The position numbers and the translations under genes are program-made. A DNA stretch of 54,686 bases from a virus, in IMG/VR virus record IMGVR_UViG_3300020469_000060, positions 1 to 54,686 of that record, one strand, 5' to 3'. Below are positions 1 through 54,686 of the stretch, one piece after another. How positions within the stretch are numbered: position 1 is the first letter of the stretch; each line of letters starts with the position of its first letter. The notes below the pieces were generated by a model, which did no database searches, was not told the origin of the DNA, and saw only the letters and a program-made list of their open reading frames with translations.

Positions 1-362
1 TGCTCAAACCATTTTTGCTGGTCGTTAGCAGATGCACTTTGGTCTAGCAGTTCATTATCTCTCCAAACCTTAAAGATATTTGGTTTGATACCACGAACAA
101 CTTTCCATTCAACATTACCTACAGTAAATTCAACTTCAACAAGACAGTCTTTCTCGTTAGTTGCATTGATTAGTTGTGGTTTATTAATTTTACGAAAAGG
201 TTTACCAAATAACGAAAATGTAAGCGCATCTAAAATAGTAGATTTACCTGCACCATTAGTGCCAATAATTAAATTTGTATTATTTTGAGTAAGACTAACT
301 TCAGTAAATTGATTTCCAGTAGAAAGAAAGTTTTTCCATCTAATAGTTTTAAATAAGATCAT
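1..362 (-). CDS. 46: gp46 recombination endonuclease subunit, N-terminal part (cut by window edge)
   Basis: This is the first 120 codons of the SbcC/Rad50-type ATPase that pairs with gp47 to resect DNA ends in T4-type recombination-dependent replication and host DNA breakdown. Reading leftward from the ATG at 362, the protein opens MILFKTIRWKNFLSTG and has a Walker A motif, GTNGAGKST, at residues 34-42. The following LDALTFSLFGKPF matches the T4 gp46 segment LEAITFGLFGKPF. The start overlaps the 3' end of the preceding small gene by 14 bases, so the genes are probably translationally coupled. No clear Shine-Dalgarno is visible. The gene runs off the left edge, so the coiled coil, zinc hook and Walker B are not in the window. 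The family assignment is secure. Confidence 0.93.
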   Translation of the reverse strand, partial: MILFKTIRWKNFLSTGNQFTEVSLTQNNTNLIIGTNGAGKSTILDALTFSLFGKPFRKINKPQLINATNEKDCLVEVEFTVGNVEWKVVRGIKPNIFKVWRDNELLDQSASANDQQKWFE

Positions 363-621
363 GCTCAGTATCAGGGGGAATCACAATGTCATTGGGAGTA
401 ATAAGTGTGTAACTATAATTATGCAGTACACAAGTTTCAATCATAGCTTCGTTATCAACTTCAATAACGTGCATTTCTGGACTGCCAGAGTTCTCTAGCA
501 TCATAGCATATCGAGATGCATCGTCTTCTTCTTGAAAGATATAGAGAATATCTGTTCCGTCTTTGTTAGCAACAGAGTATGCCCCTTCAGTTTCCTTTCC
601 TAAAATCGTTAAAATAAACAT
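349..621 (-). CDS. DUF3110-like small protein between genes 47 and 46
   Basis: A 90-aa acidic protein starting MFILTILGKETEGAYSV, with a central segment FQEEDDASRYAMMLE. That segment resembles the cyanobacterial DUF3110 family (short proteins with an EqEDDAtRYa-type motif), whose function is unknown. The resemblance is from memory. The gene follows the gp47 stop almost directly and overlaps the gp46 start by 14 bases, so it belongs to the 55-47-46 transcription unit. There are no membrane segments and no catalytic signature. The position suggests a partner or regulator of the 46/47 nuclease, which is inference only. It may instead be a host-derived protein that came to rest in a conserved phage operon. 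Confidence 0.8.
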   Translation of the reverse strand: MFILTILGKETEGAYSVANKDGTDILYIFQEEDDASRYAMMLENSGSPEMHVIEVDNEAMIETCVLHNYSYTLITPNDIVIPPDTEHDLI

Positions 622-1670
622 TACACCATTTCACATGCCTCTTGATACGTATCTCTGATAATGTTTTGTATCTTTGATTTATCAAGATTTATTTCTGCCT
701 CCTCAATATATCTATCCAGGATTGAAAGAGTATCTTCAGACTCCATAGCAGAAAATTCTTTATCATCATACCACCCACCAAAGTCATAATTTTCTACGAT
801 CTTTAGTTCGGCAACACCTACAGAATATAGTTTATCAATAACCTTCTCAAATTCTTTGATTCTTGGTTTGCTTCTAACAATAACTTTTACAATTTTATTT
901 TCATATGGAGTAACATCTACCATTTGATGGGACTCGTCATCGTAATACAAATTGTAGAACATCCGATATGGATTATTAATCGGAGTCAATTCTCTAGTAT
1001 CCGTATCAAAGATGTGAAAACCTCTAGAGTCATTTACATCATTCCAGAACATTTCATAAGGATTACCAAGATATGAAATCTTGCCATCAGAAGAACGTGT
1101 ATGATAGTGACCACTGTATACCGTAGAGAACTTAGAGAAGACTTCTTTATCCATACCGTGGTCCATCACCACATTCTTGTGTGCCCTAAACCCACTGAGT
1201 TCAAGATGACCCATAGCACAGTCATACTTAGTCTTATTAAGTACTTTTAAAGTATCTTTTTCGTTCTCATCATTAATCCAAGGAACAAATACTACTCCTA
1301 GTTTGTCAAGTTTAACTTCTGTTGGTTCAGAGTATATAATAACATTTTCATATTCGCGAAGTAGTAAGTCAACTGCATTAACATTATTAGTGTTTTTATA
1401 GTATGCAGTATGATTACCAACAATAGTATGAACAGTAACTCCCATATCCTGGAGTCTGTCATAGTAATTATTCTTTGCCCAAGAGAGTGCCGAAAAATCA
1501 ATACCTTTACGACTATCAAATGTATCACCCATATCTACAATAGTAGTAATACCCTCTTCCTCAATGGTGGGGAAAAAGACATCATTGTAGAACTTTAGAA
1601 AATAGTCGTGAAACAGTTTAGAGTTCTTACGGGCACCAAAGTGCTGATCGGTAATGATCGCAATTCTCAT
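621..1670 (-). CDS. 47: gp47 recombination endonuclease subunit (Mre11/SbcD-like)
   Basis: A 349-aa metallophosphoesterase that forms the nuclease half of the gp46/gp47 complex, which processes double-strand ends for phage recombination and replication. The calcineurin-like metal-binding motifs are in order: D8-x-H10, G48-D49-x-x-D52, G85-N86-H87, G154-H155 and G187-H-Y-H190. The size is close to T4 gp47 (339 aa). The ATG at 1670 overlaps the gp55 stop as ATGA, a sign of translational coupling, and the stop is followed at once by the DUF3110-like gene. All five motif blocks are intact, so the enzyme should be active. Confidence 0.96.
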   Translation of the reverse strand: MRIAIITDQHFGARKNSKLFHDYFLKFYNDVFFPTIEEEGITTIVDMGDTFDSRKGIDFSALSWAKNNYYDRLQDMGVTVHTIVGNHTAYYKNTNNVNAVDLLLREYENVIIYSEPTEVKLDKLGVVFVPWINDENEKDTLKVLNKTKYDCAMGHLELSGFRAHKNVVMDHGMDKEVFSKFSTVYSGHYHTRSSDGKISYLGNPYEMFWNDVNDSRGFHIFDTDTRELTPINNPYRMFYNLYYDDESHQMVDVTPYENKIVKVIVRSKPRIKEFEKVIDKLYSVGVAELKIVENYDFGGWYDDKEFSAMESEDTLSILDRYIEEAEINLDKSKIQNIIRDTYQEACEMV

Positions 1671-2191
1671 TGATAACGGAGTTTACTATGGACAGCATCT
1701 TTGATGCTATTATAGTCGCTGTAGTTCGATCCGTCAAGGGTGTTGTTGTCGTCAAAAACCTCACTATACTCTGAGCGTTCGATAATTTTATTTTTAATAT
1801 CTAACTGTCTTTTCTCTCGCTGAATACGACGCAGAAAAGCGTAATGAATAATCTGAGTGAAATACGCAAAAGGGTTCTGTGATTTTTCTGGATTAAAGTT
1901 ATGGATATATTGTACGCAATTCTCAATACCGTCAGAAATCATATCTTCTTTAAACATATAGTTTACGAAGTTTGGTTTAAACGATAGATGATTAGCAATC
2001 TTTAAGAAGCACTCTCCAATATATCGTGGGATGCAAGGTTTAGTTTCCCACCTCTGTGACCTATCTTGTTTAGTAGGTTCTCTGCCGTACAAAGCAATAA
2101 AAGTTCTCTCAACTTCACTACGATACTCAATGAGTGCCGCAAGGAATTCTTTATTGTTAACGTAATGCTCTGACCTTTTCCTCTTGGCCAT
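1667..2191 (-). CDS. 55: gp55 late-transcription sigma factor
   Basis: This is the sigma-like factor that directs host RNA polymerase to T4-type late promoters (TATAAATA). The N-terminus SEHYVNNKEFLAAL aligns with T4 gp55 YNYVNNKELLQAI, and the segment EDMISDGIENCVQYIHNF followed by NPFAYFTQIIHYAFLRRI matches the conserved sigma-2-like core. I chose the ATG at 2191 rather than the one at 2206. It gives the same N-terminal length as T4 gp55 and has a TAGG element at a usable distance. The product is 174 aa. The C-terminus ends HSKLRYQ and lacks the LDFLYE-type clamp-binding tail of T4 gp55. The gene has its own host-type promoter at 2231-2259, and its stop overlaps the gp47 start. Confidence 0.93.
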   Translation of the reverse strand: MAKRKRSEHYVNNKEFLAALIEYRSEVERTFIALYGREPTKQDRSQRWETKPCIPRYIGECFLKIANHLSFKPNFVNYMFKEDMISDGIENCVQYIHNFNPEKSQNPFAYFTQIIHYAFLRRIQREKRQLDIKNKIIERSEYSEVFDDNNTLDGSNYSDYNSIKDAVHSKLRYQ

Positions 2192-2230
2192 CGTAGTGCC
2201 TACCATAAGTTTTCATCATAATATGTATAT

Positions 2231-2259
2231 ATTATATCATCAATACAAACACTTGACAA
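2231..2259 (-). promoter_or_regulatory. sigma-70 promoter of gene 55
   Basis: On the minus strand the -35 is TTGTCA (2254-2259), the spacer is 17 bp and the -10 is a perfect TATAAT (2231-2236). The expected start is near 2224, some 30 bases ahead of the gp55 ATG. This is the best host-type promoter in the left part of the window, and no late motif is present in this gap. Confidence 0.8.
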
Positions 2260-2313
2260 GTATCTAAACCATGTGTAGAATACCTTTGTTGGGTTTGAAG
2301 AGACAGCTATAGA

Positions 2314-2739
2314 TTACTTAGATTCTTTAGGATCTTTATTAGAATTTTTATATATTTTCTCTAGAACTTCTTTTGCATCTCTTACACTAGAGAGATATCC
2401 CATCTTTCTATCAATTTTAGATGAACCGTTGTTGTTATCTTTAGTACTACCGGTTCTAACATATTCTTGATACATCATTATAATTTCTATATCAGATGAT
2501 TCTGATAGAGTAAGAACATCATCCAATCTAATTATAAACATATCTTCAGATGTAGTCTTTAACCATGGTTCTATTTTATAACCAACTACATTATCTGTTT
2601 TAGATTTAATTTCTTTTACATTAATTGGATTAGAAACTATTAGCATAGTTCTATCTTGCTCTTCTGAGGCTGCTACTTTAGCAAATATTTCTTCTCCACT
2701 TCTAAGTTTAATAGTTGCGTAAAAATCTTCTTCTATCAT
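2314..2739 (-). CDS. conserved hypothetical, Sm-like beta-rich protein downstream of uvsW
   Basis: A 141-aa protein. Residues 1-80 alternate short strands (FYATIKLRSGEEIFAKV, then GYKIEPWLKTT, then MFIIRLDDVLTLSES), which suggests a small Sm/LSM-type barrel. The C-terminal 40 residues are polar and charged (DRKMGYLSSVRDAKEVLEKIY). I recall similar proteins beside uvsW in other marine T4-like phages, but no function is known. The ATG at 2739 overlaps the uvsW stop (ATGA) and has a strong GGAGGA element 5 bases upstream. RNA binding is a guess from the fold-like pattern only. A roughly 110-base gap holding the gp55 promoter follows. Confidence 0.8.
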   Translation of the reverse strand: MIEEDFYATIKLRSGEEIFAKVAASEEQDRTMLIVSNPINVKEIKSKTDNVVGYKIEPWLKTTSEDMFIIRLDDVLTLSESSDIEIIMMYQEYVRTGSTKDNNNGSSKIDRKMGYLSSVRDAKEVLEKIYKNSNKDPKESK

Positions 2740-4217
2740 ATTCCTCCGTTGAGTTGTATGGTAACAATTTCATAATTAAACTTCTCCTCATTGTATTGTT
2801 TAATTCGTTCTATAAAATGATTAAGTGTGTAGTTTCTTCTTGTGGTAGTTGAACTGTCGTCAGCAATATCGTATAAAGTTGCTTTTAATTTGTTCTTTCC
2901 TTTTCTAAGCACCCGTCCAATGCTTTGAAGGTTTCTGATTCTGGATTTGCTAGGTGAGGCGAAGATAACATTATGGAGATTTTTAATATTGATACCTGTA
3001 GAAAAAGTTCCATAAGAAGCAACAATAATGGCATTGTTTTCTCTTTCAGTTATTTCTCTTACTAACTCTCTTTCTGTGGTATCAACTCCACCGTGGACAA
3101 AAAATACTTTTTGGTTATCTTTCTTTTGATTATTTATCTTGTCGAAAAGTACTTGACCATGTGCTTCTACTCTTGCAAATAACACAAGAGTATTGCCTTT
3201 CATATCTAATGCAAGATTGGTGATAAAGTTATTTCTTTGTTGATGAGTAATTAAATACTGAACTTCATCTTCAAATACATCAAATTTACGAGGAGGATGC
3301 TTAAGAACAATACACTGAATATCTAATTGGGATAAATGTCCTTGCCTCATCAACTCATCTGTTCTGGTCACTTTGTATGAAGGACCAAAGACTCCCTCTA
3401 ACACCCACTTATGCGTCTGTGTGCCGTCTAAAGTTCCAGTGAATCCAAATCTATACTTTGCATGATGAAGTTTGGTCATGATGTTAATTAGAGACTTAGA
3501 CTTGAATAAGTGTGCCTCATCACCAATTACCACATCATATTCTTCAAACCAAGATCTTTCTAACTTATAGATAGATTGCCAGGTAGTAATGGTTATAGGA
3601 ACATTACTATACTTTTCTCGACCAGAATAGATACGGTGACAATATGAATCAGCATCCCAACCATAGTCAAGAAAATCCTTGTGCATCTGCTCTACAAGAG
3701 ATGTCGTTGGAACAACTAAAAGAACTTTTTTCCCTTGGTTCTCGTAGTATCTTACAAGAGAATAAATCATCAAAGATTTGCCAGAAGCAGTGGGGCTTAT
3801 CAATAGCTTTCTATTGTGTTTTAAAGCACCGTATACTCCCTCAATTTGATACTTCCTGGGAGTATGAGAACAAATGGAATGCATATAATCCTTGACACCT
3901 TCATATGAGATCTCCTCATTCTCTTCATATGGGGTGCCATAAAATTTATTGTCCTCAAACGTATAAGAATAATCGTATTGCTTACAGAAACTGACAATTT
4001 TATCTAGCAGACCGACGTAGATTTGCTTGGAACGCATATCAAAGAGATGTATCTCTCCATTCCAATTTCTACCACGATACTGCGGCATAAATTTTGCATT
4101 AGGAACCTCAAACTTAAAGTGGTCTCTAAGTTCATATTCAATATGAGGTTCAGTATTAATTTTTAAAAATACTTCGTTGGACTTAGATATAACAAGATTT
4201 GCTGACGTATCGATCAC
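2736..4217 (-). CDS. uvsW: UvsW DNA/RNA helicase
   Basis: A 493-aa superfamily-2 helicase. T4 UvsW reverses forks, promotes branch migration and unwinds R-loops at origins, shutting off origin-dependent replication late in infection. The N-terminal DNA-binding domain (residues 1-110) contains FMPQYRGRNWNGEIHLFD, like T4 RFNPRFRYGNWDGRIRLLD. Walker A is PTASGKS at 142-148, Walker B is DEAH at 233-236, and motif VI is SIGRVLRKG near 430. The ending EKFNYEIVTIQL resembles the T4 C-terminus. The start is GTG at 4217; no in-frame ATG lies upstream. A late-type motif lies 21 bases upstream, in line with late expression of uvsW in T4. Confidence 0.95.
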   Translation of the reverse strand: MIDTSANLVISKSNEVFLKINTEPHIEYELRDHFKFEVPNAKFMPQYRGRNWNGEIHLFDMRSKQIYVGLLDKIVSFCKQYDYSYTFEDNKFYGTPYEENEEISYEGVKDYMHSICSHTPRKYQIEGVYGALKHNRKLLISPTASGKSLMIYSLVRYYENQGKKVLLVVPTTSLVEQMHKDFLDYGWDADSYCHRIYSGREKYSNVPITITTWQSIYKLERSWFEEYDVVIGDEAHLFKSKSLINIMTKLHHAKYRFGFTGTLDGTQTHKWVLEGVFGPSYKVTRTDELMRQGHLSQLDIQCIVLKHPPRKFDVFEDEVQYLITHQQRNNFITNLALDMKGNTLVLFARVEAHGQVLFDKINNQKKDNQKVFFVHGGVDTTERELVREITERENNAIIVASYGTFSTGINIKNLHNVIFASPSKSRIRNLQSIGRVLRKGKNKLKATLYDIADDSSTTTRRNYTLNHFIERIKQYNEEKFNYEIVTIQLNGGI

Positions 4218-4238
4218 ATAAATCCATTCATCTAATAA

Positions 4239-4246
4239 TATTTATT
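4239..4246 (-). promoter_or_regulatory. late promoter motif upstream of uvsW
   Basis: AATAAATA on the minus strand, 21 bases before the uvsW GTG. The motif overlaps the stop codon of the upstream small gene. It is a weaker match than TATAAATA. Confidence 0.5.
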
Positions 4247-4427
4247 ACATCTCTTTAAACTTATGTTCTAAAACAATTCGATAGAAATGATTCCTCATGG
4301 CAATCAAATCTTCCTGTTCAAAAGGATCACCACCTGACCATTTTTGAACTGCTTGAGATAACCCAATATGTATTATACGTATTGCTTGTATTGGTAACTC
4401 TACATTGTAATAATGGTCTTCTTCCAT
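4245..4427 (-). CDS. small conserved hypothetical between uvsY and uvsW
   Basis: A 60-aa mostly helical protein (MEEDHYYNVELPIQAIRI start; middle QKWSGGDPFEQEDLIAMR). Its ATG at 4427 overlaps the uvsY stop and its own stop lies inside the uvsW late-promoter motif, so it is packed tightly into the recombination operon. No known domain is recognised. I recall small proteins at this place in cyanophage genomes, but none with an assigned role. A function linked to UvsY or UvsW is inferred from position only. Confidence 0.75.
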   Translation of the reverse strand: MEEDHYYNVELPIQAIRIIHIGLSQAVQKWSGGDPFEQEDLIAMRNHFYRIVLEHKFKEM

Positions 4428-4864
4428 TATCCTAATCCTGCATTAAATCTCATAAATTCAATAGCGTTTTTAATTTGGTATGTTCGGTTAGTAATCTGCT
4501 TTAAAATACTCTCAATATACACTAACATAGTTTCATAGTAATCAATTTTTAGTGAAACACCTGAAAGTTTTTCATCTGCATCCAAATATTTTTGCATAGT
4601 ATCTTTATCTCTAATTTTTTTAGGAAAAGGATTTTCGATATAAATTTCTGGGTCTGATTTTCCACTAAAATATTCATAACGTTCGTGTCGAATATTCTTA
4701 CGTTGCTGCTCTGCTTTTTTTCTTAAAAGGAAGATTGTATTATATAATTCAAAATATTTTGCGTGGAGTGCTGGAATACCTAAAGACTCATTGTGCAAAT
4801 TGTCTGGGTCTATTTTAGAATCCTTTTCCCACATATCTTGAATAGATTCAAGATCAAAACTCAT
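4427..4864 (-). CDS. uvsY: UvsY recombination mediator
   Basis: A 145-aa protein that would load UvsX recombinase on single-stranded DNA covered by gp32. The diagnostic match is the central RHERYEYFSGKSDPEIYIENP, which parallels T4 UvsY KARLDYYSGRGDGDEF. The tail ITNRTYQIKNAIEFMRFNAGLG parallels T4 IKSRGFAIKHIQDMRAFEAGK. The length is near the 137 aa of T4. The ATG at 4864 overlaps the stop of the upstream tube-fold gene (ATGA). UvsX and gp32 are not in the window. Confidence 0.93.
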   Translation of the reverse strand: MSFDLESIQDMWEKDSKIDPDNLHNESLGIPALHAKYFELYNTIFLLRKKAEQQRKNIRHERYEYFSGKSDPEIYIENPFPKKIRDKDTMQKYLDADEKLSGVSLKIDYYETMLVYIESILKQITNRTYQIKNAIEFMRFNAGLG

Positions 4865-5424
4865 AAATCTTGTCCTCTGGTATTTGTTATATTATAGTTA
4901 GTATACTTGAAAGATACTTCTGCTGTAAAGTATTCTATATCAGTATCTGTAGCATCAAAGGTTAATGTTGATAATGAGTATGGAAACAGGTCCTTAAAAT
5001 TAACCTGAAACTTAGGTACGTTATTACTACTTAAAATTTGAAGAGTACCATCAGAATAAATGTTGTCACCTTGCCCATCAAAAATAGTATCGATACTGTT
5101 AGGTAAGGTTACTTGAGATTCAAAATCACTAAACTCTTTTAGACTGTCTGGAAAACCTAATCCACGAATCCATTTCTGAATTTCCATATAGTTTCCAAAA
5201 TCTTCATCAATGAGATAACGTACTGTTAAATCACCAAACTCTATTTTATCACCAGGAACTGGAACATCTTTCAGGTAAGAAGGTTGAAGAACTACTCCCA
5301 AATCCATTGAAGGAATATTTGCTTGATTGCAAAAATATGATACTTGAGGAATTCTATCAATCCTGAATATAAACCCAACAGGTGCCAAATAGTTCCTATT
5401 TTCAATGGGGGTTACATATGACAT
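4861..5424 (-). CDS. tail-tube-fold protein in the gp3 (tail terminator) position
   Basis: A 187-aa protein with the signature of the gp19/gp54 tail-tube fold: FCNQANIPSMDLGVV, then PGDKIEFGDLTVRYLIDEDFGNYMEIQKWI, then a C-terminal strand region FTAEVSFKYTNYNI. T4 gp54 has the comparable stretch SFRMDSEACNYRAMQDWV. In cyanophages the gene between 23 and uvsY is usually called gene 3 (tail completion), so this is probably the tube terminator. A tube initiator (gp54-like) is the main alternative. The sequence differs clearly from the gp19 gene at 11058-11651. The start codon is 11 bases from a CTAAATA late motif, leaving almost no leader. The stop overlaps the uvsY start. Confidence 0.75.
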   Translation of the reverse strand: MSYVTPIENRNYLAPVGFIFRIDRIPQVSYFCNQANIPSMDLGVVLQPSYLKDVPVPGDKIEFGDLTVRYLIDEDFGNYMEIQKWIRGLGFPDSLKEFSDFESQVTLPNSIDTIFDGQGDNIYSDGTLQILSSNNVPKFQVNFKDLFPYSLSTLTFDATDTDIEYFTAEVSFKYTNYNITNTRGQDL

Positions 5425-5435
5425 CGGTTTTTAGA

Positions 5436-5442
5436 TATTTAG
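5436..5442 (-). promoter_or_regulatory. late promoter motif of the tube-fold/uvsY operon
   Basis: CTAAATA on the minus strand, directly after the T-tract of the gene 23 terminator and only 11 bases before the ATG at 5424. Confidence 0.65.
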
Positions 5443-5445
5443 CAT

Positions 5446-5471
5446 AAAAAAAGAGGGTCCGAAGACCCTCT
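5446..5471 (-). terminator. intrinsic terminator of gene 23
   Basis: On the minus strand an 8-bp perfect stem (AGAGGGTC / GACCCTCT) closes a TTCG tetraloop and is followed by seven Ts (5446-5452). It lies 22 bases past the gene 23 stop and ends the virion operon. Confidence 0.95.
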
Positions 5472-5493
5472 GTTTAACTCTTGTGAGTATGAA

Positions 5494-6897
5494 TCACATG
5501 AGGTTCTTAACGCGGACGCGACGATAGTAGCGGTTAGCGTTAGTGGTGAGTGCGCCGAGACCTTGTGCGGTGCCCTGTGCGAAGGGGTTAGCAACCATGC
5601 CGTAGCGCGTCTTGAAGCCAATTTTTGGCTGGAAGGTGTTCTCTCCAACTGCACGAACCATCTGAAGAGGAACGTATGGGCAGTAGAATAGACCTGCGTC
5701 ATAAGGGGAAGAACCCTTATAACCAACGACGTAATACTGGTCAGAAGTACCAGTACCGGTGTTTGCCGAATAAGGATCGATATATACGCGATACTTACCT
5801 TGGAGAACACCTGCGAAGGTGTTGCCGGTGTCGTCAACGTTAAGGTTAGCGTTGAGTGCAGGGGTGTAATCGAGTACGCCTGCCATGGTCAGAGCGGAAG
5901 CAACGTCTGCGGAGCAGAGGATGATGTTGCCCTTTCCACGACGAGTGCGCTGTGCGATTGCGTTTGCATCGCGCTCGATTTGGAACAGAAGTCCTTTGAA
6001 CTTCTCAACAGACCAGCGACCGTTGCTGTCAACGTCGAGGTCAAACTGACCAGGAGTTGCGGTGTTGTTAACAGCACCTTGCTCAGCAGTCTTGTAGATG
6101 GTTCTGATGACTTCACGGTTGATTTCAGCAAGAATCTCTGTGGAGAGAATGTTTGCCAATTCCGCTTCAGCGTTCAGACCGTGGATTGCCTTAAGGTCTT
6201 GTGCGAGTTCTAAGGAGTACTCTGCTTTCAGTGCTCTGGACTTAGCAGTAACGGTGACCTTCTCAATCGAGAAAGCCATCTGGTTGAATTCACCTTCGGT
6301 GCCATCACCCAGTTTTTCTGCTTGGTCGGTACGCATACCCTGACCAACATCATATCCAGTCTCGGATGCAGATGCGGTTGGGTTCAAGAGACCAGGGTTG
6401 CTGCCGCTTTGTGCAGTTGTACCCATACCAACACCAACGCCGGTCATACCTGCGGTGTTGTTGAAGTCAGAATCCTGACCAGAGAATGCAGTATCTGCTT
6501 CGTCGAAGAATGCCTCTGTGCCGCTTTGTGTCTCATACTTGGAACGCATCGCGAAGATGAGTCCAGTAGGTCCAGACATAGGCTGAACACCTGCCAGGTC
6601 ATATGCGACCAGGTTAGGCATAGAGCGTCTGATCAAAGAGATCAGAACGGGGTCGAAACCTGCGGTAGGACCACCAGCTGCGGAACCGCTCTGGAATCCG
6701 TCTGCACCAGCAGACATATTAGGGCCTTCCGTCAACATTCCGCCATGCTCAAATGCGGATTGCTCTTTTAAAAATTTTTCTTGGTTTTCTAACAGGACAG
6801 CGGTGACAGCTCTACGATGATTGTCAGAGATTTTCTCGCAACCTTCGTGATTAAGAAGAGGTGCCCACTTTTCCTGCAGATGCTCGGAATGGAACAT
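5494..6897 (-). CDS. 23: gp23 major capsid protein
   Basis: A 467-aa major head protein precursor of the HK97 fold; hundreds of copies form the shell. The N-terminal propeptide (MFHSEHLQEKWAPLLNHEG) is typical of T4-like gp23. A prohead-protease site of the LxE type, LTE at residues 55-57 followed by GPN, marks the likely maturation cut. Later conserved stretches include SPYDAGLFYCPYVPLQMVRAVG and KIGFKTRYGMVANPFA. The codons are visibly richer in G/C-ending choices than in the neighbouring large genes, as expected for a very highly expressed protein. There is no late motif directly upstream, so it is probably transcribed with gene 22. A strong terminator follows. Confidence 0.98.
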   Translation of the reverse strand: MFHSEHLQEKWAPLLNHEGCEKISDNHRRAVTAVLLENQEKFLKEQSAFEHGGMLTEGPNMSAGADGFQSGSAAGGPTAGFDPVLISLIRRSMPNLVAYDLAGVQPMSGPTGLIFAMRSKYETQSGTEAFFDEADTAFSGQDSDFNNTAGMTGVGVGMGTTAQSGSNPGLLNPTASASETGYDVGQGMRTDQAEKLGDGTEGEFNQMAFSIEKVTVTAKSRALKAEYSLELAQDLKAIHGLNAEAELANILSTEILAEINREVIRTIYKTAEQGAVNNTATPGQFDLDVDSNGRWSVEKFKGLLFQIERDANAIAQRTRRGKGNIILCSADVASALTMAGVLDYTPALNANLNVDDTGNTFAGVLQGKYRVYIDPYSANTGTGTSDQYYVVGYKGSSPYDAGLFYCPYVPLQMVRAVGENTFQPKIGFKTRYGMVANPFAQGTAQGLGALTTNANRYYRRVRVKNLM

Positions 6898-6942
6898 TTG
6901 CTTTTTACCTAGTGTTTGTTTTTGTTTGAATTAATATTGAAT

Positions 6943-8073
6943 TCAGGAGTTATTGCCGAGACCAAAGGATCCCAGGGTTTTCATATATGCTGCCATTGAA
7001 CCTGAATAGGATTCAGATCCTGCAGAATCAACACCCTCGGAAAGGGTTTCAGTCTTTGCTTGTGGAGCCTGAGTCTTGGAATTGAAATACGATTCCTTCA
7101 GCGTCTCCAGTTTTTCACGATAAGATGTCTCACTTTCAAACTCCACACTTTCGGCAAGTGAGGCAAGCTTTTCTTTCTGTGTGGAAGCTAGTCCCTCAGA
7201 AACGTTATCAAGAATACCATCAGCAACTGATTCGGCAAGTCTGCTATTCAGTGTGATGTTCTTCTCAATTTGCTCATTGAGTTTGGTCTCCATATCATCT
7301 AGTTTTTCTACCATGCTCTCAAGCACATCATATTTTTCTTCAGGGATTGATACATAATGTTCTTCAAAAAGATTCTTCATTCCAGCAAGGAATGATTCAG
7401 TCATTTCGGTCTTCAGACCGCTTTCGATGACAAGTGCGTTTTCTTCAAACCACTCATCAGCGACATACTCAAGATACGAATCAACACGCTCGGCCAGTAC
7501 TTCTTTCTCTTCTACGAGAGCAGCAACTAACTTTTCTTCGTATTGAACTTCGATTGCCTCTTTGATTTCAGTAACTTTAGCAGAAATTGCTGCTTCAAAA
7601 ATCGTCTTTGCTTTTGCTTTGAATTCTTCGGAAAGTTCTTCGCCACCGAGGAGAGCATTAACGTCTTCTTCGACGTTATACTCTTCAACTTCCGCAACTA
7701 CTTCTTCAGTAGCAACTTCTTCTTCAGAAACTACTTCATCAGTAGTAACTTCTTCTTCTTCGATGGTTTCTTCAGAGGAGAATTCTTCTTCTTCTTTCGT
7801 CATGGTCGGCGCAGCATCAGCTGCTTTAGCACCCTTATTAACCACATCCTTAACTTGCTTAAGGGTTCCGCCTGGAGTCTTCAGCTTTGCTGAATCGTCA
7901 TCGGTTTTGTAGTTTTCTGGGGTGGGTCCACCCAGATCTTCGACCGAACCCAGTTGGGTTCCGGGATCCGCCATAGTTGGCATTGGATCTCCAGCCTTCG
8001 CACCAGCGTTAACTGCAGTACGGGATTGCGGTGTCTTTACTTCCATTTCTTGTAATGATTTTCCACGAGACAT
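6943..8073 (-). CDS. 22: gp22 prohead core scaffolding protein
   Basis: A 376-aa, highly acidic, helix-rich protein with long Glu/Val runs (residues about 90-150, FSSEETIEEEEVTTDEVVSEEE) and predicted coiled coil through about 150-310. It fills the prohead as scaffold and is later degraded by the gp21 protease. It lies directly between protease and capsid genes, as in T4. It is longer than T4 gp22 (269 aa), mainly from an N-terminal segment (residues 1-90, rich in Gly, Pro and Lys) ahead of the acidic part. A GGAGAG element precedes the ATG, and a TATAAATA late motif lies 33-37 bases upstream. Confidence 0.92.
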   Translation of the reverse strand: MSRGKSLQEMEVKTPQSRTAVNAGAKAGDPMPTMADPGTQLGSVEDLGGPTPENYKTDDDSAKLKTPGGTLKQVKDVVNKGAKAADAAPTMTKEEEEFSSEETIEEEEVTTDEVVSEEEVATEEVVAEVEEYNVEEDVNALLGGEELSEEFKAKAKTIFEAAISAKVTEIKEAIEVQYEEKLVAALVEEKEVLAERVDSYLEYVADEWFEENALVIESGLKTEMTESFLAGMKNLFEEHYVSIPEEKYDVLESMVEKLDDMETKLNEQIEKNITLNSRLAESVADGILDNVSEGLASTQKEKLASLAESVEFESETSYREKLETLKESYFNSKTQAPQAKTETLSEGVDSAGSESYSGSMAAYMKTLGSFGLGNNS

Positions 8074-8106
8074 TTGAACTCTCCGATTACCTCTGATTTT
8101 AATCTA

Positions 8107-8118
8107 TATTTATTTATA
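8107..8118 (-). promoter_or_regulatory. late promoter of genes 22-23
   Basis: A perfect TATAAATA at 8111-8118 overlaps a second AATAAATA at 8107-8114, both on the minus strand, 33-37 bases before the gene 22 ATG. This is the last late motif before gene 23. Confidence 0.8.
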
Positions 8119-8121
8119 ATT

Positions 8122-8772
8122 TTATAAATTAGAAAGGAATTGATCAAATAAGAATAACTTATTCTCTTCTAATTGTTTGGTATCAACTAATGTATTAATT
8201 CTACGCTTAGTTTGCTCAGCATACTTTTCACGGAGAATACCACCTTCCCATACCCAGTCTTTACCTTCCATAATTCCTTCAACGAAAGCATCAGGAGCAG
8301 AAGGATCTGCTACAATATCTGCAGCAGTGGCAAGCATAAAATCTTCACCAACAATATTTACGCCTTCTCTTGATGGTCTTAGTGAACCAATACCACGCGA
8401 AGAAACGCCAAGTTTTACACCTTCACTAATAAGTGATTCTGCAATCTTACCCATAGGGGTAGAAAGGATTTTTGCCTTACCAATAAAGTTTGAACCGCTT
8501 TCTTTAAGAGAAACGATTTTATGCGAAACTCGATCGAGGTTTACTGTAGGACCATCGGGGTGACCCAATTCTCCAAGTGCTCTCCCAGAGTTGATGTTGC
8601 TTTCGTTATAACGAGCAACTTCTTTTCTAAGAGTTTCCATAGGATACATCCGACCATTACGGTTCTGAATGTTACCCTGAAGGAAAACACCTTCGATATA
8701 CAGGTTCTTTTTACCGTTGCGTTGTTCAACGATAAATTCTACCTGTTCGATTTCTTCTGTAATGAGTTTCAT
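8122..8772 (-). CDS. 21: gp21 prohead core protease
   Basis: A 216-aa serine protease (T4 gp21 is 212 aa) that cleaves gp22, gp23 and other core proteins during head maturation. The conserved catalytic region is visible: GELGHP with His71, and GVSSRG with the candidate nucleophile at Ser124/125. The opening EGVFLQGNIQNRNGRMYP is characteristic of the T4-like family. The ATG at 8772 follows the stop of the small upstream gene by 4 bases. No late motif lies in between, so it depends on the promoter at 9071-9078. Confidence 0.95.
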   Translation of the reverse strand: MKLITEEIEQVEFIVEQRNGKKNLYIEGVFLQGNIQNRNGRMYPMETLRKEVARYNESNINSGRALGELGHPDGPTVNLDRVSHKIVSLKESGSNFIGKAKILSTPMGKIAESLISEGVKLGVSSRGIGSLRPSREGVNIVGEDFMLATAADIVADPSAPDAFVEGIMEGKDWVWEGGILREKYAEQTKRRINTLVDTKQLEENKLFLFDQFLSNL

Positions 8773-8776
8773 TTCT

Positions 8777-9049
8777 TTAGTTGGTAAATCCTACTTGTGC
8801 TCCTTTTACTGCAGTGTTTGCAGCAAATACACAGTGACTAGGTTGTTTCTCCAAAATTTCTACGGTTCCTCTTGGCAGTGTAAATGAACCAACAACCGTA
8901 CCACTTTGTGTTTCAACAACGGTAACCAGATAATCGGCACCCGCAGCAGTATTAACTAAGCGAACAGCAGTTGCTGAAGCAAAACTAGTTGCTGCACCTG
9001 TCGTAGTTGGTAGTTGTGCTTCCGCAGCTTTAATCAGTGTCCTAGACAT
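8777..9049 (-). CDS. small hypothetical virion-region protein between gp67-like and gp21
   Basis: A 90-aa protein, Ala/Thr/Val rich with alternating short strands (AVRLVNTAAGADYLVTVVETQSG, GSFTLPRGTVEILEKQ). This pattern suggests a small beta-sandwich. T4 has core gene 68 at this place, but this protein is not acidic or helical like a core protein. A capsid-decorating or minor head protein is possible; no function is claimed. It has its own consensus late motif 21 bases upstream, which implies substantial late expression. Confidence 0.8.
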   Translation of the reverse strand: MSRTLIKAAEAQLPTTTGAATSFASATAVRLVNTAAGADYLVTVVETQSGTVVGSFTLPRGTVEILEKQPSHCVFAANTAVKGAQVGFTN

Positions 9050-9070
9050 TTTTATATGACTGTTATGTTT

Positions 9071-9078
9071 TATTTATA
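9071..9078 (-). promoter_or_regulatory. late promoter motif
   Basis: Perfect TATAAATA on the minus strand, 21 bases before the ATG at 9049 and just after the stop of the gp67-like gene. Confidence 0.8.
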
Positions 9079-9080
9079 AA

Positions 9081-9281
9081 TTACTCTTCTTCCTCAGTAG
9101 ATTTCCCAGTTTCCACCTCTGTTTCAATCGCTGCATCTGGTTCTCCAAAGGTAGAACCAGCAACTACTTGTCTATAAGCATCAACTCTTGCTGCAGTTTT
9201 TGCATAGAGTAAATCTTTGATGGTATCACTGATTTGGGAAGGAGATTCATCAGTAACCATCATATCTAGAAGTTCTTCCAT
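9081..9281 (-). CDS. 67: gp67-like prohead core protein
   Basis: A 66-aa protein with a helical N-terminal half (MEELLDMMVTDESPSQ..., IKDLLYAKTAARVDAYRQ) and a strongly acidic tail ending KSTEEEE. T4 gp67 has the same architecture (MEGLIEAIK... plus an Asp/Glu-rich tail) and the same place, directly after gene 20. Gp67 is a prohead core component cut by gp21. The sequence is too short for a firm homology call, so the symbol rests on synteny and composition. Confidence 0.7.
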   Translation of the reverse strand: MEELLDMMVTDESPSQISDTIKDLLYAKTAARVDAYRQVVAGSTFGEPDAAIETEVETGKSTEEEE

Positions 9282-9307
9282 TTATAATAAGTATGATATA
9301 CTACCAG

Positions 9308-9315
9308 TATTTATA
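9308..9315 (-). promoter_or_regulatory. late promoter motif of the gp67-like gene
   Basis: Perfect TATAAATA on the minus strand, 26 bases before the ATG at 9281; it abuts the gene 20 stop codon (9316-9318). Confidence 0.8.
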
Positions 9316-10995
9316 CTAAATCTCTCCACCATCTGGCATTTCTGGTGCTTCAGTCGAACTTCCGTCAATATCTGGTTCCATTGGTGCTGAAATATTCTGC
9401 CCAACGGCAGGATCTTTCTCTGCAAAAGGTAGTCCAGTTGAAGGGTCAATCGTTGCTGGGTCTGGAATAATTCCCTTCTTTATTTCCTCTGCAATAAGTT
9501 TATCCTGCTCAATAATTTCCATATCAGTTTGACGCAAGATTTGACGACGAACGTAATCTTGGGAATAATACTTACCAACATATGGTTCAGCAGTTTGCAT
9601 CAAATTCAATCTTTCATTCATCAACTCAGTTTCTTTGAGTTCTGAGAAATGATTATCATATAAGAAATCATACTGAATATGCTCACTCATTTTATTCCAG
9701 TCTTCTGGAGTGACAATGTTCTTCAAAAGAAGTTGAGTTTTGAGCATATCATTGAACATATTTGAGAATCTTTTTCTCAAACGTCCAACAAACTTAGTAA
9801 ACTTCAGTTCGTCTCTAAGAATTTCAGATGATCTACCAAGATTAAATCCACCTTCACCATCCATTCTAGATGGGGGAACATTGAGTGCTCTAAACAATTT
9901 CTTTTTAAAATACTCAATATCTGTAATTTCTCCTAGGTTTTGTCCACCAGGTAATGTAGAAATTTCTGTTCCTCTACCACCTTCACGACGAGGCAACCAG
10001 AAATCCTCAAGCATTGACATATACTTTTTATCGTCACGAACTTCACCAGTCTGTGCATCATACACAAGTTTGTTACGATATCTCTGCATAACATCACGCA
10101 GATATTGTTCTGCCTTAACCTTAGGCAAGTTACCAACATCAATATAGAAAATACGACGCTCAGGTGCTCTGCTTAAACGGTAGATGACCAAGGCATCCTC
10201 AATCATTCTTAACTGGTTGAGTGCCTTGATTGATTTGTGAAGATATGAAAGTGTGATTCCTTTATTTCTATCTACAAGACCAGAGGTGCAGTAAGTAATA
10301 GCATCTTTTGCTATCTTAATTCCTTGACTTCCTCCACTTTGGATTGCTGAAGTATTTCCTGCAGAATTTCCTGATTTGGGATTATAGATAAAGAACTCTT
10401 CAATCTCAGGAAAATCATACTCCATAGGATCTTTCAATCCTCTAAGTTGATTATTGAGAGTTTGTGTTTCTCCAGGTTTTTTCTTTTGCTGTCGGAGATA
10501 ACGCATTTTCATTGCGTCAATATATCTCAATTCTTTAATCCCTTCTTGGGGATTTTTCATATCGATAATTTTATGATAGTAAATACGACCATCAACATAC
10601 CAGTTTCTATAGATTTCATGAGACTTTTTATCAAAGTCTAAAAGATCTAAAATATGCTTAAATTCTTTTCTAATCTTTGTTTTAATACCATCACTAGCAT
10701 TAAGATTTGAGAGTTCAATCTCTACAGGACTATCATTAGTATCCGAAACAATTGCTTCGTTTACAATATCTTCAATTGCACTATCTACTTCAGGATGAAG
10801 AGACATTTCACGATATCGTTTGATTAAATCAAACTCACTTCTGAATACACCTTCAAGATCTACGTAGCTACCAAAAAAACCACTAGTCGCATAGTGATCA
10901 ACCGAATCCTCATTGTTAGGGGGAACGGGTGATACTGCACTTTGCGGTAGTGGTTCGGAATTCTCAATTGAGAATCCAAATAACTTTGACGACAT
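9316..10995 (-). CDS. 20: gp20 portal vertex protein
   Basis: A 559-aa portal (T4 gp20 is 524 aa); twelve copies form the DNA channel and initiate head assembly. Conserved stretches include YREMSLHPEVDSAIEDIVNEAI, YRLSRAPERRIFYIDVGNLPK and EYFKKKLFRALNVPPSRMDGE, which are the regions used as cyanophage g20 markers. The C-terminal roughly 60 residues are Pro/acidic and low in complexity. A CATAAATA late motif lies 28 bases upstream, inside the loop of a 15-bp hairpin that ends 10 bases before the ATG (11006-11044). Confidence 0.98.
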   Translation of the reverse strand: MSSKLFGFSIENSEPLPQSAVSPVPPNNEDSVDHYATSGFFGSYVDLEGVFRSEFDLIKRYREMSLHPEVDSAIEDIVNEAIVSDTNDSPVEIELSNLNASDGIKTKIRKEFKHILDLLDFDKKSHEIYRNWYVDGRIYYHKIIDMKNPQEGIKELRYIDAMKMRYLRQQKKKPGETQTLNNQLRGLKDPMEYDFPEIEEFFIYNPKSGNSAGNTSAIQSGGSQGIKIAKDAITYCTSGLVDRNKGITLSYLHKSIKALNQLRMIEDALVIYRLSRAPERRIFYIDVGNLPKVKAEQYLRDVMQRYRNKLVYDAQTGEVRDDKKYMSMLEDFWLPRREGGRGTEISTLPGGQNLGEITDIEYFKKKLFRALNVPPSRMDGEGGFNLGRSSEILRDELKFTKFVGRLRKRFSNMFNDMLKTQLLLKNIVTPEDWNKMSEHIQYDFLYDNHFSELKETELMNERLNLMQTAEPYVGKYYSQDYVRRQILRQTDMEIIEQDKLIAEEIKKGIIPDPATIDPSTGLPFAEKDPAVGQNISAPMEPDIDGSSTEAPEMPDGGEI

Positions 10996-11005
10996 AATGA
11001 TTTAT

Positions 11006-11044
11006 GGTTTAGTCCTTTCAATATATTTATGAAAGGACCAAACC
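11006..11044 (-). promoter_or_regulatory. long hairpin enclosing the gene 20 late promoter
   Basis: Two 15-base arms (11006-11020 and 11030-11044) pair completely on the minus strand with one G-U wobble, around a 9-base loop. CATAAATA spans 11024-11031, mostly in the loop. The stem ends 10 bases before the gene 20 ATG and has no T-tract, so it does not look like a terminator. RNA read through from gene 19 would fold; RNA started at the enclosed promoter would contain only one arm. Confidence 0.75.
11024..11031 (-). promoter_or_regulatory. late promoter motif of gene 20
   Basis: CATAAATA on the minus strand, 28 bases before the gp20 ATG, within the hairpin 11006-11044. Confidence 0.7.
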
Positions 11045-11057
11045 TAAGATATTGCGA

Positions 11058-11651
11058 TTATTCTTCGGGTTCTGATAATTGTCCTCTATTCCAAGAATTG
11101 ACTTGGAATTCTACAGTAAACTCTTCAATCTGATCACCATTGTCATAAGACAAGTCAATCTGAGAAACATTAGTTGGGAAAATATCAATAAAGTTATACT
11201 GTGCAAGTACAACATTATTGTTACCGGAATTGTCTTGACTTGACATTTCCTTACCCCTACCAAGTTGATAAACGGTAGCGTTGGACATATATGCTGCTGG
11301 TAGTGTAGCACCGATGTTATTGGCAAGTCTTGCCATATGCTCTACCCATGCTTCAAATGCATATCTGAGACCAAAGTTTTCATCGTTGATAACTGTTACA
11401 GTCCAGGTATCAACAGTTCTATCACCAGCAACTTTGAAGATGCGTCCTCTAAAAGGAACATCAATCTGTGCAATATTGGAAGCAGGAAGTGCTGCCGACT
11501 TACACATAAACTGGAACGTATCAGCATCCCATGCCGCTGCAATTGCATCGGGGAAAGTCGTTAATTCGACCTCAAACAGATTGGGGCGTGCGCCGCCACC
11601 AATCAGTCTGGATTTAAAAGCGGATAAGCTTTTGTTTGATCTTGTAGCCAT
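11058..11651 (-). CDS. 19: gp19 tail tube protein
   Basis: A 197-aa tube subunit (T4 gp19 is 163 aa). It stacks in rings inside the sheath and forms the DNA conduit. Family features are the N-terminal RLIGGGARPNLFEVELTTFP, the central FMCKSAALPASNIAQIDVPFRGR and FGLRYAFEAWVEHM, and the final strand IEEFTVEFQVNSWN. A strong AAAGGAG ribosome site and a CATAAATA late motif precede the ATG. It sits between sheath and portal genes as in T4. Confidence 0.96.
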   Translation of the reverse strand: MATRSNKSLSAFKSRLIGGGARPNLFEVELTTFPDAIAAAWDADTFQFMCKSAALPASNIAQIDVPFRGRIFKVAGDRTVDTWTVTVINDENFGLRYAFEAWVEHMARLANNIGATLPAAYMSNATVYQLGRGKEMSSQDNSGNNNVVLAQYNFIDIFPTNVSQIDLSYDNGDQIEEFTVEFQVNSWNRGQLSEPEE

Positions 11652-11671
11652 TGTTTTACTTCTCCTTTAGG

Positions 11672-11679
11672 TATTTATG
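11672..11679 (-). promoter_or_regulatory. late promoter motif of gene 19
   Basis: CATAAATA on the minus strand, 20 bases before the gp19 ATG, with AAAGGAG between motif and start. Confidence 0.75.
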
Positions 11680-11689
11680 TTATAGATTA

Positions 11690-13909
11690 TCAAACTCTAC
11701 CTGCTACTTCTTCAAAACTAATACCCGTGCGTGTAGCAACGAATGTTAGAGTGACGTAGTTAATAGACTTGGCAGGTTTCAGGTAGATATCTGCTCTAAA
11801 CTCATTGTTATCAATGATATCAGGAGTGTTGTTGGTTTCATCGCAAATAACGAGGAATCCAAAGAGACCTCTCTTCGCTTCAACATCACGGAGATAAGGT
11901 TCAACAATGTTTCTAAAGTTCGCTCTTGTTAACTCATCGTTGAGTTCAAAGAGTTGTGCGTTTGCTGCACTCTCAAGTGCTTGTTCAATAGTAAGGAACA
12001 AACGACGAACGTTAATTCTGTCAAATGCAGATGCATAGGACAACGCGGTCTTATCTCCGAAGAGATATGTTCCTGTTCCAGCCTGGGTTACAAAGGAGTT
12101 GATTCTGTTAGGATACAGTTTGTCTCTTTGTGCCTTGGATGGATTATATGCAAGTTTGATTGCATTATTCAATGTACCTCTTGCTTGTCCTGCAGGTGAG
12201 AACCATGGGAAAGCGACAATGTTTGTACGGGTCATCATACCAGCAACATCAGCGTTGCAAGGTACATATCGGAACTTGTTATTAAAGCGGTCGTACATAT
12301 ACTTATAACCACTATCAAATGCGGCATAAGATGACGAAGTTAATGGACTAAAATACTCAATCAGATTATCTGTCTGGGTTGTTGTGTTGGATTGACCAAC
12401 CAAATCTGCTCTATGAGGACCAATCAATGCCATACAATCTTTTCTTTCTTCTGCAAGAGAGATTAGATAGTTTGCTTTTGCTTGAGACTCTTCTTTAGAA
12501 GAAAGACCTGGACCCATGATTAGATAATCAACCTGGACTTCATCCTTATTCTGAAGATATGAATATGCAGTTTGAAGATCACCCAGTGTAGCAGTCATTC
12601 CGCCACTTGCACCGTAGTCTGCACCACCTTTCAGTGAGTAAGATACATTACCGATTGCGGAGAAAGTTACGCCTTGCGCTGCTTGTCCCCACGTTCCACT
12701 ACCTGTAGATACTGCTGTGAAAGAAGCAGATTTATCTCCAGTATAAGCACTGAAACCAGTTGCTCTTGGTTCTGTTCCGTGGAAAGCATCTACTGCTGCT
12801 GATGGACTCTTACCTGCATATACGTTAGCAGAGAAGTCAGCAACATAATCTTTATAGTAAATTTTCTGTGGAGAATTTACAGAAGAAATAGTATCAAGTG
12901 CCTTAGAAAGACCAATGTGCTTCTCAAGAATATTGCCTTGGATGCCAGTTACAAGACCTTTATCATCTACAACTACGACATGAATGCCGTCGCCATATCC
13001 TGCTCTTGTGGATGCAAAGTTATTTGCAATTGGTTTTGGTGCAATAGACTTCCAGAAAACTGTTGAATTAGTTAATCCAAGAGTTTGCTGATCATACCAG
13101 TCAACTGCACTAGTAACGAGAGTGTTTGTAATTGTTCCAACGCCAACACCTGAAGAGTTTGTAAACTCTAAATCAGCAGTTGTCTTGAACTCCCCATAAG
13201 CAGTTCCTTCTTGATAAGAAACTCTACTTTCAGTTGCTCCACCACCAACGGTGTGAACGCGAGAAACAATCTTAACGTCAAAACTACTTGCTCCGGTCGC
13301 AGATGTCGTAACGCCGGTAACAATACCTTTGAGGTATCCAGTAAATGTGCTTGTAGATCCTGAACCAGGAACGGTTACTCCATTAAGAGATGCAGTAACA
13401 CCAAGACCAATAGTAACTCCTGCGGTAGAAGGACTTGTGGTGTTGATTCCTATAACTTGATCTGCCAGGTCATCAATAACACAAACTTTAAGATCATTTG
13501 CCCATGTACCTGGGTTCTTAGCAGCCCAAGTAAAATCTGCTGCGCTGGTGTGGTTCTCCGAATAATCGTCGTAGTTGTCTACATTGAGGCTAGTAGTATT
13601 AGCAATACCAACACCTGCGTTAGCATTGTTTAAATTACTGCCACCTGCTCTTACAACTTTAAGAACGCCGCCATACGAAAGGTAGGAAGAAGCAGACATC
13701 CAATACTCATATTGAGCATCATTGTTGGATGGTTTACCGAATACATCGATAAGTGCTTGCTCACTATCAACTTGAATACACTCATTTACAGGACCGATCG
13801 CGAAAGGACCCGCAATTGCTCCAATATTATCTAAAACATTATCAACTCTACCCTTGGTTAAGTCAACTTCTCTGACGAGTACGCCTGGAGATAATTGAGG
13901 AGTCGCCAT
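11690..13909 (-). CDS. 18: gp18 contractile tail sheath protein
   Basis: A 739-aa sheath subunit (T4 gp18 is 659 aa) that contracts to drive the tube into the host. The N-terminus QLSPGVLVREVDLTKG and the C-terminal block (GTYLFGDKTALSYASAFDRINVRRLFLTIEQAL, then YVTLTFVATRTGISFEEVAG) are classic for myovirus sheaths; the C-terminal domain builds the inner polymer. The middle, about residues 150-430, is Gly/Thr/Ser-rich and variable, consistent with surface-exposed insertions. GGAG precedes the ATG, and an AATAAATA late motif lies 33 bases upstream. Confidence 0.97.
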   Translation of the reverse strand: MATPQLSPGVLVREVDLTKGRVDNVLDNIGAIAGPFAIGPVNECIQVDSEQALIDVFGKPSNNDAQYEYWMSASSYLSYGGVLKVVRAGGSNLNNANAGVGIANTTSLNVDNYDDYSENHTSAADFTWAAKNPGTWANDLKVCVIDDLADQVIGINTTSPSTAGVTIGLGVTASLNGVTVPGSGSTSTFTGYLKGIVTGVTTSATGASSFDVKIVSRVHTVGGGATESRVSYQEGTAYGEFKTTADLEFTNSSGVGVGTITNTLVTSAVDWYDQQTLGLTNSTVFWKSIAPKPIANNFASTRAGYGDGIHVVVVDDKGLVTGIQGNILEKHIGLSKALDTISSVNSPQKIYYKDYVADFSANVYAGKSPSAAVDAFHGTEPRATGFSAYTGDKSASFTAVSTGSGTWGQAAQGVTFSAIGNVSYSLKGGADYGASGGMTATLGDLQTAYSYLQNKDEVQVDYLIMGPGLSSKEESQAKANYLISLAEERKDCMALIGPHRADLVGQSNTTTQTDNLIEYFSPLTSSSYAAFDSGYKYMYDRFNNKFRYVPCNADVAGMMTRTNIVAFPWFSPAGQARGTLNNAIKLAYNPSKAQRDKLYPNRINSFVTQAGTGTYLFGDKTALSYASAFDRINVRRLFLTIEQALESAANAQLFELNDELTRANFRNIVEPYLRDVEAKRGLFGFLVICDETNNTPDIIDNNEFRADIYLKPAKSINYVTLTFVATRTGISFEEVAGRV

Positions 13910-13942
13910 TTTTTTCTCCGTAAATCTCAGTTTATCTGAAAA

Positions 13943-13950
13943 TATTTATT
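13943..13950 (-). promoter_or_regulatory. late promoter motif of gene 18
   Basis: AATAAATA on the minus strand, 33 bases before the gp18 ATG. Confidence 0.7.
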
Positions 13951-13986
13951 AAAAAGTATATCTTCAGTGGGGAAACGTGGCGTGAA

Positions 13987-14226
13987 CTACCAGTCTGGAT
14001 AAACGTCTTTAATTCTAGAAACCGGGTTATACTTATCTTTTCTATTATCAGTAATTCTCTTTATAGTACATTCTTTACATTCATAAGAATATGAAGATGC
14101 TACTGGTCCTCTATTTTTTCTTGTCCTGTAAAATCCTTCTACTAAATTTTTTGTTTCTCCGCAAATTCTACATTTCCTATCATTGAGAAGCAAATGTCCT
14201 AATTTTATCTGCTTATCAAATTCCAT
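13987..14226 (-). CDS. small four-cysteine (zinc-ribbon-like) protein between genes 17 and 18
   Basis: A 79-aa protein. Two Cys pairs, CRIC near residue 19 and CKEC near 51, with a basic stretch between (YRTRKNRGP), suggest a zinc-binding fold like the small HNH- or recombinase-endonuclease-related proteins. The His/Asn of a true HNH nuclease is not evident, so nuclease activity is not claimed. The ATG at 14226 overlaps the gp17 stop as TGATG and is preceded by GGAG. A GTG 12 bases further upstream is a weaker alternative start. DNA binding near packaging is a guess from position. Confidence 0.72.
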   Translation of the reverse strand: MEFDKQIKLGHLLLNDRKCRICGETKNLVEGFYRTRKNRGPVASSYSYECKECTIKRITDNRKDKYNPVSRIKDVYPDW

Positions 14227-15881
14227 CAGTATCTCCACATATAATCCATACCACCAGCAGTGTCTCCATATTCATCTGCCTTAAACCATCTATCACCATC
14301 ACCATCAGTAAAACTATCGTCTCCCATACCATCATCCATAAATCCAAATGGTGCCATATCCTGTTCTATTTGATTTTTTTGTTCTTCATATAATCTCTTA
14401 CGAATATCTTGGTCAGTTAGTTCTTTAAAGTAATCTTGTGCTACCAACCAGGCATAGATAACCAAACACATTGCAAGGTCATCATTACAACCTTCCTCTG
14501 CTTCAAATGAATTATGTTTTGAAATAAAGGTTGTCAGTTCTGAAATAATCTCATAATCATTAAAAATAAGTTTATCTTCTTCAATCAAAGTTTTAAGATT
14601 TAATGACCCAACTTTCTTCACAGTCTTGGACATCTTCACACCCAACTGAGTTTTTTTACCAGAAAATCCTTGCCCTACAATTTGCCCTGCTCTGCCTCTC
14701 ATAGAACACATAAGTAAGTTTTGATACTCAAGATCATATTGTAAGATAGACGCTACCTGGTCTCCAATATCGTTGACCTCACAAAGTATAAATGCGCTAT
14801 TATAGTTTTTTGCTACCTCATAAATTATATTTGGAAATAGCATAGGTTTGATATCGTTATTTCTATACTTTGCTACAATCCTATGAGGAAACTCTGTGAT
14901 GTCAACACATACAAATGCAGAGTAGTCTGCTCCAACTCCTCTAGCAACGTCAACCGTCATTATATAATCGTGATTCTCTTTTGGTGGTTCGTATATGTCT
15001 AATCCAGCATTTTGTTTAATTGGAGACTCATATACCATACTCCTTAATTTACTAGGAGCAATTAAAGTATCAACAGAACCTAAAAACTCACATTCAAACT
15101 CAACCTTGAACTGTTGTTCTGAAGTGTTAGCAATAGTTTGTTCTTTCCAAGCAGAATCTCTACCAGGTACTTCCGACCAGTGAACATCTGTAGGAACATA
15201 TTCATTCTTCTTTTTCTCCGCATCATGCCACATACGGTAGAAGTGATTCATACCGTGAGGAGTTGAAACAATAATTACCTTGGTGCTTTTACCAGAAGTA
15301 ATAGTAGGATAAACAGAGGCAAAGAACGAGTCAGCAATATGGTTTGGGACGAACGCGAACTCGTCGAGAAAGAGGATGTTAAATGACATACCTCGGACAG
15401 CACTTGCAGACGTAGATGATGCCAATATTTTACTACCATTTTCTAACTCCAATGAACCTCTATTCCAAGCTATAATACCCTGCTGCATCCATTTTGGTAA
15501 GTTCTCGTATGCAGTTTGTAACCTTCCTAAAAGTTCTCTAGCAGTTGCTGCTTTGTTTGCTAGGATACCAATATTAACACTGTCATTAAATACTGCATAA
15601 TGCAGCAAAAAAGATACCACAGTAGTAGACTTACCAGTCTGTCGTGGCATCTTACAGATATTAAATCTACTATTATGGAAGTTGTTAATTAACTTCTCTT
15701 GAAAATCATAAGGTAAGAACGGTTGAAGACCCGCATCCAAGGTCACAATTTTTACATACTTTTTAGTAAAATAGACTGGATCTTGTTTACATTTAATAAA
15801 TTCTTGAACTTGTTCAGGGGTAAACTCAATGGGAGTATTTGCCTTCTTTAGAAGGGGATTACCAAGATATACGTCACTCAT
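14226..15881 (-). CDS. 17: gp17 terminase large subunit
   Basis: A 551-aa packaging motor ATPase and headful nuclease (T4 gp17 is 610 aa). Walker A PRQTGKST is at residues 79-86 and Walker B ILFLDE ends at D173-E174. The three acidic residues of the RNase-H-like nuclease are visible: D311 in MTVDVARG, E368 in LCEVND and D467/D468 in GCNDDLA. They correspond to T4 D401, E458 and D542. The ATG at 15881 follows the upstream gene by 7 bases. No late motif directly precedes it. Confidence 0.98.
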   Translation of the reverse strand: MSDVYLGNPLLKKANTPIEFTPEQVQEFIKCKQDPVYFTKKYVKIVTLDAGLQPFLPYDFQEKLINNFHNSRFNICKMPRQTGKSTTVVSFLLHYAVFNDSVNIGILANKAATARELLGRLQTAYENLPKWMQQGIIAWNRGSLELENGSKILASSTSASAVRGMSFNILFLDEFAFVPNHIADSFFASVYPTITSGKSTKVIIVSTPHGMNHFYRMWHDAEKKKNEYVPTDVHWSEVPGRDSAWKEQTIANTSEQQFKVEFECEFLGSVDTLIAPSKLRSMVYESPIKQNAGLDIYEPPKENHDYIMTVDVARGVGADYSAFVCVDITEFPHRIVAKYRNNDIKPMLFPNIIYEVAKNYNSAFILCEVNDIGDQVASILQYDLEYQNLLMCSMRGRAGQIVGQGFSGKKTQLGVKMSKTVKKVGSLNLKTLIEEDKLIFNDYEIISELTTFISKHNSFEAEEGCNDDLAMCLVIYAWLVAQDYFKELTDQDIRKRLYEEQKNQIEQDMAPFGFMDDGMGDDSFTDGDGDRWFKADEYGDTAGGMDYMWRY

Positions 15882-15888
15882 AAATTAA

Positions 15889-17565
15889 TCAGCAATTCCA
15901 AGCTCTAAGGGACTTATTAATTCTGCTATCGGGATCGTTAGCAGTTTTGGAAGAAGTCATTTTCTTCTTCATACCTTTCATCCTCGCACAAAAAGACGCT
16001 CTCCTAGGGTTTCCAACTTTTTTTGAAGGTGCCTTAAGATCGCTTCCTGGGTTTTCGCGTTCATACGACTTCCTGCCTTTTTCATTCAATCCTCCTGATT
16101 GATTTTTACCAGACTTCTTAGTCCAGGCAGCACCTTCGGAAACATATAAGAAAGTTTCACCCGGTTCTCTTTCAACAATCCTAAAATACGTAACTCTGCA
16201 TCCTGGATATACTTTTTCGAGTTCTGCCTGTACTTCAGATCTTTTGGGCATTCTGACCTGAGGAAAAAACATTTTCATTCCATAAGTTCTTCCTTTCCAG
16301 GTCAACATTACGTGAATGAGATTGCCTGTCTCCGCATTTACTCTAGTCGCTTCTTCTAATTCGTATGTGTCATAATCTACAGCAGAGGCGACAACTTGAA
16401 TTGGTTCAGGTTTAATTAAGTCATGAACAACTGCAAAAGTTTCGCCATATGCATCAGTCAATTCTATTTCTTCTTTCTTTGTTTTATTACCCCAGTTAGC
16501 AGCACCCTTCTTACGACACTTAACTAATGCACCTGATGCATATGCAGAAGGCCATACGGAATAACGAGACTTCACCTTATGGTAACAAGCATCTTTCTTC
16601 CCTTCATCAACCACAATTAGTTCTACTTCTTCTTTCTTTGTCTTTTTCACACAGTTTGGATATCTTTTTCCAAACATAGTTTTCATACCTTTCTTTTCAT
16701 ATCCTTTCCAACATGCTTCATCAACATAATCTTCAGAAACACCAGATTTTCTGAGTCTCTTTGCCTGACTCTTATGCATCTCAACAGCTTTATCAAGTTC
16801 CTTAGCAATACCTTTCACACTCTCAGGATTCTTGTGACTTTCATCAATTTCTAATTCTTCTTTTCTCAGACCTAACTTACCCAACAAAGATTTTTTCTTG
16901 GGTTTAACAGAGGCAGAACCACCTTTTTGACGCTTAGAATATTCCATATAAGACTCACCTGGTCTCAATTTCTTAGAGTCGTCTTTCTTCTTAGCAGAAG
17001 AAGATGAAGATGAAGCACGATCCTCGCGTGCTCTTTGATTTGCACCAGGACCACCTAATTTACGATCTTTCTCAGGATCGGGATGCCAATAATCACCTTC
17101 GTGGAGTGTTTCTTCTGTCTTCACGTTAATTGCTTTCCCTTTTCTATTTGGATTTGGATCTTCTGCATTCTTTCTGCGGAACGCTGCTTGTTCCTCATCT
17201 TTAGAAAGATTGCGTTTCATTTTACTTGAACCGCACTTTGGTTTGGTTGTTTGACCTGGTTGTTTTGCACAGGGTTTTCCTGAGTATTTACCACCCAACT
17301 GAACCCAACCAGGCTTGCCATCAGAAGACTTACTCTTGCCAAACCAGTCACGCAAAGAAGAATCACCACTTTTCGACTTTTCAATAATGATGTTACTGAA
17401 GTTTTTAATATCATTTTCAGAAATGCCAGATTCAACTGCTGCATCGGCAGTTTCTTTTTCGGTAGCATCATCTACACTATACTTATCGTATAGTCTTGGA
17501 CCATAAGAACATTGTCCTCTGGTTTCCTTTTTTCTACAAAGACGACAATACTTCTTTTCAGACAT
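15889..17565 (-). CDS. large basic mosaic protein with DUF5872- and DUF6321-like segments
   Basis: A 558-aa Lys/Arg/Ser-rich protein of unknown function lying where T4 has nothing between 16 and 17. The order is: a Cys-rich start (C7, C10, C19); a segment at about 66-148 (SLRDWFGKSKSSDGKPGW ... NPNRKGKAINV) resembling DUF5872; a charged, low-complexity linker with a Ser run; two short Cys motifs (ACWKGYEKKGMKTMFGK near 290, ACYHKVKSRYSVWPSAYASG near 328); a beta-rich domain at about 395-470; and a C-terminal 80 residues (AAWTKKSGKNQSGGLNEKGR ... INKSLRAWNC) resembling DUF6321. The family names are from memory. These modules recur in marine viruses. A nucleic-acid or capsid-interior role is possible given the charge. 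It has its own late motif. Confidence 0.8.
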   Translation of the reverse strand: MSEKKYCRLCRKKETRGQCSYGPRLYDKYSVDDATEKETADAAVESGISENDIKNFSNIIIEKSKSGDSSLRDWFGKSKSSDGKPGWVQLGGKYSGKPCAKQPGQTTKPKCGSSKMKRNLSKDEEQAAFRRKNAEDPNPNRKGKAINVKTEETLHEGDYWHPDPEKDRKLGGPGANQRAREDRASSSSSSAKKKDDSKKLRPGESYMEYSKRQKGGSASVKPKKKSLLGKLGLRKEELEIDESHKNPESVKGIAKELDKAVEMHKSQAKRLRKSGVSEDYVDEACWKGYEKKGMKTMFGKRYPNCVKKTKKEEVELIVVDEGKKDACYHKVKSRYSVWPSAYASGALVKCRKKGAANWGNKTKKEEIELTDAYGETFAVVHDLIKPEPIQVVASAVDYDTYELEEATRVNAETGNLIHVMLTWKGRTYGMKMFFPQVRMPKRSEVQAELEKVYPGCRVTYFRIVEREPGETFLYVSEGAAWTKKSGKNQSGGLNEKGRKSYERENPGSDLKAPSKKVGNPRRASFCARMKGMKKKMTSSKTANDPDSRINKSLRAWNC

Positions 17566-17588
17566 TATAGCAAGACAATGCTTTCAGT

Positions 17589-17596
17589 TATTTATG
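17589..17596 (-). promoter_or_regulatory. late promoter motif
   Basis: CATAAATA on the minus strand, 23 bases before the ATG at 17565. The TAA inside the motif is the stop codon of the upstream fiber-like gene (17592-17594). Confidence 0.75.
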
Positions 17597-19013
17597 CTCT
17601 TATTAGATTTCTATACATTTTGAATACTGTAGATGCTGTAGTTGTCGGGGTTGCAAGTATTCTTACGCTTCCAGAATTTATATCTGCTGTAAAAGATGCT
17701 AAAACTGAACCAGTATTAATTGTTCCAAATTCACTAACATAAACGTTTGTTCCATCATGAACGATATTTAAAGAAGTAACGTGATATTCTGTGCCTCTTG
17801 TTATTTGTACCTGATAACTTGCTGATCTATAATCAGTAACACTAAATGTATCTACAGCACTTTGTGAAGTTGATGTTGTTGTTGAAGTTGATGTATTAAG
17901 ATTAAGAATTACAGGACCGCCAATTTCAATACCAGATCTGGCAGTGACAATTCCAATAGAATCAACATTAGTTACGTCCTCATATGTCAATGTACCTGCA
18001 ATAGATACATTTCCAGTAAATGTTGCACTAGATGCTGTTATTACATCAACTTGAATATCAGGAGTTCCAGATAATCCTTCTGCTATAACTCCAGTTATAC
18101 TTGCTCCACTACCAACATAAGTAGAAGCACTAATTTCACCTGCTGATGATATTGTTGCTCCAGTTCCTACTGTTAAAGTATCAGTAGAACCATCAAAAAC
18201 AATTGTTGCAGTTCCAACGCTCAGAGTATCAGTTACCCTAGCATTGCCAACTACAACCATATCTTCGGTAAATGTAGTTCCAGAACCAACAGGGTCTACA
18301 ATCAACCCAGTTGCAGTTACTACACCAACATTTATTCCTTTAGTAGAAGTGTTTCCTTGTTCTAGAACACTATCTAAATCTGAAGAACCACCATCTACAC
18401 CTATCCATTTTCCCGAAGATGCTTCATACTTAAGGAACTTACCATCAACTTTTGTTGTATCTCGGTCAATATCATCTAAGAACTCAAGACGAACTTCACC
18501 ACCACCACCTTGAGCATTAACGAGATTTTTAAGATACTCTAGTTCACGACGAATTTTAATAATTTCTGGATCACTTATATTTTCTCTTATTTCTTCTTTA
18601 GACTTAATAGTCTCGAGAATTTTTAGTGCCTGATCGACTGTATCATCATCATCTTCATTATCTTCATTTTCTTCTTCGTTTTCTTCTTCTACTAAATTTT
18701 CTTCTTCTACATTTTCAATATCTTCAATTAATTCCTCTTCTACTTCCTCCGGAGGAGGAACAACTATAAGAGTGGACTCTTCAACAATTTCTTCTTCTTT
18801 TTCTTCTACTACTTCAGTATATAACCAAGACTCTAATGCTGCTATCTGTTTTTTCTGTTCTTTTTTCTTTTTATTATCTTCTTCTATGGATACTTTAACT
18901 TGAGAGAACATTGAATCAATATCAATTTCTCCTACAAGAGAACGAACTTCGTCCTCTTTATCTTTTTTTGCTTTACCTATAGCGGAAAAAAAATCTTTTA
19001 AATCAACAGTCAT
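17592..19013 (-). CDS. fiber-like virion protein with acidic coiled N-terminus
   Basis: A 473-aa protein in two parts. Residues 1-175 are highly charged (KKKKEQKKQ near 50, then long Glu runs), likely coiled coil. Residues 190-473 are Gly/Thr/Ser/Val-rich beta repeats of the type SIGIVTARSGIEI and GTATIVFDGSTDTLTVGTGA, common in tail-fiber-like proteins of marine phages. The C-terminal 85 residues (YHVTSLNIVHDGTNVYVSEFG) resemble a module also present in gp7. It sits between genes 16 and 17, where T4 has none. A fiber or whisker role is inferred; a scaffold-like role for the acidic part is the alternative. Confidence 0.75.
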   Translation of the reverse strand: MTVDLKDFFSAIGKAKKDKEDEVRSLVGEIDIDSMFSQVKVSIEEDNKKKKEQKKQIAALESWLYTEVVEEKEEEIVEESTLIVVPPPEEVEEELIEDIENVEEENLVEEENEEENEDNEDDDDTVDQALKILETIKSKEEIRENISDPEIIKIRRELEYLKNLVNAQGGGGEVRLEFLDDIDRDTTKVDGKFLKYEASSGKWIGVDGGSSDLDSVLEQGNTSTKGINVGVVTATGLIVDPVGSGTTFTEDMVVVGNARVTDTLSVGTATIVFDGSTDTLTVGTGATISSAGEISASTYVGSGASITGVIAEGLSGTPDIQVDVITASSATFTGNVSIAGTLTYEDVTNVDSIGIVTARSGIEIGGPVILNLNTSTSTTTSTSQSAVDTFSVTDYRSASYQVQITRGTEYHVTSLNIVHDGTNVYVSEFGTINTGSVLASFTADINSGSVRILATPTTTASTVFKMYRNLIRA

Positions 19014-19055
19014 GGTATTTAAATGGTAATTTCAGCATTTACTGTTGTCATTTTT

Positions 19056-19481
19056 TTAATTATTTATGTTTTGGTCTGCTTTTTTGATCATTTTTTGTAA
19101 CTCTGCAGTAGAACCAACAAATAATGCATTGGTAACATTTGTTGGTCCCTTTTGGGTATTAGTCTCTTCTACATCCTTTAACTTTTTTTGAAGCTCCATC
19201 AGTTTATCTGTAGCATCAGAAACACTTTTAATTAACTGACCTGCCACTTCATATGCTCTTGGTTGTTCAGTTTCTTGTGCCAGTTCAAGGATACCATTAA
19301 TTGCTTCCTGTCCTTTTTCAATTATTGAATATAAGTTACCACGAGTATACTCATAGTCTTTTTGAATATCTTGTGGAGAAAATGATTTAGGTTTGACTGG
19401 TTCGACTTCTTTCTTTTCGGCAGGCATTAATTCTCCTGCTATACTAAACGCTTCATCTAAACCATTAAATTTATCAGTCAT
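19056..19481 (-). CDS. 16: gp16 terminase small subunit
   Basis: A 141-aa mostly helical protein (T4 gp16 is 164 aa). It would recognise or hold DNA for gp17 and stimulate its ATPase. Residues 34-105 form the coiled-coil core (YEYTRGNLYSIIEKGQEAINGILELA, VAGQLIKSVSDATDKLMELQKKL), the pattern of T4-like small terminases, and the C-terminal QKGPTNVTNALFVGSTAEL is typical of cyanophage versions. The ATG at 19481 comes 6 bases after the gp15 stop, in the expected 15-16 order. Gene 17 is separated from it by two extra genes. Confidence 0.9.
   Translation of the reverse strand: MTDKFNGLDEAFSIAGELMPAEKKEVEPVKPKSFSPQDIQKDYEYTRGNLYSIIEKGQEAINGILELAQETEQPRAYEVAGQLIKSVSDATDKLMELQKKLKDVEETNTQKGPTNVTNALFVGSTAELQKMIKKADQNINN
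19061..19068 (-). promoter_or_regulatory. late promoter motif of the fiber-like gene
   Basis: CATAAATA on the minus strand, inside the last codons of gene 16 and 47 bases before the ATG at 19013, the longest leader among the late motifs here. Confidence 0.6.
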
Positions 19482-19487
19482 ATTATG

Positions 19488-20477
19488 TTAGAAGAAAGTG
19501 TTTCCATCAAATCCAAAATCATCTCCAATTTCAATAAGGTCATTGTCTACTTGTGTAATTGATTTAAGTGCAGTTCCTTTAACATGATCTTTGGCGATAG
19601 TATTATCTCTTGCTCTGTCGATAGTAATTTTACTACCGGTAACTTTCTTAATATATATCGACTCTCCATCAATTTCAAAGTATGTATCTGCAGCAATATT
19701 ACTTGCATCATCTACAGTAATACTAGTGGCACTGGATAAAATATCTACAGAAAGATTAGTTACTACAGAGTCATCATAATCTTTAACTGCTCTGGGAGTA
19801 ACTTTATATGCAAGATCTCTCTTCTCAGCACTATCAGTATAGTAAGAAAGAGTTGCTTGTTTGATTGGTTCAACTCTTGTGACAGGACCGAACAGATATG
19901 TTTTAGCTGTAAATCTTAGAGTATAAAGAAGAACTCTTCTTGTGCTGTAGTCTCCTTCATAATCATCCTGCATTGTAATATTTTCTAGAATGATTGGAAT
20001 ATCTCTCTTTTCTTTGATCTGGTCTATTAACTCTACACTAAGATTAAATGCAGGTTGAAAAAACGGCAAAATCTGTTCTACAATTTGTAATGCATCATCA
20101 TTTAACTTAGACATAATGCTAAGTTCAAATTGCATATTATAAGGAACTGGAGTAAAAACTTTATTTACTTTTTTCTTTGTATCTGGATCTTTTACTGCAA
20201 TCTTTTGAGTTGAAGTAACTTTACGAGAAGCATCATAAGTGAGACCAGTAAACTCAAATGACATTCTAGGTAAGGTCATTGCAGTAGACTTATTTAAGTC
20301 TCCAGACTGCTCAAGTCTTGCTAAAAACTTTTGTGTAGGTCCATATGAAAGAGGAATTTTCATCACACTAAAATCCGTATCAGAAGCATCTTTCTTCTGG
20401 ATATTGATATTATTAAAAAGCGTACCAAACGATATGATAGTTTTTCTTAGGATTTCGTGGTAAAAATGCTCAAACAT
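19488..20477 (-). CDS. 15: gp15 tail sheath stabiliser / tail terminator
   Basis: A 329-aa protein (T4 gp15 is 272 aa) that caps the finished sheath and joins tail to head. Residues 1-235 match the family: MFEHFYHEILRKTIISFGTLFNNI, PLSYGPTQKFLARLEQ, RMSFEFTGLTYDASRK and RVLLYTLRFTAKTYLFGPV. The final 90 residues are an added beta module (SVDILSSATSITVDDASNI, then EIDGESIYIKKV and IDRARD) that has relatives in gp7 and the DUF4815 protein. A CTAAATA late motif lies 21 bases upstream. Confidence 0.93.
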   Translation of the reverse strand: MFEHFYHEILRKTIISFGTLFNNINIQKKDASDTDFSVMKIPLSYGPTQKFLARLEQSGDLNKSTAMTLPRMSFEFTGLTYDASRKVTSTQKIAVKDPDTKKKVNKVFTPVPYNMQFELSIMSKLNDDALQIVEQILPFFQPAFNLSVELIDQIKEKRDIPIILENITMQDDYEGDYSTRRVLLYTLRFTAKTYLFGPVTRVEPIKQATLSYYTDSAEKRDLAYKVTPRAVKDYDDSVVTNLSVDILSSATSITVDDASNIAADTYFEIDGESIYIKKVTGSKITIDRARDNTIAKDHVKGTALKSITQVDNDLIEIGDDFGFDGNTFF

Positions 20478-20498
20478 GATTTTTGTTCACTATAATAA

Positions 20499-20505
20499 TA
20501 TTTAG
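20499..20505 (-). promoter_or_regulatory. late promoter motif of genes 15-16
   Basis: CTAAATA on the minus strand, immediately after the gene 14 stop and 21 bases before the gp15 ATG. Confidence 0.7.
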
Positions 20506-23025
20506 TTAAGGAATTCCAAAAGGATTTCTTTCAGTAAAATCTAATATTCCATCTGCTTCAGTTTCAATAGTTGCATTTTGAGCAAATCCATCTTCAGCAG
20601 GTTCTACATCTAGAGAGAATATTGTATGAGTAGCAGATGATTGTGATCCAACAATAGTTTCTCCTGGAACAAAAGTACCAGTAACATTGCCAAGTTCAAG
20701 AGTGTTTGTGTTTGTATCCCAAGTTCTAACTCTTGCCTTTGTTCCACTTGTAGAACCAGTGACAATTTCATTGAAGACAAAATCTCCAGAATCGGAAGTT
20801 CCTGGATTTGATATTGTAATATCTGGCGGAATAACATATCCATAACCAGAACTTTCTGTTAAAATATCAGTTACTTGTCCTGCTGGACTTATCGTTGCAA
20901 TACCTGTAGCAGTAGATATTCCTGAAATTATATTAATATAATTCTTATCACCTACAGTATTAGAGATAGAAACTAAAGGTGGAGTTATATATCCTCCACC
21001 ACCAAATGTAACTGCAATGCCAGTAACAATACCACACTTATCAATACCAAACTCAAATACTGATGTTGCTATACCTACATTTGAAGTAGAGTTATTGAGG
21101 AATATAGACCCAACGCCTATAGAACTTACAAAAGTATTGCTAGGTATGAAATTATAGAGATCGCTGTAACCAACACCCAATCTTACTCTATCTCCAACAA
21201 TAATATTCGTTGTTGTAATTCCAGTAATTATTGTTGAACTTATACCAAGAGTTCCTTGAGTTTGTATAGAGTTGAATCTAATAGTAGTAATACCAAGAGC
21301 TCTAAATTGTTCGTCTGCTCCAGCTGGTCCTGCAATGACAACATTTGGAGTTGAAGCATAACCATATCCACTGTTACCAACACTAATAGTATCAACTACT
21401 CCAGAAACATCAATGGTACATGTTGAAGTTGCTCGTATCGGTGATGGACTTCCTGAGAAAGAAATAGATGGTGTTACCGTATACCCAGATCCTACAGTTA
21501 CACCAGTTCCTGTTGCCCATGAATCTGTAACGTTAAACGAAACTGCGGTTACAACTCCAGTTATTGGATGAATTGTTGCGATACCTACAGCAGTTTGTAT
21601 TGGAGTATGAGTACCAACTCCTGTTCCAATAATAACATTTGGAGCAGTTGTGTATGCTCTTCCCGTTGAACTGAAAGTAACAGAACCTGGATCTATAGAA
21701 GACCCTGCAATTCCAATAGTAGCAGAAGCAAAACTAAATCCTGGATGCGATATAGTGACTGTTGGAGCAGAAGTATAAAATCTTCCTCCTGTAGTTAATC
21801 CTAGAGTTTCGACTGTTCCACCAGTTAAACTATAGGTATCAAGTGCTGCAGTTGCTTGAGCAACATTACCTGTTCCTGTAGGAAGAGCAAAAACTACTGA
21901 AGGTGCTTCTTTATAGAAAACGCCACCAGTTGTTCCTCCGGGGAATAAGAAGGCGGAAGAACCTACACTAACAGGTGCAGAAACTACACTAACTCCACCA
22001 CCAACTATTGGAGAATCTAAAGTTGCAGTCGCCGCTGCCCCGACATGTTTTGGTGTAGAGAACGTTACTGTTGGTGTCAACACATATCCTGCACCACCCG
22101 ACACAATAGTGGTAACACCAACCCCACCAGTTGTTGCAATACCTACAGTTGCTTTAGCACCTAAACCAGTATTGGAAATAAATTCAATCAATGGTGTAGA
22201 AGTATATCCTGCTCCAGAATTTGTTTGATAGATTTTTCTTATAGAATCTCTATCCATAACAACTGTTGCAACACCAGTTATTCCACTAGATGGTGCAGAT
22301 GATATTGCAACAGTTGGTGCAGTAGGATAAAATGCTCCTTGATTGGTTAAAGTAATTGAACGAATTCCACCATCAACTAGTCCACTAATTGCTGTAGCAG
22401 TTGTAGCAGTTCCAACCAAAGTCATAGTTAATGTTCCACCAAGAATGGTAGATAACCCACTTTCTGAAATACCGTCAGGATCACTTCCTACAAGAGTATC
22501 GTCAATCTGAGAAACTCCAGTATCGATAATTTCATCTTCATATCTAAAGAGTTCACACCTTAATTCATATACATAATTTTTTTGTAATTGGTAAAATGGT
22601 TTTTCATGTTCTACAAATTTTATTTCAAATAATCTATCGCCTAAAGGAAAATATATAAGGTCTCCTTCTTTTGGTCTTGAAGATATTCTTGTATTACTAA
22701 CATTTGCAACTAAAGGAGAAATAAAATTTTCATATCTTTCCTTAGATACTATCAAAGTTATTTCTTGAGTTGACTGAATTCCAAACTTTGATAATAATGT
22801 AGTATTGTCATTGTAACCTTCAAAATTTTCTACATATGCTTCTATAGGATAAGCATTATTAAATGAAGATTGTATTACTTCTTTTATTATACTTTTTGAT
22901 GTAATATATTCTCTAGGAAGATAGTGTACTTCTACACCATACATTTTAAGTTGCTCATTTACAAGACTTTGTAGAAGACCTTGTTCTGTTGATGTTCCTT
23001 GAGTAAAAAATGGATTTAATGCCAT
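20506..23025 (-). CDS. 14: gp14 neck protein with a large repeat insertion
   Basis: An 839-aa neck protein; T4 gp14 has 256 aa. Residues 1-180 are the family core (MALNPFFTQGTSTEQGLLQ, YGVEVHYLPREYI, YVYELRCELFRYEDE). The last ten or so residues, ILDFTERNPFGIP, look like the normal C-terminus. In between lie roughly 600 residues with about ten copies of a unit whose core is G-x-G-Y-x-x-x-P-x-V-x-I-S (for example SGAGYTSTPLIEFIS, GGAGYVLTPTVTFS, NSGYGYASTPNVVIA). The neck ring function should be kept, with the insert displayed outward. The ATG comes 4 bases after the gp13 stop. Confidence 0.93.
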   Translation of the reverse strand: MALNPFFTQGTSTEQGLLQSLVNEQLKMYGVEVHYLPREYITSKSIIKEVIQSSFNNAYPIEAYVENFEGYNDNTTLLSKFGIQSTQEITLIVSKERYENFISPLVANVSNTRISSRPKEGDLIYFPLGDRLFEIKFVEHEKPFYQLQKNYVYELRCELFRYEDEIIDTGVSQIDDTLVGSDPDGISESGLSTILGGTLTMTLVGTATTATAISGLVDGGIRSITLTNQGAFYPTAPTVAISSAPSSGITGVATVVMDRDSIRKIYQTNSGAGYTSTPLIEFISNTGLGAKATVGIATTGGVGVTTIVSGGAGYVLTPTVTFSTPKHVGAAATATLDSPIVGGGVSVVSAPVSVGSSAFLFPGGTTGGVFYKEAPSVVFALPTGTGNVAQATAALDTYSLTGGTVETLGLTTGGRFYTSAPTVTISHPGFSFASATIGIAGSSIDPGSVTFSSTGRAYTTAPNVIIGTGVGTHTPIQTAVGIATIHPITGVVTAVSFNVTDSWATGTGVTVGSGYTVTPSISFSGSPSPIRATSTCTIDVSGVVDTISVGNSGYGYASTPNVVIAGPAGADEQFRALGITTIRFNSIQTQGTLGISSTIITGITTTNIIVGDRVRLGVGYSDLYNFIPSNTFVSSIGVGSIFLNNSTSNVGIATSVFEFGIDKCGIVTGIAVTFGGGGYITPPLVSISNTVGDKNYINIISGISTATGIATISPAGQVTDILTESSGYGYVIPPDITISNPGTSDSGDFVFNEIVTGSTSGTKARVRTWDTNTNTLELGNVTGTFVPGETIVGSQSSATHTIFSLDVEPAEDGFAQNATIETEADGILDFTERNPFGIP

Positions 23026-23029
23026 GGTA

Positions 23030-23878
23030 TCAACCTATCATATCTAAAGGTGGAATTTCATATGTATTCGACATTTTTTCCATTAAGTCGTCAATTTCTT
23101 TTACTGCATCATCATAAATTTGTCTTCCATTAAGTTCTACACCACCAGGAAGTTTAACTCCTTGGAATTTTATAAGATTTTGACCCCACTGCTTTTTAAT
23201 TAGCATAGTTAAATATTTTTTAACAAAAAAGTCATTCCAAACTTTTGAAAAATCGTTTGGATTTACTAATCTAAAACAATCGATAACAATATGATCTCCT
23301 ACGCTTACTCCACCCCAATCAATGTCAAGATACAATCTATCCATCCTTTGGTTAAATCTTATTTGCTTTTCTGTACTAAGAAGAAAATCTAGATCTTCTA
23401 GATATGTTTTTGTCATAGCATAAGACAATATTTCAGATGATCCCCAATAGTAAATATCGTTAAGGAACATTTGGTATTTGATGCTGAACATATTGCTTAC
23501 TGCAGTATTTGTTCCATCAAATTTAAATATTTTCTGAATTCCTATAATATCTGAAGGAACTTGCAAATAATTACTATTTTCTTTAAATGAAAATGATTTA
23601 GATTGTCCTGCAATTGTTGCGTTAGCAGTAGTAGTTACTACACCCTCTGTGGCACTTTCTCCTGAAGGTGCTCTACCTCTATCTTTATCCTCTTGAGTAA
23701 TTTTGTATTTTAGATATACCTGAGAGAACCCGTCATAGTGCCTCTCGTGCCAATACTGGAGGGCATCATCAACTAGATCGTCAATTTGTTCATTAGCAAC
23801 GTTGATCTCTAATACAGGAGCTCCTAACTGCCTCTTACAGTAATCTATTAAAGTTTGTCTAGATGATGGTTGTGCCAT
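23030..23878 (-). CDS. 13: gp13 neck protein
   Basis: A 282-aa head-completion protein (T4 gp13 is 309 aa) that binds beneath the portal with gp14 after packaging. The family signature is SRQTLIDYCKRQLGAPVLEINVA followed by QIDDLVDDALQYWHERHYDG; the later IRFNQRMDRLYLDIDWG and the ending EIPPLDMIG are typical of T4-like gp13. A GATAAATA late motif lies 24 bases upstream, and the gene leads directly into gene 14. Confidence 0.95.
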   Translation of the reverse strand: MAQPSSRQTLIDYCKRQLGAPVLEINVANEQIDDLVDDALQYWHERHYDGFSQVYLKYKITQEDKDRGRAPSGESATEGVVTTTANATIAGQSKSFSFKENSNYLQVPSDIIGIQKIFKFDGTNTAVSNMFSIKYQMFLNDIYYWGSSEILSYAMTKTYLEDLDFLLSTEKQIRFNQRMDRLYLDIDWGGVSVGDHIVIDCFRLVNPNDFSKVWNDFFVKKYLTMLIKKQWGQNLIKFQGVKLPGGVELNGRQIYDDAVKEIDDLMEKMSNTYEIPPLDMIG

Positions 23879-23902
23879 TTATTCACAAATTCCCTATGTT
23901 TA

Positions 23903-23910
23903 TATTTATC
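23903..23910 (-). promoter_or_regulatory. late promoter motif of genes 13-14
   Basis: GATAAATA on the minus strand, 24 bases before the gp13 ATG and just past the stop of the 58-aa gene. Confidence 0.65.
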
Positions 23911-24087
23911 TTAATAATTTGCTCTTATGACTGAGATAGTTTCTTGCTGTTTAAAGTAAAGTTTGCAGAAAGATTTTGCTAAATTTTTTAAGTTACTAAT
24001 ATCATTACAATCATCAATTTCAGCAGCTAGTTTTGTATACTCAAAACTTTTAGAAAGATTTTTTAGTTCTATTTCATTTGGGTCCAT
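23911..24087 (-). CDS. 58-aa hypothetical upstream of gene 13
   Basis: A small helical protein: ATG at 24087, beginning MDPNEIELKNLSKSFEYTK and ending TISVIRANY with TAA at 23911-23913. It has a textbook ribosome site (AAAGGAG, 7 bases before ATG) and overlaps the previous gene by 14 bases, which supports it being real despite its size. The two Cys and mixed charge give no clue to function. The position suggests a virion assembly accessory. Confidence 0.75.
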   Translation of the reverse strand: MDPNEIELKNLSKSFEYTKLAAEIDDCNDISNLKNLAKSFCKLYFKQQETISVIRANY

Positions 24088-24301
24088 TTAATAACTCCTT
24101 TAGTAAGTTTTTAATTTCATCAATATCATTTTTCATACTAGCAACTTCTTGTTCTATGTTTTGCACCTTTTGGTTCTTTTTGTTTTTTGCTTTACGTTGA
24201 GCAATATATTTTTCATAACCAAGTATATCAATATTCACAATTGCATCATTATTAGGGTCTCTCAAAAGATTTGAGTGACCCTCTACTCCATGGTATTCCA
24301 T
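24074..24301 (-). CDS. 75-aa hypothetical with coiled-coil C-terminus
   Basis: The protein opens MEYHGVEGHSNLLRDPNNDAI and ends in a Lys/Glu helix (QKVQNIEQEVASMKNDIDEIKNLLKELL) with heptad spacing of hydrophobics, so it probably forms a coiled coil. I recall the N-terminal HxVEGHSNLxRDxN pattern from other T4-like cyanophages at this locus. Its ATG overlaps the stop of the 2503-aa gene by one base. It is probably a minor virion or assembly protein; function unknown. Confidence 0.78.
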   Translation of the reverse strand: MEYHGVEGHSNLLRDPNNDAIVNIDILGYEKYIAQRKAKNKKNQKVQNIEQEVASMKNDIDEIKNLLKELLNGPK

Positions 24302-27300
24302 TACGCTAATGCAATAACTCTAAGATCTTTAACTCTAGGTACATAAACTTGATTAGTAGAACTTAATACAAGTTTAATTCTATAGAATCTAAATGGTTGC
24401 AAGTTATCCATAGTAAAGGTGTACTCTTTAAATTCAAGATTATTACTATTAAAATCGAGAACATTGGTTTTTTGAATCAGCGTGTCGGATTGACCGTCAC
24501 TATCTTTCAAAGAAACTATCTCTCCATTTGGTTTGAAATTAAGATATCCAGGGAACGGTGCAAACACTGGATTTGCTGTTGGTTGGTCACTAACACAATA
24601 GAATGCTCTGATGTCAGAGTATGTATTAATATATCCATTAAGAATTATTTTAATTGAAGATGCTGAGTTCTCTAAAGAAAGTTCCCTTGAGATATACTGG
24701 AATGCTGATGGATCGGAATCAATAGTATTTACTCTAGAATCCGTTATGTAATCTGTAACAGAATTATTAATTCTATTTGTAGAAAGAATGGTATTCATTC
24801 TTTGAGCATCAATAACAGGACTTACTCTAGTATCAACAGAATTTAAGAACATTCTCAACGACATTGACTTATTGCCGGGGATAGCAGTAAGTTTTTGAGT
24901 TTCATTAACTTTGGAGAATATTGCTTTAGGTGATGTAAGGAAATTGGGTTTATTTAAGGTAACTGGTTCAAATCCACTATCAACGAATGGAATTTCATTA
25001 CCACTAATTCCTGTTGATGTTGTAGATCTTAATTGAGCACTAATTGTAGATCCTTGAACAGTTTGTGAATGAATCATCGGAGTAACAATTTCATATGGAA
25101 TATTTTGAGTTGCTCCAATATTGTATCCACCTGTAGACTTTGTATCTTGAATATAAAGTCTTGGAAAAGTATCATTTTGTCTTTCAACACTGCGATCTAA
25201 ATTATTTGCATTAAATAATTCGGACATATCAAGTTTTATGTAATAAGAATCTAAACTTATTGGGTCTGCAATTGTAACTTGATTCATATCATGAATCTTA
25301 TTAATTCTTGCAAGATTAACTCCGGATAACTCATATTTGTAAACTAATGTTCCAGCTGGATAAGATGCTCTATTTGCACCTCTAGTGATTGTTCCTCCTA
25401 TATTATTACCGGATACTGCAGTGTATTCGATAATTTCGTCACCAATCTTTATATATCCTGCATTGTTGTTAGCAACAGGAACTCCTTCAAAGTTGACAAA
25501 ATTTGCACTAGACTCAACAGAAATTGCACCTTGGGAACCTGTTTCATATGCAAGTGAGAGTTTTGTTGGAACTACATCAGATTCAACTCCAGATATATCA
25601 ACTCTATTATCAGCAAAATACATTCCATGATTTGTATGATTTATTTTAATATGCAAACCATCCGAATCAACTGTATCATTATTAATAGATACAATATTAA
25701 CTCCACCACCAGAAGTAGAATTTAATTCTTTTCTGCTAGTAGAATCAGTATAGAACATAGTATTTGCCACACCAGTTACAAACTCACCGATCACGTTATC
25801 TAAAACAATAGTATTTGTTGCGCCAATATTACCGAGAGTTAATTTCATATCTCTACCAACAGCACCATATGCTGCAGTAGTAGGGGTTATGACATCACCT
25901 ACTTGATAACCAGTTCCCCCATTTCCAGTAATTGTTGCCCCAATAGCAACTCCATTCTGAACAGTTAATGATACTTGAGCACCAGATCCATTGCCAGAAA
26001 TATTGACAATATCAACAGTTCTAGTTTCGGAATTTCCTGAAGAAGGTGTATAACCAACTCCTACATTAGATAATGTCAAAGTTCCTGTAGCAGAACCACC
26101 AACACCAATCAAGTTACCACTTGCGTTGGTGCTAGATTGATCGAATGTATTACCTAATGTGTGAGTATTTGTAACATCAAATGTAGATGAAAGACCAATT
26201 CTAAGTCTTCTTGATTTTAATTCAATAGAATCTGGTAACAGATTTGCAATTTGTCTATTTCCTTTAGTTAATTCTGGACTATAAACATCAATAGTACCAG
26301 ATGCTTCAAATTCTGCTCTATACAAATTAAATTTCAAATCTTCCCACTGACTTGCTTCCCATCCAGATGCATTTTGAGATTTGAATAGAGAACCCAAAAA
26401 TGGTTGTGAAGAAATTAAAGTATCTGTAAGGAAATCATCCTGACCAATTCTAGCAATGAATGTGCTATACTTTGTAGAATTTGTTGAAAGGCAAATGGCA
26501 TATTCCTTTCTTCCTTCTAGGTAGATCGGAGCTTTAAATGTAAATGAGGTTGCGATAGAACTATCATTAGAAATTGAAACTTCATCTGGATCAAGAATAA
26601 CCTCAGAAAGAGGAAGAACTCTAGATGTAGGAATTCCACCTTCAACTGTTCTGATCTGTAAAGTGATGGGAATTTCCATATCATCTTTAGACCTGAAGAA
26701 AATGTCACATCTTGTTAAGAAAATACCAGTTTCATCATCAACAGTAAATGTTTGTGCAAGAGGATCATACCATGCAGTAATAGTATCTGGAGAAGTTCTA
26801 TTAACTACGCTAGTTCCAACAATTTGTGTTCCTGAAGATTTACTAACAGTTTGTTGACCAAACTCTTTCTTATCTTCAAGACGTACATTCCTAATAGAAC
26901 CTTCATTCTGAATAATTCCAGTAGCTGAATATAATTCAGAAGCAGTAGTGGTTACATTTTCAGCATCATTGGTTATATTGCTGGAAAGAGTAAATGATCT
27001 AATACCTGATTCAAATCTTGGATGGTATGAAGTTGTCGTTTCTGGAATGTAGAAACTACCAATAAGAGATGATGTATTATCTACAACAAGTTTTAAATCA
27101 GAAACTGTTGCTGTGGCACCACTACTTTCTCCAACAAGTAAAGTTCCAACTTCAACATATCCATAATATAAACCTTGAGTTTCATTTGATAATGAATAGG
27201 TATCAATATTCAGAATGGTTGAAGTTGAATTATATGAGGAAGGAATTAATTGTCCGTTGTATGGATTTTCAAGATAAGTTTTAGTTGCTGCATCATAAGG

Positions 27301-30300
27301 ACCTTCTTTATGGTTTATCTGTGCAACTCTTGCATAGAACTTAGGAGAAATAATACCTTTTTTAATAGGAACACTGCGAATATTTTCTCCAACAGTAAAT
27401 GTTCCTGAAGTCATTGTAATTTCAATTAATTTAGGAACACAATATCTAGATACGTCAATACCATCAAAGAATGGGAATACTTTAGTCCCTGGTTTAAGTT
27501 TCTTAGAAATAAATTCAATATTTCTAGATCTCATAAATGGGACAAGATCTCTACTTACTGATCTATCATTTACTGAAGTTTTTTCATATTCTTCGTGAAC
27601 AATAGTTCTCGTTCCGCCTCTAGATTCTGTTCCAATATCAAAGGTTTCTTGAAGTTCTTCTTGAGAAATTGTAGTAGAATTTCTTCTTACCCACTGGCCA
27701 GGTCCTTGAGTTCCATCAAGTTTCTTTGTACTCTCCGAAATGGCATCAGTTGCTGCTCTACTTTCAGATTCGACTGTATCTAACACACCGGTCCAATTAG
27801 TTTCCCAAGAATCCCAGAGAATAGGGATAAATCCTGTTTGAGCATCTAATTCATTTGTTCTTTCATAGTAATCAACAGTAGCGGCATAATTACCTTCAGT
27901 TTCAATAATTCTAGTTTGAACTCTAACAGTATCAACCCAAGTATCTGAAGCGGGAGTCAATTCGATTGTTCCTTGCCAGAAACTTACTGTGAATGGTGTT
28001 ATAGTTTCAGATCTAGTTGCAAAGGTCTGTTGTAACCAATCAACCTCAGCATAATCTAAAGTTAAAATGTCATTACTTCTTGCGACATTTTCTCCTTCAA
28101 TTACATTGAATTTAAAATCAGTTGTGGAAGCAACTTCCTCAACAGGTCCAAGTACAAGATCTACTGAATTTGTATAGTGTTTTGGTCTTAACTCTTTATT
28201 TTTTCTGTCAATAGAGTTATTAAGAGTTGCCTTTGTTTCTTGCGATTTAAAAGAATTAAAGTTATCTACAAAGAAACCACTTTTAAACCTATTAAGACCA
28301 TCAGAATCTGAAATAAATGAACTTTCAGTTTTAGATTCAAGCAGAGATAGTGAAGTATAATATTCAAGATTTCTAATTCTATTTTCAAGTTGCTTAATAT
28401 CAGACATTCTGTATCTCTTATTTTCCAAGAATTTAAGAGATGCTTGTTCCGGATTGAACAGATACGGGGGCAACTTGATTGTAGCAAGTTCCATCGCATC
28501 ATCAATGGCAACTGGAGGTTCTGGTTTATCTGCAGGTGTTCCATAAACAATTTGGAACTTACCGTCTTTAGTCAGGAATAATCTATCAATTCTTCCAAGA
28601 AAGTATGAGAAATCAAAGATTAAACTTTCTTGAGAAGCAAGTGAATTTGCTGCAGAGTTGCCAGACTGGTTAAATGTTCTACCTGCAAATTCTAATGGAG
28701 AACGTGCTCCTTCAGTAACCGTATATATGGAAACTCTTGGTCGTATATCTATAATATCACTATTAGAGATGCCATCAACAGATTGAATTTCTGTCGCATA
28801 GTCAAAAGAGTTATAACTTTCAACTGTAGTCAAATCTCCAGAATCTGCTGTTCCATATCCAGCAGACGCAAAATACACTCTAATTTTCTTAGTTGGTGCT
28901 GCAGAAGATGATCTTCTTTTAATAGAACCATATGAATAAATGGTTTTTTGTTGCCCAGTACTAAATGTAAAATTGGATGAAATATTAAAACTTTCTTCAA
29001 CAATCGAACTAATTATACCTTCAACTAAACTTTGTTGGAAGATTACAGTTTCACCTTCAATAAAATCAATTTGGTTATTAACAATATATGATGCACTGGC
29101 ACTACCAGGTTTTCCAACACAAACAGCAATTGCTCCACTTGTCTGCCCAATAAGAATCTCTCCATCTAAAACATCTTGAGTTGTAGATGTTTGACTTATA
29201 ACAGAAGAGAACGTCATTGTTGGGGCAACAGGATCATTAATCCCATTAGATTCATAAATTCCGTGTATTTCTAAAACATCAGGGACATTAAGGGAAATTA
29301 GTTCATCTTCAACTCTTGTACCATATGGATAATTTCCATGATCCAATCCATTATTTAATGTTGTAGCACCTATTCCTGAACCTTCAATTCTCGATTTACT
29401 TATAACAATAGAAGAAACATTTGTTTTAATTTTTACTTTAGATTTTGGTTTAGATTTTGTTAAAGTTGTAAGTAATGTTGCTGTTCCAGAACCAGTTCCA
29501 GTATTAAATATATTTTCAAGTTTAGTTCGATCAAAATTAAATGACATCTTATCAGCAGTCAATTCAATTGTAGTTCCATCATCATCTCGTATTAAAGAAT
29601 ATCTTTCCGCAGTGAAGGGTAAAAATATTTCATTTGCACCTGCTTCAGGGGAAGATGCAGTATTAATAGAACCATTAGCAAGAATAGATATTGGGAATGA
29701 CTTTCTAATGGTGATTATAGATTCGTTTAAATTTATTGTTGCAATGTTCTGTTTTGATAACTTTGTATATAATGTATTATCTGAGGACTTATCTAATCCT
29801 GTTCTAACAATATTCATGTCAGAAACATTGACCACACCAGATGAGTGTAAACCACCATGCACAACACCAGCAACAGTGTGAATACCTGTCACAGTAACAC
29901 CAGTATTAGATACTGCAGTTACTTTAACCATTGTTTTATCATTTGAGGTATCAAGATTAGAATATGTTAATAGATCTCCAACTCTTACATTATCTAAAAA
30001 TCTTGGATTTGCACTCTGAACATTTCCGACATCACTAACTGTTGCAACACCAACATTAAATGCTTTAGTTTGAACAACATCTCCCGCAAAAGTATTAATA
30101 CCAACTAACCCATCATCGGTTCCAAAAACAGATTTAATATCTGCTATTGATTTTTCTGTAACTGCAATGGCAACTCTACCATTTGCAACACCGTCAAAAA
30201 TTAATGGTTCATTTTCAATAAACGATCCATTTCTATCATAAACAATAATATTAGCAGATGTAGAGACAGGTTCTCTAAGAAAACCAGTAGCACCACTATT

Positions 30301-31812
30301 TGCACCTTTTATAAAAGTAGGAACAGTTAAAGTGTGTGCTTGGTTTAGGGTAATGAGTGTAAATGGTTGTACGTCAAATAGGGAAAGACCCCACTCATTA
30401 GTATTTGAATTATCTGTAGAATATGAACCAGACTCTAATTTAAAGTCATATACTCTAGCAACACCAACTTCGTTCCCAGGAGCTACTGCAGAATCCTGAA
30501 CTTCTTCGCAACGAGAATCTCTCAAACTTAAAACAAAGGTCTTACCAACGCCAATTTCATTTGGTGTTCTGAATACTCTATTGAGTTTTAATGTTGTTCC
30601 GGTATTATATGATAATGACTCACCATCTACATCTCTTGTAGTTCTTGGTTTATCAAGATCGATAAAAGTCGGAGTTGTAGTTTCAATCTCATATCCTTTT
30701 ACATATGCCTTTCCTGAAGATACTTTAAGGATAGCTAAATCTTCAGATGCTAAAGAACCACCATAAGTAAAATCTCCTGCAGAGAGTAATCCACCATTTC
30801 CTTGATTATTATTTAAAGAGTTTACTACAGATACATCAAAAGGTTTTACTGCGTAATGACCACTCTCATCAAAAGTTCTTTGTGCAAGTGTATCAACTAA
30901 ATCTTCACGGAATACTTGATTTGATCCTCCATTTGTAGATTTAATTTGAGTCCTTAAAACCCCATCTTCAATAACTGCCAATTCGACAAAATTATTATCA
31001 TCAAAATCATCAAGTGGTTTTTTGAAGAGACTTACAGAAATTTTGAGTCTATCTGCTCCAGGTGCGGCAAAATTATTGAACCCCTGAGAGTTATCATTAA
31101 GACTTTCATCTAAATCGGAAGTTATAATTTCTTCTCTAATTTGAAGACCAATCCTATAATTTGGTCTATTAGTGTATTGATCAAGAATTAAAGTTTCCGT
31201 ATCTACTTGAACAAAATGACCTCTAATAAAGTATACACCTTGTTGAATTTGGAATGCAGAACCAATAGAACTTGCATTTTGTACAAAAGTTACTGCAAAT
31301 GGACTATTTGCGGGAATTGTAGAATTTCCTAAAAGATTGGAATTGATTGATGTGCTACAAACTAATTCTTCATTGTCAAAAAATTGCTCGGTCGCATTAT
31401 TTGATGTATTTGAATTTAAATAATTTATATAAAGTGTTAAATTTCCATTTGAAGAATCGTTTGGAAGAAGAACACTATCTACAACAGCAGTTACACCAGA
31501 CTGTTGACCTGTAATTTTTAGACCTACAAGTTGATCTGCATAAGCAGCAACAGGAACACCTTGGAAGGTATTATTTAACTGGACATTATAATAAAGCTGA
31601 GTGTATCCAGTATTACCTGGAATTACTTTTGATCCTTCCTTAAAGAAGTGCTGCCCAAACTTTTCGATCTGATTTTGTAAGATCGATTGAAGAGATGTTA
31701 ATTCTCTTGCCTGTACTGGATAACCAGGTTTGAATAATACTTTATGAAAATCACTAGACGGATCGTAATCATCAAAATATGGCGATACGTTGAGATTAGT
31801 TTGTTGTGGCAT
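24301..31812 (-). CDS. giant DUF4815-type baseplate/tail structural protein
   Basis: A 2503-aa protein in the gene 9-12 interval of T4. The N-terminus (LNVSPYFDDYDPSSDFHKVLFKPGYPVQARELTSLQ) is the start of the DUF4815 family seen in marine myoviruses, probably a baseplate or fiber protein. The rest is beta-rich. It includes a GxGY repeat pair near residue 1950 (NVGVGYTPSSG, NGGTGYQVGDVI), an IDdE...RG module near 2100-2150 (KIGDEIIEYTAV, ITRGAN), and a C-terminal part with HPRFESGIRSF and HSQTVQGSTISAQL-like segments. It starts 6 bases after the gp8 stop. Whether it does the job of T4 gp9, gp10 or gp11 cannot be told from sequence alone. Confidence 0.85.
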   Translation of the reverse strand: MPQQTNLNVSPYFDDYDPSSDFHKVLFKPGYPVQARELTSLQSILQNQIEKFGQHFFKEGSKVIPGNTGYTQLYYNVQLNNTFQGVPVAAYADQLVGLKITGQQSGVTAVVDSVLLPNDSSNGNLTLYINYLNSNTSNNATEQFFDNEELVCSTSINSNLLGNSTIPANSPFAVTFVQNASSIGSAFQIQQGVYFIRGHFVQVDTETLILDQYTNRPNYRIGLQIREEIITSDLDESLNDNSQGFNNFAAPGADRLKISVSLFKKPLDDFDDNNFVELAVIEDGVLRTQIKSTNGGSNQVFREDLVDTLAQRTFDESGHYAVKPFDVSVVNSLNNNQGNGGLLSAGDFTYGGSLASEDLAILKVSSGKAYVKGYEIETTTPTFIDLDKPRTTRDVDGESLSYNTGTTLKLNRVFRTPNEIGVGKTFVLSLRDSRCEEVQDSAVAPGNEVGVARVYDFKLESGSYSTDNSNTNEWGLSLFDVQPFTLITLNQAHTLTVPTFIKGANSGATGFLREPVSTSANIIVYDRNGSFIENEPLIFDGVANGRVAIAVTEKSIADIKSVFGTDDGLVGINTFAGDVVQTKAFNVGVATVSDVGNVQSANPRFLDNVRVGDLLTYSNLDTSNDKTMVKVTAVSNTGVTVTGIHTVAGVVHGGLHSSGVVNVSDMNIVRTGLDKSSDNTLYTKLSKQNIATINLNESIITIRKSFPISILANGSINTASSPEAGANEIFLPFTAERYSLIRDDDGTTIELTADKMSFNFDRTKLENIFNTGTGSGTATLLTTLTKSKPKSKVKIKTNVSSIVISKSRIEGSGIGATTLNNGLDHGNYPYGTRVEDELISLNVPDVLEIHGIYESNGINDPVAPTMTFSSVISQTSTTQDVLDGEILIGQTSGAIAVCVGKPGSASASYIVNNQIDFIEGETVIFQQSLVEGIISSIVEESFNISSNFTFSTGQQKTIYSYGSIKRRSSSAAPTKKIRVYFASAGYGTADSGDLTTVESYNSFDYATEIQSVDGISNSDIIDIRPRVSIYTVTEGARSPLEFAGRTFNQSGNSAANSLASQESLIFDFSYFLGRIDRLFLTKDGKFQIVYGTPADKPEPPVAIDDAMELATIKLPPYLFNPEQASLKFLENKRYRMSDIKQLENRIRNLEYYTSLSLLESKTESSFISDSDGLNRFKSGFFVDNFNSFKSQETKATLNNSIDRKNKELRPKHYTNSVDLVLGPVEEVASTTDFKFNVIEGENVARSNDILTLDYAEVDWLQQTFATRSETITPFTVSFWQGTIELTPASDTWVDTVRVQTRIIETEGNYAATVDYYERTNELDAQTGFIPILWDSWETNWTGVLDTVESESRAATDAISESTKKLDGTQGPGQWVRRNSTTISQEELQETFDIGTESRGGTRTIVHEEYEKTSVNDRSVSRDLVPFMRSRNIEFISKKLKPGTKVFPFFDGIDVSRYCVPKLIEITMTSGTFTVGENIRSVPIKKGIISPKFYARVAQINHKEGPYDAATKTYLENPYNGQLIPSSYNSTSTILNIDTYSLSNETQGLYYGYVEVGTLLVGESSGATATVSDLKLVVDNTSSLIGSFYIPETTTSYHPRFESGIRSFTLSSNITNDAENVTTTASELYSATGIIQNEGSIRNVRLEDKKEFGQQTVSKSSGTQIVGTSVVNRTSPDTITAWYDPLAQTFTVDDETGIFLTRCDIFFRSKDDMEIPITLQIRTVEGGIPTSRVLPLSEVILDPDEVSISNDSSIATSFTFKAPIYLEGRKEYAICLSTNSTKYSTFIARIGQDDFLTDTLISSQPFLGSLFKSQNASGWEASQWEDLKFNLYRAEFEASGTIDVYSPELTKGNRQIANLLPDSIELKSRRLRIGLSSTFDVTNTHTLGNTFDQSSTNASGNLIGVGGSATGTLTLSNVGVGYTPSSGNSETRTVDIVNISGNGSGAQVSLTVQNGVAIGATITGNGGTGYQVGDVITPTTAAYGAVGRDMKLTLGNIGATNTIVLDNVIGEFVTGVANTMFYTDSTSRKELNSTSGGGVNIVSINNDTVDSDGLHIKINHTNHGMYFADNRVDISGVESDVVPTKLSLAYETGSQGAISVESSANFVNFEGVPVANNNAGYIKIGDEIIEYTAVSGNNIGGTITRGANRASYPAGTLVYKYELSGVNLARINKIHDMNQVTIADPISLDSYYIKLDMSELFNANNLDRSVERQNDTFPRLYIQDTKSTGGYNIGATQNIPYEIVTPMIHSQTVQGSTISAQLRSTTSTGISGNEIPFVDSGFEPVTLNKPNFLTSPKAIFSKVNETQKLTAIPGNKSMSLRMFLNSVDTRVSPVIDAQRMNTILSTNRINNSVTDYITDSRVNTIDSDPSAFQYISRELSLENSASSIKIILNGYINTYSDIRAFYCVSDQPTANPVFAPFPGYLNFKPNGEIVSLKDSDGQSDTLIQKTNVLDFNSNNLEFKEYTFTMDNLQPFRFYRIKLVLSSTNQVYVPRVKDLRVIALA

Positions 31813-31818
31813 AATCCT

Positions 31819-33381
31819 TTAGAACTGCAAAATAATTTTTATGTCTTCCTTTTGATTTGACGATCTAATAATAGAAGGTCTATTATCAACGTAAATAATG
31901 TTACCAGATTGTTTTTGAACTTCCGGTAACGCAATCCCGTCTTGGAACTCTATTCCAAAATAATATGTCCTATTATTTATTACTGTAGAGACACCCGTAT
32001 AACTACTATCAATTGACAATGAAGAATTTGTTCCATTATCAGGAATAACTGTAAGATTTCCACTCACATCAGGTGAACTTGTAAACTCAGATAAATCAAA
32101 TCCATATCTAGGTTTGATAATATCAGTACCATCTACTGTATTAAAACCTACTAGATTTCTATCCTGCCAAAATTTTAAAACTCCTGTAGTTTGATCATAA
32201 TTAACAACTCTACCAAAAGCAGTTGTCCCAAGAGAAATTGTTTGCGAAATAAATGAGTTTGCTACAAACTCTGCAGTACTATACCCTGCTCCAACTAACT
32301 TTAATGCACCAACAACACTTGCTTTTGATTTATTTAAAATTGTTGAAGAACCTAATTCCGTAGGATTTTCTACAATACCAACTCTTGCAATTTTATTGCC
32401 AGTAACAAAATCTGGATCTTGGGTATCATTTTCAATTCTTGCATATAGTAATAAATTTGATGCACCAAGTTCTTTATAAATGTCTTTACCATGACCACCT
32501 TGTGGAGGAATGATAACATCAAATGTTGGTCTAGTAGTTCCTGTCGGAACACCTCCTGCAACTAAATCTACAGTTCCATAAGTATATCCACTACCTTGGT
32601 TAGAAACCTCTACAGAACTAACTTGAGAATTCTCATCGACAGTAATAGTACATTGAGCACCAATACCATCTCCCCTAATTGGAACATCCCTATATTGTAA
32701 GTTTGCTGCTCCTATATTAAGACCTTTATTTGTTACTGTAACAATCTTGATAGACCCCCCAACAGCATTATCTCTAACAAGAGCATTATCCGAAGAAGTT
32801 TCCCAGTTGTTGGGAACGGGCATAAATTCAGTAGAATCAAATTTTATAATATCTGCAGGACTTAACGTATACAAATATTTCCAAATATAATCATCACCAC
32901 TAGAACCAGCAATTCTAGGTTCTAAATCAGTAAAAAGTGGTTCATCAAGAGATGGTTTTCCTGCTGGGTTATCGGGACTAGTTCCATTTTGTAAACAGAT
33001 GTAGACTCTAAAGTCTCTATTCATTACATAGAAAAATGACGAATATAGGTTTGTAGAACTTGAAACTGCAGCAGTGTTATTAACATTAATATCATGACGA
33101 TACATGTCATACTTCACACCAGAAGACCAAATTCTTTTTGGAATAACGTGCATAATATCTGAAGAAGTAATTTTCTTCATTGCAAGCATAGAATCCCAAT
33201 GGTTATTTTCATTATCAAAACTATCTCTTGGAGAAGGTGGTGAAGTTTCCCAATTAGAATCATAATCAGTAGAATTTGGTAAACCAACAAAAGTGTAATA
33301 AGAATTAGTGCTGGTTACAACACCAGCACGAAAATTCTTAGCATTCAAAATTCTAATTTGATCAGTAATTATTGCAGACAT
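31819..33381 (-). CDS. 8: gp8 baseplate wedge subunit
   Basis: A 520-aa wedge protein (T4 gp8 is 334 aa). Both ends match T4: SDIMHVIPKRIWSSGVKYD against LDAVIPRRDWGDTRYP, GDDYIWKYLYTLSPADI against GDGYVWEYLFEIPPDV, and the terminus IIYVDNRPSIIRSSNQKEDIKIILQF against MIYMENRPPIIMAMDQTEEINILFTF. The extra length lies in the middle (about residues 215-460) and carries a GxGY unit (SNQGSGYTYGTVDLVAGG). An AATAAATA late motif is 18 bases upstream. Confidence 0.93.
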   Translation of the reverse strand: MSAIITDQIRILNAKNFRAGVVTSTNSYYTFVGLPNSTDYDSNWETSPPSPRDSFDNENNHWDSMLAMKKITSSDIMHVIPKRIWSSGVKYDMYRHDINVNNTAAVSSSTNLYSSFFYVMNRDFRVYICLQNGTSPDNPAGKPSLDEPLFTDLEPRIAGSSGDDYIWKYLYTLSPADIIKFDSTEFMPVPNNWETSSDNALVRDNAVGGSIKIVTVTNKGLNIGAANLQYRDVPIRGDGIGAQCTITVDENSQVSSVEVSNQGSGYTYGTVDLVAGGVPTGTTRPTFDVIIPPQGGHGKDIYKELGASNLLLYARIENDTQDPDFVTGNKIARVGIVENPTELGSSTILNKSKASVVGALKLVGAGYSTAEFVANSFISQTISLGTTAFGRVVNYDQTTGVLKFWQDRNLVGFNTVDGTDIIKPRYGFDLSEFTSSPDVSGNLTVIPDNGTNSSLSIDSSYTGVSTVINNRTYYFGIEFQDGIALPEVQKQSGNIIYVDNRPSIIRSSNQKEDIKIILQF

Positions 33382-33399
33382 TTTGCCACAGTTTTTCTT

Positions 33400-33407
33400 T
33401 ATTTATT
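33400..33407 (-). promoter_or_regulatory. late promoter motif of gene 8
   Basis: AATAAATA on the minus strand, 18 bases before the gp8 ATG. Confidence 0.7.
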
Positions 33408-33423
33408 AGAGATATTATCTCGT

Positions 33424-36400
33424 TTATCCATAATTTACGAATCTCAGTGGTTCAGACCTTAAAATATTAGGTGATGTTGAAATTCCACCAATACCTTGCA
33501 TATTATATGCACTATATCCAATAGCAGTTTGTCTAGTCTCCACAGAAATTCTTCCCCAACTATATGAACCTTGATAGTTAGATGTTGTCATTCCAGTAGT
33601 TCCATTAAAATTAGCATCAAAATCAAATCCTACTGGAGGATTATCAACTTTTGCACGCACTCTTACTACTGCTGTTCCTATTCCACCAATAACTTTAGAA
33701 ATTGTTGATACTTCTACCGGTTCATAAACTCCATCAAGATATGAAGTACTTATCCCTAAAACATTACCTTCGCCATCATAAGATGTTATTGATGTAGTTG
33801 CAGATCCAATATTTGAATTATATAGAATAAATGCATCACCAACATCAATTTGAGTAATTGTTATGCCGATTCCGGGAGTGTACTTATGAGTTGTACCATT
33901 TTCTGCAACTGTAAAGGAATTGAGACCAAATACAACATCATTTGCTGGAATGTATAGGTCAAATAACGCAAATGTATCTGCTCCAATTGCTGTTGTTGCA
34001 AATCCAACAACAGTTCCAGAATCGCCACGATATCCTCCTGGGTAGTATACATTACATTCTTCAAAATTTTCCGATTCTGGTGGAGAAATTAAGACCTTTG
34101 GAGTGGATAATGTTGAATAACCAACTCCACCAGCATTTGTTATTGTAATGCCGGTAACAACTCCATTGGTAATAGTAGCACTAGCAGATGCTGTTGTAGT
34201 TGTTCCAATACCAACACCAGTTATGCTTGCTATACTTACGTTGGGAATATTCACATAACCCTTTCCACCATTTGTTATTGCAACTGAAGAAACAGTTCCT
34301 GCTGCAGAAACTGTTGCAGTCGCGGTTGCAGATTGCTTTTCAACTAATTGATGTATCTTGATTTTATCTTGGAAAAGTAATGACGTAGTATTTTCATTAT
34401 TTTGATTAAATACTGGTCTGGCAGTATCTAAGTGGAAAACAGTAGAACCAATACCCACAGATTTAATTAAGTTTGCTGACGGTAAAATATTAGGTTCATA
34501 GAATTTTCTTGATTTGGAAACTACAAGACCATCAATTATTCTATCTTCAGTTTGACGACACCAATCTACTGGTCTAGTTAACTCAACATCACTAGTATTT
34601 CCTGGACCATAATATGGAAATGTCTCTACAGTGTCTGTGGTAACAATATCATTAACAATTCTAGGATCTTCATTTAATCTAATATCATTAGACTTTATTC
34701 TAAGATCATCACCTATCTTGACAGTTTCAATAACTTCTTTAGTAACAACATCAGTTCCAGCTCCATTTCCTTTATAGAAAACAATTCTTAAGAAATCACC
34801 AACTCTAGGTGCTTCAGTAAAACGTATTCTATTACCCCCAGCAAATAAATAAGATTCTCCTGGAACTTGAAGAATATTATTCAGGAACACCAATAATAAT
34901 TGTGCTGGATCAATCTTAGATCCTCTAGATGCTATAATTGAAATTCTTTCGCCATTTCTAATCAACGGGAAGAGTTTTCTCTTACTGTCAATATAAGCAT
35001 TAACATTATCTAAAACTTCAAGTTCTCCAAGACTCCAACCATTAAAGTTGTCGTCAAAAGTTTTATCAATAGTAAGTTTAAATTCTTCAAAGTTTGAAGA
35101 ACCTGTAGTAGGAATACCAGTTTGTCCTCCTATTGGAATAGTTAAAATGTCTCCATTTCCATATGCATATCCAGTATTTGTAAATTCAAAAGAAACAACA
35201 CTAGACCCATTTCCAACTACAACATTAACTCTTGCTTGAGTACCGACTCCCGTTAGAGTATTTTCATCTGAATATACTAAAGGAATATTTGAATATGGTA
35301 ATGGTTCATCAAATATAATATCAGGAAGAACAGTATCAGATCCAATACCAATGTTAAGATTAAATCCAGGATTAGTAATATTGACGCTAGTAGAGATATT
35401 ACCAGTTCCAGTTATAACAGTTGTAAAACCAATATGCTGAATAGATGTAGTTGCCGTACTAACAATAGCACCTTCATCGGAAGAAACAAATGTATGTGTA
35501 TATTGACCACCAGTACGAACAGCATTTGATGTAGCACTTACAAATGTATGAATACCAGCAGAAACAGTAGCTGGATTAGTTCCGACATTAACAGTAATTG
35601 TAGTGGCAGTTACAGCAGAAATATCAAGAGTTGTATTTGCTGCAGGATCTGTCGCTCTAGGATATGTGTGATTAGAACCATGACTATCTTGAGCGCAAGT
35701 AAAGGTTAATGAATCAGTTTCAAGAGATATACCTCGATCGACAACTAAATTATGACTACCAATTGTAAGTTCTAAGTCTCCAGTATTATGATCATATGTA
35801 GCATCTGAAATATTAAAATATACAAAGGTTGAAAAACCAACAAAGGTTTGTATATTTTCGCCAGAAACATCCTCAAGCCTTAAAGGTCTATTCCACGAAT
35901 TTGTATCAAGATTTGGTCTGGGGTATGTTTTAACCCTAGTATTATTGTCACTACTACAAGTAAATCTTAGACTATTATCATTAATCGTAATGTAATCGCC
36001 TTGATTTAATTCATGATCTATTGGAATAGTTAGAGACAGAATTCCAGTTGTACCATCATAATCTGCATCCAATACATTATATGTAAGACCAGAAACTGCT
36101 CCTGAACTAATATTACTCGTAGCAGCACTAACATTAACAATACCATATGGAAGTGTCACTCCAATGCTTACCTGAGTTCCGGAGGGAATATCAAGTAAAG
36201 TTGGATTGCCTATAGTAAGATTGACTGAAGTGTTTCCAACTCCAATACTTGCAACTTTAGAAAGAGATGCTTTCTTAATTGTACCAATACCAATATAAGT
36301 ATTCGTCCCGTCATAAACTTCATTAAGAATACCGAATACACTATTTTGGTTATCAATAAAGATTTCTGTTGTACCAGCAGAAACTATGTGATTTGTTTCT

Positions 36401-39400
36401 GTTAAAATTTCTAGAAACTCATTATTTCTATAACCACTTCCAGTATTGCCTATAGAAGAGTTGGTGCCAGTACCAGTAAAGTTAAATGAAATTACTGTTC
36501 CAAGACCCGAAATAGACACCGTAGCAGCTGCCGAAACCAGTGGTTGATACCCAAAACCTTCAGATGAACCAATTGATTGTATAATACCAGCAACAGGGAA
36601 ACTACTAATACCAACATCTTCTGATAATATTTTAGGATTACCAGTAAATATCGCACTAGTAATTCCAGCAACTTCATCAAGACGATAATCTTCGTCCACT
36701 GTTACTCCTGGAAGTTGGAAAACTCCATTCACCAACATTACTGCATTATTAGTTGCAATTCCAGTAATTGGAACTCCATCATCATCACGAATTTCAAAAA
36801 TTGAATTAATAGCATTAAATCTATCAGATATATCCTGGAAGACATGATTATTGGTATATGTATCAGTTGTTGCCGAAGTAATTTTACCTCTCATGTAACT
36901 TCTTCCACTAAACGTAGATCCTTTTGCAACTCCCTGCCAATCAATTTCGCTAGAAACATTAGGATCACTTACAGGTTCAAGACCATAAGGTGCTTCAGAG
37001 AAACTTATTGTACTATTGGTAATATTATAATTTCCACTAATTTTAGTAATTAAAGATCCTGCGGGGTGGTTTAAGAACCGTGTTCCAAGTCTTGCTCTTC
37101 TAACACTAATTCTAGTTTCACTGCCAGCAACGCCAACTCCAGTAATCTTCATAAGTTCATCATTAATTTTAATATCATCCCCACCAAAGAATGATGTAAC
37201 ACCTACAAATTCAAGAATATCTGTAGTAGAAAGAGCAGTAACTCTAAGTGAACTAGTAATCGCTGTAGATACAATAGGACTTTGAATAAAGTTATCAAGT
37301 GTTACAATAACTCTAGAATTTTGATCGGTTGTCAATAATCTATGAGAAGTTCCACTCCCGACCGTAGTGAAATCTATAAATGTTGGGGTAGGAAGAAGAG
37401 CTGCTTGAGGACTTGTTGCCAATCCAATAGTATCATCATCAACTTTAATTACAAATAAATTTTCGCCATCATTTGGAAGTAATGTTGTTTGACCAACTCC
37501 AGTAATAAATGTTTGAGCAATGCCAATCGCAGAAGATTTGTCATTAATATCATTTCTAAAATAACTAACTTTTTCTCCAGATATAAAGAAATGATTTGGT
37601 AACTTAATAATATTATCTGTTACGCTAACTACTCCAACATTGCCCCCATCAAACCAAAATTCGAATATGTCTTGCTTATCGTGAGTTAGATCAAAGTCAG
37701 TCTTAACTGCATTAAATGTTCCAATATAATCATCTCTATCTCCAGTAATAACTCCATTTGTAAAATCGAGATGAGTATCAACATCATCACTTGAAGCAGA
37801 CTTTAGGTGATGAGCTAAAACATTAACTTCAGTCTCAATATTTGCATTTGGAGTAAAGTGTACATTTAATCCAAAACCAGTTGAATCTATTTCTGCACCA
37901 AATGTACCCAAACCGGAAGAGGTGCGTAGACCTGCAAATTCTACTATGTAACTTTCGCTACTAACACCAACAGCATCAATTGTTTCGACGACAATTATTT
38001 CTAAAGATTCATGTTCATTATTTGTTTTATCAGAAACGTTAACATATAACTTAGTAGCATGATATTCTTCCGAATTTTCAATAAAACGATATCCACTAAT
38101 AGTATTGATTCCTGGGGATGCTGAAGATGGAATGTTAGTAGATCTAGCTTCAAGTTTTGCATGATTCATATTATAAGTTGAAATTCCTGTTGTTGCAGTT
38201 TGTGCGAGACCAACCTGAATAGTATTAATTACTGCAGTTGTTCCAATTCCTGCATTAGGAATAAATTCAACTATAATATTATTATTATCAAGATATTGCC
38301 AGAAAGTTCCATATCCAACGTTGTCAGGACTGCTACCAAGAGTTGTAAATAACTGTCCAAAACCATCATCACCATGATTATACACTTCCGTTCCATTATG
38401 AAGTAAATTTAACTGTGTGAATGCAAATTCTTCATTTTGAGAACCACTATCGGGATTAATAGAAACCATAACAGATAGTGCATTATACGTGCTTCCAATG
38501 GAAACAATAGTAACTCCAGTTCCAACACTATTAAATTTGGTACTCGATGTATTGATTACAGCAATATCACCAAAAGAACTATTTCCTATGCCAGCAAATT
38601 CATCGTCAATTTTGTAAGAAATATAAGAAATATTAAAATCATTAAAATCTACTTTTTCATCTACAGGATAAAATCTAACAAAACCTTGTCCTGCCGAAAT
38701 ACCAAAATCAAGAGAACCTAGAGTTTTATCTGTGGTATTAGTTATACCATATTCGTTACTGTAGCTATAATTATCATCATGAATTACATCAAAGATTGAT
38801 ACTTGTCTTTCTGAAGTAAATCTCTTATCTCTAGCAAGGACAATGTATCTTAAAAATCTATGACTATCTAAGTTAAATACGTCAAGGTCAACATATTCTT
38901 CTGTTCTTGGTCTATGGTTAAAGTAAGGACTAATGTCATCTATCGCCAAGACTCTGTTACCAATTGCTTCATCAAAAGAAGATATGAATCTAGATTCAAA
39001 AATTATATTAGTTGAAATTAAATCATCACCAAGTTCAGCATAATCTTCTCTTACTAAATCAAAATCATTTACACAATTAATATCCATTACTCCTACAATG
39101 TCTTTAATTAAATTGACATATGAAGAACCTTTAGTTGGTGAAGTTGTAAACGAAGATTGATTTTGATAAGATTCAAGTTGATAATTAGCAAACTTTTTGT
39201 AACCTGCAACGTGAGTCATTGCAGAAATTGGATCATTCCACTTTTGTAAAGGTACAGTAGATTTTAGAGAATATGAGAAATTTTGATAATAATCATTATC
39301 GGGAATTCTTTGAAGGTCATTATTCAAGAAACCTGCAATTTGCTTCCATCCCTTGTCTCTTTTTATAGTACTTCCATACTTACCATATGCTTTGAATGGG

Positions 39401-42400
39401 AATATATTTTCATCAATTAATCCTCTAGATTTTGAAGTAACTCCAGTAATTTTTTCGTTTGCAATAAATTCATCAGTAGAGTTAATTTTGAGAATTGAAT
39501 ATTCTTCGTCCCAATCTTCAACTATAGCTGTTTTGTTGCCAGATTTAATTATTTCATCAACAATAAATTTATTTTGTTTAATATCTACAGTAAAAATTGG
39601 GAAATCTCTTTGAGGAAGTAATCTTGGAGTAGATGCAATTTTATCAAATTCAATAACACTCAATCCAGTCCCTAATTGATCTCCAATACTAAACGTAACA
39701 ACTCCTGCTGCTCCACCAATGTTAGGATCAACCGCAGTAATGGTGAATAAATCATAATTATATTCATAACTGTTAAACCCTCGCTCAGAAGAACCAATAC
39801 CAGGATTACATCCCTCAACCATCAGTTTTTCACCAACAACAAATGGATAGTAATCTCCAGTAGAATATTCTGTTTTTATAGTTGCTGCAACTGTTCTTGT
39901 TGTTGGATCATATACCATACCATTACTGAGAGGACCGACATCAACTGGAACACCAGCACCAGATTTAATCGGATAAATCTTTGGTAGAACATTATTCATT
40001 CCATAAGTATTCTTAAGAATCTCTACTTTAGATTCTTTACTATTAAATCTAAGATCAATATCTTCTACAATTTTACCAGTAATTCCATCAACAACAATTA
40101 AATTTTTAGCGTCAAGATAACCTCTACCAAGAGAAGAAATTCCAATAGATTCAATAGAAGTAAATGGAGTAATACGTAAAGATTGTGAGTAGAAAAATAT
40201 TGGATTAAGTGTTTGATCCGATGGGAAATCATATCCATAATCAGTAATTTCGATATCTTCAATTTTTCCAATATCAGAACTTTGCAGTTCTAATACGGAT
40301 CCAAAACCATTTGTAGTTGTAACTGTAGTTAATCCAGGAAGAACCTTATAGTTTTCACCAGTATTCAGCATTTCTATTTCAGTGATTGATCCATCTGTAT
40401 GAGTACAATCAGTTATATACGATAATGATGCGTTATCAGAAGTATATAAATCATTTTCAGGAACTTTACTCAAACTATAAGTAAAGCTGGTAGCAGTAGA
40501 AACTGTTACTTTATGCGAACCTGAGTACGCACTATCCATAATTGTAATGGAACCTGCGCCAGATACAGATTTATCAAGATATACACCTTTTTTAGATTCT
40601 TGTAGTGGAACTCCAGGAGTATATTTGGGAAGTAAATTATAATAAAGTTCTTTTGGTGTGGTATCATCAACATTTAAAATTATCGTTGAATCTTGACCAA
40701 CTCTTCCAGTTTTTATTACTTTAAATTCAGTATCTGTTGAATTTTTTGTCCAGGGTTTTGTAAATGTATTATCTTCATAAAAATCTAAATCAAATGCAGG
40801 ATAGTCATTTTGAAAATAAGTATACTTTAAAGATTCATCTGATAAGTCAAATTTAACTATACTATATCCCTCAACATCAATTTTAGGATTAACTGGACTT
40901 AAAGTTCCCGTAGTGGTTGCTATACCAACAACAGTAATCGGTTGCTCTAGTTGAGAATTATATAAGGTTTCCGAAAGTTTAAAATTATCCTTATCAATTT
41001 TGACTGAATAATATGCAGTATTATGATTAAATGCCGCTAGTGCTTTATCACTAGTATGGATAAGTTTATCTCCCGTCGAGAAACCATGGTCTTCAATGTT
41101 AACAATTCCGGTAATTGTATCAATACCAAGAGGTTCAAACGTTTTTGGATTTATTATAATATTTCTATTATAATCATCATATTTTACAACTACAGTTTTT
41201 TCAATCTTAGGTTTAATGTCAAATACAATTCTATGCCCAGAACTTAATCCATGAGTAGTTGCAGTACTAACTGTTACTTTATTACTAACTACATTTGCTG
41301 TAATTTTTGGATACTGAGTAGTAAAACTATGATATGAACTATTTCCAGCGCCGACAAAATATACTAGTCCAATATTATTGGTTGACGCTGCAACTCCCAC
41401 AAATGTCCCTGTAGAACCAATACCAACTTTAACTGTAGAAATTCCAATAAAATCTTTATTAAATTTTGCAACATAGTAACTTCTGTCATCAATAAAATCA
41501 GATCCAAAACCAATAGATGTAGTAGTATCTTCATAACTAATTGAAACTGCATCACTTCGATTTTTATTATATTTGACAATATCACCTGTTTGAAGATTGT
41601 GATCTTTTATATAAATTTTTTGCGGTAAAACAAATACATTTGTTGCTCCAGTACCAGGATTTGCAAAACTTATAGTAACTCCTAAACCTGGATTTGAAAT
41701 ACTAGGAGATAATCCTACAGATTCAACAGGATTAAAATAAATTTCTCTATTTAATTTAAATTTAAAAGAATTGTCATAATCAGAATTAAACAAAAATTTA
41801 TTTTGTAAAATTGTTGCTGCAGTTCCTACAAGGTGAATTGGTGAAGATGTTCCATCAATACCTCTGAGAATTCTAAGTCTACCTGATTGTTTTTCGACAT
41901 TAAGAACCTTAACCTTTTCATCAGATATTTGAAGAATATCATTTTCTCTAATTTTATCAAAATTGGTATTGTTAACATACAGATATGCAGGAGAACCACT
42001 ATTGCCAATAATATCTAAAGCATAAGTCGTTGTTCCAAGACCAACAAGAGTACATTCTGTTGCAGGAACAGTTACTGTATAACTTCCTTTATATGGAGAT
42101 TTTACTGTTGAAAAATTTGAAAGGGTTACTATATCTTTATCACTATAGTCATGGGGACTTGTTCCAATAGCAATAAACTCGCCTTTTTTTGTAGATGGAT
42201 AAAGATCTATATTATTATATACTGTACTACATGCAATACTTGATATCTTTTTGCCTTCAATAAAAGATACTCTAGCAGCAATACCAGATCCTCCAGATTT
42301 AGTTTGATCAAAAACTAATCTATCGTTTACTTTATATAAATCTCCACCACTTAATATTTTTACAGAATCAACCTTTCCTCTACGAACTGTATTTGTAGTT

Positions 42401-45400
42401 AATTTTTGCTTTAGATCATTTGGAAGTGTAATGTATGGATATCTTGTATTTTTGTCAAAGAAATTATATACTGAAGTGTTTCTCTTATAATCACTTTGAT
42501 TTAAATCAAAATCATCTTGATTTGAAATTCTTTCAGTATTAAATTTACTTGGAATTGAATAGTAATTTTCTCCAATTACGTATGGGAAAATAGGTTTCTT
42601 ATAATTTTTAAATACTCCACTACCATCAACAAGATCACTTATAGTGCAAAAATATGCATAGGTTCCATTTGGAAAGTCTGGAGTTATGCAATATCTTCCA
42701 TTATTTTCATCAAGAACACTTTCATCTTCTACTCTATAAAAAGTAAAATCTTCTATAAAATATCCAGAAGCAAAATTAGGAGGTCTATTGTCTTTAAGAG
42801 AAGATTCATCAATATATCCACTCTTCATTCTAGTAACTATGCCACCAGACCTTAAAGAATATCCATAGGGTCCGTAGATGGGATTTCCATCATATGCCCA
42901 TCCAATGATGGGAGAATGATTTTTCGAGTCTAGTTCTGTTCTATTAAAAGGAATATCGTTTGTTCCATATGCCTTATTACCTTCAGAGTCACTTGGAACC
43001 ATTAGTCTTCTCAAATATCTCGGAGCATAAATGTGAGCATATTGAATACCATAATCTTTAGTAAGTGATCGTGTCAATACTCCATCATCTTGTTCAAGTT
43101 TATCTAGATTTTCTTGGAATAAATTTATTTTCCAAGATTGCAATTTGGGTTTCAATTTAGATTGAGAAAGAGATTCTAAAGATACTGCACGAATTGTAGT
43201 ATTATCTGGACTATAACCACGACCACCTTCAATTACGATAATTTTATCAAGTGTACCATCACTTTTAATTGTTGAGGTTAATACGGCACCAGTTCCATCC
43301 CCATCAACAATAATATCTGGAGAAGAAGTAAAATTTTGACCTCTATTCAAAGGAATTGCTTTAGTTATTTGGCCATTGTTAGTAATAACTTTAATTTGAG
43401 AAGATTGTCCAACGGAATAACGAACAACGGGATTTCTTTCAAAATCTACAATATCAGTAACACCATAACCAACTCCACCGTTACTCATATGAATATTATC
43501 AATTAATCCTCTAAATCTTGGTTGAATTTGAGCAACAAAATCTGATCCAATACCAGTTTTTCCAGAAAGAGTAACGGTAATTGGTGGATGATTAAAAGTA
43601 TGAGTACCAACTCCAGATCTAACTAAATTAACATATTCGCCTCTATTCAAAAATATATTCGCAGTATTTCCGACTCCAAGAACAGAAAGTTTGAATGTAT
43701 CTTTGTCTAAAACGGTTGCAATATAATCAGTGTTTATATCAAGACCTGTTAGTGTAGTTTCTGTAGAACCATAATATTGGATTATATCACCAGTGATATA
43801 CCCATGATTAATAGACGTGATCGCATTTTGCGCTGTATTGATGCCTACGTGGGGAGAAGTAGTCTTTCTGTTAGAATACCCCTCACCAGGTTCAATGACA
43901 CTAATAGAGTCTATCTGACGCTTCTTAAGGAGTGCTTTTAAATTATGTCTACCAATACCATTCCCAGTTAAGTCTACGGTGTTAATACCGGCAGCAGCAT
44001 CATTGCGAGTATTGAAAAGTTTTACATGAGTAGAATTTGCAACTCCAACGTAATATGATGCATTGGTCGTCAATCCTACAATTGCTCTTTGATTTGCAGT
44101 CCTATATGTAACTTGTTCGTAGTTCCTAAATTTATGAAATGTAGAAAATCCAATTGTGTTGGTAGTTTTATTAATAATAGTACTATCAAATTCAGCAATA
44201 TGGTCAGACAACTTCATATTTACTGAAGCAGTGGCACCTTTTCCATTGCCACCAGATATTTTAATAGTAGGAGTTCCTTCATAGTCAAATCCTCTACTAA
44301 TAATATTAATAGAATCTAAAGAACCCGTAACTCCAAGAAAACCACTTGCGCCTCTTCCGTTAGAATCTTCAATGATTAAATTTGGTGGATTAATGATATC
44401 AAATTGATTATCTGAAGAGATTACGTCAATACTTTTAACTTCTCCATAGTAAATATTTCTGCTCGACTTGTAGTTTAAAATTTCAACACCATTTGCTAAA
44501 ATTCCAGTCATTCCTGGACGAGTTTTAATAATACTTGAGGATTCCTGTGATGGTACTGGAATTTCTCTTAAAAGTTTCTGGTCCTGTAAAATTTGATCAT
44601 AATAATCATATAATCTAATCTTATTATTTTTTACTGTTGTAGATTCAAACGTAACATATTTTTTAAAGAAAATATTTTCTTTACTAATAGAAAATTTTAA
44701 AGTAGTATCATTAACCTTACTGACATAATAAGCACCAGCATCAAATAATTTAGTTCCCTCAATATTTTCAGTTTGCTTATTTCCATTTATATCATAAAAA
44801 TTTCTTGAAATGACTTCAGAATAATATTGAACTTTATCTCCAGTATTTAATCCATGATTTTTAGTAAATGAAACTTCAGTTCCTTCAAAAGTTCCATTGA
44901 TATCTAAATCAATGGAACCAATAGAGATTCCTTTTGATGGTATGGATGAAGATGCTACTAAAATATTATTATTGGAATCATTATAGACGTTCTGAACGTT
45001 TGAATGGTAATTTTCTATATTTTTAAAATTAGGTGCAATACCCTTTGAAATTCTTTTTCTTATAGTATAGATTTTATTAACATCTAATTCAGAATCTGAT
45101 CTAAGGTCTATTTTAGTATCACTAACAATAGACTTAATTTCAGATCTTATTAATTCCCCAGAATTATCAATTACATCAATAATATCACCATCATGAAAAT
45201 ATTGTTTATTATTTAATTCTAGTGAGTATGTATTATCGGTTAAATCAATTGTAGATATTGACTTAACTGTAAAAGTTATTTTATGATTATAAATCCAACT
45301 ATTAAATTTATAACCTTCACCATTGAAACCAATGGTTTTTACTCTGGATAAGATTCCTTTTTTATTATAAAGAGAACCACTTGGAATATCCGCATAATTA

Positions 45401-46605
45401 ATTATTGAAGAAATATTACCTTCAACACGCTCACCATCTATAGTTGCATATGCAAAAGTATTACTATCTGATACAGATTCTTCTTCCTCAATTTCTTTAA
45501 AGATGAAATCAATATCTCTAAACTGATTAATTGTTTTAGAACCATAGTATAGATTCCCAGATGTTCCGTCACTGTAAGTAACTCTCAAATTGCCAGTTTT
45601 AGCAAAACCAACTGTTGAATCAACATCAAGAATTGTTGAACCTATAGAAACCTTGTTTAATAATCTAGTTTTTGATGTTGTTTTAAAATCCCCATAAATT
45701 GCTCCATCAAATGTAATATCCCTATTATATCCAGCATCAATATCAAGTCTATAATATATTTTTCCACTATCTCCAACTACTCTTTCTGAATATGCAATAG
45801 GTGCATATGATTTTGAAGGTCTATCTTGAAAAATAGTAATATTTTCAATGTTATCAAACTTATCTGCGTTCAGAGTGGGTTCAATTACCAAACTTTCTAC
45901 TTGATCATATTGTGCATCTGAAGGTCTAAAAAGTAACTCTGTAGGATTTATTAGTTCTACATTTACTCCATATAAAGCTTTAAATAAAATTTTAAAAGAT
46001 TCTTCAGTTCCTTTTGATGCATAAAAACTTCTTATCTGCTTAAGAAAGGTATTTTGATTTACTCCATAACTAAGTTCTCTATCATCAAACCCTAATGCAA
46101 GTTCTTTTTTCTTTTTGTTTAAAAATTCGGATAGAAAGAGAACGCTAAGATTTATAATATCATTATTCCGTTTATGTCTTTTAGCATTAGTAGTTTCAAA
46201 TAACACTGAATCTAATTCATTGATATCTGTATACTCACAAACACCACTAAATCCTCTAATACATCCCGTAAAAGTAGTTGCAGTCTTACCAGTATATGTA
46301 ATAATTTCATCTTCAATTTTTAGAAGTCCATATTCATCCGGGAATCCTGAAGTTGAAGATACTGCAATTTCATTATCAGAAGCACTAATATTTTTTTCTA
46401 ACTTAATAGAAGATACTGTATTCGTAAAAGAATCAATTTTATTATATTGATCAATATTATTGATCAAATCAATTGGACCACCTTGATACTCCTGTCCTCT
46501 GTAATACTCTCTTAAAAATTCAGATATCAGAGGAAAATCCGACCTGACATATTCAGGAACTTGATTCTTAACGATTTTGGAAAGTTGAACTCTTTTTTCT
46601 GTCAT
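33424..46605 (-). CDS. 7: gp7 baseplate wedge protein, giant form
   Basis: A 4393-aa protein; T4 gp7 has 1032 aa. The anchor to gp7 is near the N-terminus: FLKQIRSFYASKGTEESFKILFKALYGVNVELINP at about residues 200-235 parallels T4 SRSYDFYSTKGIEASYKFLFKVLYNEEVEIE, preceded by a DFPLISEFLREYY segment like T4 DSNFEAFCEAYIQYL. Gene order 25-6-7-8 agrees. The rest is a long chain of beta modules. There are about seven units with H-[GN]-x-x-x-[TS]-G-[DEH]-x-[VIL] (near residues 585, 825, 938, 1672, 1790, 1845 and 3010), several GxGY units, three IDdE...RG units, and a YHYH-like domain (IIGWAYDGNPIYGPYGY) near 1230. It would be the hub-distal wedge and a very long external structure. Confidence 0.9.
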   Translation of the reverse strand: MTEKRVQLSKIVKNQVPEYVRSDFPLISEFLREYYRGQEYQGGPIDLINNIDQYNKIDSFTNTVSSIKLEKNISASDNEIAVSSTSGFPDEYGLLKIEDEIITYTGKTATTFTGCIRGFSGVCEYTDINELDSVLFETTNAKRHKRNNDIINLSVLFLSEFLNKKKKELALGFDDRELSYGVNQNTFLKQIRSFYASKGTEESFKILFKALYGVNVELINPTELLFRPSDAQYDQVESLVIEPTLNADKFDNIENITIFQDRPSKSYAPIAYSERVVGDSGKIYYRLDIDAGYNRDITFDGAIYGDFKTTSKTRLLNKVSIGSTILDVDSTVGFAKTGNLRVTYSDGTSGNLYYGSKTINQFRDIDFIFKEIEEEESVSDSNTFAYATIDGERVEGNISSIINYADIPSGSLYNKKGILSRVKTIGFNGEGYKFNSWIYNHKITFTVKSISTIDLTDNTYSLELNNKQYFHDGDIIDVIDNSGELIRSEIKSIVSDTKIDLRSDSELDVNKIYTIRKRISKGIAPNFKNIENYHSNVQNVYNDSNNNILVASSSIPSKGISIGSIDLDINGTFEGTEVSFTKNHGLNTGDKVQYYSEVISRNFYDINGNKQTENIEGTKLFDAGAYYVSKVNDTTLKFSISKENIFFKKYVTFESTTVKNNKIRLYDYYDQILQDQKLLREIPVPSQESSSIIKTRPGMTGILANGVEILNYKSSRNIYYGEVKSIDVISSDNQFDIINPPNLIIEDSNGRGASGFLGVTGSLDSINIISRGFDYEGTPTIKISGGNGKGATASVNMKLSDHIAEFDSTIINKTTNTIGFSTFHKFRNYEQVTYRTANQRAIVGLTTNASYYVGVANSTHVKLFNTRNDAAAGINTVDLTGNGIGRHNLKALLKKRQIDSISVIEPGEGYSNRKTTSPHVGINTAQNAITSINHGYITGDIIQYYGSTETTLTGLDINTDYIATVLDKDTFKLSVLGVGNTANIFLNRGEYVNLVRSGVGTHTFNHPPITVTLSGKTGIGSDFVAQIQPRFRGLIDNIHMSNGGVGYGVTDIVDFERNPVVRYSVGQSSQIKVITNNGQITKAIPLNRGQNFTSSPDIIVDGDGTGAVLTSTIKSDGTLDKIIVIEGGRGYSPDNTTIRAVSLESLSQSKLKPKLQSWKINLFQENLDKLEQDDGVLTRSLTKDYGIQYAHIYAPRYLRRLMVPSDSEGNKAYGTNDIPFNRTELDSKNHSPIIGWAYDGNPIYGPYGYSLRSGGIVTRMKSGYIDESSLKDNRPPNFASGYFIEDFTFYRVEDESVLDENNGRYCITPDFPNGTYAYFCTISDLVDGSGVFKNYKKPIFPYVIGENYYSIPSKFNTERISNQDDFDLNQSDYKRNTSVYNFFDKNTRYPYITLPNDLKQKLTTNTVRRGKVDSVKILSGGDLYKVNDRLVFDQTKSGGSGIAARVSFIEGKKISSIACSTVYNNIDLYPSTKKGEFIAIGTSPHDYSDKDIVTLSNFSTVKSPYKGSYTVTVPATECTLVGLGTTTYALDIIGNSGSPAYLYVNNTNFDKIRENDILQISDEKVKVLNVEKQSGRLRILRGIDGTSSPIHLVGTAATILQNKFLFNSDYDNSFKFKLNREIYFNPVESVGLSPSISNPGLGVTISFANPGTGATNVFVLPQKIYIKDHNLQTGDIVKYNKNRSDAVSISYEDTTTSIGFGSDFIDDRSYYVAKFNKDFIGISTVKVGIGSTGTFVGVAASTNNIGLVYFVGAGNSSYHSFTTQYPKITANVVSNKVTVSTATTHGLSSGHRIVFDIKPKIEKTVVVKYDDYNRNIIINPKTFEPLGIDTITGIVNIEDHGFSTGDKLIHTSDKALAAFNHNTAYYSVKIDKDNFKLSETLYNSQLEQPITVVGIATTTGTLSPVNPKIDVEGYSIVKFDLSDESLKYTYFQNDYPAFDLDFYEDNTFTKPWTKNSTDTEFKVIKTGRVGQDSTIILNVDDTTPKELYYNLLPKYTPGVPLQESKKGVYLDKSVSGAGSITIMDSAYSGSHKVTVSTATSFTYSLSKVPENDLYTSDNASLSYITDCTHTDGSITEIEMLNTGENYKVLPGLTTVTTTNGFGSVLELQSSDIGKIEDIEITDYGYDFPSDQTLNPIFFYSQSLRITPFTSIESIGISSLGRGYLDAKNLIVVDGITGKIVEDIDLRFNSKESKVEILKNTYGMNNVLPKIYPIKSGAGVPVDVGPLSNGMVYDPTTRTVAATIKTEYSTGDYYPFVVGEKLMVEGCNPGIGSSERGFNSYEYNYDLFTITAVDPNIGGAAGVVTFSIGDQLGTGLSVIEFDKIASTPRLLPQRDFPIFTVDIKQNKFIVDEIIKSGNKTAIVEDWDEEYSILKINSTDEFIANEKITGVTSKSRGLIDENIFPFKAYGKYGSTIKRDKGWKQIAGFLNNDLQRIPDNDYYQNFSYSLKSTVPLQKWNDPISAMTHVAGYKKFANYQLESYQNQSSFTTSPTKGSSYVNLIKDIVGVMDINCVNDFDLVREDYAELGDDLISTNIIFESRFISSFDEAIGNRVLAIDDISPYFNHRPRTEEYVDLDVFNLDSHRFLRYIVLARDKRFTSERQVSIFDVIHDDNYSYSNEYGITNTTDKTLGSLDFGISAGQGFVRFYPVDEKVDFNDFNISYISYKIDDEFAGIGNSSFGDIAVINTSSTKFNSVGTGVTIVSIGSTYNALSVMVSINPDSGSQNEEFAFTQLNLLHNGTEVYNHGDDGFGQLFTTLGSSPDNVGYGTFWQYLDNNNIIVEFIPNAGIGTTAVINTIQVGLAQTATTGISTYNMNHAKLEARSTNIPSSASPGINTISGYRFIENSEEYHATKLYVNVSDKTNNEHESLEIIVVETIDAVGVSSESYIVEFAGLRTSSGLGTFGAEIDSTGFGLNVHFTPNANIETEVNVLAHHLKSASSDDVDTHLDFTNGVITGDRDDYIGTFNAVKTDFDLTHDKQDIFEFWFDGGNVGVVSVTDNIIKLPNHFFISGEKVSYFRNDINDKSSAIGIAQTFITGVGQTTLLPNDGENLFVIKVDDDTIGLATSPQAALLPTPTFIDFTTVGSGTSHRLLTTDQNSRVIVTLDNFIQSPIVSTAITSSLRVTALSTTDILEFVGVTSFFGGDDIKINDELMKITGVGVAGSETRISVRRARLGTRFLNHPAGSLITKISGNYNITNSTISFSEAPYGLEPVSDPNVSSEIDWQGVAKGSTFSGRSYMRGKITSATTDTYTNNHVFQDISDRFNAINSIFEIRDDDGVPITGIATNNAVMLVNGVFQLPGVTVDEDYRLDEVAGITSAIFTGNPKILSEDVGISSFPVAGIIQSIGSSEGFGYQPLVSAAATVSISGLGTVISFNFTGTGTNSSIGNTGSGYRNNEFLEILTETNHIVSAGTTEIFIDNQNSVFGILNEVYDGTNTYIGIGTIKKASLSKVASIGVGNTSVNLTIGNPTLLDIPSGTQVSIGVTLPYGIVNVSAATSNISSGAVSGLTYNVLDADYDGTTGILSLTIPIDHELNQGDYITINDNSLRFTCSSDNNTRVKTYPRPNLDTNSWNRPLRLEDVSGENIQTFVGFSTFVYFNISDATYDHNTGDLELTIGSHNLVVDRGISLETDSLTFTCAQDSHGSNHTYPRATDPAANTTLDISAVTATTITVNVGTNPATVSAGIHTFVSATSNAVRTGGQYTHTFVSSDEGAIVSTATTSIQHIGFTTVITGTGNISTSVNITNPGFNLNIGIGSDTVLPDIIFDEPLPYSNIPLVYSDENTLTGVGTQARVNVVVGNGSSVVSFEFTNTGYAYGNGDILTIPIGGQTGIPTTGSSNFEEFKLTIDKTFDDNFNGWSLGELEVLDNVNAYIDSKRKLFPLIRNGERISIIASRGSKIDPAQLLLVFLNNILQVPGESYLFAGGNRIRFTEAPRVGDFLRIVFYKGNGAGTDVVTKEVIETVKIGDDLRIKSNDIRLNEDPRIVNDIVTTDTVETFPYYGPGNTSDVELTRPVDWCRQTEDRIIDGLVVSKSRKFYEPNILPSANLIKSVGIGSTVFHLDTARPVFNQNNENTTSLLFQDKIKIHQLVEKQSATATATVSAAGTVSSVAITNGGKGYVNIPNVSIASITGVGIGTTTTASASATITNGVVTGITITNAGGVGYSTLSTPKVLISPPESENFEECNVYYPGGYRGDSGTVVGFATTAIGADTFALFDLYIPANDVVFGLNSFTVAENGTTHKYTPGIGITITQIDVGDAFILYNSNIGSATTSITSYDGEGNVLGISTSYLDGVYEPVEVSTISKVIGGIGTAVVRVRAKVDNPPVGFDFDANFNGTTGMTTSNYQGSYSWGRISVETRQTAIGYSAYNMQGIGGISTSPNILRSEPLRFVNYG

Positions 46606-46618
46606 TTTAATTTAAGTA

Positions 46619-48802
46619 TTAGTATCCGCTGCTGTAACCACCGCCACCTGAAGAACCGGAAGAACCGGAAGAAGAAGATGAGGAGGAAGAAGATGATGAA
46701 GAAGATGATGATGACGAATATGACGAAGACGAGGAAGGTGTTGGTGTTTGAGACGGCGTATTCGCCTGCTGTGTGGCAGATGTAGGCGAAATACCAGTAT
46801 TATATACACTTGTAGCAGTTGCTCTAGTACCTGCCCTTGCTCGCGCTTCTGCGAGGGGAGTTGTACCTGCTCTTCCTCCAGATCTGACTAAGTTACCAGT
46901 TGCATAACTGGAAGATGTTATGTATGTAGATGCGGAAGAGTCAACACCTGAAGAAATATCATCAACTACCATATCAAAAGTGCTGTTTCCAATATCTAAT
47001 TGCAAATATAGGTCTTGAAGACCAATTACATCATTAGATTTAGGTGCTGCTGATATTTCAATAACAGGTTGTCCATCAACTATTTTTCCTGAAGTTACAT
47101 TTACAGGATTCAATGTTACAACACCGTTAGCATAGTCAATTGTTCCTACGTTTCTTTTCACGATACTGGGATTTTGAGAAGTTAGCGTTGGAACAGTAAA
47201 AAAGAACAAATCTCCAGTTAAATTATCAAAATTTGGAACATCTCCCAGATATAAAGTCTCTTGAATTCCACTAACAGTAAAACCAGATGATTTTATGTTG
47301 TATCCTTCAAGACTCTTTATATGGAACTGATTACCAAAACCAATAGAGTATTCAGCAAAAGTGTTTAAGACAACTCTCAAATCTCTTCGTATACTGATAT
47401 TAGTTATATTAGATGTAATTGCTTGATTACTGTCATCAATAATTCTTTGAAATCTGGAATATTTAAATCTTGCACCATATCTATTTAATTCTGTCGATTC
47501 TGCATATTTTTGAACATTATTCTGTACAATTGAGGAAACCCGCTGAGAAGAAGGAGTTAAATTTGAGTTATAGTAAACTTTTGAATCAATTTCAACATAA
47601 AGATACTTAAGATCAAGAATTTCTGTAACAATTCCTGCTACAGAGTATTTTTTTAGTTTTTGTTTAATGTTTTCTTTAATTAAATTTGGTAAAAAGTCTC
47701 CAAATTTAGGTTTTATGCTAATAAAAACTTTTCCATATTGAGGAGGTACTAATTCTTCTCCTCCAAACACAGAAATAGATTCTGTTTCAGGATAAATTTT
47801 TGATGGAATTAAAGTTTCATAATCTAAAGATGTAACTGCTCTATTTTGGGTCGTAAATGATCTTGGAGCAAATTTTTTGATAGATTCTACACTTTCGATA
47901 TTTTCTCCACCAGAAGAAGAGATGCCAGTCGTTAATAATGAAACTCCATCGGTTACAGTATACTCTGTTGCATTCCTCTGATACGTAATTCGACCATTAA
48001 ATGTAAAATTACTGACTCCATTAGCACTATCACCATTAGATCTGATATAATTTACCGTTACAATGTTGCCATCATTTAATTTATACCCAAAAACACCATC
48101 TCCAAACAAAATTTCATACCGTTCATCTTCTACTTCTTGTAAAAAGTATACTTTTGCAAATCTATTAGACCCAAATAAGTTATCTTGCCTAGAATAACGT
48201 GCTGCCGCCGTTGCAGTTTCACTATCTCTAACAAAAACTGACATTAAATCAGTGTCAATACCAGAATTTGGTAAAATAAACTTTTGATTATAGTCTCTAG
48301 AATTAATAGTGAAGTTTTGAGTGATTAGTGGACCTTCATAAATTGGAATATTATTAAAAATAGCAATTCCATTTGCAACAGGAACTGTAATATCATCAAT
48401 AATCGAGAAAATAAACGAAGAATTTGCAAAAGTTCCCTGAGAAGTCGCAATTGGTCCCTTTTTGAGGGTCAAAGAAATAGGTGCAGGTGATACTGTTGAT
48501 ACATCAACGAAAAAACTAACCGTTGCTCTTGCAGATTTTCGTGATTTTGGCAAATAACCAATATTTCGTGCAATCGAAACTACATTTTCTCGTAATGTTG
48601 CACTGTCAAGGAATACTTCATTAGCAACCATATTGGCATTATATGAAGTAATGTATGTGTTATACGCTAAAACATCAAGAATGGTCGATAGGTTAGATCC
48701 CTCAAAGTCATAATCCGTAAAATTGGAATTTGACTGAAGATAATCTTTGAGTGATTGTTTAACCTGATCGAAATCTAGGTTTGAAAAGTTTGATAACGGC
48801 AT
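46619..48802 (-). CDS. 6: gp6 baseplate wedge protein with poly-serine tail
   Basis: A 727-aa wedge dimer subunit (T4 gp6 is 660 aa). The N-terminus NFSNLDFDQVKQSLKDYLQ, then GSNLSTILDVLAYNTYITSYNANMVANE, is diagnostic. Later conserved parts include YEILFGDGVFGYKLNDGN and TSLDYETLIPSKIYPE. The final 50 or so residues (DNA 46619-46770) are unusual: after TPSQTPTPSSSSSYSS comes an almost pure Ser run, then Gly/Ser and SGY. That tail has no T4 counterpart. It begins 2 bases after the gp25 stop and is followed by gene 7. Confidence 0.95.
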   Translation of the reverse strand: MPLSNFSNLDFDQVKQSLKDYLQSNSNFTDYDFEGSNLSTILDVLAYNTYITSYNANMVANEVFLDSATLRENVVSIARNIGYLPKSRKSARATVSFFVDVSTVSPAPISLTLKKGPIATSQGTFANSSFIFSIIDDITVPVANGIAIFNNIPIYEGPLITQNFTINSRDYNQKFILPNSGIDTDLMSVFVRDSETATAAARYSRQDNLFGSNRFAKVYFLQEVEDERYEILFGDGVFGYKLNDGNIVTVNYIRSNGDSANGVSNFTFNGRITYQRNATEYTVTDGVSLLTTGISSSGGENIESVESIKKFAPRSFTTQNRAVTSLDYETLIPSKIYPETESISVFGGEELVPPQYGKVFISIKPKFGDFLPNLIKENIKQKLKKYSVAGIVTEILDLKYLYVEIDSKVYYNSNLTPSSQRVSSIVQNNVQKYAESTELNRYGARFKYSRFQRIIDDSNQAITSNITNISIRRDLRVVLNTFAEYSIGFGNQFHIKSLEGYNIKSSGFTVSGIQETLYLGDVPNFDNLTGDLFFFTVPTLTSQNPSIVKRNVGTIDYANGVVTLNPVNVTSGKIVDGQPVIEISAAPKSNDVIGLQDLYLQLDIGNSTFDMVVDDISSGVDSSASTYITSSSYATGNLVRSGGRAGTTPLAEARARAGTRATATSVYNTGISPTSATQQANTPSQTPTPSSSSSYSSSSSSSSSSSSSSSSSGSSGSSGGGGYSSGY

Positions 48803-48803
48803 T

Positions 48804-49205
48804 TTACCTAGTTGGTTGCAAAATAAATTTTATCTGTTGAGCTTCTATGTTACCACCAATGATGTCATAGACAATTTCTACATCATATCCATTATTTTCA
48901 AAGTCAGGTTCAACTCTTACGTTTCTAAGATTAATTCTTTGTTCGTAAGTTTCTAATGAATATTGAATTTGGTCCTTAATTGCTGATGCAGAAATATCGT
49001 CTAACAATTCAAAAAGAGAATCTGAAATTTTTGTTCCAAAATTGGGATCAAAAAACTTCTCTCCGGGTGATGTTAGAATAATATTTCTTACTGAACGTGC
49101 AATTGCATTTTCATTTTTAAGGGCAATCAGGTCATTAGACAGGGGATTAACCTGAAATGACATACTAATATCTTTAAACCCTTTACTAACCCTTTCTAAA
49201 GGCAC
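48804..49205 (-). CDS. 25: gp25 baseplate wedge (lysozyme-like fold) protein
   Basis: A 133-aa protein (T4 gp25 is 132 aa) that starts wedge-sheath attachment. The family pattern is clear: NENAIARSVRNIILTSPGEKFFDPNFGTKI, then QIQYSLETYEQRINLRNVRVEP. The chosen start is GTG at 49205 (peptide PLERVSKGFKDISMSFQVNPL), because an in-frame stop lies upstream with no ATG between. The internal ATG at residue 14 would cut a conserved part. No Shine-Dalgarno is evident. An AATAAATA late motif lies 21 bases upstream. Confidence 0.95.
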   Translation of the reverse strand: MPLERVSKGFKDISMSFQVNPLSNDLIALKNENAIARSVRNIILTSPGEKFFDPNFGTKISDSLFELLDDISASAIKDQIQYSLETYEQRINLRNVRVEPDFENNGYDVEIVYDIIGGNIEAQQIKFILQPTR

Positions 49206-49226
49206 TCTAGTACAGCAATTATGAGT

Positions 49227-49234
49227 TATTTATT
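49227..49234 (-). promoter_or_regulatory. late promoter motif of genes 25-6-7
   Basis: AATAAATA on the minus strand, 21 bases before the GTG of gene 25. It is the only late motif I see ahead of the 16-kb 25-6-7 stretch. Confidence 0.7.
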
Positions 49235-49249
49235 AGAGATATTTTATTA

Positions 49250-49417
49250 TTATGACCAACGATCATGAACCTCTTGAAGTTTTTGCTCCATTGCACGCTT
49301 TTCTCTCACTTTTTTTAAATGTTTTTCACTTTCGACCTCTGTAATCAAGGTCATTCCATCCTGAATGAATGAATTTCCCTTATCTACAGAACCGTCGAGA
49401 TGTTGTGGATGACTCAT
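49250..49417 (-). CDS. 55-aa hypothetical upstream of gene 25
   Basis: A short charged protein: ATG at 49417, MSHPQHLDGSVDKGNSFI..., then a Lys/Arg/Glu helix (SEKHLKKVREKRAMEQKLQEV) and ending HDRWS with TAA at 49250-49252. It has its own late motif 15 bases upstream and fills the gap between the 236-aa gene and gene 25, which supports it. The amphipathic helix may bind DNA or form a coiled coil. No function is assigned. Confidence 0.7.
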   Translation of the reverse strand: MSHPQHLDGSVDKGNSFIQDGMTLITEVESEKHLKKVREKRAMEQKLQEVHDRWS

Positions 49418-49432
49418 AATACGTTTTTTACT

Positions 49433-49440
49433 TATTTATT
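49433..49440 (-). promoter_or_regulatory. late promoter motif at the start of the virion region
   Basis: AATAAATA on the minus strand, 15 bases before the ATG at 49417. The motif contains the TAA stop codon (49436-49438) of the upstream 236-aa gene. Confidence 0.65.
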
Positions 49441-50146
49441 CTTGATTTGATGAGATATCTTTAAATTTTATACTAAAACCATCGGCATTAACCGCAGTTT
49501 CCCGTTCTTTTGCTGTTTTCCAGAAATATTCGTCCTCACGTCCCATACCAAGTCTGTCATTTCCATTCTCAACTTGATAATATTGAGTTGATACCTTGAA
49601 ATCTGGCATCTTGGGGTCAACAGGAGTTAGGCTGTTGTCGAAAATACGTAATCTATTGTTTGGATATAGTGCATATTGACCATTTTCAAGTTCAATTAGA
49701 TTATGTGATTTGTGTTCTGCAGGATTTTCACTAGTTGCATAGTCAACATAGTCAGGATCATGATGATAATTGTCAATAGTGCAAATATATGTCCCTTTTA
49801 CATTACCATGGTCGCGAGTATAACACTCAAAGTCCATACTTCCAATAAATTTCTTATCCACCGATACAACCCCGTAGTCCATACAATTCCAGAATTGTAG
49901 GTTAGGTAGACTCATATCAGGATTAGGCGTCTCAGGGTCGCTTACAAACGCGCTGATGGGCAACTTATCGTACATTGCCGCATACTCTGGTAGATAAGTC
50001 TCAAAATAAAATGCACGACCAGGTATTGACTTAACTGATACCCATACACCCTTTACAAATTCACCCCATCCACTCTGATGGTCAGTAAGATATTCTTTAC
50101 GTACCCATACTTCTATAGATGGAAGATTAGCAATTAAACACGCCAT
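49436..50146 (-). CDS. conserved hypothetical (236 aa) between early block and virion genes
   Basis: A soluble protein beginning MACLIANLPSIEVWVRKEYL. The ATG at 50146 is preferred over an upstream TTG at 50155. It is rich in aromatic residues, with segments WNCMDYGVVSVDKKFIGSMDFECYTRDHG and NGQYALYPNNRLRIFDNSL that look like a beta fold with a capped loop; it has no membrane helices and no known catalytic motif. It stands alone between an intrinsic terminator (50179-50204) and the first late motif. I find no convincing promoter in the 32-base gap, so expression may rely on read-through. Function unknown. Confidence 0.75.
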   Translation of the reverse strand: MACLIANLPSIEVWVRKEYLTDHQSGWGEFVKGVWVSVKSIPGRAFYFETYLPEYAAMYDKLPISAFVSDPETPNPDMSLPNLQFWNCMDYGVVSVDKKFIGSMDFECYTRDHGNVKGTYICTIDNYHHDPDYVDYATSENPAEHKSHNLIELENGQYALYPNNRLRIFDNSLTPVDPKMPDFKVSTQYYQVENGNDRLGMGREDEYFWKTAKERETAVNADGFSIKFKDISSNQE

Positions 50147-50178
50147 AATTATCAAGTTATATTTCTTTATCTAGGCAC

Positions 50179-50204
50179 AAAAAAAGGGACTCGTAGGTCC
50201 CCTT
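50179..50204 (-). terminator. intrinsic terminator closing the right-hand block
   Basis: On the minus strand an 8-bp stem (one G-U pair; arms 50183-50190 and 50197-50204) with a 6-base loop, followed by seven Ts (50179-50185). It lies 6 bases after the 45-aa gene and separates the accessory block from the virion genes. Confidence 0.9.
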
Positions 50205-50209
50205 CTATA

Positions 50210-50347
50210 TTATCGCTTGCCTTGTCCACGATAACGCTTCTTAGCACCATTACGACTCGTAGCACTTATCAGAGTGTTCTGAGAATTACCTTGACGAGTC
50301 TTTTTCGGTTTACCTGGAATGTAATTTCCATCTTTTAGCATTGCCAT
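50210..50347 (-). CDS. 45-aa basic peptide
   Basis: ATG at 50347, beginning MAMLKDGNYIPGKPKKTRQG and ending GAKKRYRGQGKR. It is very basic (Lys/Arg-rich ends) with no hydrophobic stretch, so it is a likely nucleic-acid or ribosome-binding peptide; this is inferred from charge only. AAAGGAG lies 9 bases before the start, which is strong support, and a terminator follows the stop. It is the last gene of the unit that starts with the glycosyltransferase-like gene. Confidence 0.75.
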   Translation of the reverse strand: MAMLKDGNYIPGKPKKTRQGNSQNTLISATSRNGAKKRYRGQGKR

Positions 50348-50349
50348 AA

Positions 50350-50445
50350 TTAAAATCTCCTTTGACTAGCATTTTTATTTCCCATAACCATCATACCCGA
50401 GACGAGCAGGACGGTCAAGAGTATTACATACAGAAAACTCAACAT
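50350..50445 (-). CDS. 31-aa single-pass membrane peptide
   Basis: ATG at 50445, beginning MLSFLYVILLTVLLVSGMMV and ending NKNASQRRF. One hydrophobic helix covers residues 3-21 and is followed by a positively charged tail, which predicts an N-out/C-in or signal-anchor peptide. GAGGG precedes the start. The gene begins 15 bases after the glycosyltransferase-like stop and ends 2 bases before the next ATG, a packing typical of real phage micro-genes. A role at the host membrane is likely; nothing more specific can be said. Confidence 0.6.
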   Translation of the reverse strand: MLSFLYVILLTVLLVSGMMVMGNKNASQRRF

Positions 50446-50460
50446 AAAACCCTCACGGGA

Positions 50461-51231
50461 TCAAATAATACGAGTCTTCTCATGACCTACACGAATACGA
50501 GGATCGCACCAGATCTCAAACCCTTTCTCCTTCGCATCTAAACAGAAACTTACATCCTCTCCACACATATCTTGCACACTCCCAGATTCAAATACTTGCA
50601 TCTTTGGTGCAAACCATGGATACTCTAAGTTCTCAAAGACTCCATTCTTAATGAGCACCCACCCAAAACCTGTGTAGTCTACAGTGAATGGCTTACGCCG
50701 CTTACTGATTGAATCCACTGTTTCGTGGTTCATTACTCCACCATTCTGACGGAAGTCTTCCTCCTCTAACCAATGTGCAACACTCGTAGTCTGACCATCC
50801 TCAGTGGCATACCATCCACCGACAATCTCTTTCTCAGTTCCGTCCTCTGCAATTGACATATCACATAGTTGCCAGAACTGATTACTATTAAACACAATAT
50901 CACTATCAATCCATAACTGATAGTCATACTTTAACTTACCATCCCATGGAACCTGATTCGGTCCACGTAATACATTCGCACCTAAACACTTACAACGTGC
51001 AAAGTTAACCATAGAAGAGTAATCTTGACTGATCTGAATACTCATTCCGTTCTGTACCATATCAAAGCACAGTTGCACGAAATTCTTTAAGAAGATATAA
51101 GAACACCCACGACCAGGAAGACAAAATACTACAGTCTTCCCACGCATTCTTTCCTTGATCGCATCGATATCCCAATCTGCTTTCTTCTCAACAGTTGGTG
51201 GTTTTGCTTTTACAGTGAATCCTTTTGCCAT
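50461..51231 (-). CDS. glycosyltransferase-like protein (GT-A type)
   Basis: A 256-aa protein. After a basic N-terminus comes KTVVFCLPGRGCSYIFLKNF (first strand and turn), then YQLWIDSDIVFN at about 105-116 with the DSD metal/nucleotide motif of GT-A enzymes, then GEDVSFCLDAKEKGFEIWCDP near 230-250, like the acceptor-side [GE]ED motif of family-2 transferases. Similar proteins are frequent in T4-like cyanophages. The likely job is sugar transfer to phage DNA, virion or host surface; the substrate is unknown. It is driven by a consensus host-type promoter and has no late motif. Possibly early. Confidence 0.75.
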   Translation of the reverse strand: MAKGFTVKAKPPTVEKKADWDIDAIKERMRGKTVVFCLPGRGCSYIFLKNFVQLCFDMVQNGMSIQISQDYSSMVNFARCKCLGANVLRGPNQVPWDGKLKYDYQLWIDSDIVFNSNQFWQLCDMSIAEDGTEKEIVGGWYATEDGQTTSVAHWLEEEDFRQNGGVMNHETVDSISKRRKPFTVDYTGFGWVLIKNGVFENLEYPWFAPKMQVFESGSVQDMCGEDVSFCLDAKEKGFEIWCDPRIRVGHEKTRII

Positions 51232-51254
51232 AAATCGAAATTACTTTCAGTTCA

Positions 51255-51283
51255 ATTCTAGTCTATTATGTAGTCTTTGTCAA
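51255..51283 (-). promoter_or_regulatory. sigma-70 promoter of the glycosyltransferase-like unit
   Basis: TTGACA (51278-51283), 17-bp spacer, TAGAAT (51255-51260) on the minus strand. The -35 overlaps the stop codon of the preceding small gene. The expected start is near 51248, 17 bases before the ATG. Confidence 0.8.
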
Positions 51284-51444
51284 TCAACCACTTTACACCT
51301 ATACGTTAAATCACTCTCTGTATACTCTGTCTTCATAAGTCCTACCATACCAGTTAGTTGTGCCCAAGTAACCTGAAACATTTCTTCTGGTAGATTGGCA
51401 TACACACACTCATCCTTAATGTAAATACTGTAAACCGTTTTCAA
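51280..51444 (-). CDS. 54-aa hypothetical with TTG start
   Basis: The preferred start is TTG at 51444, giving (M)KTVYSIYIKDECVYANLPEEMF and ending DLTYRCKVVD. A perfect GGAGG lies 7 bases upstream of this TTG. The GTG at 51468 is the longer alternative and would put the GGAGG inside the coding part. It is a small mixed alpha/beta protein similar in flavour to short cyanophage proteins (KTVYSIYIKDE..VY.NL). No domain recognised. Confidence 0.72.
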   Translation of the reverse strand: MKTVYSIYIKDECVYANLPEEMFQVTWAQLTGMVGLMKTEYTESDLTYRCKVVD

Positions 51445-51471
51445 AAATATACCTCCGAGGGTTTTCACTAT

Positions 51472-51654
51472 CTATAACAGCGCAACTACTATCATACCCA
51501 CTAATATAAACAGTAGATACTTCCCCACACCACTCCATAATAACATAAACACATTATAAAAAACCCGCGCAGTCACATACGTGAAAACTACACGGGGCAC
51601 ATTCCAATACGACCTTTCAGGGCGTTTTTCAAACCGCAAATTTTTTTCTCTCAC
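51472..51654 (-). CDS. 60-aa basic/membrane protein
   Basis: It starts at GTG 51654 with GAGG 5 bases upstream. The N-terminal half is basic (MREKNLRFEKRPERSYWNVPR). The C-terminal half is hydrophobic, with the last 17 residues (KYLLFILVGMIVVALL) a clear transmembrane helix and a weaker one near 24-40. It would lie in the host inner or thylakoid membrane with the basic part inside. Function unknown. Confidence 0.6.
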   Translation of the reverse strand: MREKNLRFEKRPERSYWNVPRVVFTYVTARVFYNVFMLLWSGVGKYLLFILVGMIVVALL

Positions 51655-51805
51655 ATCGACCTCACAGGCACTTTTTACATATCAAAAAAATTTTTAAGTC
51701 AACTTGATATCACTCTCGCGTTTTGTCACATCTGTAGGTTAGGGTAGTTACGCTTTTTTATATACGCCCCCCGCGCCCCATAAAACGCTGTTATTTCACA
51801 CTGTC

Positions 51806-51834
51806 ATCCTAACACATACGGGGGAGACTGTCAA
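51806..51834 (-). promoter_or_regulatory. sigma-70-like promoter with -35 inside an inverted repeat
   Basis: TTGACA (51829-51834), 17-bp spacer, TAGGAT (51806-51811) on the minus strand. It would transcribe the 60-aa and 54-aa genes with a leader of about 145 bases. Confidence 0.5.
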
Positions 51835-51844
51835 GAACTCCCCC
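51820..51844 (-). repeat. perfect 7-bp GC inverted repeat after the 87-aa gene
   Basis: GGGGGAG (51820-51826) and CTCCCCC (51838-51844) flank an 11-base loop. There is no T-tract, so it is a poor intrinsic terminator. It could be an RNA 3' hairpin or an operator around the TTGACA it contains. Confidence 0.6.
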
Positions 51845-51851
51845 ACTAATA

Positions 51852-52115
51852 TCAGACCCCAAAGTAACAATCTCTGTTGATTTCTGTGATGTTAACTTTG
51901 GGGTCATTCCACTTAACACCATCAGGGGTCTCAAATGTGTCCTCCGTGATACATCCCTGCAGCGCATCTACGAAGGTTTCATAATCACCTGCAACACGCG
52001 CAAGATCATACAGAGCCTCATCATTACCAATCCAGAGAGCAACATTCCAGGTCTCGTAATTTGTCCAACCGTTGTAACGTGTGTCGGTGAGATTTGTCTG
52101 AAAGGTGGCGGTCAT
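51852..52115 (-). CDS. 87-aa conserved hypothetical (NGWTNYETWNVALWIGND motif)
   Basis: A small acidic protein whose N-terminal third contains YNGWTNYETWNVALWIGNDE, a motif I recall from many short cyanobacterial and phage proteins of unknown function. The middle is helical and the end (PKVNITEINRDCYFGV) beta. It lies directly downstream of repeat copy A. Its leader (GCACACACGCAACCCAC before the ATG) has almost no G and no Shine-Dalgarno. A GC hairpin follows. Confidence 0.8.
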   Translation of the reverse strand: MTATFQTNLTDTRYNGWTNYETWNVALWIGNDEALYDLARVAGDYETFVDALQGCITEDTFETPDGVKWNDPKVNITEINRDCYFGV

Positions 52116-52132
52116 GTGGGTTGCGTGTGTGC

Positions 52133-52166
52133 CTACACTACTGAGACACTTTAGAGGCTTCAGTTA
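52133..52166 (-). repeat. intergenic repeat, copy A
   Basis: It contains the invariant 20-mer AACTGAAGCCTCTAAAGTGT (minus strand), then CTCAGTAGTGTAG. It starts 7 bases after the stop of the 58-aa gene and ends 17 bases before the ATG of the 87-aa gene. Confidence 0.9.
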
Positions 52167-52173
52167 ATAAACC

Positions 52174-52350
52174 TCACCAGGTATCGGGTGTACTTAGCGA
52201 CTCAATATATGCCTCGCAATGTTCTGACCCTTCCAAACCGAAGAGTTTATCCCAGTCAATATCGTGCGGATTAAAATCACCCAGAGCATCAATCTCTAAG
52301 GTGATGCGATACTTACTCTTCGTTGCCTGCTGATAGATTGTGGGAGACAT
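52174..52350 (-). CDS. 58-aa acidic hypothetical
   Basis: ATG at 52350, beginning MSPTIYQQATKSKYRITLEI and ending CEAYIESLSTPDTW (TGA at 52174-52176). The N-terminal half resembles an amphipathic strand pair, and the second half is acidic. It sits behind a near-consensus host promoter, and repeat copy A follows its stop. No domain recognised; it belongs to the general class of short cyanophage early proteins. Confidence 0.68.
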   Translation of the reverse strand: MSPTIYQQATKSKYRITLEIDALGDFNPHDIDWDKLFGLEGSEHCEAYIESLSTPDTW

Positions 52351-52375
52351 TGGAGAACCTCTGTGATACCTTGTT

Positions 52376-52404
52376 ATTATACTTGGAGATTGGAAATATG
52401 TCTA
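52376..52404 (-). promoter_or_regulatory. sigma-70 promoter of the 58-aa gene
   Basis: TAGACA (52399-52404), 17-bp spacer, perfect TATAAT (52376-52381) on the minus strand; start expected near 52369. Confidence 0.75.
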
Positions 52405-52442
52405 GCGACCTAAGTCCTATTTAGAAACTGTCACGGCGGTTC

Positions 52443-52471
52443 TTGACTTTTGGGCGGAGTGATGATAGACT
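52443..52471 (+). promoter_or_regulatory. possible rightward sigma-70-like promoter
   Basis: TTGACT (52443-52448), 17-bp spacer, TAGACT (52466-52471). It is one of very few plus-strand signals in the window and reads into inverted repeats with no coding region. Confidence 0.35.
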
Positions 52472-52483
52472 GCGGGCCAAGAT

Positions 52484-52521
52484 GACTATAAATTCACACA
52501 TTAAAAGAGACCTTTATAGTC
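52484..52521. repeat. 9-bp inverted repeat
   Basis: GACTATAAA (52484-52492) and TTTATAGTC (52513-52521) are perfectly complementary across 20 bases. A second short hairpin (AAGACC ... GGTCTT) follows at about 52530-52550. Confidence 0.6.
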
Positions 52522-52546
52522 AATAAGATAAGACCTTTATGAGGGT

Positions 52547-52570
52547 CTTTAGAGGGTCTTCAGAGTTACT
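52547..52570 (-). repeat. degenerate copy of the intergenic repeat
   Basis: The plus-strand text CTTTAGAGGGTCTTCAGAG then TTACT matches the repeat core CTTTAGAGGCTTCAGTTACT with two short insertions. It may be a decayed fifth copy or a chance match. Confidence 0.4.
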
Positions 52571-52602
52571 TAGGAGATGCTTCTGAGTATACTTAAAGAG
52601 GT

Positions 52603-52648
52603 GTTTTCCACAGTAATCAACACAATTGTGGAAAACATTGTGGAAAAC
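52603..52648. promoter_or_regulatory. cluster of three DnaA-box-like sites
   Basis: TTTTCCACA at 52604-52612 (plus) and its complement TGTGGAAAA at 52627-52635 and 52639-52647. This 9-mer is the form described for cyanobacterial oriC. The outer pair forms a perfect 10-bp inverted repeat, and box centres are spaced 23 and 12 bp, near whole helical turns. I noticed no other exact copy in the window. Confidence 0.6.
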
Positions 52649-52806
52649 GATAAACAACGCAAATATATTTAAAATAACATTTTTAATAGAAAAACACCTT
52701 GATTTTGTATATATTCGATGAAAAAAGGTGTGATTTGGGATATATCGGTGGTCTTACACATATCAGGGAGGACACCACAACCAATCCCCTCAGATGCCAT
52801 CTTCTT

Positions 52807-52836
52807 AGTATAACATAGGCAACATACTTACGTCAA
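52807..52836 (-). promoter_or_regulatory. sigma-70 promoter firing into the AT-rich tract
   Basis: TTGACG (52831-52836), 18-bp spacer, TATACT (52807-52812) on the minus strand. The expected start is near 52800. No gene lies within 450 bases downstream, apart from an unconvincing 43-codon frame. Confidence 0.6.
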
Positions 52837-52846
52837 TCATACTGTA

Positions 52847-52987
52847 TCAAACGCGAGTAGGATTACCTTGATAATCTACCATCTCTCCCTTGTTATCTTC
52901 ATCAGCAATCACATCCAGAATAGAAAGGATTTCATTTCCGTTGTTACCTTGCTTAAGGAGTTCGATTGCAGTTTGTTGGTTGAACAT
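52847..52987 (-). CDS. 46-aa hypothetical
   Basis: ATG at 52987, beginning MFNQQTAIELLKQGNNGNEI, then LSILDVIADEDN, ending YQGNPTRV. The IELLKQGNxGxEILxILDxI pattern is one I recall from short cyanophage proteins. The leader before the ATG has no G for about 40 bases and no Shine-Dalgarno, like the leaders of other genes in this cluster. Function unknown. Confidence 0.7.
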   Translation of the reverse strand: MFNQQTAIELLKQGNNGNEILSILDVIADEDNKGEMVDYQGNPTRV

Positions 52988-53080
52988 TTGGATAAGAAAG
53001 TGTTGTTTAGTAAATGGGGTTGTTGTTAATCTAGGACTTACCGATGCAATGCTAACGTGCCTAGATTGTTGGATTAAGTG

Positions 53081-53278
53081 TTAGTCTAGCAGATGAGGAT
53101 AATACTCTTGGACATCTTCAATCAATTCATCGACTGTTAGTTTGTCAATATCATTTGAGAGATAATCATATAACATTGCCAGACAATCTTTTAGGTCTAA
53201 ACCATCAATTACCTCTTGCACATAATTGTTTTGAAGTTCATCTCTATCGATGATGTTTGTTGTTGTAGATGTGTTCAT
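53081..53278 (-). CDS. 65-aa acidic hypothetical
   Basis: MNTSTTTNIIDRDELQNNYVQEVIDGLDL..., ending DELIEDVQEYYPHLLD. It is acidic and helical. The segments DELQNNYVQEVIDG and EYYPHLLD recur in short proteins of T4-like cyanophages as I remember them. The ATG at 53278 follows the preceding stop by 5 bases, so it is the third gene of a small operon beginning at 53824. No function known. Confidence 0.78.
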   Translation of the reverse strand: MNTSTTTNIIDRDELQNNYVQEVIDGLDLKDCLAMLYDYLSNDIDKLTVDELIEDVQEYYPHLLD

Positions 53279-53283
53279 TGGAA

Positions 53284-53496
53284 TTAAAATGCGTAAGTTT
53301 GATTGATTGCGTCAGACTTAAATCGTCGGCACAGTTTAAACAAGAGTTTTAAGTCGTCTGTGATTACATATCGGAATGAGGATGATTCGATAATGAAGTG
53401 ATCATCTTCCAACCATATTTGTGGAAGTTGTTTCTTGTAGATTGGAACATTAAGTAACTGAGTGTTCATTGTAGTATCAGGCAAAGACATAACCAT
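53284..53496 (-). CDS. 70-aa hypothetical
   Basis: It ends FKLCRRFKSDAINQTYAF. Three in-frame ATGs are possible: 53496, 53490 and 53469. The first two overlap the preceding gene (by 20 and 14 bases), and the third starts 7 bases after its stop. None has a clear ribosome site, so the start is uncertain. The core QIWLEDDHFIIESSSFRYVIT is a likely beta meander. Function unknown. Confidence 0.65.
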   Translation of the reverse strand: MVMSLPDTTMNTQLLNVPIYKKQLPQIWLEDDHFIIESSSFRYVITDDLKLLFKLCRRFKSDAINQTYAF

Positions 53497-53824
53497 TAGT
53501 GAATGATTCAGTTTTAAATACTTTTTCAGTACCCATTTGACCGACGAACTTTCTTACAAACCACTGATAATTCTTTTGGAAAACTCCTTCTCCAGTGATA
53601 CAAAACTCATCACAAAGTGCATTCAGTCTGCTCTTTGTTGTAACTGACTGATAACCACCATCAAAGATTGTCATAGAGTCATCATCTATCTCTGCAATCT
53701 TATTGCCGTGGAGACGTACAATAGAAACGTTTTCTTCCTCATTAAAGTGAACAGTTGTGTTTGCATTTGACCAGTTTTGATTGTTGTGAATAGCAGCAAT
53801 CATTTGGGATTCGATTTTTCTCAT
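53477..53824 (-). CDS. 115-aa conserved hypothetical
   Basis: MRKIESQMIAAIHNNQNWSNANTTVHF..., with HGNKIAEIDDDSMTIFDGGYQSVTTKSRLNAL in the middle and NYQWFVRKF near the end. This pattern (short N-terminal helix, HGNxIA, GGyxSxTTKSRLNA) is one I recognise from a widespread phage family without a known function. It is first in a three-gene unit and sits just downstream of repeat copy B. Its leader is C/A-rich. Confidence 0.8.
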   Translation of the reverse strand: MRKIESQMIAAIHNNQNWSNANTTVHFNEEENVSIVRLHGNKIAEIDDDSMTIFDGGYQSVTTKSRLNALCDEFCITGEGVFQKNYQWFVRKFVGQMGTEKVFKTESFTNGYVFA

Positions 53825-53847
53825 TTTGGTTTGGAGGGTTGTGGTGC

Positions 53848-53881
53848 TTACACTACTGAGACACTTTAGAGGCTTCAGTTA
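53848..53881 (-). repeat. intergenic repeat, copy B
   Basis: It contains the same invariant 20-mer as copy A, then CTCAGTAGTGTAA. It begins directly at the TAG stop of the 68-aa gene and ends 23 bases before the ATG at 53824. Confidence 0.9.
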
Positions 53882-54088
53882 CTATACCTCTGCTTTTAGT
53901 AAGTTACAACAACGATCTGCTTCTTTCAGTACATCATCATCTAATTCATCCCATTCGACATACTCATATGCCCCGCGATTTGTTTCATAACTACCATCTT
54001 CATAAAGGGGATGATACATTAAAAGAGTTTGATGATTGCCATCTAATGTATACGTGCAACCGTTAGTTTGTGAAATTAAAAATACCAT
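53882..54088 (-). CDS. 68-aa acidic hypothetical
   Basis: MVFLISQTNGCTYTLDGNHQ..., then YEDGSYETNRGAYEYVEWDELDDDVLKEADRCCNLL. Strands at the N-terminus and an acidic helix at the C-terminus; two adjacent Cys near the end. It follows the 62-aa gene after a 31-base leader that lacks a clear ribosome site. Its stop runs directly into repeat copy B. Function unknown. Confidence 0.7.
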   Translation of the reverse strand: MVFLISQTNGCTYTLDGNHQTLLMYHPLYEDGSYETNRGAYEYVEWDELDDDVLKEADRCCNLLKAEV

Positions 54089-54119
54089 AGTTTTGAGAAT
54101 AAATGTGATTTAGTAGTGT

Positions 54120-54308
54120 TTAGAAAGGATTAGTCCAGCGATCATATTGTGAATCCGTGATAACACCATCCTTACAAAGATAATCCGTATAATTATTCCA
54201 TTCTTCGCGTTTGGCACATACATCACCTTTGAAAGATGGTTCGTTTTCAATCACATCTGCCCACAATTGGCGGAAATCAGATAGGACTTGAACTTTGGTC
54301 ATTTTCAT
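54120..54308 (-). CDS. 62-aa hypothetical (WNNYTDYLCKDGVIT motif)
   Basis: A helical protein with KREEWNNYTDYLCKDGVITDSQYDRWTNPF at the C-terminus, a tail I recall from other short cyanophage proteins. The first ATG is at 54308, with a second at 54302 (MTKVQV). The leader between repeat copy C and the start is a long C/A tract containing hardly any G. Function unknown. Confidence 0.75.
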   Translation of the reverse strand: MKMTKVQVLSDFRQLWADVIENEPSFKGDVCAKREEWNNYTDYLCKDGVITDSQYDRWTNPF

Positions 54309-54345
54309 AATACTTTTGTTTGTGTGGTGTGGTGGGTGTGTGTCC

Positions 54346-54378
54346 TTACACTACTGAGACACTTTAGAGGCTTCAGTT
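54346..54378 (-). repeat. intergenic repeat, copy C
   Basis: It contains the invariant 20-mer, then CTCAGTAGTGTAA. It begins 1 base after the stop of the 44-aa gene and lies 37 bases before the ATG at 54308. Confidence 0.9.
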
Positions 54379-54379
54379 G

Positions 54380-54514
54380 TTATTTCTTTGTGATGTGGCA
54401 CCAACGTAATGATTTTGGTGCTTTATGTGCTTTCAATTTAGTCACCTTAACTTTTAAACCTGCATTGTTAAGATCTTCTGCAATTTGAGTGAGGTTTGTG
54501 AGACTTGCGTTCAT
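54380..54514 (-). CDS. 44-aa basic hypothetical
   Basis: ATG at 54514, MNASLTNLTQIAEDLNNAGL..., ending in a basic stretch KVKVTKLKAHKAPKSLRWCHITKK (TAA at 54380-54382). It begins 14 bases after repeat copy D and its stop touches copy C, so it is exactly framed by two repeats. It is probably a real micro-gene with a nucleic-acid-binding character; function unknown. Confidence 0.65.
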   Translation of the reverse strand: MNASLTNLTQIAEDLNNAGLKVKVTKLKAHKAPKSLRWCHITKK

Positions 54515-54528
54515 TTGGTTGGGTTCTG

Positions 54529-54560
54529 TTACTACTAGGACACTTTAGAGGCTTCAGTTA
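54529..54560 (-). repeat. intergenic repeat, copy D
   Basis: It contains the invariant 20-mer, then a diverged right end CCTAGTAGTAA. It begins directly at the TAG stop of the truncated gene and ends 14 bases before the ATG at 54514. Confidence 0.9.
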
Positions 54561-54686
54561 CTATGCCTCTGCAAGTTCTTGTTGTTGTAACATCAATTGC
54601 TCCTCTGTAACCTCATCCACACAGTCTTGAATCACAGTGTAGATGTAATCTATCTGACCAACATCATCAAAGATACGTGCAACAAG
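54561..54686 (-). CDS. C-terminal part of a small acidic hypothetical (cut by window edge)
   Basis: Forty-one codons are visible. They read ARIFDDVGQIDYIYTVIQ, then an acidic Gln-rich tail (DEVTEEQLMLQQQELAEA) and TAG at 54561-54563. The stop codon is the first base of repeat copy D's context. The start lies beyond the window. It continues the cluster of short helical acidic proteins. No domain recognised. Confidence 0.65.
   Translation of the reverse strand, partial: LVARIFDDVGQIDYIYTVIQDCVDEVTEEQLMLQQQELAEA

Follow-up and report, generated by a model that had tools for sequence, protein, structure and literature searches.

T4-like cyanophages are among the most abundant viruses of the ocean. 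We know of no T4-like phage that uses the bacterial initiator DnaA, and those phage and plasmid origins that do use the DnaA of their host, such as oriR of P1, pair it with a Rep protein of their own and with iterons. In T4, R-loops are removed by UvsW. The minimal T4 origins oriF and oriG consist of a promoter and an AT-rich tract, and a review of T4 replication mentions neither a use of DnaA nor DnaA boxes (PMC3016281). The MotA system is absent from cyanomyoviruses (PMC2984593). In most cyanobacteria, including Synechococcus elongatus and Anabaena, the DnaA box has the consensus TTTTCCACA (PMC4674748). On where and how T4-like cyanophages start their replication, the sole statement that we found is a single predicted theta origin in Syn9, reported in a review (PMC2984593).

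Here, we describe an element in which a cluster of TTTTCCACA sites is combined with a promoter and an AT-rich tract. Judged from its sequence, it is probably, with a rough probability of 60%, the replication origin, or a main one, of Kyanoviridae phages, and would recruit the DnaA of the host. A DnaA-box origin seems not to have been reported for T4-like cyanophages before, and a search of the open literature turned up no mention of DnaA boxes in cyanophages. If a lytic phage equipped with a replisome still recruits the host initiator, as the element suggests, phage replication could be coupled to the cell-cycle state of the host, which is light-dependent in cyanobacteria. It also provides one precise, family-wide candidate site beside gp90, which is testable in cultured phages.

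The locus and its features

The window, by which we mean the whole stretch of DNA analysed, is a 54,686-bp IMG/VR fragment of a T4-like cyanophage whose hosts are ocean cyanobacteria. Its closest isolates are Bellamy, S-SM2 and SynMITS9220M01, of the family Kyanoviridae. At its right end, it contains a small-gene region that adjoins gp25/gp6 and a ferredoxin-like gene. The features discussed in the following are:

2736-4217 (-): UvsW-like helicase, which could clear R-loops; top PDB match 2oca (T4 UvsW), E 1.5e-85
52174-52350 (-): conserved 58-aa gene on the left flank of the element; homologue of SSM2_088 of S-SM2, the sequences compared by reading
52351-52846 (no strand): gene-free gap containing the entire element; flanking small genes translated, no ORF of at least 60 aa within
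52376-52404 (-): promoter of the leftward small gene, divergent; TAGACA-17-TATAAT, 11/12 match
52443-52471 (+): conserved promoter, TTGACT-17-TAGACT, aimed at the boxes; sigma-70-type, opposed to all neighbouring genes
52472-52507 (+): conserved leader with which the inferred transcript begins (AGATGAC and ACATTAAA); AGATnAC and ACATT(A/T) kept in relatives
52604-52612 (+): putative DnaA box 1, exact TTTTCCACA; identical in the relative L080 (89% identity)
52627-52635 (-): putative DnaA box 2, exact TTTTCCACA; faces box 1 at 23 bp
52639-52647 (-): putative DnaA box 3, exact TTTTCCACA; tandem to box 2 at 12 bp
52648-52735 (no strand): AT-rich tract, candidate DNA-unwinding element; 77.8% A+T in 52655-52735
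52807-52836 (-): promoter-like site, TTGACG-18-TATACT, 10/12; not conserved and not part of the element
52847-52987 (-): 46-aa gene on the right flank of the element; translated
53477-53824 (-): gp90-like gene (phrog_554, T4-GC 637); marker of synteny on which the comparison is anchored

The neighbours of the element are small hypothetical genes, and neither dnaA nor dnaN adjoins it. The two small conserved genes beside the gap, of 58 and 46 aa, escape a 60-aa ORF cut-off. No rep_origin feature is present in the annotated stretches of complete relatives that were read, and no known RNA family was found at the element, the single match lying far under its threshold.

Comparison with described origins

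The locus shares features with several types of origin. As in oriF and oriG of T4, a promoter reads into an AT-rich tract (52443-52471, + strand, and 52655-52735, both conserved), and UvsW is among the T4-type genes of the phage; unlike oriF and oriG, which have MotA-dependent middle promoters, it has a sigma-70-type -35, and while T4 has several origins, there is one conserved locus here. T4 oriE likewise combines an early-type promoter with repeated sequences resembling binding sites, but these are 12-nt iterons whose ligand is unknown, whereas the repeats described here are the host's DnaA box. With the chromosomal oriC of cyanobacteria, the element has in common a cluster of several TTTTCCACA boxes, three in 44 bp, adjoining AT-rich DNA. 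Unlike oriC, it has no dnaA or dnaN nearby, it features a conserved promoter reading through the boxes, and the DnaA-trio, an unwinding module beside the boxes, is not detectable: it is not enriched in the 40 box clusters described below, with 4 cases versus 7.3 in shuffles. Finally, the locus resembles origins of the P1 oriR type in being part of a foreign replicon with host DnaA boxes beside AT-rich DNA, but none of those belongs to a lytic phage of the T4 type that encodes a complete replisome. Because one defining feature of each is missing, we class the element neither as a bacterial oriC nor as a T4 oriF/oriG origin.

The boxes keep their place beside gp90

An earlier note, made from the sequence of the window, had described three exact 9-mers within 44 bp, spaced 23 and 12 bp. 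A recount confirms this description, with the same spacings from start to start, and there is no fourth exact TTTTCCACA anywhere in the 54,686-bp record. The bare count of three is unremarkable and too weak alone, with 1.15 copies expected in the window and 14 of 100 shuffles reaching three; what is remarkable is the clustering and the conservation of the boxes. In the relative L080, which is about 89% identical here, not one base differs in the block that opens with box 1 and extends to where the AT-rich tract begins, while the flanks differ by about 10%. When single-stranded, the DNA of the facing pair, boxes 1 and 2, folds into a hairpin (z -3.3).

As three copies per window are not rare by themselves, one might suspect a chance cluster of 9-mers within an AT-rich gap, but the synteny and enrichment around gp90 refute this explanation and leave it a negligible probability. 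This comparison was blind to the motif: it was anchored at gp90 (phrog_554) in 80 IMG/VR loci with flanks of up to 10 kb, with 656 kb of loci around the gp22/capsid-scaffold gene as a control. All but 3-5 of the 106 exact copies of TTTTCCACA sit between -1.0 and +2.5 kb from gp90, and the scaffold control loci contain none, compared to 2 to 24 copies of rearranged control words. After deduplication to 66 loci, no other 9-mer flanking gp90 is as widely shared as TTTTCCACA, which is found in 39 of these loci and is 73-fold enriched, with 83 copies beside gp90 versus 3 in 450 kb of far flank. At least two boxes are present in 24 of the 51 fully covered loci, and none in 18.

The 22 complete genomes with gp90 give the same picture. 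Of their 98 boxes, 51 lie within 2.5 kb of gp90, versus about 2.9 expected (2.85), and every one of the 23 box pairs less than 60 bp apart is found within this distance, none elsewhere. Such a tight pair near gp90 is present in 15 of the 22 genomes, including those of Syn9, S-PM2, Syn19, Syn1, S-RIM2, S-RIM8, S-RIM12, S-ShM2, S-CAM8, S-SM2, S-CREM1 and ACG-2014d, as well as the Prochlorococcus phages P-SSM7 and P-TIM68. The array near gp90 is located at 52565-52597 in Syn9, 19231-19264 in S-PM2 and 41126-41384 in S-RIM8. No boxes were found near gp90 in Bellamy, SynMITS9220M01, S-RSM4, P-TIM40, P-RSM4 and the non-Kyanoviridae phage S-SKS1, and P-HM1, P-HM2, P-SSM2 and P-SSM4 have neither a gp90 match nor box pairs. 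The single theta origin predicted for Syn9 fits one conserved locus. The boxes are far more clustered here than elsewhere and occupy the same syntenic place across Kyanoviridae genera. These are two of the points on which the earlier note had made its reading depend, and both support the core of its proposal, namely that DnaA boxes of the cyanobacterial type and an adjoining AT-rich tract form an origin.

Host DnaA as the likely ligand

Going by the motif, host DnaA would be the obvious ligand of the boxes. A DnaA C-terminal (DNA-binding) domain is encoded in none of 8 complete genomes of relative phages, which makes the DnaA of the host the natural ligand. It is rather improbable that the sites bind a different protein, such as a phage or host regulator, and match the DnaA box by convergence, a scenario in which the locus could still be an origin. 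It would be in line with the missing DnaA-trio signal and with box-less relatives that have other inverted repeats here, so that the binding sites look exchangeable; however, it is the exact host consensus TTTTCCACA that dominates, while other TTWTNCACA variants beside gp90 are at most 6-fold enriched.

The boxes could also act as a decoy that titrates host DnaA and thereby halts host initiation, like datA in Escherichia coli. Consensus boxes on multi-copy phage DNA, in a phage without a DnaA of its own, would be suited to this purpose, but there are few of them per genome, and these are clustered. Moreover, a decoy would need no fixed genomic address, no fixed spacing, no adjoining AT-rich tract and no conserved promoter, and we consider this role improbable as well.

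Promoters and direction of transcription

The architecture of the element was compared in 40 non-redundant box clusters. The conservation of the promoter rests on this comparison; the multiple alignment of relatives is informative over the promoter and leader only. A rightward site of at least 9/12, aimed at the boxes from their left side, is present in 33 of the 40 clusters, whereas a promoter of this quality aimed at them from the right side is found in just 3. In the window, the former corresponds to 52443-52471 (+), which reads across the boxes and on into the AT-rich tract. Across 8 aligned relatives, TTGAC and TGATAGA are invariant at this promoter, and the conserved string continues beyond it: TTGAC-n-TGATAGAnT is followed by AGATnAC and then by ACATTAAA. 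The promoter word GGGTTGACA is specific to the gp90 flank, with 17 loci compared to 0 in the far flank (66 deduplicated loci). Promoter-like sites as such number 11 in the region, versus 7 in shuffles (sd 2.8). One of them, 52807-52836 (-), had been taken for the promoter of the element in the earlier note; the site exists, with a 10/12 match, but given the scarcity of right-side promoters we reject it in this role, which belongs to the conserved 52443-52471 (+).

In 10 clusters, including that of S-SM2, a terminator of the leftward genes ends just ahead of the AT-rich tract, and a rightward terminator is found in 3, a pattern by which leftward transcription would be excluded from the tract and rightward transcription admitted. 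In the window, no clear terminator precedes the tract. Four relatives (L257, L258, L284, L301) have iteron-like repeats of GACATTTAA-type units between promoter and boxes.

DnaA is generally known as a transcription factor in bacteria. Host DnaA, or the box array, might control the divergent promoter pair without any role in replication, for example by switching the leftward early operon or by blocking the rightward transcript. Indeed, divergent promoters are found to the left of the array, with a leftward site of at least 9/12 pointing away from the boxes in 26 of the 40 clusters, next to the 33 with a rightward one. However, most boxes are situated 40-180 bp downstream from the -10 of the rightward promoter, beside AT-rich DNA, and not in operator positions, and the gap contains no rightward gene of at least 60 aa. 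We therefore regard pure transcription control as unlikely.

The AT-rich tract

The AT-rich tract that the earlier note saw adjoining the boxes is real, with an A+T content of 77.8% in 52655-52735 versus 64.8% across the window, but it is not extreme and only moderately unstable: at 1.9 sd below the mean, its melting energy over 80 bp does not place it among the window's 12 least stable sites. ATAAACAACGCAnATAnATTTAAAAnAAC..TTTTTAATA within the tract is common to the window, S-SM2 (L004) and L302. In some clades, e.g. S-CAM8 and S-RIM12, a short AT-rich stretch is located between promoter and boxes, not behind the boxes.

Box architecture and box-less relatives

The spacings of the boxes are fixed. 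Most common, with 15 cases in the 40 clusters and also present in the window, is a facing pair 23 bp apart; others are tandem at 42, 21, 12 or 52 bp, of which 21, 42 and 52 bp are near whole helical turns. In a scan of genome contigs, the facing arrangement was present in many bacteria, with no cyanobacterial host oriC among the matches listed. In three relatives (L256, L265, L300), TTATCCACA, an E. coli-type box, lies halfway along the 42 bp from one TTTTCCACA to the next, which results in a phasing of about 21 bp. Two separate box clusters are found near gp90 in L418 (ACG-2014d), L009 (S-CREM1) and L010 (S-ShM2), and some genomes may thus possess paired arrays.

Some Kyanoviridae lack boxes at this place, including the close relatives L319 and L321, so DnaA cannot be indispensable family-wide. 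With an identity to the window of about 82% over this stretch, these two retain the promoter and the AT-rich tract. In box-less L288 and L005 (Bellamy), other inverted repeats, e.g. GGATACTATCC and GAGAACGTTCTC in L288, lie at the box position between promoter and AT-rich tract; they are possible alternative initiator sites. Since promoter and tract persist in L319 and L321, and L288 and Bellamy carry other inverted repeats, the core may consist of promoter and tract, with the box array as an exchangeable module. A tentative extension of this idea, which we put forward as a possibility, is that Kyanoviridae have a hybrid origin, in which a T4-like transcription (R-loop) core is joined by a slotted cassette of initiator-binding sites, host DnaA boxes in most lineages and other inverted repeats in others, such that the host licensing factor is exchanged.

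A possible course of initiation

If the element is an origin that recruits host DnaA, T4-like transcription into the AT-rich tract would, on the best reading, be its second ingredient. By analogy with oriF and oriG, whose anatomy of a promoter and downstream AT-rich DNA is present, this transcription may involve a T4-style R-loop. The predicted transcript would begin near 52478 (+), and a hybrid would be expected over 52610-52740. The earlier note was correct that UvsW is encoded in the window, but as a general T4-like gene it is no specific evidence for an R-loop origin. Early in infection, host RNA polymerase would transcribe rightward into the tract, while host DnaA, the sole DnaA available, would oligomerise on the boxes. 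Together, they might open the tract, through transcriptional activation and/or an R-loop that supplies the primer, and the T4-type replisome could then load there. In this process, DnaA might load the helicase, or merely bend, open or hold the DNA. At later stages, R-loops would be cleared by UvsW, and replication would become recombination-dependent.

The points against the origin reading are the box-less lineages, the non-extreme AT-rich tract, the lack of DnaA-trio enrichment, the fact that T4 itself is not described as a user of DnaA, and the GC skew. The skew, suggested as a check in the earlier note, gives no clear origin signal: after detrending, its cumulative maxima are 8-12 kb away from the locus, and the third-position skew shifts near 55-60 kb. 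As this third-position change coincides with the boundary between early and structural genes, the skew is uninformative.

Apart from the element, a second conserved non-coding word, TGTAGGTTAGGG, is located at 51733-51744 (+) in the window and present in 28-32 of the 66 gp90 loci. In gene direction, it comes after a TATAAAAA-like stretch, and it may belong to a late promoter or a 5' leader.
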